Below, piece after piece: positions 1-64,000 of a stretch of DNA of 64,000 bases. Both the position numbers and the translations under genes were made by a program. Positions within the stretch are counted from its first letter, which is position 1; each line of letters opens with the position of its first letter. Origin of the DNA: Semisulcospira habei (Eukaryota > Mollusca > Gastropoda > Semisulcospiridae). The notes under the pieces are model-generated. The model saw only the letters and a list, made by a program, of their open reading frames with translations. It made no database searches and was not told where the DNA came from. The stretch lies in NCBI GenBank assembly GCA_036245525.1, contig BTPG01000004.1, positions 47,798,823 to 47,862,822 of the forward strand, written 5' to 3'.

Positions 1-57
1 TGGGGGATATCCACTCTATGTATATTATATACCGGTGTCAACAGTATATGTTATTGG

Positions 58-264
58 TTAACCCATTCAGCCCTGAATAGCAGGAGATGAGTTGACCATG
101 ATAATTCAAGGGTAGTGCCAGATTAGCTTGGTGCCGACAGGCAGCAAGCTAATCTGGCACTGCCCTTGAATTATCATGGTTGATCCATCTCCGGCAACTG
201 GTGCATAGTCTTTAGACGACGCCTCCAAAATTTGGGAAATATGGCCGTCACGCTAACGAGTTAG
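58..264. mobile_element. TTAA hairpin MITE, copy 1 (type A)
   Basis: A short non-autonomous DNA element starts at TTAACCCATTCAGCCC and ends at a degraded GAGTTAG. Its centre (about 97-180) is a nearly perfect hairpin with arms containing AGTGCCAGATTAGCTTGG and its complement. The outer sequence matches the copies at 6904, 10974, 21330 and 22622. The TTAA target and CCC/GGG termini are the known signature of piggyBac-like elements; no transposase is present. Confidence 0.75.
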
Positions 265-838
265 ACTGACCCGGATGAGTGGTGATTGTCTTCCTCGAGA
301 AGAGTTTTTAATGCTCATACAATTACATAATAGGGGTAAACTATGCTGGATTTCAGAGGTGCAGAAAACTTTGTGTAAAGACGGCTTTGCTTACGTATGG
401 GACAATCAGGGAGTCCAAAATATTAACTTTCTTCTTTGAGTTTTTAAACAGCATCTCCTTGACTGTCGCAATCAAGACTTGCAACAGTGTGTTACTAACA
501 GCATACGGTTTAATGTGTATACAATTTTAAAATCTTCTCTGGCCCTAGAGCCATATTCTGACCGTGTTCAATACAAAACCCTCAGAGGTAGCCTGATTAG
601 ATTCCGTCTGCAAACATCTGAACTTTGGCAACAACAACAAAACTGTTTAAAATCGTGTTTAATTTCATGACCTACTTTTCTGATGTTTTTGGCCTGCTCG
701 CAAGGGCCCATACGCAGTTGCTTTTAAAAATAAATCTAAAAAATTAAAACTTGCTTTTCATGTCAAGCGCACAAATATTATTTACAAGCACAAGTCCTGC
801 ACATCTCAAACACAGTACGAAAAGAAAAGCCCACTCAC
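265..838. other. intronic or 3' flanking sequence without recognised features
   Basis: No supported exon or repeat was seen. The sequence lies downstream, on the minus strand, of the glutamine-rich exon at 839-923 and is probably intron. The small open frame at 479-670 has no splice or similarity support. Confidence 0.4.
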
Positions 839-923
839 TTGGTTGTTGTGCCTCAATCATCATCCGTTTTTGATGTTCCGATCTCTGTGCCTCCATTAAA
901 GCCAACTGCTGCTGCTGCATCAG
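839..923 (-). CDS. glutamine-rich coiled-coil gene, exon 7 (most 3' exon seen)
   Basis: On the minus strand a TTTTAG acceptor precedes CTGATGCAGCAG and a GTGAGT donor follows CAACAACCAA. The 85-nt exon reads LMQQQQLALMEAQRSEHQKR and continues to MMIEAQQP. It enters in phase 0, matching the end of the exon at 6684-6815, and leaves one extra base, so at least one more exon lies beyond the window start. The Q, E, M and K-rich composition fits a coiled coil. I do not recognise the family; a cytoskeletal or scaffold linker region is possible. Confidence 0.7.
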
Positions 924-1059
924 CTAAAATCGAGATGACATATATGATGCAAATATAACTTTTAGGATCAAGATCAGGTTGAGGATCATACGACGTCATC
1001 ATGCACAGTTGCAAGTGCTGATAATACATTAATAGAGTTGCACATTATTACCAGAACGG

Positions 1060-1371
1060 AAAAAAATTAATTTTTCTCTAAAATGTATTTTTTCGAAAAA
1101 TACTTACCGATGACATGACTGTCAGGAAATAGTCTACTTGCTTACCAATTTTAGCCTAAGACCCGAAGGGTTCCCCCAAGAGGCTCTCGGGGATCCCTAA
1201 CAGGGACGAGAGTAGCCTCCCATGCCCATCCGGTCACGTGCCACGTGGTGCATCCTTTAGCCAGTTGTCTACAGAGCTACCAGCGGTAAACGGGGAGGAG
1301 GGAGGGACCTCAGAGTCATGTCATCGGTAAGTATTTTTTAAAAAAATACATTTTAGAGAAAAATTAATTTG
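1060..1371. repeat. inverted repeat at the 3' end of the DIRS-like element
   Basis: Arms 1060-1119 and 1315-1371 are close reverse complements, sharing ACTTACCGATGACATGAC-type sequence and an A/T-rich outer part. They flank about 195 bp whose first 140 bp resemble the complement of the element's other end. This fits the internal complementary region that DIRS elements use to make circles, although the order here is unusual. Confidence 0.7.
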
Positions 1372-1523
1372 TTTCCTCAAAAACATTACCGATGACATGA
1401 CTGTGAGGAAGAATGTCAAAAAGGAGGAGGGTGCCGCACAATCCCTTCAGAAACCTCTCCAGGGACGAAAACGGCCTGTCACTCCTGATCACACACTCCC
1501 GACAATTTTAGCGAAGTGCAAAC

Positions 1524-2466
1524 CTAAGGCGCTGAGGGCGCCTGGAGGGAGTGTTGTGCCGCAGAGATGTCGCCCACCAGTGTGAGGTTGTCGCGCTGGA
1601 CTGTCAGGTCCCGGAGGTAGAAGCGGGCGAAGGTAGATTCAGCCCGTCACCCCACTGCAGCCACAAAGTCCTTAACAGCACAGTTGCGGTCAAAGGTGAG
1701 ACTTGCGGTCATAGTGCGAACTTCATGGGCACGGATCCCGAGTGTCTCAGCTCCCTGGGGAGAAGTCGCGATAGGCAGACCGGATGACCCAGCGGAGCCA
1801 GGAGAAGATCGTTTGGGCTGAGATTTCAACAGCACTTGGTGTTCCCAGGCGGTCACCCATCCAAGTACTAACCAAGCCCGACGTTGCTTAACTTCGGTGA
1901 TCAGACGAGAACCGGTGTATTCAACGTGGTATGGCCGTTGGCTGCCAGTTCTGTCGGTGGTCAGCGGCAAAGGTGACGAGTCCGTCCCCTCCGGAAGGAC
2001 TTGGAGTGACGCAGGTAGAGAAGAAGTGCACGCACTGGATCTTGCTGCCGAGTCTCCCGAGGGAAGTCGGGCCATTTAAGCGGCCGACTAGTAGTGATGA
2101 CCTGAGCCGCCGTCAAGGGAGATCTAGTCTTAGCGAGAAGGAAGGATCGGGGAGCAGTTGAACGGAGCCATCCACCCGGAACTGCATGCAAGAAGGTCGC
2201 GACGAGAGAGCATGGACCTCGCTGACGCGAGCTGTCGTGGCGGGGGCCACCAGGAAGCAGGTCTTCCGAGTCACGTCCGCGCGGGCCAGGTGGGGCGGTT
2301 CAAAACGGTCCGAATTCAGCCAGGTGAGGACCCAGGGAAGGTCCCAGCGCGGAACTAGCGAGCGGGGAACCGGACGCTGCAAGCCAAAATGCGCCATTAG
2401 GTCGGCCAGGTCCTTGCAGGCACCGGGGTCGGGACGGCCGAGGCGACGGTAGGTGTCGGCAATCAT
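1524..2466 (-). pseudogene. DIRS tyrosine recombinase, interrupted
   Basis: Three conserved recombinase signatures can be read on the minus strand in different frames. Near 2260 is the first catalytic arginine context, TTARVSEVHALS. Near 1700-1720 is the H-x-x-R box, LGIRAHEVRTM. Near 1605 is the catalytic tyrosine context, TFARFYLRDL. The frame closes at a TAG at 1524-1526. Between the first and second boxes the coding sequence is broken by a 5S rRNA-like insert (1827-1942) and by frameshifts, so no active enzyme can be made. The protein would join or circularise element DNA during retrotransposition. Confidence 0.75.
1827..1942 (-). rRNA. 5S rRNA gene copy inside the DIRS recombinase
   Basis: The minus strand reads as an almost complete 5S rRNA, from GCCAACGGCCATACCACGTT through CCGGTTCTCGTCTGATCACC and GAAGTTAAGCAACGTCGGGC to TGGATGGGTGACCGCCTGGG. 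The internal promoter elements (A box near AAGTTAAGCAACG, C box near GATGGGTGACC) are present. The CTTGG and CCAAG strands near the 3' domain still pair, as do the CAAC and GTTG ends. No run of T follows the 3' end, so a normal Pol III terminator is absent. Recombinase coding sequence resumes on both sides, which makes this an insertion. It could be a 5S gene copy, a retrotransposed 5S transcript or the head of a 5S-derived SINE. Confidence 0.88.
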
Positions 2467-2499
2467 AGAAGGTAGCCGCGGATCGTGATGGGAGCCAAA

Positions 2500-4031
2500 C
2501 CTTGGTCCTGGAAGAGCCAGAGAAAAAGTCCGCGAGCTGAGGAGTCGTCAGGTCGACGGGGGAGAGGCGACGGTCAGAGCACCAGATACGTAGCACCCGC
2601 CACTTTCCCTCGTAGACACGTCTGGTGGAAGGCCTGCGGGGTGTAGCGATAGCGTCCACTGCGGCACTTGAGAAGCCTCTAGCGGAGAGGGCTTGCCGCA
2701 CAATCGCCAGGCGTGTAGGAGAAGATGCTCGGGGCAGGGGTGGAAGAGCGGCTGGTGGGGCTGCTTGAGCATCGCGCGCGGGGTGGGAAGCGGGAGGGGA
2801 GGGTCCGTGGCAAGACTGAGCAGGTCGGTAGTCCACAATCTGGTCCAGGACAAGAGGCCACCAGAAGAAGGACTGCGATGCATCCCCGGAGCTTGAGCAG
2901 GACTTTGGGGACCAGGACCATCGGCGGGTAGGCGTAAGCGACCAGCCCGTCCCAAGGGATCGAAGGCACATTGACTGCCCCAGCCAGAGGGTCTGGAAGC
3001 GGGGAGACGAAGAGGGGAAGCTGGTGGTTCCACCTCGCGGCAAAGAGATCGATGAGGGGAGTCTCCAAATGGTCGCAGAACAGGCAAAAGATGTCCCGGC
3101 GCAGGGTCCATTCCGTGTGAAGAAGTTGACCCCGCCACGAAAGGGAGTCGGCCAGGAAGTTCAGGTGACCTGGAATGTGACGCGCTCGGAGGGAAATGCC
3201 GTGGTCCTCGCACCAGCGAAGGAGTCGGTAGCGGAGGATGCAGAGGTCGGGGGAGCGGGACCCTCCCTGCTTCTGAAGGTATGCAACGACTGTGGAGTTG
3301 TAGGAGAGGACGAGGAGGTCCTGTGCCCGAAGATCGGATTCCCAAGCGTGGAGGGCCTGCCAAACTGCATTCAGTTCCCGCCAGATGAAGTGCCGGGAAG
3401 CCAGGTTCGCAGTCCAGCGGCCGGCTGTTGAGCGAAAACTCGGAAGAAGGTGCGCGCCCCAACCGGCGAGACTGGCATCGACACAGAGAGAGATGGGGCA
3501 ATGGCGAGGTCAGGGGGATCCCGGAGCCGAGCCAAGAAATGTCCGTCCAGCGAAGCAGATGGGGCCGCAGCATAGGAGGGATCGGCTCCAGGGTAGAGAG
3601 ATCGCCGGAGGACGGTCTCCAGTGGAGGAGAAGATGCAGTTGGAGAAGACGGGAGTACAGACGACCGAGGGGAAGGAGATCTGCCATGGCACACATCAGG
3701 CCGAGGAGCTGGAGCCACACTCTGGCGGGGACAGCCGCTTCCTGAGCTACCAAATGGGCTAGATCGGCGAGTTCTGGATCCGAGGCCCGGGAAGCCGCAC
3801 CAGGTTGAGGTCGGTCACAAACTCCATCCCCAGGTGAACAAAGTGGTGTGAGGGTGAGAGGTCCGACTTGTCTGCGTTGACCAGGAAGCCCAGGCGAGAA
3901 AACAGAAGGAGAAGAGCATCCCTGTCCTTGAGAAGAGAGACCACCGACTGATTCCGCAGAAGCAGGTCGTCTAAATAGTTGGAGATCGGGCTGGAGGATG
4001 ACCGTCGGGCTCTGGCAACCACGGCGTCCAT
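2500..4031 (-). pseudogene. DIRS RT and RNase H remnants
   Basis: The frame at 3759-4031 (minus) encodes the reverse transcriptase active site in ISNYLDDLLLRNQSVV, followed by LGMEFVTDLNLVRLPG, as in DIRS-type pol proteins. Downstream, other frames give RNase H-like pieces: a DASLAGWGAH-like segment near 3470, NSTVVAYLQKQ near 3290 and an ADSLSW segment near 3150. Frame changes separate the pieces. The long open frame at 2548-4218 on the same strand is mostly a different frame over the same region, kept open by high GC content. Confidence 0.65.
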
Positions 4032-4435
4032 GATCCGCGTAAAGACCCATGGGCTGAGATAGAGACCAAACAGGAGGAGAAGAAGAAGGTTTGGTAGTCC
4101 AGTAGCGCCGAACCAAGTCCAGAGAACAACAGCAAACCAAAGCGACCAACCCTTTAAGAACTGGTTCCAACCAGTACAAGGTCCTGTAGGCTAAATACGT
4201 CTGCACAGCTTGAGCCAAGTAGCAACAACTGAATGCTTACGCCATGTGGCACGTGACCGGATGGGCAGGGGCGGGAGACAACTCTCGGCCCTAGGCAGGG
4301 TTCACCGAGTGCCTCCCGGGTTGCGTAGCAACACAATGGGTTCTTAGGCTGAAATTGAGTAAGTATTAGACACTTCCAGACAGTAATGTCATCAGTAATG
4401 TTTTTGAAGAAACAAATACTGACTTCCATTAAAAA

Positions 4436-6419
4436 CGCGAAAAGTGTCTGTAAGTGTACCCGCAAAGAAAGAGCCACCCTGACAGCAAAACAAGAATATT
4501 TTATTTGTTGCTTACTTCAGATGTTCAGCCTACTGTCTGAGCTACCTTCACACAAAAATTGTGTGAGTTATCGAGCTTGGCTACCTTGGAGGACACAGGG
4601 TTTCATTAGTGGTGAAAATAAGCAAAAACTGCACACACTCTGTGAAGCAAGTTTCCTGTGATATGTTTTAACACACAAGTTGTGTGGATTGCTTATGTTT
4701 GTTACGTGGTGGAGTTGTAGTCGTAGTATGATAAAAACACCAGACGCACGCACGTAAGGTTCTTTTAAATAAACTTCATTCAGCTGCAATCCGTCACACG
4801 TGGCTTAAGGATGTAGACAATACTGGAGTAACAGTTCCAACAATATTTTAATTCAGCAATGTGATCTCCACACAATGCAATTCCAAATGCATTAACACTG
4901 ATACAAAGTCTCTTCTGCAAATGTCCACACTGTTGACACAAAGTTCCTCACACAACGTACACCACACTGTTACGCTGTATCGCTCACAATGTACACCCTA
5001 TATGGGCCACGTACCTACAATAACTGTGTGTCTCTACAACTGACAATGCAAGACAATGTATGAATGTGCTTCCCAACACCAATCTTTTATAGTGCACCAA
5101 TTTCTAGAATAATCCACAAAAACTCACACACCACAACCAATCAGAATGGAACGCGTAACTAAAATCATAAATATTAATAAAAGAAGAACTTTCTGGAAGA
5201 TTCACGATCTATCACAAAACACAAAGAACAGCTGCTCAATTCACGTGCACAGTAAACTTGTTGCGAAATGTCGCCAATTTACCGACATCACATATACGAG
5301 GTCACTAGACAGTGCGACTTTTCTAGAACGTTCTGCACTAAACTTAGCGTATCATAACAAAGTGAATTCCGCTCTGCGCGACCGAAAGAAAATGTTACTT
5401 AAAAAAAATATGTGAATCATAACCATGATAGCTTAAATAAATATCGGATCGTTTCCTACGATTAACACATGTATGCTCTCACAGGACAACACAACCACAA
5501 TCGTAACAATGTTATTAACTGCCTCAAACGAAATTTGACTAAAAAAATTCATCAGAGAACCAGAACTTCCGGTGCACATCATTTTCTTAATAAATCTTAT
5601 TTGATTTAATGTGAATTACTTTCAAACCATATTTTATGCTCCAGTGACTGACACGGAGATATAGAGCACACCCATATCCATTTGATCAGGTAAATATGGC
5701 CGCTAACCTAAAAATAAAGAACTTTTGGAGTTTCATGTTTGTGGGTCATGTTGATTTAGGTACCTTTGACAAACGAAAAGTAGGTCAAGACCAAACAGGC
5801 CAGATTTTCATGCACACGGACCTTAGTGACACTGCACATTGGTTGGCTTTCAGCTGTGTCCTCTGCAGATGCTCCCCATTTCACTTTCAATATCCTGTGA
5901 TGGTAGTGTCACTGATGACATCATAAGTCATTGACGTGCGAATTTTAAGACTAAACATTCTGCTTGCACACGACATAACACACTCTTCATAACATTTTCT
6001 AATAAATGATGTCAAAACAACCCGGATTAAAGCATATTTACGAAGAAAAGAGCTATAGTGAAAAATTCGCATTTTTAATGGAAGTTAGTATACCTGCATA
6101 CAAACATATAACAACTTAAAAGAATAGTTTACAACAGTTAGTACTGAATTTAGATGGTAGAAATACATTTTGAGAAATAATTTATTTGTTTTGTGACACT
6201 CCCATATAAACTGGTTGTCTAATAGCTACATCAAATAGTCGATAGTCAGAAACATGTTCGCTGGGTTCGCTATTTCAGATAAAACATTTGAGATGGTTCA
6301 TGGCTCTGATGCATAGTTTAACAACATACATTTAGTTTTAAAAGGGCTGATTAGCACTGTGAAATGTTTTTATACACCAAAGCCATGAAATGTCTTCATT
6401 GCTTTGTTGCAGTAGATTA
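4436..6419. other. unannotated intron-like sequence
   Basis: This AT-rich interval lies between the DIRS-like element and a hairpin MITE, inside the presumed intron between the exons at 6684 and 839. I found no exon with both splice sites and no clear repeat boundary. Confidence 0.4.
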
Positions 6420-6664
6420 TTAACCATTGGTTCATTTATTTTGCTTTGAAGTGTTGAGAGCAAGAGCGAGAGAGAGATAAAGAGCTCATGTGTGCTTATT
6501 GTCCTTTGAAGACATTACAGATCAGGAGATAGATTAACCATTTTAGTTCACAGGTGGTGCCAGAATAGCTTGGCACCTCAGGCACCAAACTATTCCAGCA
6601 CAACCTCGAACTATCTTAGTCAAATTTATTTCTTGCATTTGGGTGTCAGGATGAAAAGGGTTAA
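6420..6664. mobile_element. TTAA hairpin MITE, copy 2 (type B)
   Basis: The right end is GAAAAGGGTTAA and the likely left end is TTAACCATTGG at 6420. The hairpin core near 6553-6615 carries the AGAATAGCTTGG arm variant, with several mismatches in the second arm. It resembles the better-preserved copies at 53102 and 54048. The left boundary is less certain than the right. Confidence 0.6.
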
Positions 6665-6683
6665 GTCTTACTGTTTCACATAC

Positions 6684-6815
6684 CTTTTGCTGAGCTTCAC
6701 GTTGCTTTTCAGCTTCAATCATCTGCTGTTGCTGGAGGGCTTTCAACATCAGATCAGTCTGCTGTGGGGGCTGGGAAGGTGGCGGGGCTTGCGGAGGAAC
6801 TGCAGGAGCCATTTG
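6684..6815 (-). CDS. glutamine-rich coiled-coil gene, exon 6
   Basis: A GTCAG acceptor and a GTATGT donor bound a 132-nt exon (44 codons, phase 0 at both ends). It begins QMAPAVPPQAPPPSQPPQQT, a proline and glutamine stretch, then turns into DLMLKALQQQQMIEAEKQRE, which looks helical. It joins in frame to the exons at 11383-11502 and 839-923. Family not recognised. Confidence 0.75.
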
Positions 6816-6903
6816 CTGACATAAACAAATTACAACAAAGTACAACTAAATTATGACCTGCTACACACAATACTGCAGCACTAAATTATCTATCAACTGT
6901 TCT

Positions 6904-7117
6904 AAATAACCATTCAGCCCCGACACCCTACAGCAGAGATGGGTCGACTATGATAATTCAAAGGCAGTGCCAGATTAGCTTGGCGCCTGTCGGCTCCAAG
7001 CTAATCTGGCACTGCCCTTGAATTATCATGGTCGATCCATCTCCTGCAAATGGTGCATAGTCATTAGATGACGCCTCCAAAATTTGAGAAATATGGCCGT
7101 CGGGCTGAATGAGTTAA
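6904..7117. mobile_element. TTAA hairpin MITE, copy 3 (type A)
   Basis: The left end is a degraded TAACCATTCAGCCCCGA and the right end is TCGGGCTGAATGAGTTAA. The hairpin (about 6950-7035) has arms with GTGCCAGATTAGCTTGG and its complement, separated by a short GTCGGC-type loop. Confidence 0.75.
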
Positions 7118-7588
7118 CACATTTCTGACCGCATATGAGGAATCCTCGAATTAGTTTCTTCCCTTCACTACTCTACGAGCAAAGTTAACTACCCTTGCGG
7201 ATTTTTAGGGAAGGAGATACAGTAGAACCTCCTATTGAAAAGTCACCAAATTGTATCGTCACCTGCTCTTTACGATCACATTCACGTTGCACGGACGAAA
7301 TACCTTGATTTTACGGCCACCTGCTGAATGCGCCCAACGATCACCGTATTGGAGCCAAAAACAGCAACATTCCTAAAATGTACGGTCATTGCCAGACTGG
7401 CGCCATAAAGCCATCATGCCTGACAGGTCAATGACAGCTCGCCCAACACTTAGCCAACCACCACACACTCTGTCATTACGCAATAACAGGCATGCCATCG
7501 GCTTGCAAGCTGTGTGCATGGTACGTAATAAAGGTCGTGCTACCTTCTTCTTCCTCGAACACTCTTTATATGGACAGCCCGGTCTCCT
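7118..7588. other. possible 3' untranslated region of the I/Nimb-like LINE
   Basis: This stretch lies just beyond the LINE stop codon at 7589-7591 on the minus strand. Part of it is probably the element's 3' UTR, but no tail or target duplication was identified. Confidence 0.35.
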
Positions 7589-9790
7589 CTATAAATTCTG
7601 CCTGTGCCGAGGTCCTCCATAGAGCTTGCGGGACACCTCTGTCTCCTCCGGCCAGTGTCTCCATCTAAGGGTTGTGAACGTGGGGCAGGTCTGTAGCACA
7701 TGGTCTGTTGTCATGCTACCAGAGTTGCATGGGCACTGGTCTGACTGGCCAATTCCAAACTTGGTGTGGAGATGCCAATTCAGTTTGTTATGGCCGGTGC
7801 GTAGTCGGAAAATAACTACCTGCTCTGGTCTGGTCAGTAGGTGATAGCCATCTGTTTTGTTATAGCTGGGGTGTTCTCGCAGCCACTTTGTTTTCTGCTT
7901 GTTTTTTATATTATTTTTGGCTTCTGCATAGGACGTTTGTTTTGTCTTCTTGGGTTGTTGAAGATTCCTCCTTTACTAGCCTGTCTGCAGTTTCATTGCC
8001 TCTCACCTTGCAGTGTGCAGGTATCCACTGCAGCACGACTGTGTGTTGTACAAAGGGAGGCAAGTGCCAAAAACAGATCATTTAGGTCCTTGTCTTTGGG
8101 TGTGTTTAGGGCCTGTAGGATGGAGAGGGCATCAGTGAGAAACACAATGGAGTCAGATGTCTCCGGGCAGTTTTTCACTGTGGTTACACCAATTCTCAGG
8201 GCTTCTGCTTCTAACCTGTAGTTGGTGGCATATTTGCCGTTAGCAAGAGAGATCTCTGTTGCTCTCCCTCCTGGGTACTTAATGTAGATTCCGGCTCCTC
8301 CTCCTCCGTGACAGCGTCAGTTGCAAAACCGTCCGTGTACACATGGGTCCAGACCTCTTGTGGGTAGTGGGTCTGGATGTGCTCCATCGTGTAGGATTTG
8401 CATTGTGTCACACTGGGTACCCTTCTTCTGGATCTTTGGTATGCTGTCGCGTATTTGGAGTTCAGTCGAGCGCTTCCATGGAGGATTCTCAAGGGTTTTG
8501 GGGATCTCCTTTGGCATGTGATCTAGGAGATCTGGATCTATGATCCTGGTCTGATGTATGAAGCTGGAGCGCTTGAGTCCACCCTTTGTTGGCTCTGACA
8601 TTCTCTGTCTCATTGGGTGGTTCTGCAGACGTTTGAATTTTGCTGCTTGTAACAGGAGCTTGGTGTCTCTTCTCTCCTCTAGTGACCCCAGTCCGGATGC
8701 GCTTTCCAATGCTGAGATGGGAGTAGAACGCATGGCACCAGTGATGATTCTTGTTGCCTGGTTCTGAACTTTTCCGACTTTGTCAAAGTTTGACTTTGCT
8801 GCCGTTCCCCATGCTGCCATTCCATACTCTAAGACTGGGCGGACTCTCCCTGTGTACATTTTCTTGAGAATGCCAGCATCTGCTCCCCATCTGGTGCTGG
8901 TGAGCCTTTTCATCAGGGCTAGGTGGATTTTTGCCCTCTCTTGGCACTTCTCAATGTGTGGCTTCCAGGTAAGTCTGCGGTCTAGGGTCACACCCAGGTA
9001 TGTAGGGCAATCTTCTGGTGGAAGAATCTGTCCACTGATTTTCAGTGTTGCTTGCTGGCTTTTGTTGGACAAGCTGAAGATGGTGTAAGTAGTCTTATTT
9101 GCATTGATGGTTACAAACCACTTTCTTGTCCACTCTTCCAATTTTTTCAGTGCTTCCTGCATCCTGTAGGTTGCTGTTGTCACATACTCTTCAGTACACC
9201 ACAGCATGAGGTCATCTGCATAGATGGCCCCATGAACATGTTTTGGAAGATCTCCAACAATGTCATTGATAAAGATGAGAAATAATGTTCGGGACAGAAC
9301 TCCTCCTTGGGGGACAGAACTCCTCCTTGGGGAACTCCTTCATTCAGCGTCTTCTTTCGGCTGTATTGTCCGTTGACATGTACTCTAGCCTTTCTGTTGA
9401 AGAGGTACTGTTCAATCCACCTGTACATGCACCCCGGCAACACCACACTTTTGGAGTTTATATTTCAGTGCCTCCTTCCACACTCTGTTGAAGGCCTTCT
9501 CCATGTCAATCCATACTGTCAAAGTGTGTTTTTTTGTCTTGGAAGCCATCTTCTATTTTCTGGGCAATGTAGGTCACCTGATCTTCAGTTGAGCGGTGTT
9601 GCCTAAAACCTGCCTGTTCAGGAGTGAAGATTTCCTTCCTTTCCATGAGCCACATGAGTCTTGTGTTAATGAGCCTTTCCATCAGCTTCCCCATGCAGCT
9701 GGTAAGGCTTATGGGCCTGTAGATGTCTGCTTTTGTAAGGTCCTTTCCCTTGTTATAAACAGGCACCATGTCTGCTTCTCACCATATCTG
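7589..9790 (-). mobile_element. I/Nimb-like LINE with RNase H, 5'-truncated and frameshifted
   Basis: Minus-strand frames give reverse transcriptase pieces (ADIYRPISLTSCMGKLMERL near 9700, PEQAGFRQHRSTEDQV near 9610, then YLGVTLDRRLTWKPHIEK near 8980). They are followed by an RNase H domain: YTDGFATDAV near 8340, YRLEAEALRI near 8210, FLTDALSILQAL near 8110 and WIPAHCKVRGNETAD near 8010. A terminal cysteine-histidine knuckle, CPCNSG with H and C further on, lies near 7720. RNase H after RT is known for I, Nimb and related clades. The endonuclease and N-terminal RT are absent and several frameshifts are present. The stop is at 7589-7591. Confidence 0.78.
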
Positions 9791-10129
9791 TGGAACATGG
9801 CCGTGGTCGCGCTATCTATCCGACTGTGTCCACGTATCTATTTCAAGTCGGTCTACAGTGCAGTCACATAATCTTCCGAGGTGGCCAAAAATTCACTGCT
9901 CTTTTGCCCCAGGTGCCAAACTGGAAGAATCTCTCACACGCCCTGCAGATGGAAGGGGCTCATGAGAACTGAGTGCATACATGTAACTCTATTGCCATAT
10001 GGCTGGGATTGCCCAGTAGCCAGTATAGCGCAGGTTCTATTCAGTGCCTGGATCGTGACACCACTCACAAATTGGTGAGAGCTGGACCTCTTAGCATAGC
10101 CTCTATACTCTTTGGTTTTAGTGAAACTG

Positions 10130-10600
10130 TGTTGTGGGAAATGGTCCGATATTTTGCCCCATTTCCTGATCTCTCATGACCCTTGACCTTTCCGAGGGGT
10201 CAACCAAATTAGTATGGATATAAAGGTCTTACCATCAGGTATCTTTGTACCAAGTTTGGGTTTAAAATTGTGAATAGTATTTAAGAAAAAATACATTAAA
10301 TGCATTTGTTAAAATATGGCTATTTTGCTTTACCTATTTCCTGACCCTTGTGACCTTGACCTTTGCAATGTCACTGAAAATGATTGGCATGTTTAGAAAG
10401 GTCTTGCCAAAAAGCATCCTTGGGCCCAGTTTGAAAACTGTGCCTTGAATATCCACCGAAAAAATGCAAACGTTAAAGTTTATCAACAATGGATGACTGA
10501 CAGACGACCACTGACCCAGAACATAGTCTCACTTTTGCTATTGCACATGAGCCAGAAATAGGCTGTGGTCAAATATTTTGAGTGGTCAAATGTTAACTAG
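10130..10600 (+). repeat. R dispersed repeat fragment
   Basis: Contains the recurrent R motifs CATTTCCTGATCTCT, TGACCCTTGACCTTTCCGAG, AAATTAGTATG and GGTCTTACCATCAGGTATCT. The same order recurs at 14030-15800, 28070-28680 and, inverted, at 47940-49080. No coding sequence is seen. Confidence 0.7.
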
Positions 10601-10764
10601 TTAAGGTGATCACAGTCCAACAATGTGTTGTCAAACAATATAAATGTATACTCACTGACATCAAAAAGTATGTGGGATCTTATTACCCCAGTACATGCAG
10701 GCCAAAATGGCGGAAGCTTTGAAATTGTTGATATTGCCCAAGCTGTTAGTGGCTTGTGCATTGA

Positions 10765-10977
10765 TTAACCCTCATCATTCTCATACACCATTTGCTTCAA
10801 ACAAATTTTTTACTGATAGTTCAAGGGTGTGCCAGAACAGTGTGGTGCCTGGGGCGCCAAGCTATTCAGGCACCACCCTTGAACTAAAACAGTTGATCTA
10901 TCTCCTCAACGGTAATGTAGCCTAGACAGGACAATAAACACATTTTACAAAATCAGCCTCAGGATGTAATGGGTTAA
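10765..10977. mobile_element. TTAA hairpin MITE, copy 4 (type B)
   Basis: Ends are TTAACCCTCATCATTC and AGGATGTAATGGGTTAA. The hairpin near 10820-10885 is partly degraded in the first arm (AACAGTGTGG instead of AATAGCTTGG). Its right TTAA is shared with the next copy. Confidence 0.7.
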
Positions 10978-11185
10978 TTCATTCAGCCCGGGCGCACGTA
11001 TTTCCCAAATTTGGGAGGCACCATCTAATGACTATGCACCTGTTGCAGGCGATGGATCGACCATAATTCAAGGGTAGTGCCAGATTAGCTTGGCGCCTGT
11101 CGGCGCCGAGCTAATCTGGCACTACCCTTGAATTATCATGGTCAACCCATCTCCTGCTGAAGTGCGTCAGGGCTGAATGGGTTAA
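10974..11185. mobile_element. TTAA hairpin MITE, copy 5 (type A)
   Basis: Ends are TTAATTCATTCAGCCCGG and AGGGCTGAATGGGTTAA. The hairpin (about 11060-11140) has well-matched arms with AGTGCCAGATTAGCTTGG. The first TTAA (10974-10977) is also the last of copy 4. Confidence 0.78.
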
Positions 11186-11382
11186 AGCTCTATACATCAG
11201 TTTTATGGTGGCATAGAAGCTCCAGGAAGGTAACACATTTAATTCCTCATGTTCTTATCAATATTCTCTGTTGTTCAGGGCCATGCCATTAGTACAACAT
11301 AAATTCATGTATGGAGGTGGGATCTTGGGTGCTATATTCAGTGCGATGAGTACAAGCTTTCATTTCCATTGCCATGACTTAC

Positions 11383-11502
11383 AGGTGGCTGCTGTTGCTG
11401 CTGTAGCATAAGGGACTGTTGGTATCCCAGGACCTCCTTTTGATGTTCCAACATCTGGGTCTGAAGCGCTACCTTGCGGGCTAACTCCTGGTCCAATTCA
11501 GA
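11383..11502 (-). CDS. glutamine-rich coiled-coil gene, exon 5
   Basis: A CTTTAG acceptor and a GTAAGT donor enclose 120 nt, phase 0 at both ends. The exon reads SELDQELARKVALQTQMLEH, continues with QKEVLGYQQSLMLQQQQQPP, and has the heptad-like spacing of a coiled coil. It is preceded in phase by the 21-nt exon at 13024-13044. Confidence 0.78.
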
Positions 11503-12220
11503 CTAAAGAGACACAAACAAACAAAACAGGGTTTGTACCATTTCCATCTCTTCCTTCCTTTAACCATCCATCAGTGATTTGTGATGGTCAGATTTTCCAT
11601 CTGAACAACTGTACAGGCATTTACACCAAAAGTATATGAAGCAAAAATTGGATCAACATACAGACTGGGACTGAGCATAAACTAACTGCAAAAACAAAAA
11701 TGTCCATTGTAATCTTGACCAAAAAGGCAATGAACTGAACTGAACTGTCTTTATTTTTTAAAGGATAAAGACAGCAGGCATGCAGACCTTTTTCACGTCT
11801 GTTGTTAACATTTTAAAATATAACAATAGGAAAGGTAAGACAAATAAAAGTAAAATTATTTTGCGTACACACACAATGTGGACTTGTGACTGTTAACATC
11901 ATGTCATTTATGTGTTAAGACTCTTTTACTAGTAGTAGTATGTGTGAGGACAAAATAGGTGGTGAGGCCTTTGCAAATGTCCTTTCCTCAAAAAGTTTAA
12001 TTACTTTATGGGTCTGTTATGCATGCCAATTTTCCTACAAATCATTCATCATAGCAATAGAAAATCTCTTTAAACTTTGGTAATTCATCCAGTTGTTTAT
12101 TAAAAGAATTTATGCTAGGTGCTTTTTTTTAAATGAAACTGGTAAATCATTCCCAAACAATAGCAACTCTGTTAGAAAAACAAAACTTCTGCAGGTTAGT
12201 GTTGCAATGCCGTCAAAGAT
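11503..12220. other. intron without recognised features
   Basis: AT-rich sequence between two exons of the glutamine-rich gene. No exon, tail or inverted repeat stood out. Confidence 0.4.
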
Positions 12221-12311
12221 TTTCCCCTCAGAGTAGTGCTGACAGATCTTGCCAGAGTGATACCCTCTGAACTCTGGCGTTGTTCTATAGCGACGGGCCC
12301 CTCTTGTAAAT

Positions 12312-12456
12312 AGTGTTGATGGAATTTGCCGGAGCGATGCCCTCTGAACACTATAGTGACAGGCCATTCCCCCACCCCTCCCCTCTTGGGGCCTGTCGCT
12401 ATAGTACAGCGCCTGCATTCAGAGGGCGCTGCTCCGGCAAAATCCATCAACACTAA
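12312..12456. repeat. foldback element with TAGTGTTGATGG ends
   Basis: Arms 12312-12365 and 12389-12456 are imperfect reverse complements. They run from TAGTGTTGATGG through CCGGAGC, CCCTCTGAA and CTATAG to GGCC on each side of a C-rich loop. A third, more diverged copy of the arm lies just upstream (about 12230-12300). This looks like a small MITE or a foldback formed by inverted duplication. Confidence 0.65.
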
Positions 12457-12534
12457 AAGAGCAGCTTTGACAGTTTACGTTGCCGAAAGACATTATTTCC
12501 CTGTACCAACTTCGGGTTTGAAGCTGAAAATAGT

Positions 12535-12590
12535 GGGTTTTTTTTTTTTTTTTTATGTTTCTTTTTGTGTTTTTTTTTTTTTTTTTTGGT
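12535..12590. repeat. poly-T rich tract
   Basis: Two runs of about 17 and 18 T separated by ATGTTTCTTTTTGTG. Low-complexity sequence; the open frames reported over it are artefacts. Confidence 0.8.
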
Positions 12591-12599
12591 GTGGGGAGG

Positions 12600-12780
12600 G
12601 GGGCGTGGGGCAAAATATGGCCATTTTAGCCTATTTCTGAGCCCCATCACCTAGACATTCGAGAGAGGTCACTGAAATTGGTATGGTTAGAAAGTTCTTG
12701 TCGCAAACTATCCTTGGACAATGTTTGAAAACTTCAAACGGTTTGTATTCTTGTGGTTCTGTGGTAGGCACAGTACACTG
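12600..12780 (+). repeat. R dispersed repeat fragment
   Basis: Carries AAAATATGGCCATTTTAGCC, GAGAGGTCACTGAAATTGGT and TATCCTTGGACAATGTTTGA, all R motifs in the plus orientation. Confidence 0.55.
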
Positions 12781-13023
12781 TGCATGTTACCGTGTTACAG
12801 TTCAGTTTTTTATGTGACAGTCATGGCTGCATGTCCTGAAGTCCATCTGAAAAGATGAGAAGTAAAAAAAGTAACCTGTTTAAGCCATCAGAAGAGTTTC
12901 TTCCCCTATTCTTTCCTGCATGTAACGGCCACTTTTTCTCAGTCCCTTGGGTGGCTATCATAGACAGATTTGATTGTATTAAGTTTATGTTTTTATGGTT
13001 TAGCACCTGGAGCATGAACTCAC

Positions 13024-13044
13024 CTTGCCTCCGCTTTCATCACC
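13024..13044 (-). CDS. glutamine-rich gene, 21-nt microexon (exon 4)
   Basis: A long pyrimidine tract and TTCCAG acceptor precede GGTGATGAAAGCGGAGGCAA(G), followed by GTGAGTTC. The exon encodes GDESGGK, phase 0 on both sides. It fits between the ends of the exons at 18997-19028 and 11383-11502, which is the main support for such a short exon. Confidence 0.65.
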
Positions 13045-13979
13045 CTGGAAAAAAAAAGCAAGACACAGATTGAGAAGCATGTTATTCAAGAATTTTCTTT
13101 GTAAGCAGGGTTAATTTTAAGATGACCAAAATATAACATATCATTAGGAAGAGGCAAGTCAGTGGCATTTTTAAAGTATGTAACACATTTACACCAATAA
13201 AAACAATGAAAATATAAAGCAATTTATTATGTCTACCTACTGACTCTTTACACTTGTTTCACTGGCACAGCTCTATCATACTATGAGATAATGACCCTAT
13301 TTTCCCGTTATCAAGGCAACAGGAGGCTTCTTATCACCCCTGATGTTGGCATCAGGATAAAAAGCCTCTACTTAACACCCACTATCAAGGCAAAGAATGA
13401 TATTTGATAAGGTCTCAATGACAGTACTTGTGAAGCAAACTTTTTTCCCCAAATATGGCTTTGGCCAATCACATTTCTCAAAATGAACACGTCCTATCCT
13501 TCTTTCAGTCAAAACCGCTGTGCACAAAAAAGAAGGTAAATAAACAATTTAGGGGTAACGTGACAAAAACAGCTGTATGCAGGTGTCATGCAATACCTTT
13601 TGTACTGATTTTCATACCAAAAAATAACTCAAAATGTGAAACATAATATCAACAACAGAAAGTTAAAAACACAGGCACCCTCTGTACGCTGTATGTGGCT
13701 TGAGTCAAAATGGCAGCATAACCACAAAAAGACCCAAAAACGCAACAAAAAAATATATGCATGTGTTACGTAAAACCTATGGTTACAATTTTATCCAAAT
13801 ATGATAAACTACACAATGCCCAGACACAAATTTTGAAGTGTAACCTTTCCCTAGGCACTGGGCAAAGGGAGGTAACTGATAGTTGAAAGCACTGAGAGGT
13901 GTGTCCCCCAAACTTCTGCATTTAATGTTTTACAGAATGATAAACACAAATAAGCACATGTAACTGTTTCATAAAATCA

Positions 13980-15800
13980 AAGGTTTCCATTTATTCCTTC
14001 TAACAAGAATGGCAAAGCCCTTAACACTCATGTGCATGACCGATCAACATAATTAATCTAGGCTTTGTGACCTTGACCTTTCCTACGGGTCAGTGAAAAA
14101 AGCAAGCATTTTAACTTTAAGGGATGGCTTTATAATCTGTGTTTTCTCAAAATTTACACATTTTTCACTTGTGTCAACCTCCCATGCCCCTTGACCTTTG
14201 TCAGTAAGGAACCAAATTAGTATGCATAGAAAGGTCTTATCATCAGCTACCTTTCTGCTAAATTTTGGTTTAAAAGTTTTTGCAAAAATCCTAATAAAAT
14301 AAAATTCTACCAAAAAATTGACATTTTTTACATCATTTGCTGATTTCTTGATCTTATCAGGTATATCTCTGTACCAGGCTCAAGATGGAAGTTGTAAACA
14401 GCATTTGAGAGAAAAAAAGTCAACAAGAAAGGCAAAGCCATTATGGCTCACATCTGTGACCGATGCACATGTGTGACCTTTGTGACAATAAGCAAAGGGC
14501 TGGCTTCTGCACCAGCGAAATCCAGTTTTCTCCAAATGTAAGCATATTTCACATATCTGTCAAACCTCCATGACCCTTGCGATGAGTAGACTAAATTAGT
14601 ATGCATAGAAATGTCTTGCCATCAGCAAACTTCATACCTAAATTTGATTGAAAAGTTTGCAAAAACTTTGATAAAAACTACAATTCTAACAAAAATTGGC
14701 ATTTTCCACACATTTACCAACCTCTTGTGACCCTTGACCTTTCCATGGGGTCATTGAAATTAATATGCATAGAGAGAGGTTACTCAAATTGGTATGTTTA
14801 GAAAAGTATTGCCACAAAGTATCCTTGGGTAAGGTTTGAAGACTGAATAGTCTCCGAGAAAATGCCAATGTTAAAGTTTATGCTGGCCAACGGCCGGCCG
14901 AACATTGGCCCAGAACATAATCGCTTTTGCTTTGCAAATGAGCCAAAAATAGCTATTTGTGACCTATTTCCTGATCTCTTGTGACCCGTGAACATTCCGA
15001 GGGGTCATCCAAATTAGTATGCATTGGAAGGTCTTACCATCAGGTTGTACCATGTTTGGGTTTGAAGGTATGAATAGTATTTGAGAAAAAACATCTTTTG
15101 TCAAAATACGGCTATTTTTTTTTTACCTATTTCCTGATCTCTTGTGACCATTGACCTTTCCGAGGGGTCAACTAAATTAGTATGCATAGAATTAGAAAGT
15201 TCTTAGCACCAGGTATCTTTGTACCAAGTTTGGGTTTGAAGTTATGAATAGAATATATGAGAAACATAAATTCCTGATCTCCTGTGACCCTGATCTTTGA
15301 CAGAGGTCACGCAAATTGGTACAGTATGTTTAGAAAGGTCTTGTATCCTTGGGCCAAGTTAATTGAAGACTGTGATTTGAATAGTCTCCAAGAAAATGCC
15401 AATGTTAAAATTTTCCATGGACGCCGGCAAACGGATGGATGACCACTGGCCAAGAACATACTCACTTTTGCTCACCAACCATACTACTGGAATCCCATGA
15501 TTCATGTGGGAAAGATTGAAAACGCAGTCTAACTTCATTCAGGCACATGTGGGATAAATCCCTATGAACAAAGGCATAGACTCCCATGAGCCCCTGAGAC
15601 CGCACAGTAAAATCCCTCTCTTGCTTTGGCGTAGGCACGGTGAGCTCTGCTATTTTACCAAATAAATTCATAACATAAAAAGTTGCGAGTTTGATGTAAG
15701 GCACCGGTAGGTCTTTAAAAAGGCCTCACGACAAGGTCCCCTTGAGACAAAATAGCCTGTGGCTTTAGCAATCTCCAAGAAAATGCCAATGTTAAAGTTT
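13980..15800 (+). repeat. R dispersed repeat, long composite block
   Basis: Successive diverged R units are recognised by AAATTAGTATGCATAGAAAG, GGTCTTACCATCAGG and TTGACCTTTCC-type sequences. It starts near ATGGCAAAGCCCTTAACACT and is cut at 15800 by the insertion whose right border is at 18861. Short open frames inside are not supported as genes. Confidence 0.7.
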
Positions 15801-18800
15801 TAAAGGGGCACACCCGACCTTTTTTAAGGTTTCAGTTCGTAAAAAGCTTTTACTGGGCTTCAGTATACATACCCACTTAGACAGTGACCCACCAAATGCA
15901 TTCTTTCGTCCATTCAAAGCAAAAAGAGGCCCACCGGAATCTTCTGACGGATATGTAAAAAGATTGCTTCTGATAGGCGATGGTAGCTGACATCATATCT
16001 ACTCTATACGCCTTAGGTCATCTGCATAATTATAACCAATCAGAGACAAGATGGCGGATGAACCAGCGAAGAAAAAAAGAAAGTATCATCAAGTCGCGCC
16101 GACAATGACAGACTCGGAATTGAAGAGAAGAAAGAGGAAGAGAGACAAGATACCCCTAAGTAGAATTGACATCGGACAAGGGAATATGGACATGTGGCAA
16201 TGCGTAAAGCAAGAGCTTGGCTTGACTACCCACCCGGAATTTGTCAGTCACTTTCCTGCTGAATCAGTAAGTAATCTACGGTCTTTGTCAATCTTCCTAT
16301 ATTTCTGCGAGCGCTAGTGATTTTTAGATTTCATGATCTTCAGTAGAATTTATCTCCTATTGATTTCGCAAGATTTTAAACCTGTTTTATCATATAGTTA
16401 CAAGCTAGTTATCACATTTTATGCTGCAGAGATCTGAAATGAACTACGGTGTGGTTGTAACAGGTTTTTGTCTGTGCCAGCTCTCATTCACTCGATTCAG
16501 AGAGGTAGTGTTTCTGCTACGAGGGTAAATTTGTCATTTCTAATGATGCTTTACGTAGACCTCTACGTGTGAGACGTGAAATTGACTGCAGTGCAGAAAG
16601 TCGGTATAATTACCAATGTTCTGTTTTAATGACGGGAAGATGGTGCGTGTTTCCGAGGGGTAAACTGAGGACCAAGGTCAAACTAGGCAAAGTGGACGCA
16701 GCGCTCGCTTTCCGAGCGCAAACACACAAGCCCTACGTGCGCTACTGTAAGCACGATCATTACTAGTACAATACTTTTAGCAGGTCAAGTGGAACCTGCA
16801 TTGTTATTTTGACAGCATAGCGAGTACGGAAGGTTTATTCTACTTTTGGGTGAAAAATTACGTAAAAGGGATGCTGGAGAACATCAGTACATGTGTACAC
16901 TGGCATGTGTACATCACACTGATGACCTCTTGACCTGCTGCAGTATTGTGATACACTGATAGCCAGGTTCTGTCTTGTGACGTAGGCTCATAAATATGCA
17001 TATTAATTCAAAACAAGGCCGCTGCAGACAATAAATTTGCAACTCGGGTACAAAAACAATACACCCTCCAAACGATGAATTTCGACATTTGGCTTTGTAT
17101 TTACATCATGGTTCGGCATCCTGTCTCGGAAGACAATGGAGTATGCGCTTGCTGGGTCAGTCACTGGAGTGACCTCTCCAGTGCGCAAGCCTGGGCGAAG
17201 TGTATGGAGATCCTGGGATGCCCAGTCGTCAAGATCCCCCTCTCGGCCTCGCTGATGTATCCAAAGGAATGCAAAGCAGTACGTTTGGCATCAGTTTGGC
17301 TGCAGGAGCTGCCAGAACAGTGCGTGAATACAGGCAGCTGTCTGCCTTCGGGGCTCCACTCCTGATTTGAAGGGTTTACTTCCCCACGCGCCGTTGGATC
17401 CTACCTGATCTCCTCCGTCCTCTAGCCGTTGGCTGTCAGAAACAGCTCATCCGCCTAGTGGTGCAATGTGAACACCACATTGAGGACTAAATGAAACGGG
17501 GTCAGTGAGACAGCGGTAAAATGCGGTGGGAGGGCCTTCTCAGCCGAGTCAGCGCATTTCACAGCATCTAGTTTTCTCTCTCCGAGTACTCCGCAGTTTT
17601 TGTTAGTTGTTAACCTTTTTCACTCGTGGATTCGATTTGGTTTGTTATCACGAAAAACACTTCTTCCAATTTTATCCGAATTTTTCGAAGTTTTGTGGTG
17701 AAAGGTGCGAGGTTGCGACCGTGGGTGAAAAACCTCTCGCGATGAAAATCAGTGAGCCTGAGTGACCTCTTGCCTCATTCCGAGTCGCCATTTTGTTTTA
17801 GGGTGTGCGAGTGTGGTTCTCCCTCTGCTTTGGACGCGCGAAGCTTCTGGTCGATAAAAGCGCTTTGTAAGTCTGGACGAAATTCTAAGTCGACTGTATC
17901 ATGTCACAAAGGGTAATACCAAAATGTCCAAGAGAACGTTTCGTACGGCAGGTCAAAAAAGCTGCGCCACGTTCCCATGTAAACACATGTGCAGGCCTGT
18001 GATTTCGGACCTTACAGCTTCAGCCGTAAGGTCCAAAATCAAAGACCAGCACACTTACATTGTATAACATTCTTGTTATGAATCCGGCAGCCAGCTGTTT
18101 CGACGACCGATTTCCCCAGTCGTAAGCGGTAATGGTAAAAGTCCAATTGTGTTACAAACTGATTGCTTTAGTAGCCTAGGAAATAGGCACTTGGTGTTCT
18201 ATCCAGTCAAATGGATTGCTTTTATGGCAGTGTCGTTTTTCCAACGCTTGCATGAGAACCGCCCCAGGCGAATTCCGAGGAGAAACCCCCTGTTGCACTA
18301 TGGACACGTAAAACAACTGAAGTCCAGTGATGGTTTTCTCTCGTGTTTATTTCAATATAAAGAGCATTGCCTGGGGTTGGGCAAGACCAACCACAGACTA
18401 CAATTCGGTCGTTCTCTCACTAGTCGCTCTCTCTTCTACTTTCGTCCATCTCTCTCACTCTCCTTTACTCTCCATCTCTCTCTCGTTCTGTCTCTCGTTG
18501 TGTGTGTGTCCCCCAGTATGTGTATACCCTCGCCCTTTTCAATCATCTTCCCACTTAGGGCCAGCCCCTCGTTTAGGGCCGCTCCCGTTACGTGATTAGG
18601 GCGTCCCCGCGTGCCGACGGTCCCGTTAATTAGATGCCATCCATTTCCCATATAGTAACAGTTTCCGGAGGGCCCACCCGTTATCTTGATTAGGGCTGCC
18701 CGGCGAGTCCGGTAGTTACATGCAGACGCTGACCATATGTTACGTGACCGGAAACTACATCCGGATGAACACAAAGGATCCATACACATAATGCAAGCAG

Positions 18801-18860
18801 TATCTGTTGCAGACAGTTTTCTGACTGTGTTGAGATGCTTGATCCTGGGGGAATATAACT
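15801..18860 (+). mobile_element. unclassified 3.06-kb insertion with 9-bp target duplication
   Basis: Identical TTAAAGTTT copies at 15792-15800 and 18861-18869 flank this block. R-repeat sequence resumes across them, from AATGTTAAAGTTT on the left to TTAAAGTTTACC on the right. The termini (TAAAGGGGCACACCCG and the complement of CCTGGGGGAATATAACT) do not form an obvious terminal inverted repeat. A plus-strand exon-like ORF at 16051 is the only coding candidate. A 9-bp duplication is known for MULE-type transposons and some others, but the class remains open. Confidence 0.55.
16051..16267 (+). CDS. possible first exon of an unidentified protein
   Basis: An ATG in the context AAGATGGCGGATG starts MADEPAKKKRKYHQVAPTMT, followed by a very basic segment (LKRRKRKRDK) that could act as a nuclear localisation signal. 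Then comes an acidic and hydrophobic part, MWQCVKQELGLTTHPEFVSH. A good donor (TCAGTAAGTAA) follows codon 72, so the exon probably ends at 16267. No downstream exon was identified. It lies near the left end of the unclassified insertion and may be its gene. Confidence 0.45.
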
Positions 18861-18996
18861 TTAAAGTTTACCACAGCCGGATGGGAGGATGACACACTGA
18901 TAGATCATGGATGGTATTATACATACTCACTTTCATTGTCACATGTACACCAACAAAGTCTAAAAGTAAAAAGAGATATTCAAGAACTGTGTTTAC

Positions 18997-19028
18997 CATA
19001 ATAGCTCCTGGTGGCATTTCTTGAAATC
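18997..19028 (-). CDS. glutamine-rich gene, 32-nt exon (exon 3)
   Basis: A TTTTCAG acceptor and GTAAAC donor bound 32 nt. Completed by one G from the preceding exon it reads GFQEMPPGAIM, then joins GDESGGK in frame. Its small size makes it tentative on its own; phase agreement with three neighbours supports it. Confidence 0.6.
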
Positions 19029-19150
19029 CTGAAAACAAACAAAACAGCTCAAAATGTTAACAGCTCACAAAAATGTTATAACAGCTCACAATTAGTCACT
19101 GTATGTGCTTGTGTGCATGTTGGACATCTACTGACCTGTCGCACCATAAA

Positions 19151-19270
19151 CCTTCTCTTACATTTTTGTTTGGCTTTCAATGCTTAACAGTGAACGTCAT
19201 TTACTTACACCCTTCTCTTACATTTTTGTTTGGCTTTCAATGCTTATCAGTGAACGTCATTTACTTACAC
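19151..19270. repeat. 60-bp tandem duplication
   Basis: Two 60-bp units (19151-19210 and 19211-19270) differ at about one base. Each begins CCTTCTCTTACATTTTTG and ends CATTTACTTACAC. A CA/CT microsatellite follows to about 19330. Confidence 0.9.
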
Positions 19271-19330
19271 ACATATACATGCACGCACACAAACACACAC
19301 ACACTCTCTCTCTCTCTCTCTCTCTCTCTA

Positions 19331-20497
19331 AAACACAAAACACACAAAATATCATAAACATGTGCATTATCAAATTCCTACTAGTTTGCAGTGAATGCAT
19401 AATGTACTAAAATAAAGTTCAAGAAACAGATTATATCATGTTGGTGCAAGTACACGCTCTTTTATTCATTTTTATAAACTGGGTTTTTATTAATTTTTAC
19501 AAACTGGGATTTATCTGCCCTGCAACACGCTACATTGTGTGGCTGGATATTCAGTTTTAAAAAAACGGACTTTATTCATCATGATACAACTTTACAAGCA
19601 GCTGGGTTTGTCCACTAAACTAAGATGGCAAAGCCCTTATGGCTCACGTGTATGACAAATGCAAAATTTTGATAAAACTAAAATCCCTTTTAAAAACGGA
19701 TATATTTCCAACGTCTATTGACCTATTGTGACAGTGTGACAGCTGGCCAACAACAGCAATATTAAGTGTACTAGACTAGAGATTTTGCTAAACATTGGAA
19801 CTACATTTCAATTATTTCCTGCATGATAGTTTTGATTAAAATGAAAGAAAAAAAAACACAGATGAAAGGAAAAACCATTAATACACAATGGCATATAAAT
19901 CAGTTTCTGGTTAGTCCTGTTGTTTTTTTTACAAGATGGAGTTTTCATGAGGTGCTAGCAATGTGCCCAGGTAACGTTTACTGTAAAAGGCATTAAATAG
20001 TGTATTGGTCTATGTTGTTAGTTAGTGCCTTCCGCCATGTAGCTGCTGCATGTCTGCCAGTGGCTTTTCATGACTGATATGCACAAGAGAAAAAAATGCC
20101 GCTGCATGCATGAACTACAGTTAAACATGCCAATCATTTTTTAAAAAAAATGTCCGACCTTGCACTTATGCGTACAAATCTCCAAAGATACAAATTCTTG
20201 CTGTAATCCAGGAAGTCACTTATCACAGTACAACCCTTCTAGAAGTTTGCACTTAATCGCAGAAAATGTTCACATTTAGTGACACTGAATCATAAACACA
20301 AAGTGTTAATGAGAGGAGGGGTTCAACACTCAAGGATGGCAAAAAATTAATTTGAACTTCAGTTTCATTTTTATTGGTCATTCTGCATGTTGAAATCTTA
20401 GCACCTTCCTGCACTTGGTGAAGTAATGAAAGATGATGTTGTTTCAGGACATGAACAAGACATTTTGCTTAGTGCCTAATGCAAGAAGAGCGTTTTA
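19331..20497. other. intron sequence with a short R fragment
   Basis: Around 19620-19740 the text AAGATGGCAAAGCCCTTATGG and a CACGTGTATGACAAATGC segment match the R repeat start. The rest shows no exon with splice sites and no clear repeat ends. Confidence 0.4.
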
Positions 20498-20711
20498 TTA
20501 ACTCATTCTACCCCAGACACGCCACAGCAAGATAAGGATCGACCATGATAGTTCAAGGGTGATGCCAGAATAGCTTGGCGCCTATGGGCGCCAAGCTATT
20601 CTGGCATCACCTTTGAACTATCATGGTCGATCTGTGTCCTGCGCTGCAATGCAGTCTTCAGAGAACAACGGCAAAATTTGGGGATTTCGGTGATGGGGTA
20701 GAATGAGTTAA
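20498..20711. mobile_element. TTAA hairpin MITE, copy 6 (type A outer, AATAGC arms)
   Basis: Ends TTAACTCATTCTACCCC and GGGGTAGAATGAGTTAA form an almost perfect terminal inverted repeat. The hairpin near 20547-20625 uses GCCAGAATAGCTTGGCGCC with a matching second arm. It combines a type A frame with the arm variant otherwise seen in type B. Confidence 0.82.
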
Positions 20712-21329
20712 CAAAGGATTAAAACTGTGTTTGTATAGTTTTGTTACTGGCCATTTGATGTAAGTTGAAGTCACAGGAGGCTATAGTAAGGCACAAAACA
20801 TATACTTTGTGAAAAGTAAATGTCATTCACACTTTATGCAAATGCAAACTTCAAATACACTCTCAAATAAAACACCATGAAGGATCAAGGTCACTTAAGA
20901 CCATTTAGTATTTGGTGAAGGGTTGGAACAGAAAGTAATTAAATGGGCAGGTGATTCAGAGGCATGACAACAGGGCTAGTATACATATATGTTTTGGATT
21001 ATGGACTTATCCCAAGGTAGGATCACAACAAAAATATTGTGTAGGTAATTCTGAAGGTATCATGTTTACAAGTATATTGGTATCAACCTATCTGAAAGCA
21101 GTCATTGCAGATTTTCTTTCAGGAACTTGAAAACGTAGCTTTAAGTTCTAGTTACATTTGTTCTTGCACAGCTCTGTGCACCACCACTCTGCTTTCTCTG
21201 CCAAGTTCAGAGTCCATGTTTCAATGTTGCAGAACAAGATGTGACCATATCAAATCAGTGGGATTGTCATCTAAAAATAGAAAAATGTTATGTGGCCTCT
21301 TCCAGAAACTATAAAAGAATATGACCTAA

Positions 21330-21506
21330 TTAACCCATTCAGCCCTGATGCACTACAGCAGGAGATCCATGGGTCAACCATAATTCAAGCTAATCTGGCA
21401 TTGCCCTTGAATTATCAGGGTCAATCCATCTCCTGCAACTGGTGCATAGTCATTAGATGACGCCTCCAAAATTTGGGAAATACGGCCATCGGGCTGAATG
21501 AGTTAA
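21330..21506. mobile_element. TTAA hairpin MITE, copy 7 (type A, one arm deleted)
   Basis: Outer ends TTAACCCATTCAGCCC and GGGCTGAATGAGTTAA are intact. The first arm jumps from AATTCAAG directly to CTAATCTGG, removing most of one arm and the loop, so the hairpin can no longer form. Confidence 0.78.
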
Positions 21507-21560
21507 GTACCTCAGAAAGTTTGGTGCTTTTATCCTTTGTCCTGATCTTGTTAGGATAGG

Positions 21561-22320
21561 TTGATTGATTGTACATTGCTTAACGTCCCGACAGCAACAA
21601 GGCTTTCTCAGGACGTGCCTGCACTGCTTGTGAAAAAAAAAACCCAACTAAACAGAACATTGAATGTATGTCGCCAGCCGGTCAAATACATTAAATAAAC
21701 CTAACACATGGGGCCTAAATAAAGCTAAGACCATTTAGCAACACACATCCAATATCAAGAGCTACAGGCAGTGCAGACAGTAGGGAGAGTTTTAAAAAGG
21801 CAAATACAGGTGAATGGACAAAGAGTAGACAGAAACACATGCCCCAGAATAGAGAGAAAAACCCACCCTGTGGGGCTGACCAGGGTGACCCTGGGAACTA
21901 AAAAATACCTAACCCCACCCAAGTCCCCCAGGGCATTGATTGATTGATTGATTGTACATTGCTTAACGTCCTGACAGCAACAAGGCTTTCTCAGGACGTG
22001 CCTGCACTGCTTGTGAAAAAAAAAATAAACAGAACATTGAATGTATGTCGCCAGCCGGTCAAATACATTAAATAAACCTAACACATGGGGCCTAAATAAA
22101 GCTAAGACCATTTAGCAACACACATCCAATATCAAGAGCTACAGGCAGTGCAGACAGTAGGGAGAGTTTTAAAAAGGCAAATACAGGTGAATGGACAAAG
22201 GGTAGACAGAAACACATGCCCCAGAATAGAGAGAAAAACCCACCCTGTGGGGCTGACCAGGGTGACCCTGGGAACTAAAAAATACCTAACCCCACCCAAG
22301 TCCCCCAGGGCAGACCCGGG
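21561..22320. repeat. 383-bp tandem duplication of a dispersed repeat
   Basis: Two nearly identical units start with GATTGATTGTACATTGCTTA and end with CCACCCAAGTCCCCCAGGGC. The repeated GTACATTGCT is at 21571 and 21954, giving a period of 383. A related, older sequence occurs near 24300-24410. A 30-bp direct repeat with CAGACCCGGGTGGGGT follows at 22312-22350. Confidence 0.85.
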
Positions 22321-22416
22321 TGGGGTCCCCCAGGGCAGACCCGGGTGGGGTTTGTTAGGATAGGGCCATAAGAAACCCAACTACAATAACTCAATTACAG
22401 GTCACAGTTCCCTTAC

Positions 22417-22431
22417 CTTCCCTGTCTTCAC
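22417..22431 (-). CDS. glutamine-rich gene, 15-nt microexon (exon 2) with alternative acceptor
   Basis: On the minus strand two AG acceptors lie 7 nt apart (TTTTTCAG and ACCCCAG) before GTGAAGACAGGGAAG and a GTAAGG donor. Using the second gives a 15-nt exon that keeps frame with the single base left by the exon at 24591-24648, reading CEDREG. Using the first gives 22 nt (22417-22438) and a frame that fits only a different upstream exon. Confidence 0.5.
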
Positions 22432-22621
22432 CTGGGGTCTGAAAAAGTGAAATGAAAAGAGAACTGAGATGCTTGATCACATAAACACACAAAGCATTAT
22501 AAGATAGTAATGTGTATGCTGTCTTTCCACAATCCATATATTCATAACAGTACTTTAATTCATATATATATTATATCCATGTCAATACCCAATACAAAGT
22601 GTTAAGTTTAATGAGATTCCA

Positions 22622-22840
22622 TTAACCCTTTTAGTTTTAGCCCCAAGTCCCTACAGCAGGAGATGGATTGACCATGATAATTCAAGGGTTGTGCCAGATT
22701 AGCTTGGCGCATTCAGGCGCCAAGCTAATCTGGCACTACCATTGAATTATCATGGTCAAGCCATCCCCTGCAACTGGTACATAGTCATTAGGCAACACCT
22801 CCAAAATCTGAGAAATGGAACCTTGGGGTAAAAGGGTTAA
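22622..22840. mobile_element. TTAA hairpin MITE, copy 8 (type A)
   Basis: Ends TTAACCCTTTTAGTTTTAG and GGGTAAAAGGGTTAA show the TTAA plus CCC/GGG signature clearly. The hairpin (about 22675-22760) has arms with GTGCCAGATTAGCTTGGCGC and their complement. Confidence 0.82.
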
Positions 22841-23129
22841 GTAAACACAGAATCAATGTGGATCATTACTAGGCAATTACCTGTTTGCTGAACATTACCA
22901 GCTTATTTGTGGTCTAGTGATAACTGTCCAGAAAAAGGGGCCAAGCCCGCAACCATGAGTGACTTTAATCTGCAAGCCAGCAGGTGAGGCAGGTGAACCA
23001 CAGGAGGGTGGCGTGTGCAGATAAGTAGTTAGCCATTGCTAATCCACGGCAATACCAGAGTCTTTATTCATAAACTTAAGGTGATGTATTAATTAGTATT
23101 GCAATGGAACAGTACCAATGTCTGGCTTG

Positions 23130-23380
23130 TTCAACATGGCTTACGGCTCACACGCATGACTGATCAAAATAATTAATCTAACCTTTGTGACCTTCACCTT
23201 TCTGATGGGTCACTGAAAAAGTGAAATAAGCAAGTGTTCTAACATAAAGAAAGTGTGGGCTTTAGTTATGCGAAATCCATGTTTTCTAAAAGTTTAGGCA
23301 TTTTTAAATTCTGTCAACCTCCAATGACCCTTGACCTTTTTGAGTAGTAAACCAAATTAGATAGAAAGGTCTTATCACAA
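23130..23380 (+). repeat. R dispersed repeat fragment
   Basis: Motifs ATGGCTTACGGCTCACACGC, TTTGTGACCTTCACC and CCAAATTAGATAGAAAGGTC place it in the R family. It is cut off by the LINE tail at 23381. Confidence 0.6.
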
Positions 23381-24248
23381 TAATAATAATACTAAATAGC
23401 TATTGTACAGCTCTGTTCTCCAGGAAAACACTGGACTCACTGCGCATGCACAACAGCACACTCTCTCTCAGACACGCGCACAATTATACACTACTTTAAC
23501 CCACCCCATCCCTTCCCAGCACCTTACAGTTACATCCACTTCCCTGTCACAATAGATCCAGAATCAGAATAAAAGGCAGTTAGCAGTTAGCTAGGAAAAA
23601 ATGGTGAGCTACATGTTAAATGAATGCCTCACCAAAAAAAAGGTCTTTAAGTGAACTTTGAACTGGAATTCAGCATTTCAATTGGCAGCGAGTTCCACAC
23701 ACTTGAGGCTAAAAGGGTGAAAGAACGCTCCCTTCTTAAGTCTTTATTAAGCTTCGGGATTTTAAAAAGTTTTCACTGGAGGAACAGAGGGTAAGTGATG
23801 GCTGATAAAGCTTGGCCGAAAGGTATGGCGGCAGAGATCCGTGAAAATGCTGATTGGCAAAAATTGCAATTTTGTACTGGCAGCGGAATTTCATGGGCAG
23901 CCAGTGCAGCTGCTTCAGCAGAGGCATAACGTGGTCTATCTTTCGTTTCTTCAAGATGATATGCGTTGCATTGTTCTGAATCATCTGCAAGCGTGAAATC
24001 TGGTCTGCTAGTATTAGTAGTAAACCTGCCGGTACAGAATTGCAATAATCGAGCCTGGACGAAATGAATGCATTGACAAGTCTTGAAGCCGCACTTTCTG
24101 CGAGATACGGTCTGAGGGAAGAGATTCTGCGCAAGTCAAGGAAACCAGCGCAGCAGACACTACTTATATGATCATGCATGGGAGAGCGTTGAGACAGTTC
24201 TGAAAATGAACGCTGAAGCCACCAAAGTTTTTGCAAACTCGCTGTCAA
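23381..24248 (-). mobile_element. LINE 3' end (family A, CR1/L2-like), truncated
   Basis: The minus-strand frame has SRLDYCNSVPAGLL, QMIQNNATHIILKKRKIDHV and PLLKQLHWLPM, the typical C-terminal block of CR1/L2-type reverse transcriptases. It ends in an ATT-type short repeat tail (23381-23395). Most of RT and all of the endonuclease are missing. A plus-strand copy of the same 3' UTR lies at 62460-62745. Confidence 0.72.
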
Positions 24249-24590
24249 TTAGACTAAGGCGAGACTGAGAGCCAACAGGCATGACTTTAGTTGCAGACAA
24301 CAAGGAGGTTTGAGGTAAGGAAAATATAGGTAAATGGACCAAGGGGTGATGGAAACACAGAGAACACCCACCCTGTTCACCCTACCAAAGACCTCCATGT
24401 CCCCAAAGAAACAGATATTAAGGTTTTAGCCCATAACCATAATTTATTCAACCTCAAATGTAATGTATCAAGTTAAAGGTTTGTTCTACAAACATACCTT
24501 TAGAAACAACCTTCAACCATTTCTATTTTTTTTCCTATAAATATTTCCTTGGGCTATTGGGTATGTCATTTGCACATCTTTAATACTTAC

Positions 24591-24648
24591 AGCCATTCTG
24601 ATGTTCCTGATCTACCAAAATCCTCTTATTTTCTCTTCTTATAGTAAC
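24591..24648 (-). CDS. glutamine-rich gene, exon 1 of those seen
   Basis: A TTTTCAG acceptor and GTAAGT donor bound 58 nt. Only one frame is open: VTIRRENKRILVDQEHQNG plus one extra base. The acceptor shows that more exons lie upstream on the minus strand, but none was recognised between here and 32 kb. Confidence 0.6.
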
Positions 24649-24659
24649 CTGAAAACAAA

Positions 24660-26359
24660 AATAGTAATAAGAATCACAATACACAACAACATTAAAATGA
24701 ACACAGAGCTCAGACTCCATGAAAAGCATAACATGGACTGATGGAGAGAGTACACATAAAAATGTATCATCAAGTCAACTTGTCTTTCAACATCTGTGCT
24801 AAATTTATTGGTCTCAATTCACACAGATCTGTCACATGAGCATACAGAAGGAAGACAGCGTGCTAACAAAACACCATGTCAAATTATTTCCATACTGACA
24901 TGATGGCCTTCACCTTTCAAACACACTCTGATACATGGTCAAGAGTACGACCGAGTGTCCAACAGGTGTGACAAGCACCCTGCATTTTCAAAAGCAAAAT
25001 AAATTTAATATTTCATATAAATCTGATGTACCTTTGCATACATAAACATTAACACTGAGAAAATTTGTATGTTATTTATTTGCAGTTTGGTTGTTATTGA
25101 ACTTAGAAGTTGAAATTTTGAACATAACATTTACAATGTCACATATTTAACAATTCACAACAAACACAAGCTGTAAACAATTTCTTGTATTTGTATGTTT
25201 CAATGTATGTTCTCATCCAGAATAAATGGTGTGTCTATAAAAAATTTTAAAAAAGTGTGTTAGTGGAATGCAACCTAGTTTTACGCCATAAAAACTGTTA
25301 GAACATAACTTTACACCATAATTTCCAAAAGTGACTAATTTTTTATTCTACTTGAAGAACTAATTGTAAAATGTTATGCTAAATGCACAGAAACAAGTCT
25401 CTAATTTACATAAAATCCAATTTAAAAAAATAATGTTTACATAGTTCTGAATACTGACAAAGTTGTTAATTACACCTTCACTGCAATGTTTTGTTATTCT
25501 CATTTTTTATCTCGCGCAATGAAATACAGCTTCTGTAAGCTAAACATTACTGCACTAGATGACAAAAACATGAAATAGAAAGGTAAAAAATAACAAAATG
25601 GCGTGTTTGAATATAACATGATGACACAGGACCATTTTTTAAACAGCAAAAGTAAAGGTGCTGAGTTATGAAATGCAGATTTGAAAGCTGTTTGTAATGA
25701 TAAATATTAAGATACTGCATGCATAAAGGTTACTGCACAAATTTCAATGCACAACAGGAAATGCAATCATCGTTGCATGAATGTAACATGACACGACGTA
25801 GAGTTATGTTCATGAGGAATAGCTGCGACATTATCTTTGTTTTGCAGTCACTAAAATTTTATAGGTCTTCAAATTCATATTTTATAGATTATCTGGTTAT
25901 CTTACCTACTTTATTGCAGGACAGCCAAAGAAATGAAATTGGTGTTTGTTCATAACTTTATACAGTGCATGTGATGTACTGATGGTGTAACGTTATCTAC
26001 AAATGAAAAACAAAGAAATGTTTATCAATCCTAAAATGTGTCACATGCTTTATTATTATAAAAAAATTAAACAGCAACTTTTCAGCTGTTGGTAGTTTTG
26101 TTTTAATCTAAAGTGATTCTTGTCATTTAGGTGATAAATGTTTGGCATGTACCTTTACATCCCACAAAGTTGTGTCAAGTTATGTTCACGAGGACAAATT
26201 GTTAAGACAATCAAATGTATTGTGTACCAGCATGTGCATAACTATTTGTATGTGTTGGCATCATCTGCTATATGATTTGCAACAAAATATACCCTTTAAG
26301 TAACAAAAATAATGTGCATACTGGTTTGAACATAACCTTTACACGCCTGCACGCAGAAG
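24660..26359. other. AT-rich intron-like interval
   Basis: No exon with convincing splice sites, no inverted repeat and no mobile-element tail was recognised in these 1.7 kb. Confidence 0.4.
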
Positions 26360-26793
26360 AAAATACAATATTATTATTATTATTACATGGTATTTATATG
26401 GCGCATTTCTCATATTTATAATATAACTCAATGCGCAGAATGTAGCCGCGAACTGAACCCAACAAGCACGCTCACGTGAATCACACGCATTCACTCACAC
26501 ACTGTACGTAAACACAGAACATTCACGTGGTGCTAAGGGCAAGCTCAAGCGAGCTACTGACGGTATTTGGAAATCATTTTGTATTTGAAATTTTATTAAG
26601 TTGGCTGAAACTGATACCAAAGTGAAGGGGAGGAAGAGCCGGAGTACCCGGAGAAAGAACCCCCGACGGTCCGCCCGAATTAACGGCGACACTTACTAGA
26701 GGAGAAAAATCCGACGCCGGAACCCGGAATCGAACCTCGCACCTTTAGCATTGGTGGCAGGCGCCTTAACCACTGCGCCACGGACCGCCCCGA
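26360..26793 (-). mobile_element. tRNA-derived SINE
   Basis: The minus strand starts near 26793 with GGGGCGGTCCGTGGCGCAGT, containing an A box, and 45 bases later has a B box, GAGGTTCGATTCC. These are Pol III promoter elements of a tRNA. The tRNA 3' half cannot pair with the 5' end, so it is not a functional tRNA. A central region with CTCCGGGTACTCCGGC follows. The end contains TATAAATATGAGAAATGCGC and an AAT-type tail. The tail resembles LINE family B copies at 27677 and 37871. Confidence 0.75.
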
Positions 26794-27676
26794 TAAAATT
26801 ATTTCAACTGAACAAAATTAGGTATTTTGGGGCATATCAAGCGCTTGTCTAAAATAAGTATAGTCCTACTCTACGCATGTTTGTTTATGTGCGTGTGTTT
26901 TTTGTTTTAGGAATGTGCCAACATGGTGCGAGCTGGTGTTTATTTAAAGAGTGAGTGCGTGTTTATTTTGTTCTAATTTTTCTCCTTTTAAAATTATTTT
27001 ATGTGCTGTAATTGTAATGCATTCCGAGCTTGCTGTCTGTGCCTGTGGGGAAGGGCGCTAGATAAAAATTATGTTACTATTATTATTAATTAAATTAATG
27101 ATCACATGAAAAAATATTAGTACAATTGATAGGGTTTGTTTTAATAGCTAATGTATGACTTGTCCGATTTTTTTCTATCCTCTAACTTGTGACAAACCAC
27201 ACACTTTCCACACATTCATCTACCCACAGACTCAAACAAGACAAAAGAATGTAAATAAATATGATTTTCTGGTTTACTTTCTGGCTTATTCCGTAATAAA
27301 ATGAACTGAGTTTAGCATAGTAGTTTTAGTACTACAACCAAAAATTCACTTATGACATTCAATTTCAATATAAATTTACAACTTTGGCTGAGAAATTTTA
27401 TGAAAAGGAATGATCTTGATTAACACAGTTAAACAACAGTCAACTACGACATCAGTCAACTCACAGTTTGCAAAGAAAAATGTAATAGTGCGCTTGAAAC
27501 GTTTTCACAACATGTAATTATGACTAAACAAGATCATAGGAAAATTTGGCCCGTATATCCTGATGTGGCATAAATTGAAGTTCTAAATATGCTAAACATT
27601 ATTTCTATAGCATGTCGGATGTGAGGACCACATTACAACACAACTTTTCCATCAATCAGTCTGCGTGCTTTTCGTT

Positions 27677-27884
27677 CTAATAATAATAATTACGGTATTT
27701 ATAATGCGCTTATCTTATAATAATTATAACTCTAAGCGCACACTCACAACTCGCGCATGCATGTGCATGCTTTTGACAATGACTCGCGTACCACAAATAC
27801 ATTACGACAGTCAGCTTAGGGTGGGGAGCGTGATGGCGTTATACTTAGTGCTAGAACTGTTGAAAGAGGTGAGTTCTGAGGGCG
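27677..27884 (-). mobile_element. LINE family B, 3' end only
   Basis: An AAT-type tail, then GGTATTTATAATGCGCTTAT, CTCACAACTCGCGCATGC and GTGCTAGAACTGTTGAAAGA, match 37871-38100. Only about 208 bp of 3' UTR remain, a strong 5' truncation. Confidence 0.8.
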
Positions 27885-28069
27885 GACTACCACTACATGA
27901 ACCGGAAGTTACATGTGGTTAACCCTGTCATTTTCAAAAATGCAATGGTTTCCTGGATTTTCATACAAATATTTAGTAAATTTGATGAATTGTTGGATGT
28001 CATTTCTAACAACAAATTGATCTGGATTTTCAACTCAGAAACCACTCAGAACTGATGCTTTGATTTAAT

Positions 28070-28680
28070 AAGAAAGGCAAAGCCCTCATGGCTCATGTGT
28101 ATGACCGGTCTATGTGAGACCTTTGTGTCAATAAGGGCTGGCTTCTGCACTGCAAAATCAATGTTTTCTCACAATTTAAGCATATTTCACACATCTGCCA
28201 AACCACGTTACCCTTGACCTTTAAAACGATTCAACCAAATTAGTACTCATAGGATTAGGAAGGTCTTATCAATATCATCAGCTACCTTTGAGCAAAATTT
28301 GCAAAAATGTTCTACAATTCTAGGAAACATTAGCATTTTCTTTTACACACATTTGGTGACCTAGTGACCCTTGCAATTATTGAGGGGTCATAAAATTAGT
28401 ATGCATAGGCAGGTCTTACCATCAGGTATCTCTGTACCAAGTATGGTTTTGAAGTTGTGAATAGTATTTGGGGGGGGGGGGGGGGGGTAAAAAAATCTTA
28501 TGGTTAAAATATGGCTATTTTTAAAACCCATTTCCTGATCTCTTTAAATAGGTCTTATGACCCTTGACCTCTCCAAGGGGTCAACCAAATTAGTAAGTAT
28601 GCATAGAAAGGTCTTACCATCAGGTATCTTTGTACCAAGTTTAGGTTTGAAGTTGTGAATAATATTTGAGAAAATAAGCA
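28070..28680 (+). repeat. R dispersed repeat fragment with poly-G tract
   Basis: Starts AAGGCAAAGCCCTCATGGCT and contains AAATTAGTATGCATAGGCAG and TCTTACCATCAGGTATCTTT twice. A run of 18 G (28470-28487) sits where other copies have TATTTGAGAAAAA. Confidence 0.7.
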
Positions 28681-29509
28681 AAGTACTGATTTTTCAAATC
28701 TCTGTCACGTAAGCTGCCAAGTCCTGTCACAGTTTGACAGATAAATTGTACGCTTACATCTGGAGAATTCAACAAACATTCTTTTCTTCTTATAATTAAT
28801 ACTGATGTCACAAAAGAAAAAATCATGTATGTATGTTAAAATAGTTATGCAAAACCTGGTAGATTTCAATTCAATATCGAGGTCAAGCATGCAGACTTCA
28901 TGTGTGCCTGCGCTGTTTCAGGTTTGAAAACTTGGCCAATTCACGTGAAATGTATTTTTCTTTTAATTGGACTTAATATATTGGGGGTAAAGATAGGGAT
29001 GTAAAATCAGTCATTTAAAGCTGATGGTTCGGTTTCCGCATGAGTTTTCAAAAATACCCAGCGAGGGCCCTGACCTCACAAACTGAGTTTGCGGAGTTTG
29101 AACTCTGTATGCCAGGGAAAATTATAATGCACGCATCATCTGTAGAGGCCAGTCTAGTGTCGCACGCTGTGGACATGCAAAACAAATCGCAGACATCCTT
29201 CTTTCGTGCCATCATCTAGATCTATCAGTCTCCTAAATGATGCCATAGCATAGACCTATAGTCATGGCATCATTTGAAGGATGGTCAAGATGTCAGCCTC
29301 GCCCTCAGGTCTATGAATTTGCAATGTCATGTGATACGTAAGTGTCTGTGTGTGGGTTGTTTGCGTGTGCGTGTGGCATAAGGTAGTGTTGTCTCAGTTA
29401 GTTTTTAAGAACGTTTTCTTTCTAGGTGGATATTATTATATTAACATTGCAGATGGTTGTGAAGTTATGTGCACATACTCACTGTAGTGTAATCGGTTGG
29501 TGTGTTCTA

Positions 29510-29615
29510 GTCAGTTAAATGTATTTATTTGTTTTATGTTCACATTTGTTGTTTTTATAACTGCTGCAAACAAATTTCCCATCTTGGGACAATAAAGGTA
29601 TCGTATTTATTCTCT
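29510..29615 (+). repeat. possible LINE or SINE 3' end
   Basis: The text CAAATTTCCCATCTTGGGAC followed by AATAAAGGTATCGTATTTA looks like the 3' end of an L2/CR1-type element. No coding part is attached. Confidence 0.4.
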
Positions 29616-29631
29616 GCAACGGTCAAACAAT

Positions 29632-29780
29632 ACACATACCAAGGGGAAGTACTCAGCGCTGGACAGACAAACAGTTAGATCCCCCGTCCCCGCCTATCCG
29701 GCACACAATCGGGGGGGGGGGGGGGGGGGGGATCTAACTGTTTGTCTGTCCAGCGCTGAGTAATTCCCCTTGGTATGTGT
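29632..29780. repeat. inverted duplication joined by a G tract
   Basis: Left arm 29632-29686 and right arm 29726-29780 are nearly perfect reverse complements (for example CAGCGCTGGACAGACAAACA and its complement). Between them lie CCCCGCCTATCCGGCACACA and a run of 21 G (29711-29731). Confidence 0.9.
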
Positions 29781-29789
29781 ACAATTCTA

Positions 29790-31260
29790 CCAGCGGTGGC
29801 CTCACCTCTCTGGTTTGTGAGTAGGTCAAACAACTGATCATCATTGTTCCGAGTTTCTTAAAAGTAAATCGTATTATGTCAACTATTACTGAATTATATT
29901 TGTTCAAAGATTGTATAGAAAAGTGGCTCTTTGCTGAAATATCTTGGAAAAACGCTGTGCGGTCCGATGTCAAACGACAGATCTAGATCTATTATGAGCA
30001 TCCCTAGCAGGTGAGCGTAAGCGTGTAAACTTGCAAGTTACATGTGAAAAGATAACTGCGTACTGCATTTACAATTCATACAAATCGCGCGTACATCTAT
30101 ATCTACACTCGATGAATTTCGAAGACATTACAATAAATTACTGTGAAATGTTGGGATACTTGCGCAGAACCTTGAAGAGACGGCGAAGAACAAAATCAGC
30201 ATGAAAATTCCGCCATATTGATGACAGTAATCCGATGAAAAAGTTTTAAAATACAAAACATAAGCAAAAAATGTAACGTACTGCTTAAGTGCTTAATATT
30301 GTAAATAGGAAATACAAATCGTATTTATACGTGCAAATGTGTTTCTGTTGATATTTTTACTGCCTATTTTCATTCGTCGACACGGACCAAATGGTGTCTG
30401 TTCTTCGAAAGGTCACATGACCAGGACATATAGCAAGGACTACGGTGTGGAAGGAAGGACTACGTCCCAAAAGTCCCACTAGGCTGCAATTTATGCTTGT
30501 ATCTGACAAAATATAAGTCGATGTTGTTCATTTCAAACATCTGCTAGCCGCAAATAGATTGGCACACCTGCAGCTCTTTGCAGAATTTCTAAAGCTGGCG
30601 GGAAATTGTCATAATTTGAAGAAATCAGTGACCTTTTGCTGTGCAAAATTTGATCGATAACATGTCCCGGATTCGTTGGGACAGATTCTGCTGCAAAACA
30701 GCGTCCACACTACACTATATGCACTTGTCAACATTCTTGTACAAGTAGTATTCTGTGTTTAAATTAGGAATTTTAGTCTTTTTCAAGCTGAAAGGGGTGC
30801 CTGATGTTGGGACTATGATGTGCAGGAATGGTCGCGGTTGCATGGAGATGGCCTACGGTGTAAAGAATGTGGGACTACACTGCAAAAATCGCTACGTTGT
30901 ATTGTTACACTTATTCATTATGTAGCTGTCTGATTTTAATATGCAGTAAACGAAATACTGTCAATAAATTAGTTGAAATTCCATTAATAGGTCAAATAAA
31001 AATACATGCCGGAAAAAGAAATATGATATAGGCAAAGGAAAAGTGTCTGTTATGACAAAATGCATTTGCTTTGCTAAAATACCCGAGTTGGAATGTTTAT
31101 TATTTTATATGAGGCTGATCAACATGAACATTTGTGGAAACAATGAACACAACAGTTACACACGTTACACCCAAGTCATGTCAGCTGCATGCAATGGCTT
31201 AAGTTACTTATGGATGTTCATTTTGACCAACCCTTACAGTAACTAACTCCTGTTTAGGTC
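29790..31260. other. intergenic or intronic sequence without recognised features
   Basis: No exon, RNA gene or element end could be supported. The open frame at 31043-31246 has no other support. Confidence 0.4.
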
Positions 31261-31369
31261 CCCCTTGAACTATATGACTGTTTTTCAAATTTGCACGAAA
31301 TTTCAGATGACAGAAAGTCAGTCTGGAAATCTGTTTATTCAAAATTTGTTGGAAACATTTTTATATGAA

Positions 31370-31760
31370 TCCATATCTATTGACATACCTATTTCTTGAT
31401 CTCTTCTACCTTGACCTTTTCGATGGGTCATCCAAATTAGTATGCCTAGGAAGGTCTTACCACCAGGTGTCTTTGCATTAAGTTTCGGCTTCGGGTTGTG
31501 AATAGTATTTGAGGAAAAAAATGTCTTTTGTCAAAATATTGCTAGTTTTAATGTATTCCTGATCTTCTGACCTTTGAGAGAAGTCACTAAAATTGGTACG
31601 CTTAGAAAGGTCTGGCCTGTGCCAAGTTTGAAGTCTGTGTCTTGAATGGAAAATACCATCATTAAAGTTTACGATGGACAGACGACCACTGGCCCATTTC
31701 ATAGACTTACTTTTGCTATCGCACATGAGCCAAGAAGGGCATGGTGGACCACTTCAATCC
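31370..31760 (+). repeat. R dispersed repeat fragment
   Basis: Shows CTATTTCTTGATCTCTTC, CAAATTAGTATGCCTAGGAA and GGTCTTACCACCAGGTGTC in R order, ending CTTTTGCTATCGCACATGAG. Confidence 0.65.
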
Positions 31761-32588
31761 GGGCAGAATATTACCACAAAAAGAAGACAAAGAAGAAGAA
31801 GAAATACGGTTGGATGTATAAACCTTGCTTGTTTTTTTAGCCGTAAGTAACTATGGTTACCAAAGACATGAAGAGCTGTGTTTTCTAATGGTCAAGCTTC
31901 ACCTAAAGAAGATGTATATTAAGCTGAACACCTTGCAAGCTGTAAAACAACAAGATATTCTGTATCTTTATTGTGATGTATTGAACCAGATGTAAATTGC
32001 AACACAACTGACAAGATGACTGTCAGTCGTGTTATGAGACCGTCAGTTGTGTTGCAAAACTGTCAGTCATGTTAGGGACAAATCTTAGATACTTTTTATT
32101 GCCATTTGCCTTAAGAAACATAAAGCAGAGGAATGTGTGTTGGTGTCATTACAATTACAAACATCACAGTCAACAATAAGAAATAATTAATACTCTATCA
32201 CACAAACCCAATGCCCTACTTACTACTTACTTACTTACTTACTTACTTACGCCTGTCACCCCTCCACGGGTATAGGCCGTCGACGAGAGACCTCCAGCGA
32301 CTCCTGTCCTGTGCTTCTTCTTCAATTTTACTCCAGGTGGTTCCCAGTCTCTTGATGTCTGCTTGCAGGTCTCGACGCTAGGTGTTTCTCGGCCTGCCTC
32401 TTTTCCTCTTTCCCTGGGGGTGCCATGACAATGCCTGCCTAGTGATACTGGAAGCTGGCTTTCTCAGACTGTGACCAATCCATCCCCATCTTCTTCACCC
32501 AATTTCATTCTCTGCTGTTATCTGCTCTGTTCTGTCCCAGAGTCTGACGTTGCTGGTTTTCTCTGGCCAGTGGATTTTCAAAATTCTT

Positions 32589-33926
32589 CTAAGGCAACTG
32601 TTTATGAAGATCTGTACTCTGTTGACTGTGGTTTTTGTCAATCTCCAAGTCTCTGCTCCATATAGGAGAACTGCTTTTACGTTGGAGTTGAAAATCCGGA
32701 CTTTTGTGTTGTGACAGCTCTCTGGAACTCCACACTTTTTTCAACCGGAGAAAGGCTGCTCTGGCTTTATCGATTCGTGCTCTGGCATCTGCATAAGTGC
32801 CGCCTTTTTTGTCTATGACGCTCCCGAGATAGGTGAAGGACTCCACCTCCTCCAACTGGGTGCCAGCAAGCAATACTAGTTCTTCCCTGGTTGTGTTCAG
32901 CCTCATTGTCTTTGTTTTCTGTTTGTGGATGGTGAGGCCCACTTGGGACGAGATGTCAGCAAGCCTCGTGGTCTTGTCCTGCATTTGTTGATGAGTGTGG
33001 GACAGTAAAACCAAGTCGTCTGCAAAATCGAGGTCGTCAAGCTGTGTCCACAGTGTCCACTGTATTCCACTTCGTCTGTGCTCTGTGGTCCTCTTCATGA
33101 CCCAGTCTATGGCCAGTAGGAAGAGGAACGGAGACAGCAAACACCCCTGCCTGACACCGGTTCTGACCTGGAGCTCCCTGGTGAACTGCCCTTCGTGGAT
33201 CACACATGTCATGCCATTGTAGCTGCTCTTGATCAGGCTGACGAGCTTTGTGGGTACACCGTAGTGTCGTAGGAGTTTCCACAGAGTCTCTCGGTCCACG
33301 CTGTAAAATGCATTCTCATAATCCACAAAGTTGACGTACAGCTGGGAGCTCCACTCCAGAGACTGTTCCACGATGATGCGGAGAGTGGCGATCTGGTCTG
33401 TACATGATCGGTTCTTCATGAATCCTGCTTGCTGGTCTCTCAGCTGGGGGTCAACGGAGCTCTTCATTCTCTCCAGGATGATCCTGTTAAAGACCTTTCC
33501 TGGTACTGACAGCAAGGTGATTCCTCTGTAGTTGGAACACTTGCCGAGGTCACCTTTCTTGGGAAGCTTGATTAGGTACCCCTCCTTCCAGTCAGCCGGC
33601 ATCACCTCCTCTTCCCAGATCTTTCCAAACAATAGGTACAGCATCTCTGCTGTTGTCTCTAGGTCTGCTTTCAGAGACTCCGCTGGGTTGCCATCTGGCC
33701 CTGACAGCAAGGTGATTCCTCTGTAGTTGGAACACTTGCCGAGGTCGCCTTTCTTGGGAAGCTTGATTAGGTACCCCTCCTTCCAGTCAGCCGGCATCAC
33801 CTCCTCTTCCCAGATCTTTCCAAACAGTGGGTACAGCATCTCTGCTGTTGTCTCTAGGTCTGCTTTCAGAGACTCCGCTGGGTTGCCATCTGGCCCTGCT
33901 GCTTTGCCGTTCTTCAAAAATGCCAC
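32589..33926 (-). pseudogene. RTE reverse transcriptase, copy 1
   Basis: Open for 445 codons but altered. The RT blocks [39 protein letters not shown] and [15 protein letters not shown] are readable; FADD is the active-site motif. A 65-codon segment (GPDGNPAESL to NYRGITLLS) occurs twice in a row. A frame change near 32720 separates the C-terminal block. The protein would copy element RNA at a nicked target. Confidence 0.8.
33506..33895. repeat. 195-bp in-frame tandem duplication in RTE copy 1
   Basis: Two units beginning CTGACAGCAAGGTGATTCC at 33506 and 33701 differ at only a few bases. Copy 2 of the element has a single unit, so the duplication arose after the copies separated. Confidence 0.92.
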
Positions 33927-33998
33927 TGCTCTTCTGATCTCTTCCCGGCTGGGTCTGTCACAGCTGATGGGTAGGTCGGTCTCTGCTGGCTGGATGTC

Positions 33999-34030
33999 GG
34001 GGGGGGGGGGAGGGGGGGGAGGGGGGGGGG
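33999..34030. repeat. expanded G tract in RTE copy 1
   Basis: G12-A-G8-A-G10. The sibling element has only seven G followed by TCGGGTGGGCTAGG at the same place (about 60187). Confidence 0.9.
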
Positions 34031-34041
34031 TCTGGGTCTGT

Positions 34042-35600
34042 TTAGTAACTCTTCAAAATACTCGGCCCATCTGTCGAGTTGGTTGCTCTGTCTGCAATAG
34101 GCTTGCCTTCTTTGTCTTTTACTGGTCTTTCTGTATGGCCATACTTGCCCGACAATCTTCTGATAATGTCGTAGAGCTGTTTCATGTTGCCGCTACCTGC
34201 TGCCTTTTCTGCCTCTGCTGCCAGGCTGTCTGAGTAGGCCCTCTTGTCTGCCCTGATACTCCTCTTCACCTCACGGTTGGCTTCCGAGTATTCCTCCTGT
34301 GCCCTTGCTTTGGCTGCTCTCGTGCGACTGTTGTTGACAACTGCTTTCTTCTGCTTCCTCACTTCTATCTTCTTCAAGGTCTGTGCCGACAGCCAGTCCT
34401 TGTGATGGTGTTTCCTGAACCCTACATTGTCTTTGCAGGTTGAGTTCAGCGCCTCTCTAACTGCCTTCCACTGCTGCTCTGTGGTGACCGCCTCCTCTTC
34501 ATTTACTAGCTCCTGTAGCGCTTGAAACCGGTTGGACAGCACCAGTTTGAACACTTCTCTCACACCAGTCTCTCTCAGGAGGCCTACATTATAGCGCTGT
34601 CTTCTTGTTGTCTCTGTGCGGCTTTTCTTTATCTTGAGCTTTATTCTTAAGGTAAGCAGATGGTGGTCTGAGGCGACATCTGCTCCCCTCCTCACTCGAA
34701 CATATTGAAGGGATCTTCTAAATTTCTTGCTAATGCAGATATGGTCTATTTGGTTCTCTGAAGTATGGTCAGGTGAGACCCAAGTTGCTTTGTGTATTCT
34801 TCTGTGTGGGAAGATGCTGCCTCCAATGACAAGTCGGTTTAGAGCACAAAAGTCTACAAACCTCTCCCCGTTCTCACTCATCTCCGAGCCTAGTCCCTGT
34901 CTCTCCATCACCTCTTCGTATCCGGTGTTGTCCTCCCCTATTTTGGCATTAAAATCGCCCATGACGATGGTGATGTCTCGCTCCGCACATTTGTCCACAG
35001 CACTCTGGAGTCGGTCGTAGAACTCTTGTTTCTCTTCCTCGTCACTGTCATTGGTGGGCGCATAACACTGGACGACGTTCAGCTTGAGCTTTTTCTTGGT
35101 TTTAAAGGCCGCTGTGATAATTCTTGGCCCAAGAGGTTCCCAGCCCATCAGCGCTCTCTGTGCCACTGGTGACAGCATGAATGCTACTCCTTCTGTATGG
35201 GGGGGGGGGGGGGGGGGCATTCTCCTCTTCATGACCTGAATACATAATCATCTCCCCACTTAACAGCCTTTTCTGGCCAGACTGCGTCCATCTGGCTTCA
35301 CTGATACCTAGCAAGGAAAGGTTGTACTTTTGCATTTCCGCTGCTATCTGGGCGGCCTTGCCACTCTGGTACATGGTCTTGAGTGACATTCCATGTGCCC
35401 ATGGTTGTGTCCCTGGATAGAGAGAGGCGGCTCAGTCCTGTGGCTTCCGAAGACTTCCGGCTTTCACCACAGGACGTCATAAATCTTCTGGTAGAAGAAC
35501 CTTCCTCCTCCAGGAAAGGAATTACTGTTTGTCTTTTCGTCGGCGTTTTTGTAGCTATTTCCTTTTTTCGGTTGCAGGGTGGGGAAGCTGAACCCACGCC
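34042..35600 (-). pseudogene. RTE AP-endonuclease domain, copy 1
   Basis: Apurinic-like endonuclease motifs are readable: [50 protein letters not shown] and [17 protein letters not shown]19 tract at 35199-35217 shifts the frame between SGHEEENA and HTEGVAFMLSP. The domain nicks target DNA to prime reverse transcription. Confidence 0.82.
35199..35217. repeat. G19 tract in RTE copy 1
   Basis: Copy 2 has six G at the homologous site (61382-61387). The 13 extra bases shift the reading frame. Confidence 0.93.
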
Positions 35601-35934
35601 CAACCCCCTTACTAGGAGGACCAGGGGTTTTCTGTCGGGGTCACCTTCCCTTAGACCATGTTGGTTCACGGCACCTTATTTCATTCGGTGCACCCCTCTC
35701 GCGAGGGACCCCCTATCCACCACCCAGGGGACACGCCTCAACGCCATATGGTCCCAGCGCGAGGCCAATTCCCTACACACACTGTAAAAACTTTAAAAAT
35801 AAACAAGTAATATCACAAACCTATACATAGCCACTCACATGCCCACACTCATCTACCACACACACACACAACACACACGCATAATAATCTAGGAAGTCTA
35901 AATTCATTAAAGGTACATCATTTAAAATGAAAAC

Positions 35935-36040
35935 AGTATATCTTAGAGTCTCTTGGCTTGACTTCGCGAACGAAGATTTTATAGGAGTTGCCCACGACGT
36001 CTGCAGGCTTGTTCGTGGCTGCGGAGGCCAATCCGAGACA
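35935..36040 (-). mobile_element. 3' terminal fragment of the zinc-finger LINE
   Basis: The minus strand reads [17 protein letters not shown] and then CCTATAAAATCTTCGTTCGC, closely matching the end of the LINE at 43640-45610. About 100 bp remain. Confidence 0.75.
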
Positions 36041-36104
36041 GATCTTAGAGTAAATATGTCACTAATTTAGTGATCACAGTCAGATGTTCACTGGTTACTA
36101 TATA

Positions 36105-36785
36105 TACACTCACAACTCGCGCACGCATGCGCATACTTTAGACAATGACTCATGTACCACAAATACATTACGACATTCAGCTTGGGGTGGGGAGTGTGGT
36201 GATATAGTGCTAGAACTGTTGAAAGAGGTGAGTTTTGAGGGCGGACTGGAAGGAGGAGAGAGAGTGTTTCTGACGGAGAGAGAGAGAGAGTGGGGGAATG
36301 TTCCAGCTGGATGGACTGTAGATGGAGAAGGAGCGGGGGCCGAAAGTGCTGAGTTTGGTGCGGGATATGTGGAGGCGGGGAGGGTAGGAAGAAGAGCGGA
36401 GGGAGCGGGAAGGAGTGTAGGGGTGAAGTAAGTTGGAGAGATAGGTAGGAGCGTAGTTGTTCATGGATTTGTAGCAGAGAGACAGAATCTTATAATATTG
36501 GGGGATGGGGAGCCAGTGATGGAGTTTGAGCAGGGGAGTGATGTGGTCTGATTTTTTCTTTCTGAGGACGAGGCGGGCAGCATTGTTCTGGACGTGCTGG
36601 AGAGTGAAAGTGGTGGAGTGAGGGAGGCCGGAAAGGAGAGAGTTGCAATAGTCGATGCGAGATAAGATGACAGCAAGTTTGGTGGCAGCTTCGGTGGTGA
36701 GGTATTTTCTGATGCTGTAAAGGCTGGTAAGCTTGCATTGTGTCATCAGGACATCAGCTGTCCTTTTTGTGACTGCATTGCTCAC
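36105..36785 (-). mobile_element. LINE family B, 5'-truncated copy
   Basis: The minus frame (36210-36785) reads [40 protein letters not shown] and ends [14 protein letters not shown]. It is about 85-90% similar by eye to the copy at 38065. The AAT-type tail is missing. Confidence 0.82.
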
Positions 36786-37033
36786 TAGTTCTAGAAAGGA
36801 GAGGGTAGTGGGAGAGAAGGACTGACAGACCTATCATTTTGAACCTTCCACTGAACACCTACTACATAAAGCAGTAAGGACTACCCCCAGGCGCCCCGTC
36901 ATCCGCTGGAGAATATCCAGACTTCCCCCAAAGGGGGATGCTAGAAAATATTCCCAAACAAATATTGGACCTGCTGAGTAGATTTAAGTTTTTGCCGCCT
37001 ACGACCGGTTTCGCCCCAAGGGGGTGGGGGGGT

Positions 37034-37047
37034 GGGGGGGGGGGGGG
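37034..37047. repeat. G14 tract
   Basis: Part of a G-rich stretch from 37020 (G5-T-G7-T-G14). Confidence 0.85.
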
Positions 37048-37870
37048 CTCTTCAGGTAGGCATACGGCGTAACCTGAAATTGCAAACACAACGCATGTAC
37101 TAGAAGCTGCCTCCAGAATTTACTGGTAGCACCACTAGTACAGCGCGGATTGCATCCCTAAAGCAGTGTTGCAGTGGAAGAAGACAGACTAATTTTGAAA
37201 AGGCAACACCTGAGAATGCTGTGCTAATGCCATGGAATTCTTCTTTGGGTTTAATGCCGAGCAGGCGACCAATGCCATCTCATGGAGGTTAAATAAAAAA
37301 GATAAAGTCTGCACTGAATTAAATATGCACAGCAGTTACAAGGGTATTCACCATGTCACAATGATATTGACAAAATTTGTCCAGGGCTGAAAGCGTTTTG
37401 CTACTAACACCCTTAATATCTACAAGCAATTACCCCGTATGCACTAAATTTAAAAAATGACCCTGAGATATGCTTAAGTGCTCCCTCATATTATATTGTC
37501 AGAAATCTGAACGCGGAACATGAGTGAGACACCTAATCTTTGCCACGTGCCACAGTTGAATGCCCTTTTGTGTGGCGATCATAGCTCTATTCAGTTTCAG
37601 GTATGCTAGGGGGACACATTCCTTTCAGGCCTTGAGGCACACTTTTATGAATAAGCTGCCATGTGGCTGAGGTTTTGAAAAGCCCATTGCCTTTTCAATC
37701 ACTGAGAGGTGACAAGTATCAGCTTAATATACTGAACAGGGGGCAGCATGCTTCTTTGAAAAGAGGGCCACAATTAACAAGAGGTTTTACAGGTCGGCTC
37801 AGTATACTCAAAACCATATTTACTGACAAAGGGACAAATGTGTTTATAAATTTTATTTCACGTTTTTTTT
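37048..37870. other. sequence without firm features; short repeat relic and open frame
   Basis: At 37246-37302 the minus strand resembles the CATGAGATGGC and GCTCGGCATTAAACCC repeat seen at 55312 and 63612. An open frame at 37663-37890 (GTG start) encodes SPLPFQSLRGDKYQLNILNR and could be a relic related to the cassette beyond the LINE, but nothing ties it to a family. Confidence 0.35.
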
Positions 37871-39488
37871 ATAATAATAATAATAATTAATAATAATAAA
37901 TAATACGGTATTTATAATGCGGTTATCTTATAATAATTATAACTCTATGCCCGCACTCACAACTCACGCACGCATGCGCACGCTTTAGACAACGACTCGT
38001 GTACCACAAATAGTGAAATACATTACGACAGTCAGCTTGGGGTGGGGAGTGTGGTGGTATAGTGCTAGAACTGTTGAAAGATGTGAGTTTTGAGGGCGGA
38101 CTGGAAGGTGGAGAGAGAGTGTTTCTGATGGAGAGAGAGTGGGAGAGTGTTCCAGGTGGATGGACCGTATACTGAGAAGGAGCGGGGGCCGAAAGTGCTG
38201 AGTTTGGTGCGGGGGTTGTGGAGGCGGAGAGGGTCAGAGGCGGAGTGAAGGGAGCGGGGAGGGGTGTAGGGGTGAAGTAAGTTTGAGAGATAGGCAGGAG
38301 TGCAGTTGTTCAGGGATTTGTAGCAGAGAGACAGAATCTTGTATTGGATGCGTTGGGGGATGGGAAGCCAGTGAAGGAGTTTGAGCAGGGGAGTGATGTG
38401 GTCGGATTTTTTCTTTCTGAGGACAAGGCGGGCAGCATTGTTCTGGACGCACTGGAGAGTGAAGGTGGTGGAGTGAGGGAGGCCGGAAAGGAGAGAGTTG
38501 CAGTAGTCGATGCGAGATAGGATGAGAGAGACAGCAAGTTTGGTGGCAGCTTCGGTAGTGAGGTATTTTCTGATCTGACTGATGCGACGGAGGTGGAAGT
38601 AGCATGCCTGGGTCGTGGCGGAGACGAAGCTGGTCATGGAAAGAGAGGAATCGAGGGGCTGGGAAAGTTTCTGGTGAGTGCCTACCAGCATGGCTTCCGT
38701 TTTGTCGTCATTCAGTTTAAGCTTGTTTGCTGTCATCCAGTTTTTCACATCTTCGTAGCAGTCAGCCGTGCGAGTCAGTAGTGACTGAGTGTTGTCGAGT
38801 TTGTCTTTGTCTAGTAGTTGTGAGTCGTCAGCGTAGAGGTGGTGGTGTATGTGGTGAGACTGGATGATGTTGGACAGGGGAGAGGTGTAGAGTGTGAAAA
38901 GGACCAGGCCCAGGACAGACCCCTGTGGAATGCCACAGGAGAGCGTGACTGGGTTGGAGGAGACGCCGTCGATGGTGACGGACTGCTGTCTGTCGGAGAG
39001 ATAGGAGAGAAACCAGGAGTGAGCAGAGTCAGTGATGCCAAAGGAGTGATGAAGGCGATGGAGGAGGATAGAGTGGTCTATAGTGTCGAAGGCGGCAGAG
39101 AGGTTGAGTAGCGTAAGAAGGGAGATGTTGCCCGAGTTGGTGGAGAGAAGCAGGTCGTTTAAGATATGTAGAAGGGCTGTTTCAGTGCTGTGATGTTTGC
39201 GATAGGCAGACTGGAAGGGACTGAGGAGGTTGTTGTTGGTGAGGTGGAGGTTGAGCTGGTTGAGAACGACCTTCTCAAGAAGCTTGGACAGGAAAGAGAG
39301 ATTGGAGACTGGGCGATAGTGTTTGAGTTTGTTTGGGTCGAGGTTGTTTTTTTTTAGGAGAGGACGGACAATGGCGGACTTGAAGATATCAGGGACGGAG
39401 CCGTTCTCTAGAGATGTGTTGTGATGTCGGTAATGAAGGGCAGAAGTTTTGGAAGGCCATCCCGGTAGAGAGAAGCTGGGAGAGGGTC
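37871..39488 (-). mobile_element. LINE family B, longest copy (CR1/L2-like)
   Basis: Minus-strand translation is open for about 450 codons (39415-38065) without an ATG. RT blocks are [48 protein letters not shown] and [11 protein letters not shown] (active site YADD). The C-terminus ends [14 protein letters not shown]. The endonuclease is missing, so the copy is 5'-truncated at about 39488, exactly where the small-ORF cassette begins. It ends in an AAT-type tail at 37871. Confidence 0.85.
38065..39415 (-). CDS. LINE family B reverse transcriptase fragment
   Basis: This frame carries the RT palm and thumb of a CR1/L2-type element. It has [20 protein letters not shown] with YADD downstream, then the C-terminal [19 protein letters not shown] and [19 protein letters not shown]. 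It is unusually well preserved, which suggests a recent insertion, but it lacks a start codon and an endonuclease and so cannot act alone. Confidence 0.75.
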
Positions 39489-39502
39489 ATTACATTATAA
39501 AA

Positions 39503-39966
39503 ATGAACCAAGACGAATTGCCATTAATGAGTGATATCGGTGCTTTTGAAAACAAAGACTTAGACTAAAAAAACAGCGTGTTTTGTCAGTAGTTGTATCA
39601 GGCAAATCCAAAGCTTGTCTCAGGAAATGTTATTCCACAGATGATATTGAATCTCTAAGCAGAGAAGAGTTGATTAAACTTCATGCAAAGTATGACAATC
39701 ACATCGCTTCACTAATGACTCGTGATCTGAGTCGGTCTCTCCTGTGTTTATTCACAAAAGCTGTGAGTTACGCCCTTCCTGTAGACGTTGAAAATCTCAC
39801 AAATGATCTCGAAAATAATCATATCATTTGTAATTCAATCTGCAAATTAGCTTGCGTTATGTATTATAAGTTTGGAAATTACATCACACCTGTGGTAACT
39901 TTGCTTGTTACTGGGAGTCATATTGATTTCTCAAAATTAATTTTTTTTGCTGATCAAAATGAATGA
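39503..39966 (+). pseudogene. cassette ORF A, small protein with one frameshift
   Basis: A frame starting at ATG 39503 (MNQDELPLMSDIG) reaches a stop after 21 codons. The +1 frame open from 39550 carries the rest, including STDDIESLSREELIKLHAKY and a hydrophobic C-terminal third (CMYYK-type and NYITPVVTLLVTG segments). The switch falls in an A-rich stretch (39549-39575), so a single-base indel is likely. Its stop at 39964-39966 overlaps the ORF B start by 8 nt. It has no introns. I do not recognise a family; the packing is virus- or transposon-like. Confidence 0.55.
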
Positions 39967-40339
39967 CCAGGAGACGATCCCACAGTCGAACTCCAGCCCT
40001 GTTCCATCTCAGATTCAAATGGTGACCAGGGCTAAAAGTCTAGGCAGAATTCAGGCGGGAAAAAAGATTAGCCGAATGGAACAGAAAAAAAAATTAGAAC
40101 TTCAAGCGTTAACAGAAAAGGCTCATGTAACTGACCCGCCGTCAGAACCGTCAGGTTCATTAACAACCCCATCGGTGTCACCCCCATCTCCCCCACATCA
40201 AAGTGAGAGACTATCAACCGAGTCTAAACCCGAAACAACAAAATATATAGTTGCTGTATTTGTTGTCGGATTTGGTTCCGCAGGTTACCAATTATGGAAA
40301 AATACAAACCGCAGACTTGAACAGTGTCCAAAAAATTAA
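39959..40339 (+). pseudogene. cassette ORF B, single-pass membrane protein
   Basis: Starts MNDQETIPQSNSSPVPSQIQ, continues with a basic segment (AKSLGRIQAGKKISRMEQKK), a Pro/Ser-rich linker (PSEPSGSLTTPSVSPPSPP) and one hydrophobic span (YIVAVFVVGFGSAGYQLW). The frame stops at 40339. The neighbouring frame stays open without stops to about 40446 and ends in a second hydrophobic stretch, so a one-base loss in the A run near 40331-40337 probably shortened it. Start chosen at the ATG overlapping the ORF A stop. Confidence 0.55.
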
Positions 40340-40450
40340 ACACTCCAAAAACAAAACCAGAAGTTGCCACATTACCAGTAACATCCAAAGTTGTCGACCC
40401 ATTTTCATGGAGTAATAAATGTTTGATTTTAATTTTAATTGCATAAGAAA

Positions 40451-40681
40451 ATGAGCAAATCAAAAAACTTAATAAACCTTGTGTATCACTCTGCCGTAAT
40501 TAGCGGACTAGCTGTTTCTTATTCTATGCTTGCAAAAAGTCTTCTCAAAATGAAATCGGCAGACTTGAGTAGACTGGATTTTGAAGACAGTGCAAAGATA
40601 GTTGCTATTGTAACAGCTTCAGTTGCCACAAAAGACTTTCTCGTCATGCAGGGAATTATTCCCGAAAATGTTTCTATGTAA
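40451..40681 (+). CDS. cassette ORF C, small hydrophobic protein
   Basis: 76 codons from the ATG at 40451. It has a basic start (MSKSKNLINLVYH), a hydrophobic helix (SAVISGLAVSYSMLAKSLL), then MKSADLSRLDFEDSAKIVAI and a second hydrophobic part around VATKDFLVM. It lies a few bases after the extended end of ORF B and 12 bases before ORF D. No frame damage was seen. Function unknown; a small membrane or virion-associated protein is a reasonable guess. Confidence 0.6.
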   Translation: MSKSKNLINLVYHSAVISGLAVSYSMLAKSLLKMKSADLSRLDFEDSAKIVAIVTASVATKDFLVMQGIIPENVSM

Positions 40682-40693
40682 ATAAAAAATAAT

Positions 40694-41116
40694 ATGGCGA
40701 CTTTAGCCATTACAATTGGAGGGGCCATGGTCAACGCACTTGCTTTCAGTGGATCAAATTATCTCTTTTCAAAAGTGGGTAGAGAGAAATCAGCAGAAGA
40801 ATTAAAGCAACACAATGAGGCATCAGAAAAACTTGCACAAGCCCAGCAGGATTACGAAAAAAATAGAATAGAGAAACTTGATTTTATCAATGAAAAACTC
40901 AGACTTGAAGGTCACGCGCAGCATACATTTTCTAATGCCGATGATGCAATCTGTGAATATTTTCTCATTACGGGCAATGACATGTCCACCCCAAAGCCGA
41001 AACTTAGCGATTACTATCAACCAAGCACACAACAAAGAAACGGGGAGATAATCTTTGTTCTAGTGGGAATGACATTCGTTTATTTTACTGGACTTTTTAT
41101 TGCTAGAAAAAAATGA
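40694..41116 (+). CDS. cassette ORF D, membrane-anchored coiled-coil protein
   Basis: 140 codons. The N-terminus is hydrophobic (MATLAITIGGAMVNALAFSG), followed by a charged helix suited to a coiled coil (EELKQHNEASEKLAQAQQDY, then RIEKLDFINEKLRLEG). A middle region has DAICEYFLITGNDMS and KLSDYYQPS, and a C-terminal membrane span (GEIIFVLVGMTFVYFTGLFI) ends in ARKK. It is intact and ends 40 bases before a TG microsatellite. From memory, similar proteins occur in other marine invertebrate genomes next to ORF C-like genes, but I cannot verify this here. Confidence 0.65.
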   Translation: MATLAITIGGAMVNALAFSGSNYLFSKVGREKSAEELKQHNEASEKLAQAQQDYEKNRIEKLDFINEKLRLEGHAQHTFSNADDAICEYFLITGNDMSTPKPKLSDYYQPSTQQRNGEIIFVLVGMTFVYFTGLFIARKK

Positions 41117-41154
41117 CAGACATCGAAAATAAACTATCACAAATGCTTTGTTTG

Positions 41155-41232
41155 ACTGTGTGTGTGTGTATGTGTGTGTGTGTGTGTGTTTGTGTGTGTG
41201 TGTTCGTGTGTGTGTGTGTGTGTGTGTGTGAT

Positions 41233-41317
<85 letters not shown>

Positions 41318-41322
41318 AGTAC
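41155..41322. repeat. TG microsatellite
   Basis: About 165 bp of mostly TG dinucleotides with rare interruptions. Open frames on both strands here are artefacts. Confidence 0.97.
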
Positions 41323-43021
41323 ATCATTTTAGGTTGAAAGTTTTATGAGTTTTCAGTTTTATGTCCATGTGTATCAAAGCTGGGGTATCTTTTAAGAGGC
41401 CATACATGAACCTCCTCACAATATCTGTAGTGATTTTTGCTTTTTACAATCTCAGCTTATTGGTACTATTAAAAACTTACTGTTTGTTAAACATCTGTAC
41501 ATTATTTTACACCAAAATTAGCATGGAAAGTCAATTTTGACACCAGAAACCATAATATTGTGTATTTTAATGATATCAATATCTTGATTTTAGTTTACAT
41601 GGATATGCATTTGATTGAGAACAATTATTGTGAAAAACAAATCATGTTCATTGTGTACTGCCATATACCAATCATGATGTAAAGTGACATACTGCTTCAC
41701 AGATACAACATTTCATGGGGATATAAAGTGTGTGAAAAAAATGCCTTGATTTGCGCTTGACAAATTTATCTCAACTTGTAGACAGAAATTTAACTCACTT
41801 AACATACATTTTGTGATTTACTGACTGGTAATCCCTTGACACCGACTACATCAGTACATGTTCACATCTAACATGTGCCTTTGTGTCATGTGACGTACTG
41901 TTCCTTTGTCTGCATCTGACCAGAATGATTTAAATACTTTATGTACTTGTGCTAATTCGATCATGATGCGGCTTTCATTAAGATTTTAGCCTCTCCTATT
42001 TCAAGTAATTCGTGTACCAACTGGCTATAGCCTGTTCATGCAATGTACACAGTGCAAGGGTATGCAGCAAAACTAGAGGAAGACTGCAGCTTCTGAAGCT
42101 TCAGAAACAGTACTGCTCATACTGGGTACATGTACACGTGTAAATGGCCTCATTGAACAATGTCCTGTCAACTGTTGAATATCCTTGTTGCAGAGAGGCT
42201 AGACCATGAGAAGATCATGCAAGAGAGATGGGGACTCACTTCTGTCTTATCTTTATTTGTTAATCACTTTTAAACACAGGTAATTCACTGTCTCAGTTGC
42301 GACAAACTTACAGCAGTAGAATATCGTGAAGTAGAGGGTAAGAGGGTATAACACTGTTCCGCTCATCACAGTTCATTGGTAATAATCACATTGCATTTGT
42401 GTTCACAAGCAAAACACAGAATCCATGTAACAGTTTTTAGAACCTGCGGGAACTGAGTCGAACGGCTTGCCATTTGAATTGTTTTTTACACCCTTGCATG
42501 CCACCGCCTTAGTGGCGGCATGGATCACAAAGCTATAGCATGTTTTTTTCTTATGCATTGTGATGTGCAAATGCAGCAAATATAAATACATTGACTATTC
42601 CCATCAGTCAGCCTTTTTCTTTCTCAAATGTATTTTACTGTGTTACTCCCAATGAGCTGTGAATGGTTAGAGGAGTGTCATTGACAACTAAAAATACAAC
42701 TGAAAATAGGTGACAGACTGGATAATACACAAACACTGACACACAGTACACGCACCCGCACATACATGCACACACTAACACTAACATAGACATACACACA
42801 GACCAACTTAACGCAAACATGGACTCGGACACAAGGTCAGTACACACACATGCGCACATGCGCGCGGCACACTGACAGTGACACTTAGAAATCCACAGAC
42901 TGACGGACGGACACACCATCATACATGCCCAGACACACGTAATTATATACTATATAGAAAATATCTTTTGGGGTCATTTGGTATCTTTCGGGTTCATTTC
43001 GGTAAAAAGACGGACTCAAAA
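41323..43021. other. intergenic region upstream of MRPL11
   Basis: No exon or element recognised. A CA-rich stretch lies at about 42720-42930. The MRPL11 promoter should lie in the last few hundred bases; no TATA box was identified. Confidence 0.4.
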
Positions 43022-43162
43022 ATGGCGGCACGTGGAGGTCGTAAGGGAGCAAGGGTGATAAAAAAAGTCCTAGACAAAGTGAAACATCCCCCTTTCTTGA
43101 AAGTTACCATTCCAGCAGGTCAGGCCACAGCAGCTCCACCCCTTGGCCCGCAGCTTGGACAG
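43022..43162 (+). CDS. MRPL11: MRPL11 exon 1
   Basis: ATG in CAAAAATGGCGG context; 47 codons ending PPLGPQLGQ at a CAG/GTTTGG donor, phase 0. The N-terminus ([20 protein letters not shown]) is basic and fits a mitochondrial protein, although a cleavable targeting peptide is not obvious. Confidence 0.93.
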
Positions 43163-46100
43163 GTTTGGACGTTTCCTTCGATATACATAAGCCCCACAAG
43201 CGGTTAAAACGATCCGAAGTACTAACTTGCCTGCGGATTTGAACCTTCGCGTGACACCGTGGGTGCAGGTGCAGCCACACTTTATTTTAAATGTATATAT
43301 CACAATCGGTTTTCTTGACACCGCTCTGCCCCCCTCCCTTCCGCCTCCAAACCCCCCCCCCCCCCCCCCCCGAAATTTCATAACTTAGTCGGTAAGGATT
43401 GTGAGTAAATGCTGACCCCAAAATGGTTTGAGTTTGTTTGTAAACAAAGAAGACAATAAACAACGAAAATGCGTAACCTTTCCCATACTTAACAAAGAGA
43501 GAACCTTACAAGTTACAGGCTGTATGGCACACCCATACTCACAAAGAAGGATCCTTGCAAGTTGCAGTTGCACACTGTATTTCGTGGGTGCAAACTCGCC
43601 CACACGTTATCTTGATGGAAACTGACATTATATAACACCGTGCATCTTCCAAGACTGTGCCATCAGTCATCAGACATGCGATTTGTCGAAAAGCGTACAC
43701 CTGGACAGTATTACTGTCTCACTCAATGTAATGGAATTGCCACTACTGCACTACTCAACAATGACCTCTCAGAACCATTCCCCATTCTCAACGGTGTGAA
43801 GCAGGGCTGTGTGCTGGCACCGACCCTCTTCACCATCTTTTTTAGCATGATGTTGAAGCAGGCCACAGTGGACCTTGACGATGACGATGCAGTGTACATC
43901 AGGTATCGTCTCGATGGCAGTCTGTTCAACCTCAGACGACTGCAGGCCCACACCAAAACCCTAGACCAACTGATTCGTGAGCTGCTCTTTGCTGATGACG
44001 CTGCCCTCATTGCATACACAGAGAGAGCCCTGCAGCGTATCACATCCTGCTTCGCAGACGCTGCCCAGCTCTTTGGACTCGAGGTCAGTCTGATAAAGAC
44101 AGAGGTCCTCCATCAGCCGGCATCCAAGGTAGAGCATCGCCCTCCCCACATCACCATCGGCGATTCTAACCTGAAGTCAGTGCACCAGTTTACCTACCTT
44201 GGCTGCATCATCACATCAGCAGACCTGTTTACCATACACATTTGGTGTATTAAAGTACACATTTTTGCTTTGGGGTACACAATCATGTACACGTGTATAC
44301 ACAAAAATACACATTTCGGATACACATTTACAAAAATACACATTTCGGATACACATTTTTAGAATCGGACTTTTACATCGACCTTTCATGCGCTATGGTT
44401 TATATCCGGCTTCGCTTCATGTTTGTAAAGCGATCTTGATTGACTAGACAAGATGTCGAAGAGAAAAGTACACGAAATCAGCGAAGACGAAGACTCCGCC
44501 GAGTCAGTCCGACTGCGTTGTTACCACCACAAGAAGTCAATCGCAGAAGAAGAAAAGAGTCCAGGTGTTCCTGAACATTCACACAGATAAATGTCTGACG
44601 CTTGTTCGCTCCCAAAAAGGACCCAGTTATGCTCGTTGCACCCTTTGCGACTCAGACTCTGAATAATGTCTGAAGATGTTTTGTCGGAGAGGGAGGGAGA
44701 GAGAGAGAAAAAAACTGACAACTCACTGGCTTGTGTAGAAATACACATGTGAGGTCCAAAGTACACATTTAGTCATTTGAAAGTACACTGACTGCACCCA
44801 GGGGGTAAACAGGTCTGCATCAGATGCCAAGCTGGACAAGGAGCTGGACAGCAGGCTGGCAAAAGCGAACAGTGCTTTCGGGCGTCTATATAAGCGGGTG
44901 TGGCACAATCAACAGCTGAAAACAGGCACCAAAATCAGCGTGTACAGAGCTGTCGTCCTCACAACCCTGCCGTATGGTTCCAAGCCCTGGGCCCTCTACC
45001 GCAGCCAACTACGACTCCTCGAACGCTTCCACCAGCGCTGCCTGCATACAATCCTGGGCATTCACTGGAGTGACTATGTCACCAACGTCGAGGTCCTTGA
45101 ACAGGCAGAAACTGTGAGCATCGAGGCTTTGCTGCTGCGGACACAGCTCCGCTGGGCGGGGCACATCTCCAGGATGGAGGATCATCGCCTACCCAAGATC
45201 ACCCTGTTCGGCGAGCTCGCCACTGGACACAGAGACAGAGGGGCACCAAAGAAGAGATACAAAGACTGTCTCAAGAAGTCACTTAGTGCCTGCCAAATCG
45301 ACCACCGTCAGTGGTCTTCACTCGCTGTGGACCGTGACACCTGGTGCTCCACCATTTACAAGGCAGCTGTCTCCTTTGAGGACTCGCGCAGAGCTAGCCT
45401 TAAAGACAAGCAGCTCAGGAGAAAAAAACAGAGATGCTACAACTCAGAACCCTGGCCAGACCTCCCTCTGCAGCCACTGCGGTCGAACCTGCCTGTCCCG
45501 GATTGGCCTCCGCAGTCACGAGCATGCCTTCTGACGTCGTGGGCAACCCCCATAGACTTTTCCTATAGTATCTTCGTTTGCGAAGTCAAGCCAAGAAAGA
45601 GAGACTAGTGCATACACATGGTTCAGCCAGGTTAAACATGGCCACATCTAGCTGAGGACACGTAGTGGGCACAGCTGGGATGTGTAGCTCTGTCTGGTGG
45701 GGTCATCTCAACAGCCGACGATGGGAAGTGACATGACCAAGGTAGGCTCGGAAGATAAGACCTCTGTGTGTATGTAATCCCAGCCCAGATGGGTGGGAAA
45801 GGGGTGTGGCAATGGATGCCAATCTCACCGTCGACGTTCACTGTAGCAGGGATCTATAAAGTTGTACAATGGATGCCAATCACACCGTTGCCGTTCGCTG
45901 TAGCACGGATTTATAAAGTTGTAATAAGTGCAGTGTTTAGAGGGCAGTCAGTAAATGGGTGATCAGTTGAAGCAGGGATGAGTGTTGTTAGGGTGGGAGA
46001 GGCGTCAGTTATAGCTCCGTGAGTGATGATTGGCAGGCTGCAAAAGAAAGAAGGCCTCTTTGTTGTCTAATGCAGTGGAACGGGTGGGGGTGACAGGAAT

Positions 46101-49100
46101 GCCTAATAGAGAGACAGGATTGTGAGGGAATGGTGGGAGAGGTGACGGAAGGGGCCCACTGTGACATGCAAGACTGTTGCTGGAGACGGGGACATTTTAT
46201 GATGGGTGTGCGTTATCAGCTAGAAGTATAAGCTGTTGTACATGCATACTCACAAAGGGCCCGGTACTCTGATCTCACACACGGTCCCTTTCTCTTCCCC
46301 TGACTCGGATAGGTACTGCCGGAAGTCCTCCAGCCCTTTGTATATTTTGAAACATTTGGTTTGGACAGGAACAGAGGGGTGTAGAGGCAGAGGCATCTGT
46401 CAAGGGTGACATAATTGTCAAAGTCAAAATCTTCTGATGAAACACTGTGGACTCCCTTACCGTGTTTAGACTGAAGCTATATGTATCTCACATACAAGGC
46501 ATCCCCCCCCCCCCCCCCCCCCAAGTCCTGAGAATATGCAGGGCATTGAGAACTTTACTTTCAAACTTTCTTTGAAGTTTGTCTCGAGTATCTCTCAGTA
46601 CTGGGCCATGAGGGATGGTGTGCATTGGCTATTGTCGCCATGGTATTAGCTAGTGAAGGAAACAGGGTTTAGAACGTGGAGGGAGCAGAGGGTGAGTGAA
46701 CAGGGGAGGGAGGGGGTATCACTGAAGTAAAACTGTGGGTCGGTGATAACGAAGTGCTGTGAGATGCTGGCCGGCTTGACAGGCTGCTGGCATGACTGTT
46801 AAGGTTCCACATTGTTTGCACATCACAGGGGTGGTTCTGTAGAATGCTGGGATAGCCATTGCTCTGTGGCTGTGGGTATCTGGTTTGGCAAAGTCAAGAA
46901 GTAGTTGGCATTTGAGGGGAGGGTCTCTGCACACCATGGTGGTACCATTTAAATGTAATGTACACTGCCAGTATAGATCTGGCAGAATACTAGTTTGGTC
47001 CAACATGTGCAAATGATACAGTTTACTTGTTTAGAGAAGAAGAAAAAAATAACTTGCTACTCACTGAAAACATGCAATGTAAAATGACAGAACTCCTGTC
47101 CAGTAAATCAATGCAAAGGTTTTGTCCTTGGTGAAGGTTCTACACAACACCCCAAAGAACGAAAACAGGTATGTTTCTTGAGTCTGTTTGCCCCCTTAAA
47201 AAATATAGCTAAGACTAAGAGTAAGAATAATAACTGAATCTACTGTGTAAAAACCATGGGTGTGTTTGCACCCACAAAGTACATCTAGGAATATTCAATG
47301 ACTTTCCTATGTAAAAACCATGGATGTGTTTGCATCCATGACTTGCAGCCAGGAATATTTGCTGAAATGCTTATAAAAACCAAGGGTGTGTTTCTACCCA
47401 TGAAGTATTCCCTATAAGTTTACGCAAAGATTAAGTAACTGTGCTGTGTGTGTTGAAAAAGGTAAAAAGCCTGCGTCAGTTGGTCCAGCGTTAAAAGGTG
47501 CTGCATTAAGTTGATTAATGTCAATCAAATGTTTTGTGTATTTTCTCCATTGCAGTTCTGGTTTTTAAAAAAAGGGCACTTGACAAGATGCAAGATTCAT
47601 AACACTTTATTATGTCTCATAAGACAAAATTTTCTTTTAGTTAAACCACATACTAATACCACTCAGATGGCATTTTCTGGGGTGGATTCATGTTAATTCA
47701 GTTTTGGTTTCTTTTCTCTCTTTTTTCCTCTCTTGCAGCGGCAGATCCAGATTGCAGCTTTTTGCAAGGATTTCAATGAAAAGACTGGCAACATCAAACC
47801 TGGTATTCCTCTACCAACTCGAATTAAAATCAATGTATGTTTTTGGTAGCGTATGTTGAAATGCACACACACACGCACACACACACACACACAAACTGAA
47901 ACTACCATTGAATATTTAGACGTGTACAGTTTGGGTTTTTGGCTCACGTGCGAAGCAAAAGAGAGTATGTTCTGAACTAGTGATCGTTGTCCGTCGTCGG
48001 TGGTAAACTTTAAAGTTGGCATTTTTAGGAGACTATTCAACCCACAGTCTTCAAACTTGGCCCAAGGATACTTTGTGTCAAGACCTTTCTAAACATGCCA
48101 ATTTGAGTGACCTCTCTCAAAGGTCAAGAACAACTTCAAGCCCAAACTTGGTACAAAGATACCTGATTGTAAGACCTTCCTATGCATACTAATTTGATTG
48201 ACTCCTCGGAAAAGTCAAGGGTCACAAGAGATCAGGAAATTGGTGAAAAAATAGCCAGATTTGGACAAAATTGATTTGTTCTCAAATACTATTGACAACT
48301 TCAGGCCCAAACTTGGTACATAGATACCTGATGGTAAAACCCATCTGTGAATACTAATTTGGATGACCCTTCTGAAAGGTTGAGGGTCACAAGATTTTGG
48401 CAGTTTTGTGTAAAATGCCAATTTTTGATAGAATTGTAGTTTATCAACATTTTTGTAAAGTTTTCAATCAAATTTGGCTCAAAGGTAGCTCATAATAAGA
48501 CCTTTGTATGCATACTAATTATAAGACCTATCACAAGGGTCATGAGACGAGCTCAAAAATAGGTTTAAAAAAGCCACATTTTGACAAAAAATGTTTCTTA
48601 AATACTATTTTTAACTTCAAACCAAAACTTGGTACAGAGATACCTGATGGTAAGACCTATCTATACATACTAATTTGGATGACCCCTCAGAAGGTCAAGG
48701 GTCACAAGATTTTGGCAGATGTGTGTAAAATGCCAATTTTTGATAGAATTGTAGTTTGTCAACATTTTTGTAAAGTTTTCAATCAAATTTGGCTCAAAGG
48801 TAGCTAATGATAAGACCTTTGTATGCATACTAATTATTTGACCCATCACAAAGGTCAAGGGTCATGGGACGATCCCCAAAATAGATTTTAAAAAGCCACA
48901 TTTTGACTAAAAAATGTTTTTTAAATACTTTTTTCAACTTCAAAACCAAACTTGGTACAGAGATACCTGATGGTAAGACCTATCTGTGCATACTAATTTG
49001 GATGACCCCTCAAAAAGGTCAAGGGTGACAGGTAGAGAAATGTGTGAAAAACGCCATTTTTGGGTTAGAATGGTAGTTTTTATTAGAGCTGTGTACCGTG

Positions 49101-51040
49101 AAGACGGCCATACCGCGATATACCGCGATATTTTTTGCCAGTACCGATATTTTCCAACGGTATACCGCCGTCCCCGATCCCATGTAATTTGATGACAATC
49201 TGGCCACTTGTACGTACAAGAATGCATGAAGAAGTTGAAACAAAATGAGAAAAGACAGACTCAAACACACCAGTGATCGTTTTTTTTATAAACAAACTTT
49301 AATTATTCAGTGTTCACTTTGAATACAAAATCAGGTAAACAAATACTATGGGGGAAAAAACACACTGAATCATTGAATGAAACCTACAGACATAGACTTT
49401 CTGGATGGATAACAAAAAAACCCAAAAAAAAACAGAAAATGAAAATTACACTCCTACTAAGAGAAACCTTTTAATGCTTTTTAAAAATTTTTAAAAATAT
49501 TTATTTATTTATTTATTATTGAACTGTACGAAAACGATTAGGCATGGCAGCCATATCAGTAGGAGTACTGTAGGACAGTCTCCACTTTCTAAAAAGAACA
49601 GTGCATGACTTTACAAGTTCTTTTTCAGAAAGAGGAGCTTGTCCACATGCTCTGGGTTCAGGGTAGCCCTTTGGCTGGTCAGAATGTCCCCAGCTGTCGA
49701 AAACACCCTCTCAGAGGGCACACTCGTAGCCGGGATGGCGAGGTAAATCCTCGCCACCCTAGCCAACAGAGGGAAGCGGTACTCATTCTGTTTCCACAAC
49801 AAGAGTGGGTTCTCCGCCATGCCAATCGATTTCTCCTCTCAATACTTCTTGACTTCTTCAGCTCCCTGCTGGTAGGTGGTCTTGCTCGGCTCGACATGTG
49901 TGACAAAGACATCTGTCAGAAGGGAGTCAAGCAGGCACGCTCCTTTGCTCTCGTACTTCCGTTCGTCCTCGGGTCTTTACAAAATGCTCTTCTTGGATCT
50001 CCTCAAGAACCTCAACATCATGGGCATGCTCATCAAGAGCTGGCGGACTGGGGGTGGCTGAAGTTCCAGGTTCTGCTGAAGTTCCAGGATCTGCTTTGAC
50101 TGCTTCGATGGTCTTGGGTTTTGTGTGCAAGCTCACTGTGACGTCAGTGAGTTTGCGGAAGATGCCATCGCGTTGTTCTGGTTCCATGTAGGAGAAAGAC
50201 TTGAAGCGTGGGTCCAAAGCTGAAATCGTCTGCAACATCTCTCTCTGTTCTGCATACCGGCCCTCCAGATCTGCTGCCATGATAGCCTTCATTTGCTGGA
50301 TGGACATGGAGTTGTCTGGCTTTGGGCGAAGATGTCCTTTTTCGCCAAGCAGACTCAAGAAGGGGCATGATCACAGACGAAGTCGGCATCTCCTCCGTGC
50401 ACATGAAGGTCGTCATGTCTTTCAGAGGTTTCAGAAAAGCTTCAAGTTCATGTGCGGCGGCGGCCTCCTCGTCATTCAGACTCGTGATGTCACGCTCTTT
50501 GAGATAGATCAGTTCTTTGGAGCGAATCACAGCTACGACAGCATCCTGCAGGTACAGAAATCGTGACAGCATGTCAAAGGCGGAGTTCCACCTGGTACAA
50601 ACATCAACCTTCAGCTTTTTTGCCTTCAGTTGAAGCAGTTCTGCCTTTGCATGGAGAAGGTTGGAAGCCAAATGACTCCTGTGAAAGAAGGTAGATATCC
50701 GCCTGATTCTACTCAATATGGCTGCGGTTCCATCCACCTTGAGCGCCTTCTGAACTGCAAGGTTGAGTGTGTGTGCAAAGCATCCCAAGTGCAGATGGCA
50801 TTGCAGCAGCTTTCCAGCCTTGACCATGTTTGATGCATTGTCCGACACAAGTGTGAGACCCAGCACACCCGGCAGTTTCCATTCTTTGATTGCTTCCGTG
50901 ATGACCCTGGTGATGTTTTCAGCTGTAACAGATGAAATAAAAAATCAATCAATTCTAGTTATTTTAAATGTGCACAAAAGGAGAAAAAAAACTCACAATC
51001 GTTCCTAAATGTTGATTTTTTGTTTTACAGCTTTTATCAC

Positions 51041-51127
<87 letters not shown>

Positions 51128-51674
51128 ACATACACACACCACACACGGAGAGAGAGAGAGACCTGTATTACCTGTATGGCTCTCAGGCATTGGTCTTGTT
51201 TGTAGCACATAGTTCACCATCTGCCAATCAACCACCAACACAGCAGTGACAGTGACGTAGGAGTCTGTTGCTCTGGAGGTCCATCCATCTGTAGTCACAG
51301 TTACCTGCACCGGAATTCACGTCTATTATTTTGCATCCTCGTTGTGATTTATCAGTATATCACCTTTCAATTTCAGTGATAGTACGCTCGTAATTTCTTT
51401 ACAGGACTTACTTTGTTATAGACAGACTGGCAATTTAATTATAATCAAGACTTTCAAAGTGAAAATTTCAGACTTATTTGACTGATTCTGCAGACGACAG
51501 ATATAGCAAGCCCACCTCCCCCCCCCCCCCCCCCCCCCAACACCTTCATTGAACCGCTAATTGAGAAAAAATCTTTAACATGCACAACTTTATATGCATG
51601 CAGTATCATACTATAACTTACTTGTTCGGCTTTCTGAAGGTCATCAATCACCTTGGCTTTCAATGAAGGTGTGT

Positions 51675-51706
<32 letters not shown>

Positions 51707-54700
51707 GGTGGGCTTGCTATATCTGTCGTCTGCAGAATCAGTCAAATAAGTCTGAAATTTTCACTTTGACACAATCGTGTACTCGCTTTCAGCCATTGTG
51801 CCTTTGTCTGCCGCACTTTCACGGAACTGCCTCTTTGTTCTAGGAAAAAACGTTTACTTTCGGTTTATAAAAAAAAAAGTTTACTTTCGTTTTCTATTGC
51901 AATTCGCGGTATACCGACCCTTACCGGACCGTACACCGTATCGAGAGGCTTCCGAACCGATATAATACCGGTATATGGTAATACCGTGCACCTCTAGTTT
52001 TTATCAAAGTTTTTGTAAACTTCTCAATCAAATTTGGTGTGAAGTTTGCTGATCGCAAGACATTTCTACACATACTAATTTGTTGACTCATCCCAAAGGT
52101 CAAGGGTCATGAGGGTTTGACAGACGTGTGAAAAATGCTTAAATTTTGAGAAAATATGGATTTCGCTGGTGCTGACGGCAGCCCTTTACTTATAAGGACA
52201 CTCATGTGCATCGGTCGTACACATGAGCCATAAGGGCTTTGCCTCTCTTGCTGATAGAATGTTATAGTCTCATGAGCCAGACCTGACTACTCTGTACACA
52301 CCCTCACCACCCCCAGTACTCAATAAGAATATTAAGATGGGCTTCAAAGTGTATACCTTAGTATGTCATGTGATTTTTAACCCCTTGGCATTCAGATTCT
52401 TATGATAGCAACTGCTCCTAGTGTTTGGATTCTTTCATGTTACAAGAAGAATGATTGTTTAGTTTAAGAGGCTATCATGGGACTGCCTGACATCTTAGAG
52501 CGCTGAGATTTGGCAGAAGTATTGGGAAATGGCTGAGCTATAGTGCGTGGTCATGTCATGTGGCTAGAGTGGACGGGTCATGTCGCTGTCACCTAATATG
52601 TCGCCAAATCTTGGTGACAAAACTTCATTAGTAACAAATCATGCACATATACTAGACATGCAGCTTTGACTCCAGAAAGTGACTGCTGCGTCCTACCTTA
52701 TCCATCTCCAAGCTCAGAAAACGGGTTGTATGCTGTTGACTGGGTCACAGATTGTCACAGAATCTGTCACATGTCCACAGTGCTACAGGTAGTGTCACAT
52801 GGCCACGGTGTTTGTTTTCCATTTTGGATGTTTGGTTTTACAAAAAATATATCAGCGATGGAGGGAGAAATAAAAATAAACATTGTAGTGGTCTGCTATC
52901 ACTGCACATTACAAGTGGGAAGGCTGCATCCAGAAACCCCAGTACTGGTAACGCTTACATAGATGACTGCAATTTTGACAAATGGGTCATGAGAAGAGTG
53001 TCGTCTTTTAAGTCACTTACAATGTTTAAATCTGCATCAAAGAGACCTTCAAAGTTAGTATCTGATTTAAGTAATTGTCGTCTTTCATATTTCGCAGCAT
53101 CTCAACTCATATCATACTGAGGCTAAAAGCTTCCAATTTGTACACTGCCATATATGCAAGCTACATTAGTACTTACAGATAAGGACATAGACCAATGGCT
53201 TTAGTTCAAGGGTGGTGCCAGAATAGCTTGGCGCCTAGAGGCGCCAAGCTATTCTGGCACTACCCTTGAACTATTTTAGTCAAACTTATTTCACACACTG
53301 GTGTATTCCGAATGATAAGGGTTAAAAAAACATGTGTCTACTCCTCTGTTGTGACACATTTCATGTAGATTCTTCCAACACGCCAAGTGGGACAAAAAGT
53401 CACAGGTAACATGCAGTAATTTGCTTTTGTAACTAGCTTTTTCAGCCGTTTCTACTTTAAAAATAGAGATTAATTTGTTTTCTACAAGTGACCTTGAAAA
53501 TTGCAACATTATATGAGAAAACACTTGAACAAACCTACATCTAATAAATTGGGTCAACATTTTTCTACAATTTTTGTTACAAAAACCATTTTTACAAGTC
53601 TTCTGTTTTCAGATATAGATTCAGACTTTGATAACAGTTATTTAATACTGTATCAGTGTATATAGGACGAGAGTTGAGTGTCGTCACATTGATTTTGCAA
53701 ATAGATACAACGATCCTAGTGATGAGGAGGGGGGGGGGGGGGGTGGGGGGGGCTTGTTGTGTCCCTTTACCCTTTTCAGTGAGATTGGCAAAAAAGCCCT
53801 CAAGGCTCACATGCATGAACGATCCAGTTCTGCTGTAAGATTCTACAGTTTACTTACACTATGAGTATGTCTTCAAATAATAATGCTGCACTAAAGCATC
53901 AAGTTCACTTAAGATGTTTGAATGTCATAAAATGAGACACTTGTCTGCTCTTTTTCTCCCTTTCTACACCAGGGGCAGTAGAAAACCAATATTCATACTC
54001 GTGTCAGGGAATTTTAGCAATCAAAGCCTGCCCTGGAGCACATCTCTTTAACCCTTATCATTCGGGATACACCTGTGTGTCAAGTACGTTTGACTAAAAT
54101 AGTTCAAGGGTAGTGCCAGAATAGCTTGGCGCCTCTAGGCGCCAAGCTATTCTGGCACCACCCTTGAACTAAAGCCATTGGTCTAAAATCCTTATCTGTA
54201 AAAACTATAATGTAGCTTGCATATGGCAGTGTACAAATTTGAAGCTTTTAGCCTCAGTATGGTATGGGTTAATAGACATGGTTTCATGTATCTGTCATCA
54301 CCAGCCTGACAGATCATATGAGTTGATGATCAACCAGCCCCCTGTGACATTCTTCTTGAAGCAGGCAGCTGGGGCATTTAAAGGAGCTATGAAGCCAGGT
54401 AAGTCTTAGTGGTTCCAGTGGTCCTTCCGGGCATTCCTGCAGTGTAAATGCAGTATATCTCCTGGTGCTCAGAAGTTTAGACTGCAAGATGATTTGGGCT
54501 ACAGTAAACTTCTGATGTATGACTTGGCCATGTCTCCTCTGTACTTTGTATGGCAGCATAAATTATCCTCTGTCAGCACCCCTTATTTCTTTAGGCCAGA
54601 CCTCATCTGCGGTCTTAACTAACATACTCTCCAGCATATGAGCTGAGGGGCCATGGCCACCCCAGAGAAAAAGTAGGGGCGAAAAATATTTTCAGGGAAA

Positions 54701-57700
54701 AGATTTTTTTTTTCAAGAAAAACATCACTAGATTTTTGGGTTCACATGCAGTGTCAAAAGTGAGTATTGTGTCTTTTGTTTGTTGTCTCTCATGTGGTGC
54801 TCATTTGTCGTCCATGGTAAGCTTAAACGTTGGCATTTTATTGGAGACTATTCAAGCCATAGTCTTTAAACTTGGCCCAAGGATACTCTGTGGCAAGACC
54901 TTTCTAAACATACCAATTTCAGTGAACTCTCTCAAGTTCAGAGCTAGGACTGGATACATAAAATAATGATTTAAATCTTTATTTACAAGAAAACACCGAA
55001 AAAATAGCTTATAGAGGTATTTGATTTTTTTGTGGTCATTGTCACACTTTTGGTACATGGCTTTAGAGAGTGACCCATATATTTCATTGAAGAGATTTGA
55101 AACTGCAGAAAAAAGAAAATCTTTTGCACTGAAGGAATGTCTGTCATTTTGGAAGCTGACACTAGTGACAGGCAGCTGTTTAGGGTGCATGAATATCATT
55201 CTCATCCCCTCGGGCCACTACCTTTGGTTCTTGCTTGATGGTCGTCTGAGAAAAAACAAGGCTGCTGTGACCTTAAAGATGAAGAAGGCTCTCTGGTTGA
55301 TGCTTTGCCTCCCCATTCAGCCCCCATGAGATGGCCTGAGTTGCCTGCTCAGCATTAAAACCTAATAACTAACTCCCCATTTAGCAACAACCACTGATTG
55401 CTCATCTTTTTTGCATTCTTGACTGTGTGTTCTGGCTCTGGGTGGTCATATTCATTTTTGTTCAAATAGATAATGTCCCTCAGTCTCAAGAGAAATTCAT
55501 ATTTGGATTCAGCTTTGAGGTAGAACCTACCCACTGCCCCTGCCATAGTTGTACCTCATGTAGTCCCAGTGCATTAATTTACAGCCATCTTGATGGTCTG
55601 GTCTATGGGAAAGTGAACTGCTGGCTAAACAGAATAGCCTGTATCTCTAAAACTTCATAAATCTGTGGATGGTCTGATAAGTGTGTCATTTTATAAGTTA
55701 ACAAGGATAGTTAGCCTTGTCATACACAAAGCATCATAATGTAGTAAAACTGTTGCTGCAAGGGTTTCATGTGAAAGGAAAACAGAAAATAGAGAGACCA
55801 TATCACCGTGAAGAAGGATCTTTGATATGAAATGTTGTGTTTCATGTTTCTAACTTAAAGGGTTTTCAACCTCTATTTTCTGTTTTCCTTTCACAAAGCA
55901 TCATATAATCTGTGCATGAATGGCATGAAGATTTAGGCACCAGTTTACTTCATGTGTTGCTCTTAGAAGACCCAGCAATGCGTTTTGGACAAGATAGACA
56001 AAGCTCATCTAGATGGCGGGCAGTTAACGATTTTCATATGAAATTTGTGACATGGTTTCTGTGGAAGGCCTGTTTTCTTCGTTGTGTGCCAAGAACAGAA
56101 AAGTGGAATCACTCCTGTTTCCAACTTGTTCACACTCCTCCTGAAACGTGCTCAAACAGCCAACTACCCTGCAGAACTTTGGAGTAGAAGCCTGGAGATG
56201 ACCCCAAAAATTCTGATACATGTAATATCAATATCAAGCATGGGTGTAAGATGGACACAAAGACGAGATCACCCTTGCTGTTGTCTGGATGGATCAGGGG
56301 TGATCAGTGTTTTCAGTTTTATGAGCGTTTACACACAGGGTCCGTGTGACACAAATAGAAATTGGGCATTCTTGTCCGCTGTTGGCCAGAACATCTGGGC
56401 AGAGTTTTTAAACCTTGATCTTTGTATGTTTTAAATGATTTGTTACTTGTTAAAATTGTTTCTGTCTACCGGTATGAAGTTGACTAATACGACTAATCTA
56501 CCATATATTTGCACACGTTATCTCAACGACAATCATTTGAATTGGTAAATAATAATAATAATAATAATGTGTGTTTATTCCAATTGGCTCTAAGCGCTTT
56601 ACAATTTCAGCATATACAGTAAACAAATAAAAACAACGTTCACAACTAAATGCATTGGGCCATACAAACTTAGACATCAACACATATCACATCACATAAT
56701 CCACAATGCAAAAACCACATTCATACAATGTAAATAATTATAATGATAATTATAATGACAAATAAAAAACAGTATAGTAAGAATGCTGTCTTTTACCACT
56801 GCACTACTGTTCAGTGGCAAAAGACAGGCAAAACAGTTGGGTTTTCAGGGCCCGTTTGAAAGCAGAGGCAGATTCACTGTGTATGATTTTAAAGGAGAGG
56901 GTGTTCCATAAGACACAAGCTTGGTAAGCAAAGCTACGCTAGCCAAAGGTTTTGTTTGGACCGATGAATTCGTAGCTTCCTAGTATCAGCTGCAGAGAGA
57001 GGCTCTCAAGAAGGTGCATATACATGTAGCATGTCCGTCAAATACTCTGGGCTCGTGCATGACGGACATTTATAGCAGATGGACAGGAGCTTGTACTGAA
57101 TGCGGGCAGAGACTGGCCGCCATTGTAGTGACTCAAGAATAGAAGTTACATGATCAAATTTACGTGCTTTCACGACAAGACGAGCTGCACTATTCTGAAC
57201 TTTCTGAAGACACTCAAGTACTGAGGGTGACCACAGTAGCACATTACAATAGTCTAATTTTGACAGCACAAAGCACCAGTGTTTTAGTAGTGTCAACCAT
57301 AACAAGATGATGAATAGAGCATATGCACCTCAGTTCAAGTTAGACAAAGCTACAGATTGCTCTAACATGGTTGGATATTGAGAGACTGCTGTCTAGCGTA
57401 ACACCAAGATTTCGTACAGTTGGTGAAAAATCCACCTGAGTTGCATCAACCATAATGATGTCTGTAAAAACAAAGATGGACAAGATTTTGTGTTGGGAAC
57501 CAACATTCCTTCAGTTTTTTTATCATTGAGTTTTAACTTATTTGTTGTCATTCATGACTTAACATGGACAGTGGCCTGTTTCATGCTTTGGACAACGTAT
57601 GCTGCCTATCAATAGTCAGCTTTATACATCTGAATATCATCAGCAAATGCATGGTGTGATGCCTACTGATGACATCAGACAAGGGCTGAATGTACAGTAA

Positions 57701-60700
57701 GAACAAAATCGGACCCAGCACCAAGCCCTAAGGCACTCCGAACAGAAGATGCCTCGAGCTAGATCAAGATCACAACTTGTGATTGTTCTGTTAGGTACGA
57801 CCTGAACCAAGCGAGGACATTACCATCTAGGCCAAAGACAAACTGAAGCCGGTGCAGAAGAATTTTGTAATCAATGGTATCAAATGCACTTGAAATGTTT
57901 AGCAAGGCAAGCACCGCGATCTTACGATTATCCAAAGCAGCAAGCAGGTCACTGAGTATCTTCAATAGGGCAGTCTCTGTGCTGTGAAAGGGTCTGTAAG
58001 CAGACTGCAGTGTACTAAACAGTTTATAATAGTTCGCTTGCTTTACACTGGTCGGTAGTTTTTCAGGATGTTTGGGTCCAGTGAGTTTTTTTTTTCTCTC
58101 AGGAAATAGTGTGTGCCCACACATGTACCTTGAAAACAGAATTGGGCGTACGAAAAATCGATATGATAATTTGCCCCCCTAAATGATACTGGTTTTAGAG
58201 TCTTGGCTTATGGACTAACGGTGGAGGATAGTGAAACTTTCAACGGGCCAATATTTTGGTTTTATGGCACAGGCACAAATCTAGTTACTTAAAAAAACCC
58301 AACATTGTTCTCTTTAAATATTGTACCTGGTATTATCTTGTCATAATGATTTATTGAGCCATATTTTGCTTGACATGGTGCTGATAACCGGCAGATGTGA
58401 TTGATTATGAGACCTGAATCAAAATGTTCAAGGCGTCGGCCTACATTCTGATTTGGGTTGAATAATCACATCTGTCGGTTATTGGCACTATTTCAAGCAA
58501 AATGTCAATATAATTTATGCACCCAATCCAAAACAAAATTTTACAATGAGTCCTTCATTTTGTGCCTGATCCCTGTGTTCAGACTTAGAGACTTGTTATG
58601 TACTCTTACTTACTTACGCCTGTCACCCCTACCCGGGTATAGGCCGTCGACGAGAGACCTCCAGCAACTCCTGTCCTGTGCTTCTCCTTCGATTCTGCTC
58701 CAGGTGGTTCCCAGTCTCTTGATGTCTGCTTGGAGGTCTCGACGCCAGGAGTTTCTCGGCCTACCTCTTTTCCTCTTTCCCTGGGGGTTCCATGACAATG
58801 CCTGCCTAGTGATACTGGAAGCTGGCTTTCTCAGACTGTGACCGATCCATCCCCATCTTCTTCGCCCAATTTCGTTCTCTGCTGTTATCTGCTCTGTTCT
58901 CTCCCAGAGTCTGACGTTGCTGATCTTCTCTGGCCAGTGGATTTTCAAAATTCTTCTAAGGCAACTGTTCATGAAGGTCTGTACTCTGTTGACTGTGGTT
59001 TTTGTCAATCTCCATGTCTCTGCTCCATATAGGAGAACTGCTTTTACATTGGAGTTGAAAATCCGGACTTTGGTGTGTTGTGACAGCTCTCTGGAACTCC
59101 ACACTTTTTTCAACTGGAGAAAGGCTGCTCTGGCTTTACCGATTCGTGCTCTGACATCTGCATCAGTGCCGCCTTTTTTGTCTATGATGCTCCCGAGATA
59201 GGTGAAGGACTCCACCTCCTCCAACGGGGTGCCAGCAAGCGATGAGCAGACTGGTTCTTCCTGGTTGCGTTCAGCCTCATTGTCTTTGTTTTCTGTTTGT
59301 GAATGGTGAGGCCCACTTGGGACGAGATGTCAGCAAGCCTCGTGGTCTTGTCCTGCATTTGTTGATGAGTGTGGGACAGTAATGCCAAGTCGTCTGCAAA
59401 ATCGAGGTCGTCAAGCTGTGTCCACAGTGTCCACTGTATTCCACTTCGTCTGTGCTCTGTGGTCATCTTCATGACCCAGTCTATGGCCAGTAGGAAGAGG
59501 AACGGAGACAGCAGACACCCCTGCCTGACACCAGTTCTGACCTGGAGCTCTCTGGTGAACTGCCCTTCGTGGATCACGCGACATGTCATGCCATCATAGC
59601 TGCTCTTGATCAGGCGGACGAGCTTTGTGGGTACACCGTAGTGTCGTAGGAGTTTCCACAGAGTCTCTCGGTCCACGCTGTCAAATGCTTTCTCATAATC
59701 CACAAAGTTGACGTACAGAGGGGAGCTCCACTCCAGAGACTGTTCCACGATGATGCGGAGAGTGGCGATCTGGTCTGTACATGATCGGTCTTCTGCTGCG
59801 TCCAATCCTGCTTGCTGGTCTCTCAGCTGGGGGTCAACGGAGCTCTTCATTCTCTCTAGGATGATCCTGTTGAAGACCTTTCCTGGTACTGACAGCAAGG
59901 TGATTCCTCTGTAGTTGGAACACTTGCTGAGGTCGCCTTTCTTGGGAAGCTTGATTAGGTACCCCTCCTTCCAGTCAGCTGGCATCACCTCCTCTTCCCA
60001 GATCTTTCCAAACAGTGGGTACAGCATCTCAACTGTTGTCTCTAGGTCTGCTTTCAGAGACTCCGCTGGGATGCCGTCTGGCCCTGCTGCTTTGCCATTC
60101 TTCAAAAATGCCACTGCTTTTCTGATCTCTTCCCGGCTGGGTCTGTCACAGCTGATGGGTAGGTCGGTCTCTGCCGGCTGGATGTCGGGGGGGTCGGGTG
60201 GGCTAGGTCTGTTCAGTAACTCTTCAAAATACTCGGCCCATCTGTTGAGTTGGTCTGCTCTGTCTGCAATAGGCTTGCCTTCTTTGTCTTTTACTGGTCT
60301 TTCTGTATGGCCATACTTACCCGACAATCTTCTGGTAATGTCGTGGCGCGTAGCTGTTTCGTGTTGCCGCTGCCTGCTGCCTTTTCTGCCTCTGCTGCCA
60401 GGCTGTCTGTGTAGGCCCTCTTGTCTGCCCTGATACTCCTCTTCACCTCGCGGTTGGCTTCCGAGTATTCCCCCTGTGCCCTTACTTTGGCTGCTCTCGT
60501 GCGACTGTTGTTGACAGCTGCTTTCTTCTGCTTCCTCGCTTCTATCTTCTTCAAGGTCTGTGCCGACAGCCAGTCCTTGTGGTGGTGTTTCCTGAACCCT
60601 ACAGTGTCTTTGCAGGTTGAGTTCAGCGCCTCTCTAACTGCCTTCCACTGCTGCTCTGTGGTGACCGCCTCCTCTTCATTTACTAGCTCCTGTAGCGCTT

Positions 60701-63214
60701 GAAACCGGTTGGACAGCACCAGTTTGAACTCTTCTCTAACTCCAGTTTCTCTCAGGAGGCCTACATTATAGCGCTGTCTTCTTGTTATCTCTATGCGGCT
60801 TTTCTTTAGCTTGAGCTTCATTCTTAAGGTAAGCAGATGGTGGTCGGAGGCGACATCTGCTCCCCTCCTCACTCGAACATCTTGAAGGGATCTTCTGGAT
60901 CTTAATTTCTTGCTAATGCAGATATGGTCTATTTGGTTCTCTGTTGTATGGTCAGGTGAGACCCAAGTTGCTTTGTGTATTCTTCTGTGTGGGAAGATGC
61001 TGCCTCCAATGACAAGTCGGTTTAGAGCACAAAAGTCTACAAACCTCTCCCCGTTCTCACTCATCTCCGAGCCTAGTCCCTGTCTCCCCATCACCTCTTC
61101 GTATCCGGTGTTGTCCTCCCCTATTTTGGCATTAAAATCGCCCATGACGATGGTGATGTCTCGCTCCGCACATTTGTCCACGGCACTCTGGAGTCGGTCG
61201 TAGAACTCTTGTTTCTCTTCCTCGTCACTGTCATTGGTGGGCGCATAACACTGGATGACGTTCAGCTTGAGCTTTTTCTTGGTTCTAAAGGCTGCTGTTA
61301 TAATTCTTGGCCCAAGAGGTTCCCAGCCCATCAGCGCTCTCTGTGCCACTGGTGACAGCATGAGTGCTACTCCTTCTGTATGGGGGGCATTCTCCTCTTC
61401 ATGACCTGAATACAGAACCATCTCCCCACTTAACAGCCTTTTCTGGCCAGACTGCGTCCATCTGGCTTCACTGATGCCTAGCAGGGAAAGGTTGTACTTT
61501 TGCATTTCCGCTGCTATCTGGGCGGCCTTGCCGCTCTGGTACATGGTCTTGACGTTCCATGTGCCCATGGTTGTATCCCTGGATAGAGAGAGGCGGCTCG
61601 GTCCTGTGGCTTCCGAAGACTTCCGGCTTTCACCACAGGACGTCATAAGTCTTCTGGTAGAAGAACCTTCCTCCTCCAGGAAAGGAATTACTGTTAGTCT
61701 TTTCGTCGGCGTTTTTGTAGCTATTTCCTTTTTTGCAGGGTGGGGAAGCAACCCCCACGCCCAACCCCCTTACTAGGAGGACCAGGGGTTTTCTGTCGGG
61801 GTCACCTTCCCTTAGACCATGTTGGTTCACGGCACCTTATTTCATTCGGTGCACCCCTCTCACGAGGGACCCCCTATCCACCACCCAGGGGACGCGCCTC
61901 AACGCCGTATGGTCCCAGCGCGAGGTTGTTATGTACTCAGGTACCCCATATGCTCCTGACTGACTTGAGAATTGATGCTTTTTTCCTGGCCGTTTATATT
62001 GGCACAGGGGGAGCAAAGCCAGAGGTATTCGACAGTTTTTGTAACAGTTAACTCATTTAGCCCGGACGCACCACACAAAGACATGGATCGAGCATGATAG
62101 TTCAACTAATAATATCATAATTTAATAAAATCATAATATCAAGGATCTGTATGTCTTGCAGATGTTTGGAGTTTTGTCTGTGCTCTCCATTCACGCGGTT
62201 TCTCTGCAGTGGTGTATCATCATTCATGACTTGACAGTTGTTGATACAAAGCTGTCAACAGAGGGCATAGGTTGGGCTGAGGCACAAGGGCTAAAAATAG
62301 TGACCCACGTCCCGCCCCCCCCCCCCCCCCCCCTCTGATATGGATGTGATCCAACTGTTTGAGTGCTTTCTGCCCCCAGAGTCAAACCCTTGTGCCACTA
62401 TTAAGCACTAGGTTACACATGTGAGCCATAAGGGCTTTGTGTTCTTCTTGTAAGCTGCCCACATTGTCACAGTTCAAAGCTCACTTAAAGACTTTTCTTT
62501 TCTGTCGGGCGTTTAAAATTTAGCTCACCTTTAGCTAACTGTTGACTGCCTATTATTCTGATTCTGGAGGGAAGTGGATGTAAGGCGTCGGGAAGGGATG
62601 GGGTGCGTTAAAGTAGTGTATAATTGTGCATGTGTCTGAGAGAGACTAGAGAGTGTGCTCTTGTGCATGCACAGCGAGTCCAGTGTTTTTTGAAGAACAG
62701 TGCTATACAAGAAGTATTTATTATTATTATTATTAAGCTATGGCTTGATAACATTAACATAAAGTTACAGTGTCCTTAGGTCTATTTTTGCTTATTAGAC
62801 CATTTTGTCACATACATTCAATATTCTGGTGGTTTTTTTTTCATAAGCAGCACTTGCATGTCTTGAGAAGGTCTTGTTGCTGTTGGGATGTTAAACCCAA
62901 CCAACCAATTTGATATGTACATACAGTACTGTTCTGTTTCTCTTGTCACAGGTCAGGAGCTTGCTGGGAAAGTGTCCCTGAAACACATCTATGAAATTGC
63001 TGTCATCAAGTCCAAGGACACTTCCTTCGAAAATGTGCCATTGGAACAGGTTTGCAAGCGGATCATTGGCACAGCTCATGGATGTGGCATTGAAGTTGTG
63101 CCTCACCTTGATGCAAACGATTACTGCCGTTTCATGGATAAGCGCAAAGTAGAATTGGAACAGCAAGCCAAAGAGTTGGAAGAGATACGCCAAGCCAAAA
63201 TGCTTCGATTATAA
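43022..63214 (+). CDS. MRPL11: mitochondrial ribosomal protein L11 (four exons)
   Basis: Exons 43022-43162, 47739-47834, 54305-54398 and 62952-63214 join in phase (141, 96, 94 and 260 coding bases plus stop) to 197 codons, close to the usual length of animal MRPL11. The protein is uL11m of the large mitochondrial ribosomal subunit, part of the stalk base that contacts translation factors. Hallmarks are [17 protein letters not shown] in exon 1, [20 protein letters not shown] in exon 2, [17 protein letters not shown] in exon 3 and [18 protein letters not shown] with [15 protein letters not shown] in exon 4. The C-terminus is a charged helix ending [12 protein letters not shown]. Introns total about 19.6 kb and are packed with transposons. 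Confidence in the exons is high. Confidence 0.95.
43352..43371. repeat. C20 tract
   Basis: Uninterrupted run in MRPL11 intron 1. Confidence 0.9.
43676..44219 (+). pseudogene. LINE reverse transcriptase, N-terminal part
   Basis: Begins near [20 protein letters not shown] and runs without a stop to the insertion at 44220. Its sense continues after 44823. Truncated at the 5' side. Confidence 0.7.
44220..44817 (+). mobile_element. 598-bp DNA transposon inside the LINE RT frame
   Basis: Perfect 14-bp terminal inverted repeats, CAGACCTGTTTACC and GGTAAACAGGTCTG, are flanked by a 6-bp direct duplication CATCAG (44214-44219 and 44818-44823). Removing the insert and one duplicate restores the LINE frame across ...CIITS and DAKLDKEL. 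Inside, from 44452, lies a fragment of a basic and acidic protein ([20 protein letters not shown]) and, in another frame, [11 protein letters not shown], which resembles the zinc-binding start of some transposase proteins. This suggests a deletion derivative of a larger element. Subterminal regions repeat TACACATTT many times. Superfamily uncertain. Confidence 0.85.
44824..45608 (+). pseudogene. LINE C-terminal region after the insertion
   Basis: Contains a Y/W-rich thumb-like block ([20 protein letters not shown]), [20 protein letters not shown] and [20 protein letters not shown]. The finger is read in the frame ending at about 45534 while the longer frame runs to 45608, showing one frameshift in the A run near 45424. 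Confidence 0.7.
45790..45925. repeat. short direct repeat (about 60 bp, two units)
   Basis: AATGGATGCCAATC(T/A)CACCG...TAAAGTTGTA occurs twice in a row. The second unit overlaps the end of the antisense exon at 45911-46037. Confidence 0.7.
45911..46037 (-). CDS. antisense exon 2 (terminal) of an unidentified gene
   Basis: A TTTTGCAG acceptor precedes CCTGCCAATCATC. With the two bases left by the exon at 46254-46396 it reads [20 protein letters not shown], continues [20 protein letters not shown] and stops at TAA (45911-45913). No family recognised. It lies inside MRPL11 intron 1 on the opposite strand. Confidence 0.5.
46254..46396 (-). CDS. antisense exon 1 of an unidentified gene
   Basis: A CTTGACAG acceptor and a GTGAGT donor flank 143 nt. 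It encodes [20 protein letters not shown], then [20 protein letters not shown] and EIRVPGP. The ATG at its start may be internal. The open frame at 46719-47012 on the same strand ([20 protein letters not shown], later CKQCGTL) could be an earlier exon of the same gene, but no matching donor was found. Confidence 0.5.
46503..46522. repeat. C20 tract
   Basis: Uninterrupted run between the antisense exon and the frame at 46719. Confidence 0.9.
46719..47012 (-). CDS. open frame, possible exon of the antisense gene
   Basis: 97 codons including [40 protein letters not shown] and [20 protein letters not shown], with a CxxC pair that could bind zinc. The composition looks coding. There is no clear acceptor or donor and no recognised family, so it may be a pseudogene or repeat relic. 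Confidence 0.35.
   Translation of the reverse strand: MHMLDQTSILPDLYWQCTLHLNGTTMVCRDPPLKCQLLLDFAKPDTHSHRAMAIPAFYRTTPVMCKQCGTLTVMPAACQAGQHLTALRYHRPTVLLQ
47739..47834 (+). CDS. MRPL11: MRPL11 exon 2
   Basis: A TCTCTTGCAG acceptor and GTATGT donor; 32 codons, phase 0, reading [20 protein letters not shown] and [12 protein letters not shown]. This is the conserved FCKxFNxxT...GIPLPTxI core of uL11. Confidence 0.95.
47940..49075 (-). repeat. R dispersed repeat with about 320-bp tandem units
   Basis: Begins TTTTTGGCTCACGTGCGAAG and contains R motifs in inverted orientation. CTTGGTACA(G/T)AGATACCTGATGG recurs at about 48312, 48628 and 48951, giving a 316-323 bp period. The array continues after the hAT insertion at 52005-52270 and ends CATGAGCCATAAGGGCTTTG. 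Confidence 0.82.
49611..50922 (-). pseudogene. hAT transposase, main exon, frameshifted
   Basis: Minus strand order: [20 protein letters not shown] after an acceptor at 50923, [19 protein letters not shown] (catalytic Asp), [32 protein letters not shown]. Then, after a one-base shift near 50345, [19 protein letters not shown], and after a second shift the hAT C-terminal dimerisation region [20 protein letters not shown], ending [16 protein letters not shown]. Most similar in style to ZBED-like hAT proteins. Cut-and-paste activity is lost in this copy. Confidence 0.85.
50923..51171 (-). other. hAT transposase intron containing the CA microsatellite
   Basis: The donor CATACAG/GTAATA and acceptor TTACAG/CTGAAAAC join ...PESHT to AENIT in phase. 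About 100 bp of the 249-bp intron is a CA/TG run. Confidence 0.6.
51042..51140. repeat. CA microsatellite
   Basis: About 100 bp of CA repeats inside the hAT intron. Confidence 0.95.
51172..51303 (-). pseudogene. hAT transposase, upstream exon
   Basis: Reads [20 protein letters not shown] (first catalytic Asp in TTDGW) and [14 protein letters not shown], ending at the donor at 51171. The N-terminal zinc finger exon was not found. Confidence 0.65.
51455..51768. repeat. inverted duplication with C and G tracts inside the hAT element
   Basis: Arms 51455-51552 and 51660-51768 are reverse complements, containing ACTGATTCTGCAGACGACAG. Each arm has a homopolymer at the same place: C21 at 51518-51538 and G31 at 51675-51705. 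The spacer is about 107 bp. Confidence 0.93.
52005..52270 (-). repeat. R repeat, continuation after the hAT insertion
   Basis: Resumes TTATCAAAGTTTTTGTAAAC exactly as other R units continue, and ends with CATGAGCCATAAGGGCTTTG. Confidence 0.8.
52271..53101. other. MRPL11 intron 2 without recognised features
   Basis: No exon or repeat boundary supported; open frames at 52666-53120 lack splice or family support. Confidence 0.4.
53102..53325. mobile_element. TTAA hairpin MITE, copy 9 (type B)
   Basis: Left end TCAACTCATATCATACTG (mutated TTAA), right end GAATGATAAGGGTTAA. The hairpin (about 53203-53275) has arms with GTGCCAGAATAGCTTGGCGC and their complement. It is inverted relative to copy 10. 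Confidence 0.82.
53729..53752. repeat. G-rich tract
   Basis: G15-T-G8, between two inverted hairpin MITEs. Confidence 0.9.
54048..54272. mobile_element. TTAA hairpin MITE, copy 10 (type B)
   Basis: Ends TTAACCCTTATCATTCGG and GTATGGTATGGGTTAA with an intact TTAA duplication. Almost the whole 225 bp is the reverse complement of copy 9. It ends only 32 bp before MRPL11 exon 3, so it covers the region where the branch point should lie. Confidence 0.88.
54305..54398 (+). CDS. MRPL11: MRPL11 exon 3
   Basis: A TCATCACCAG acceptor and GTAAGT donor; 31 codons plus one base: [31 protein letters not shown] and the first base of a glycine codon. Matches the uL11 PDRxFE...PPxxFxLKxAAG core. Confidence 0.95.
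54770..54950 (-). repeat. R dispersed repeat fragment
   Basis: TTGGCATTTTATTGGAGACT, AAACTTGGCCCAAGGATACT and CAAGACCTTTCTAAACATAC are R motifs in inverted orientation. Confidence 0.65.
55312..55372 (+). repeat. short dispersed repeat tail
   Basis: CCCCATGAGATGGCCTGAGT and CTGCTCAGCATTAAAACC resemble segments at 37246-37302 (inverted) and 63612-63675, probably the 3' end of a SINE. Confidence 0.5.
55771..55894. repeat. 124-bp element with perfect 24-bp inverted ends
   Basis: GTGAAAGGAAAACAGAAAAT plus AGAG at 55771-55794 is exactly mirrored at 55871-55894. An ACAAAGCATCATAAT-type direct repeat lies at about 55725 and 55893. No coding sequence. Confidence 0.88.
56547..58125 (-). mobile_element. 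LINE family C (CR1/L2-like), degraded
   Basis: An AAT-type tail at 56547-56567 precedes RT remnants on the minus strand: [19 protein letters not shown] and [20 protein letters not shown] (57759-58050), then [20 protein letters not shown] and [20 protein letters not shown] (57006-57305). Many frameshifts. The 5' half is missing. Confidence 0.75.
58593..58605. repeat. target-site duplication of RTE copy 2, 3' side
   Basis: TTGTTATGTACTC, identical to 61926-61938. Confidence 0.92.
58610..59224 (-). pseudogene. RTE C-terminal domain, copy 2
   Basis: Reads [60 protein letters not shown] and [20 protein letters not shown], ending GDRRK. Its stop codon TAA falls inside the GTAA tail repeat, so there is essentially no 3' UTR. 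Separated from RT by a frameshift near 59240. Confidence 0.85.
59182..60327 (-). pseudogene. RTE reverse transcriptase, copy 2
   Basis: Nearly intact [81 protein letters not shown] and [15 protein letters not shown] with the FADD active site. A four-base insertion (GCGC near 60344) offsets it from the endonuclease frame. Confidence 0.88.
60291..61751 (-). pseudogene. RTE AP-endonuclease, copy 2
   Basis: Reads [80 protein letters not shown] and [20 protein letters not shown]. The N, E, D-x-N and SDH residues of the endonuclease/phosphatase fold are in place. Frame ends after the insertion near 60344. Confidence 0.9.
61926..61938. repeat. target-site duplication of RTE copy 2, 5' side
   Basis: TTGTTATGTACTC, directly after the element's 5' end. 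Confidence 0.92.
62048..62105. mobile_element. TTAA hairpin MITE, copy 11 (truncated)
   Basis: Starts TTAACTCATTTAGCCCGG and ends abruptly after GATAGTTCAA, where the hairpin arm would begin. Confidence 0.6.
62315..62333. repeat. C19 tract
   Basis: Run in MRPL11 intron 3. Confidence 0.9.
62460..62745 (+). mobile_element. LINE family A, 3' end only
   Basis: GGAAGTGGATGTAAGGCGTC, AAGTAGTGTATAATTGTGCA and a final ATT-type tail match the complement of 23381-23650. Only 3' UTR remains. Confidence 0.78.
62952..63214 (+). CDS. MRPL11: MRPL11 exon 4 (terminal)
   Basis: A CTTGTCACAG acceptor, phase 1. Encodes [39 protein letters not shown] and a charged C-terminal helix, stop TAA at 63212-63214. 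The open frame extends 5' to 62888 through intron sequence; the splice phase fixes the true start. Confidence 0.95.
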
Positions 63215-64000
63215 CATGTCTTTTCAGAACTTTATACCTGGGCATTCAAATATCCAGTGACCTAAAGTGGCTTGCTCACATTTCCACCATAAGGCAAACG
63301 AGCAAGCCCAACACTAGGCTTTCTGCCACACAACATGGAAGGACTGAGCCCCCAGAGTACTGACAGTGTATCTAACTTTAGTCAGATGTGCTCTTGAATA
63401 TGGTACTGTTTTCTGGGACACGCATCGTAAAACAGATATCTAGACAAATTGGAAAGTATCCCAAACCTTGCTGCCAGATTTACCATACAAGACCACAAGT
63501 CCTGTTAGCCGGGATGCATCACTTAGATGCTGCATGAACTGCAACTGGACCAGAGGAGACAGCTTTGCCAGATAAACATGCACAAGGTGGTTGAGGGTCT
63601 GTGGCTGGCCATGCCATCTCATCAATTCTTACACCGTATGATGGCATTAGTCACCTGCTCGGCGTTAAACCCAATTCCTGCTACAAAACAAATTAGACAC
63701 CATATATAAGAACCAAGAAATATTCAGACTTTTTGACACAGTGGAGGCTGGTTAATACAAGCACGCTTTACATGAATGTCTGGTTAAGATGACACGTTTT
63801 TGATTTCCCGGCAGACAGCCCTGTTAAAATTTCATGGATAACACAAAAAGCATAACATTAAATTCCTGCCTCGAACGAAGATGATTTTGTTAATTTCCCC
63901 AACAGAAAAGTTTCACTATTTTCACCTGTTTAACATCAACGACCATCCAAAGTGCTGACAGATGATTTCCTCACATCCAATGCAGACATCTCTATTTTCT
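63215..64000. other. MRPL11 3' flank
   Basis: Contains the 3' UTR. A short dispersed repeat tail lies at 63612-63675 (GTCACCTGCTCGGCGTTAAA). I found no clear AATAAA signal. Confidence 0.4.

What the first reader, a model, noticed from the sequence alone, without database searches (positions are those of the whole stretch)
39503..41116. Compact four-ORF cassette of small membrane and coiled-coil proteins, possibly virus- or transposon-derived
Four ORFs (A-D) sit head to tail in 1.6 kb without introns. A and B overlap by 8 nt, C starts a few bases after the extended end of B, and D follows C by 12 bases. This packing is foreign to the surrounding intron-rich genome. B, C and D have clear hydrophobic spans; D has an N-terminal hydrophobic stretch, a charged coiled-coil centre and a C-terminal span followed by ARKK. 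A and B each carry a likely single-base indel in an A run, while C and D are intact. The left border coincides with the truncated 5' end of a LINE and the right border with a TG microsatellite. I recall C- and D-like pairs in other marine invertebrates but cannot name a family. If real, this is a conserved mobile or endogenous viral module of unknown function.
Basis: partly seen in the sequence, partly recalled or inferred. Interest (0 to 1): 0.85.

Follow-up and report, generated by a model that had tools for sequence, protein, structure and literature searches.

The report
Relic of an endogenous capsid virus
A 1.6-kb stretch of an animal genome holds four small genes that, in mussels, sit directly behind the capsid and DNA-packaging genes of a little-studied DNA virus-like element, so it is most likely a decayed piece of such a virus.

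Summary
The four-ORF cassette is real. D has 106 database homologues; of 343 proteins collected, A matches four, C two, B none. The decisive evidence is Mytilus gene models: in 7 of 7 models with at least 40 aa beyond a packaging ATPase, the extension matches A, C or D (two of the seven were found through D, five through the ATPase). One model reads ATPase-A-(B-like)-D. The ATPase is Pox_A32-like. Directly upstream lies a 421-aa protein whose low-confidence model matches double jelly-roll (DJR) major capsid proteins (MCP). The order is therefore MCP-ATPase-A-B-C-D; in the window the start of a fifth ORF overlaps D's stop. The window holds only A-D, with A's frame broken, about 1.9 kb before a ribosomal protein L11-type gene. 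It is best read as a relic of an integrated small dsDNA virus. That A-D encode virion membrane or packaging-vertex proteins is inferred. A-D have no convincing Pfam or PHROGs match; D was not found in IMG/VR, GTDB contigs or phage records. Whether the element is a Polinton, a 'meldvirus' or a new lineage stayed open, because its replication genes were out of reach.

The parts
39503..39966 (+). ORF A, frame broken near residue 20; homologous part open from 39550 to 39966; predicted alpha-helical protein
   Evidence: tblastn of M. edulis P0114 E 5e-19 over 39562-39927 against the whole window, P0196 E 3e-21 against a 2.1-kb region; ORF listing; model helical, mean pLDDT 67
39959..40339 (+). ORF B, 126 aa, basic first half, weakly hydrophobic stretch near its end; overlaps A by 8 nt
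   Evidence: ORF; no tblastn hit among 343 proteins; at the same place Mytilus model P0167 holds a basic stretch with a similar AGKK motif (read by eye)
40451..40681 (+). ORF C, 76 aa, small hydrophobic protein
   Evidence: tblastn of M. coruscus P0169 E 4e-7; P0090 is a C-D fusion; alignment A5
40694..41116 (+). ORF D, 140 aa, hydrophobic N-terminus, charged coiled-coil-like middle, hydrophobic C-terminal span
   Evidence: 106 homologues with E <= 0.01; hydrophobic ends conserved
41113..41156 (+). start of a fifth ORF (E) overlapping D's stop codon, lost in the TG repeat
   Evidence: sequence and ORF list; no homologue search made
38065..39486 (-). LINE reverse-transcriptase ORF that forms the left border
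   Evidence: RVT_1 E 3.3e-30
41157..41316 (.). TG microsatellite that forms the right border
   Evidence: sequence

Best explanation
The cassette is a decayed fragment of an endogenous small dsDNA virus (or virus-like transposon) of the double jelly-roll capsid lineage whose relatives lie in mussel genomes. In relatives the order is major capsid protein, A32-type genome-packaging ATPase, then A-B-C-D, tightly packed on one strand. Shown: the homology of A, C and D, the order behind the ATPase in Mytilus gene models, the ATPase family, the decay of the window copy. Strongly suggested: the DJR fold of the capsid protein. Inferred: A-D are late virion-assembly proteins. D and C would be small membrane proteins that sit in a membrane of the particle or at the vertex where the ATPase pumps in DNA; D would bridge by its charged helix between two membrane-touching ends, B's basic part would touch DNA or capsid, and A would be a helical adaptor. 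The window copy itself most likely does nothing.
Confidence: 0.75

Rival explanations
1. It is a fragment of an ordinary Maverick/Polinton (Eupolintoviridae-type) element, with A-D being under-annotated accessory genes of a known mollusc transposon.
For: Mavericks are reported across all mollusc genomes analysed in PMC10294476 (passages). Polintons are described as endogenous viruses with MCP genes in protists and animals (PMC11071308, passages).
Confidence: 0.3
2. It is a piece of a large nucleocytoplasmic (giant-virus-like) genome integrated in the host.
For: Capsid_N and Pox_A32 hits; NCLDV capsids are the top fold matches.
Against: D was not found in IMG/VR and A-D have no convincing Pfam match. 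The ATPase and A-D lie so close that gene finders join them, and the many D copies look like a small mobile element.
Confidence: 0.1
3. A-D are not virion parts but a lysis or egress set (holin- and spanin-like membrane proteins).
For: D's layout (hydrophobic end, charged helix, C-terminal anchor) and small C would also fit membrane disruption.
Against: The block follows the packaging ATPase, a region where membrane-containing DJR phages carry virion membrane genes (recalled, from no call). No Pfam hit to holins; three holins in the BFVD list for A have E of 7 or more and mean nothing.
Confidence: 0.25
4. Host genes or retrocopies, or ORFs by chance.
For: A-D have no named family, and one long ORF alone is not rare by chance (26 of 2000 shuffles).
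Against: Order conserved behind a viral-type ATPase in seven loci; many copies; overlapping ORFs.
Confidence: 0.02

Closest known systems
Polintons/Mavericks and Eupolintoviridae (formerly Adintoviridae; renaming seen in PMC12451622 passages)
   Same: Integrated in animal genomes; DJR capsid protein and packaging ATPase
Meldviruses with pox-like capsid genes (Meld23486, PMC11071296; section 16 and passages read)
   Same: Animal-associated midsize dsDNA elements; capsid fold like poxvirus D13
   Different: No sequence comparison was possible; Meld23486 has PolB and integrase, unknown here; an A-D block is not mentioned in the parts read
Mriyaviruses/Yaraviridae (PMC11253617, passages read)
   Same: Small genomes with NCLDV-like MCP and ATPase; the two genes are numbered neighbours in yaravirus
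   Different: VLTF2, VLTF3 and RuvC, among their conserved genes, were not testable here; the word 'animal' does not occur in the paper's main text
Membrane-containing DJR viruses (PRD1/tectiviruses, STIV)
   Same: MCP fold class; small hydrophobic proteins near the packaging ATPase (layout recalled from general knowledge)
   Different: Prokaryotic hosts; D and the ATPase had no match in phage records; a virion membrane is only inferred

Membership tests
Varidnaviria (double jelly-roll lineage) | DJR major capsid protein | tested here: met
   In relatives, not in the window: Capsid_N at E <= 0.05 in 20 of 20 members, Foldseek and VIA matches; the model is of low confidence, so likely rather than proven
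Varidnaviria (double jelly-roll lineage) | FtsK/HerA/A32-type packaging ATPase | tested here: met
   In relatives: Pox_A32 in 9 of 9; absent from the window
Polinton/Maverick | Protein-primed PolB and rve integrase in the same element | not testable with these tools
   No DNA of a complete relative could be fetched; the window holds only A-D
Polinton/Maverick | Terminal inverted repeats and target-site duplication | not testable with these tools
   Both ends of the element are lost in the window; one search looked only for a duplication at the LINE edge
Mriyaviricetes/Nucleocytoviricota | VLTF2 and VLTF3 transcription factors | not testable with these tools
   No complete relative in reach
Membrane-containing icosahedral virus | Virion membrane proteins encoded beside MCP and ATPase | tested here: inconclusive
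   D hydrophobic at both ends in nearly all of 40 homologues, A and C modest, B below threshold; location in a virion unknown

The most novel reading that the evidence does not exclude
Molluscs carry a so far undescribed lineage of small, membrane-containing DJR viruses, with an NCLDV-like capsid protein, an A32-like ATPase and a conserved membrane-protein block A-B-C-D(-E) unlike that of known viruses, still active or recently active: one D clade of 27 rows is star-like, with the copy P0020, from a 5.5-kb contig binned with a clam symbiont, on a zero-length branch, as expected of a master or free copy.
Probability: 0.35. Interest if true: 0.8.

Novelty: new variant of a known kind. Interest (0 to 1): 0.6.

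Why it matters
The capsid family has 1016 homologues at E <= 0.001 and the ATPase family 593, many on large contigs and, where named, in Mytilus. In the searches made here this viral load had no name. A-D are a handle on its assembly genes. If they are virion membrane proteins, a PRD1-like, membrane-lined assembly plan would exist in small animal DNA viruses, which bears on how polintons, giant viruses and membrane phages are related.

Tried and rejected
Rejected: chance ORFs; phage module (phage records: no match for D or the ATPase; A, B, C and MCP not tried there, and plasmid records not searched); bacterial origin (GTDB contigs: no relative of D or ATPase; the hits named Candidatus Thiodiazotropha, P0020, P0134, P0135 and P0339, are on contigs of 1.9-5.9 kb and I take them for clam-host or virus DNA in the bins, an inference). 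Weak Pfam hits below cut-off for D (PFam54_60, E 0.024) and for an 83-aa piece of A (DUF249, E 0.016), and weak PHROGs hits (best 0.015, for B), were taken as chance; no family matched more than 1 of 40 D members.

Statements that something is not in print rest on ten paper searches in an open-access library. Papers: PMC11071296 section 16 and passages; PMC11071308, PMC11253617, PMC12451622 and PMC10294476 passages; all others only search listings.

Full report
What is in the window. Plus-strand ORFs B (39959-40339), C (40451-40681) and D (40694-41116) are intact. ORF A begins at 39503, loses its frame near residue 20, and the part with homologues is open from 39550 to 39966. A and B overlap by 8 nt, D follows C after 12 nt, and D's stop overlaps an ATG that begins a fifth ORF, E, which the TG repeat cuts off. 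Three open stretches of 130 codons or more never occurred in 2000 dinucleotide shuffles, though a single one of at least 144 did in 26 of 2000. Left of it lies a LINE reverse-transcriptase ORF without a clear target-site duplication. About 1.9 kb to the right an exon of a ribosomal protein L11-type gene begins (43022; Ribosomal_L11_N E 9e-7, below Pfam's cut-off; a later part at 62867-63211, Ribosomal_L11 E 2.5e-14). The species of the window is not known to me; that it is an animal is inferred from gene and repeat content.

Homologues. D has 106 relatives at E <= 0.01. 58 of 106 lie on contigs of at least 100 kb (my count from that table). All 343 proteins gathered were compared with the cassette at E <= 1e-3: 107 match D (the 106 and P0167), four match A (P0113, P0114, P0167, P0196), two match C (P0169, P0090), none matches B. 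Against the whole 64-kb window the E-values are 5e-19 for A (P0114), 4e-7 for C (P0169) and 1e-40 for D (P0017).

Neighbours. P0017 showed a foreign N-terminus; a search with that part found 593 relatives, of which 120 were listed. They belong to the Pox_A32 packaging ATPase family (9 of 9 aligned). Among the proteins collected, every gene model with at least 40 aa beyond the ATPase carries a cassette gene there: P0017 and P0018 (D), P0113, P0114 and P0196 (A), P0169 (C), P0167 (A, B-like, D); seven of seven, on seven contigs, six from M. coruscus and P0114 from M. edulis. P0017 and P0018 were found through D and so could not fail; the other five were not. Pieces before the ATPase in P0117, P0131, P0140, P0168, P0175 and P0197 look unlike one another by eye and I take them for host misjoins (P0168 has a C1q and P0175 an LRR label). 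P0136 and P0120 carry the end of a 421-aa protein before the ATPase, and two consecutive locus tags of one MAG (P0339, P0134) give the same order. A possible A/B overlap in Mytilus of the same kind as in the window was inferred from protein letters only.

The cassette proteins. D is hydrophobic at both ends with a charged middle; by thresholds of my choosing the C-terminal span passes in 39 of 40 and the N-terminal one in 38 of 40 aligned homologues. C has two modest peaks, A one, B none. A is predicted helical (pLDDT 67) without a fold match. Pfam and PHROGs gave no convincing family for A-D, and PDB none for D. I infer membrane or packaging-vertex proteins of the virion, from position and hydropathy alone; a lysis role is a live rival.

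Evolution. A tree was made of the window D and 72 of the first 80 D hits (8 short ones dropped, hits 81-106 not given), with few columns, quick method and midpoint root. The window D pairs with P0001 (SH-aLRT 99) in a group of 15, apart from the Mytilus rows. A group of 27 rows (99) is star-like, and P0020, from a 5.5-kb contig in a clam-symbiont bin, has zero branch length. This suggests a recent burst from a master or free copy; it is one tree.

Placement. IMG/VR held no relative of D, ATPase or MCP, GTDB contigs none of D or ATPase, phage records none of D or ATPase. No listing of the literature searches pointed to a description of this block in bivalves, within an open-access library and by titles, abstracts and a few passages. 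The window's own genome could not be searched (12 requests, none answered), so copy number and empty sites in the host are unknown.

Noticed in passing
window 1824-1942 (-): A full-length 5S rRNA match (110 bits) just beside a minus-strand block (2113-4236) of long ORFs; two of these gave no Pfam hit and look DIRS/Ngaro-like to me (recalled, not tested).
   Followed up: no
window 32589-35247 and 58610-61769 (-): Two similar-looking copies of a LINE with endonuclease and reverse transcriptase (the second confirmed by Pfam; similarity of the first seen by eye in the ORF list).
   Followed up: partly
window 36107-36713 and 37954-38574: A second copy, 88% identical, of part of the LINE that borders the cassette.
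   Followed up: partly
window 43022-63211 (+): Pieces of a ribosomal protein L11-like (probably mitochondrial) gene about 20 kb apart, with reverse-transcriptase fragments between them.
   Followed up: partly
window 50144-50944 (-): ORF that resembles a hAT-type transposase by eye; no Pfam hit at E <= 0.001.
   Followed up: no
P0228 residues 1-117 (Mytilus edulis): Gene model with an unknown, possibly fibre-like segment fused before the capsid protein; may be the next gene upstream or a misjoin.
   Followed up: no
P0252: One capsid cluster is listed with 78 contigs from several sources, longest 10,992 bases, which could be a free or very abundant form.
   Followed up: no
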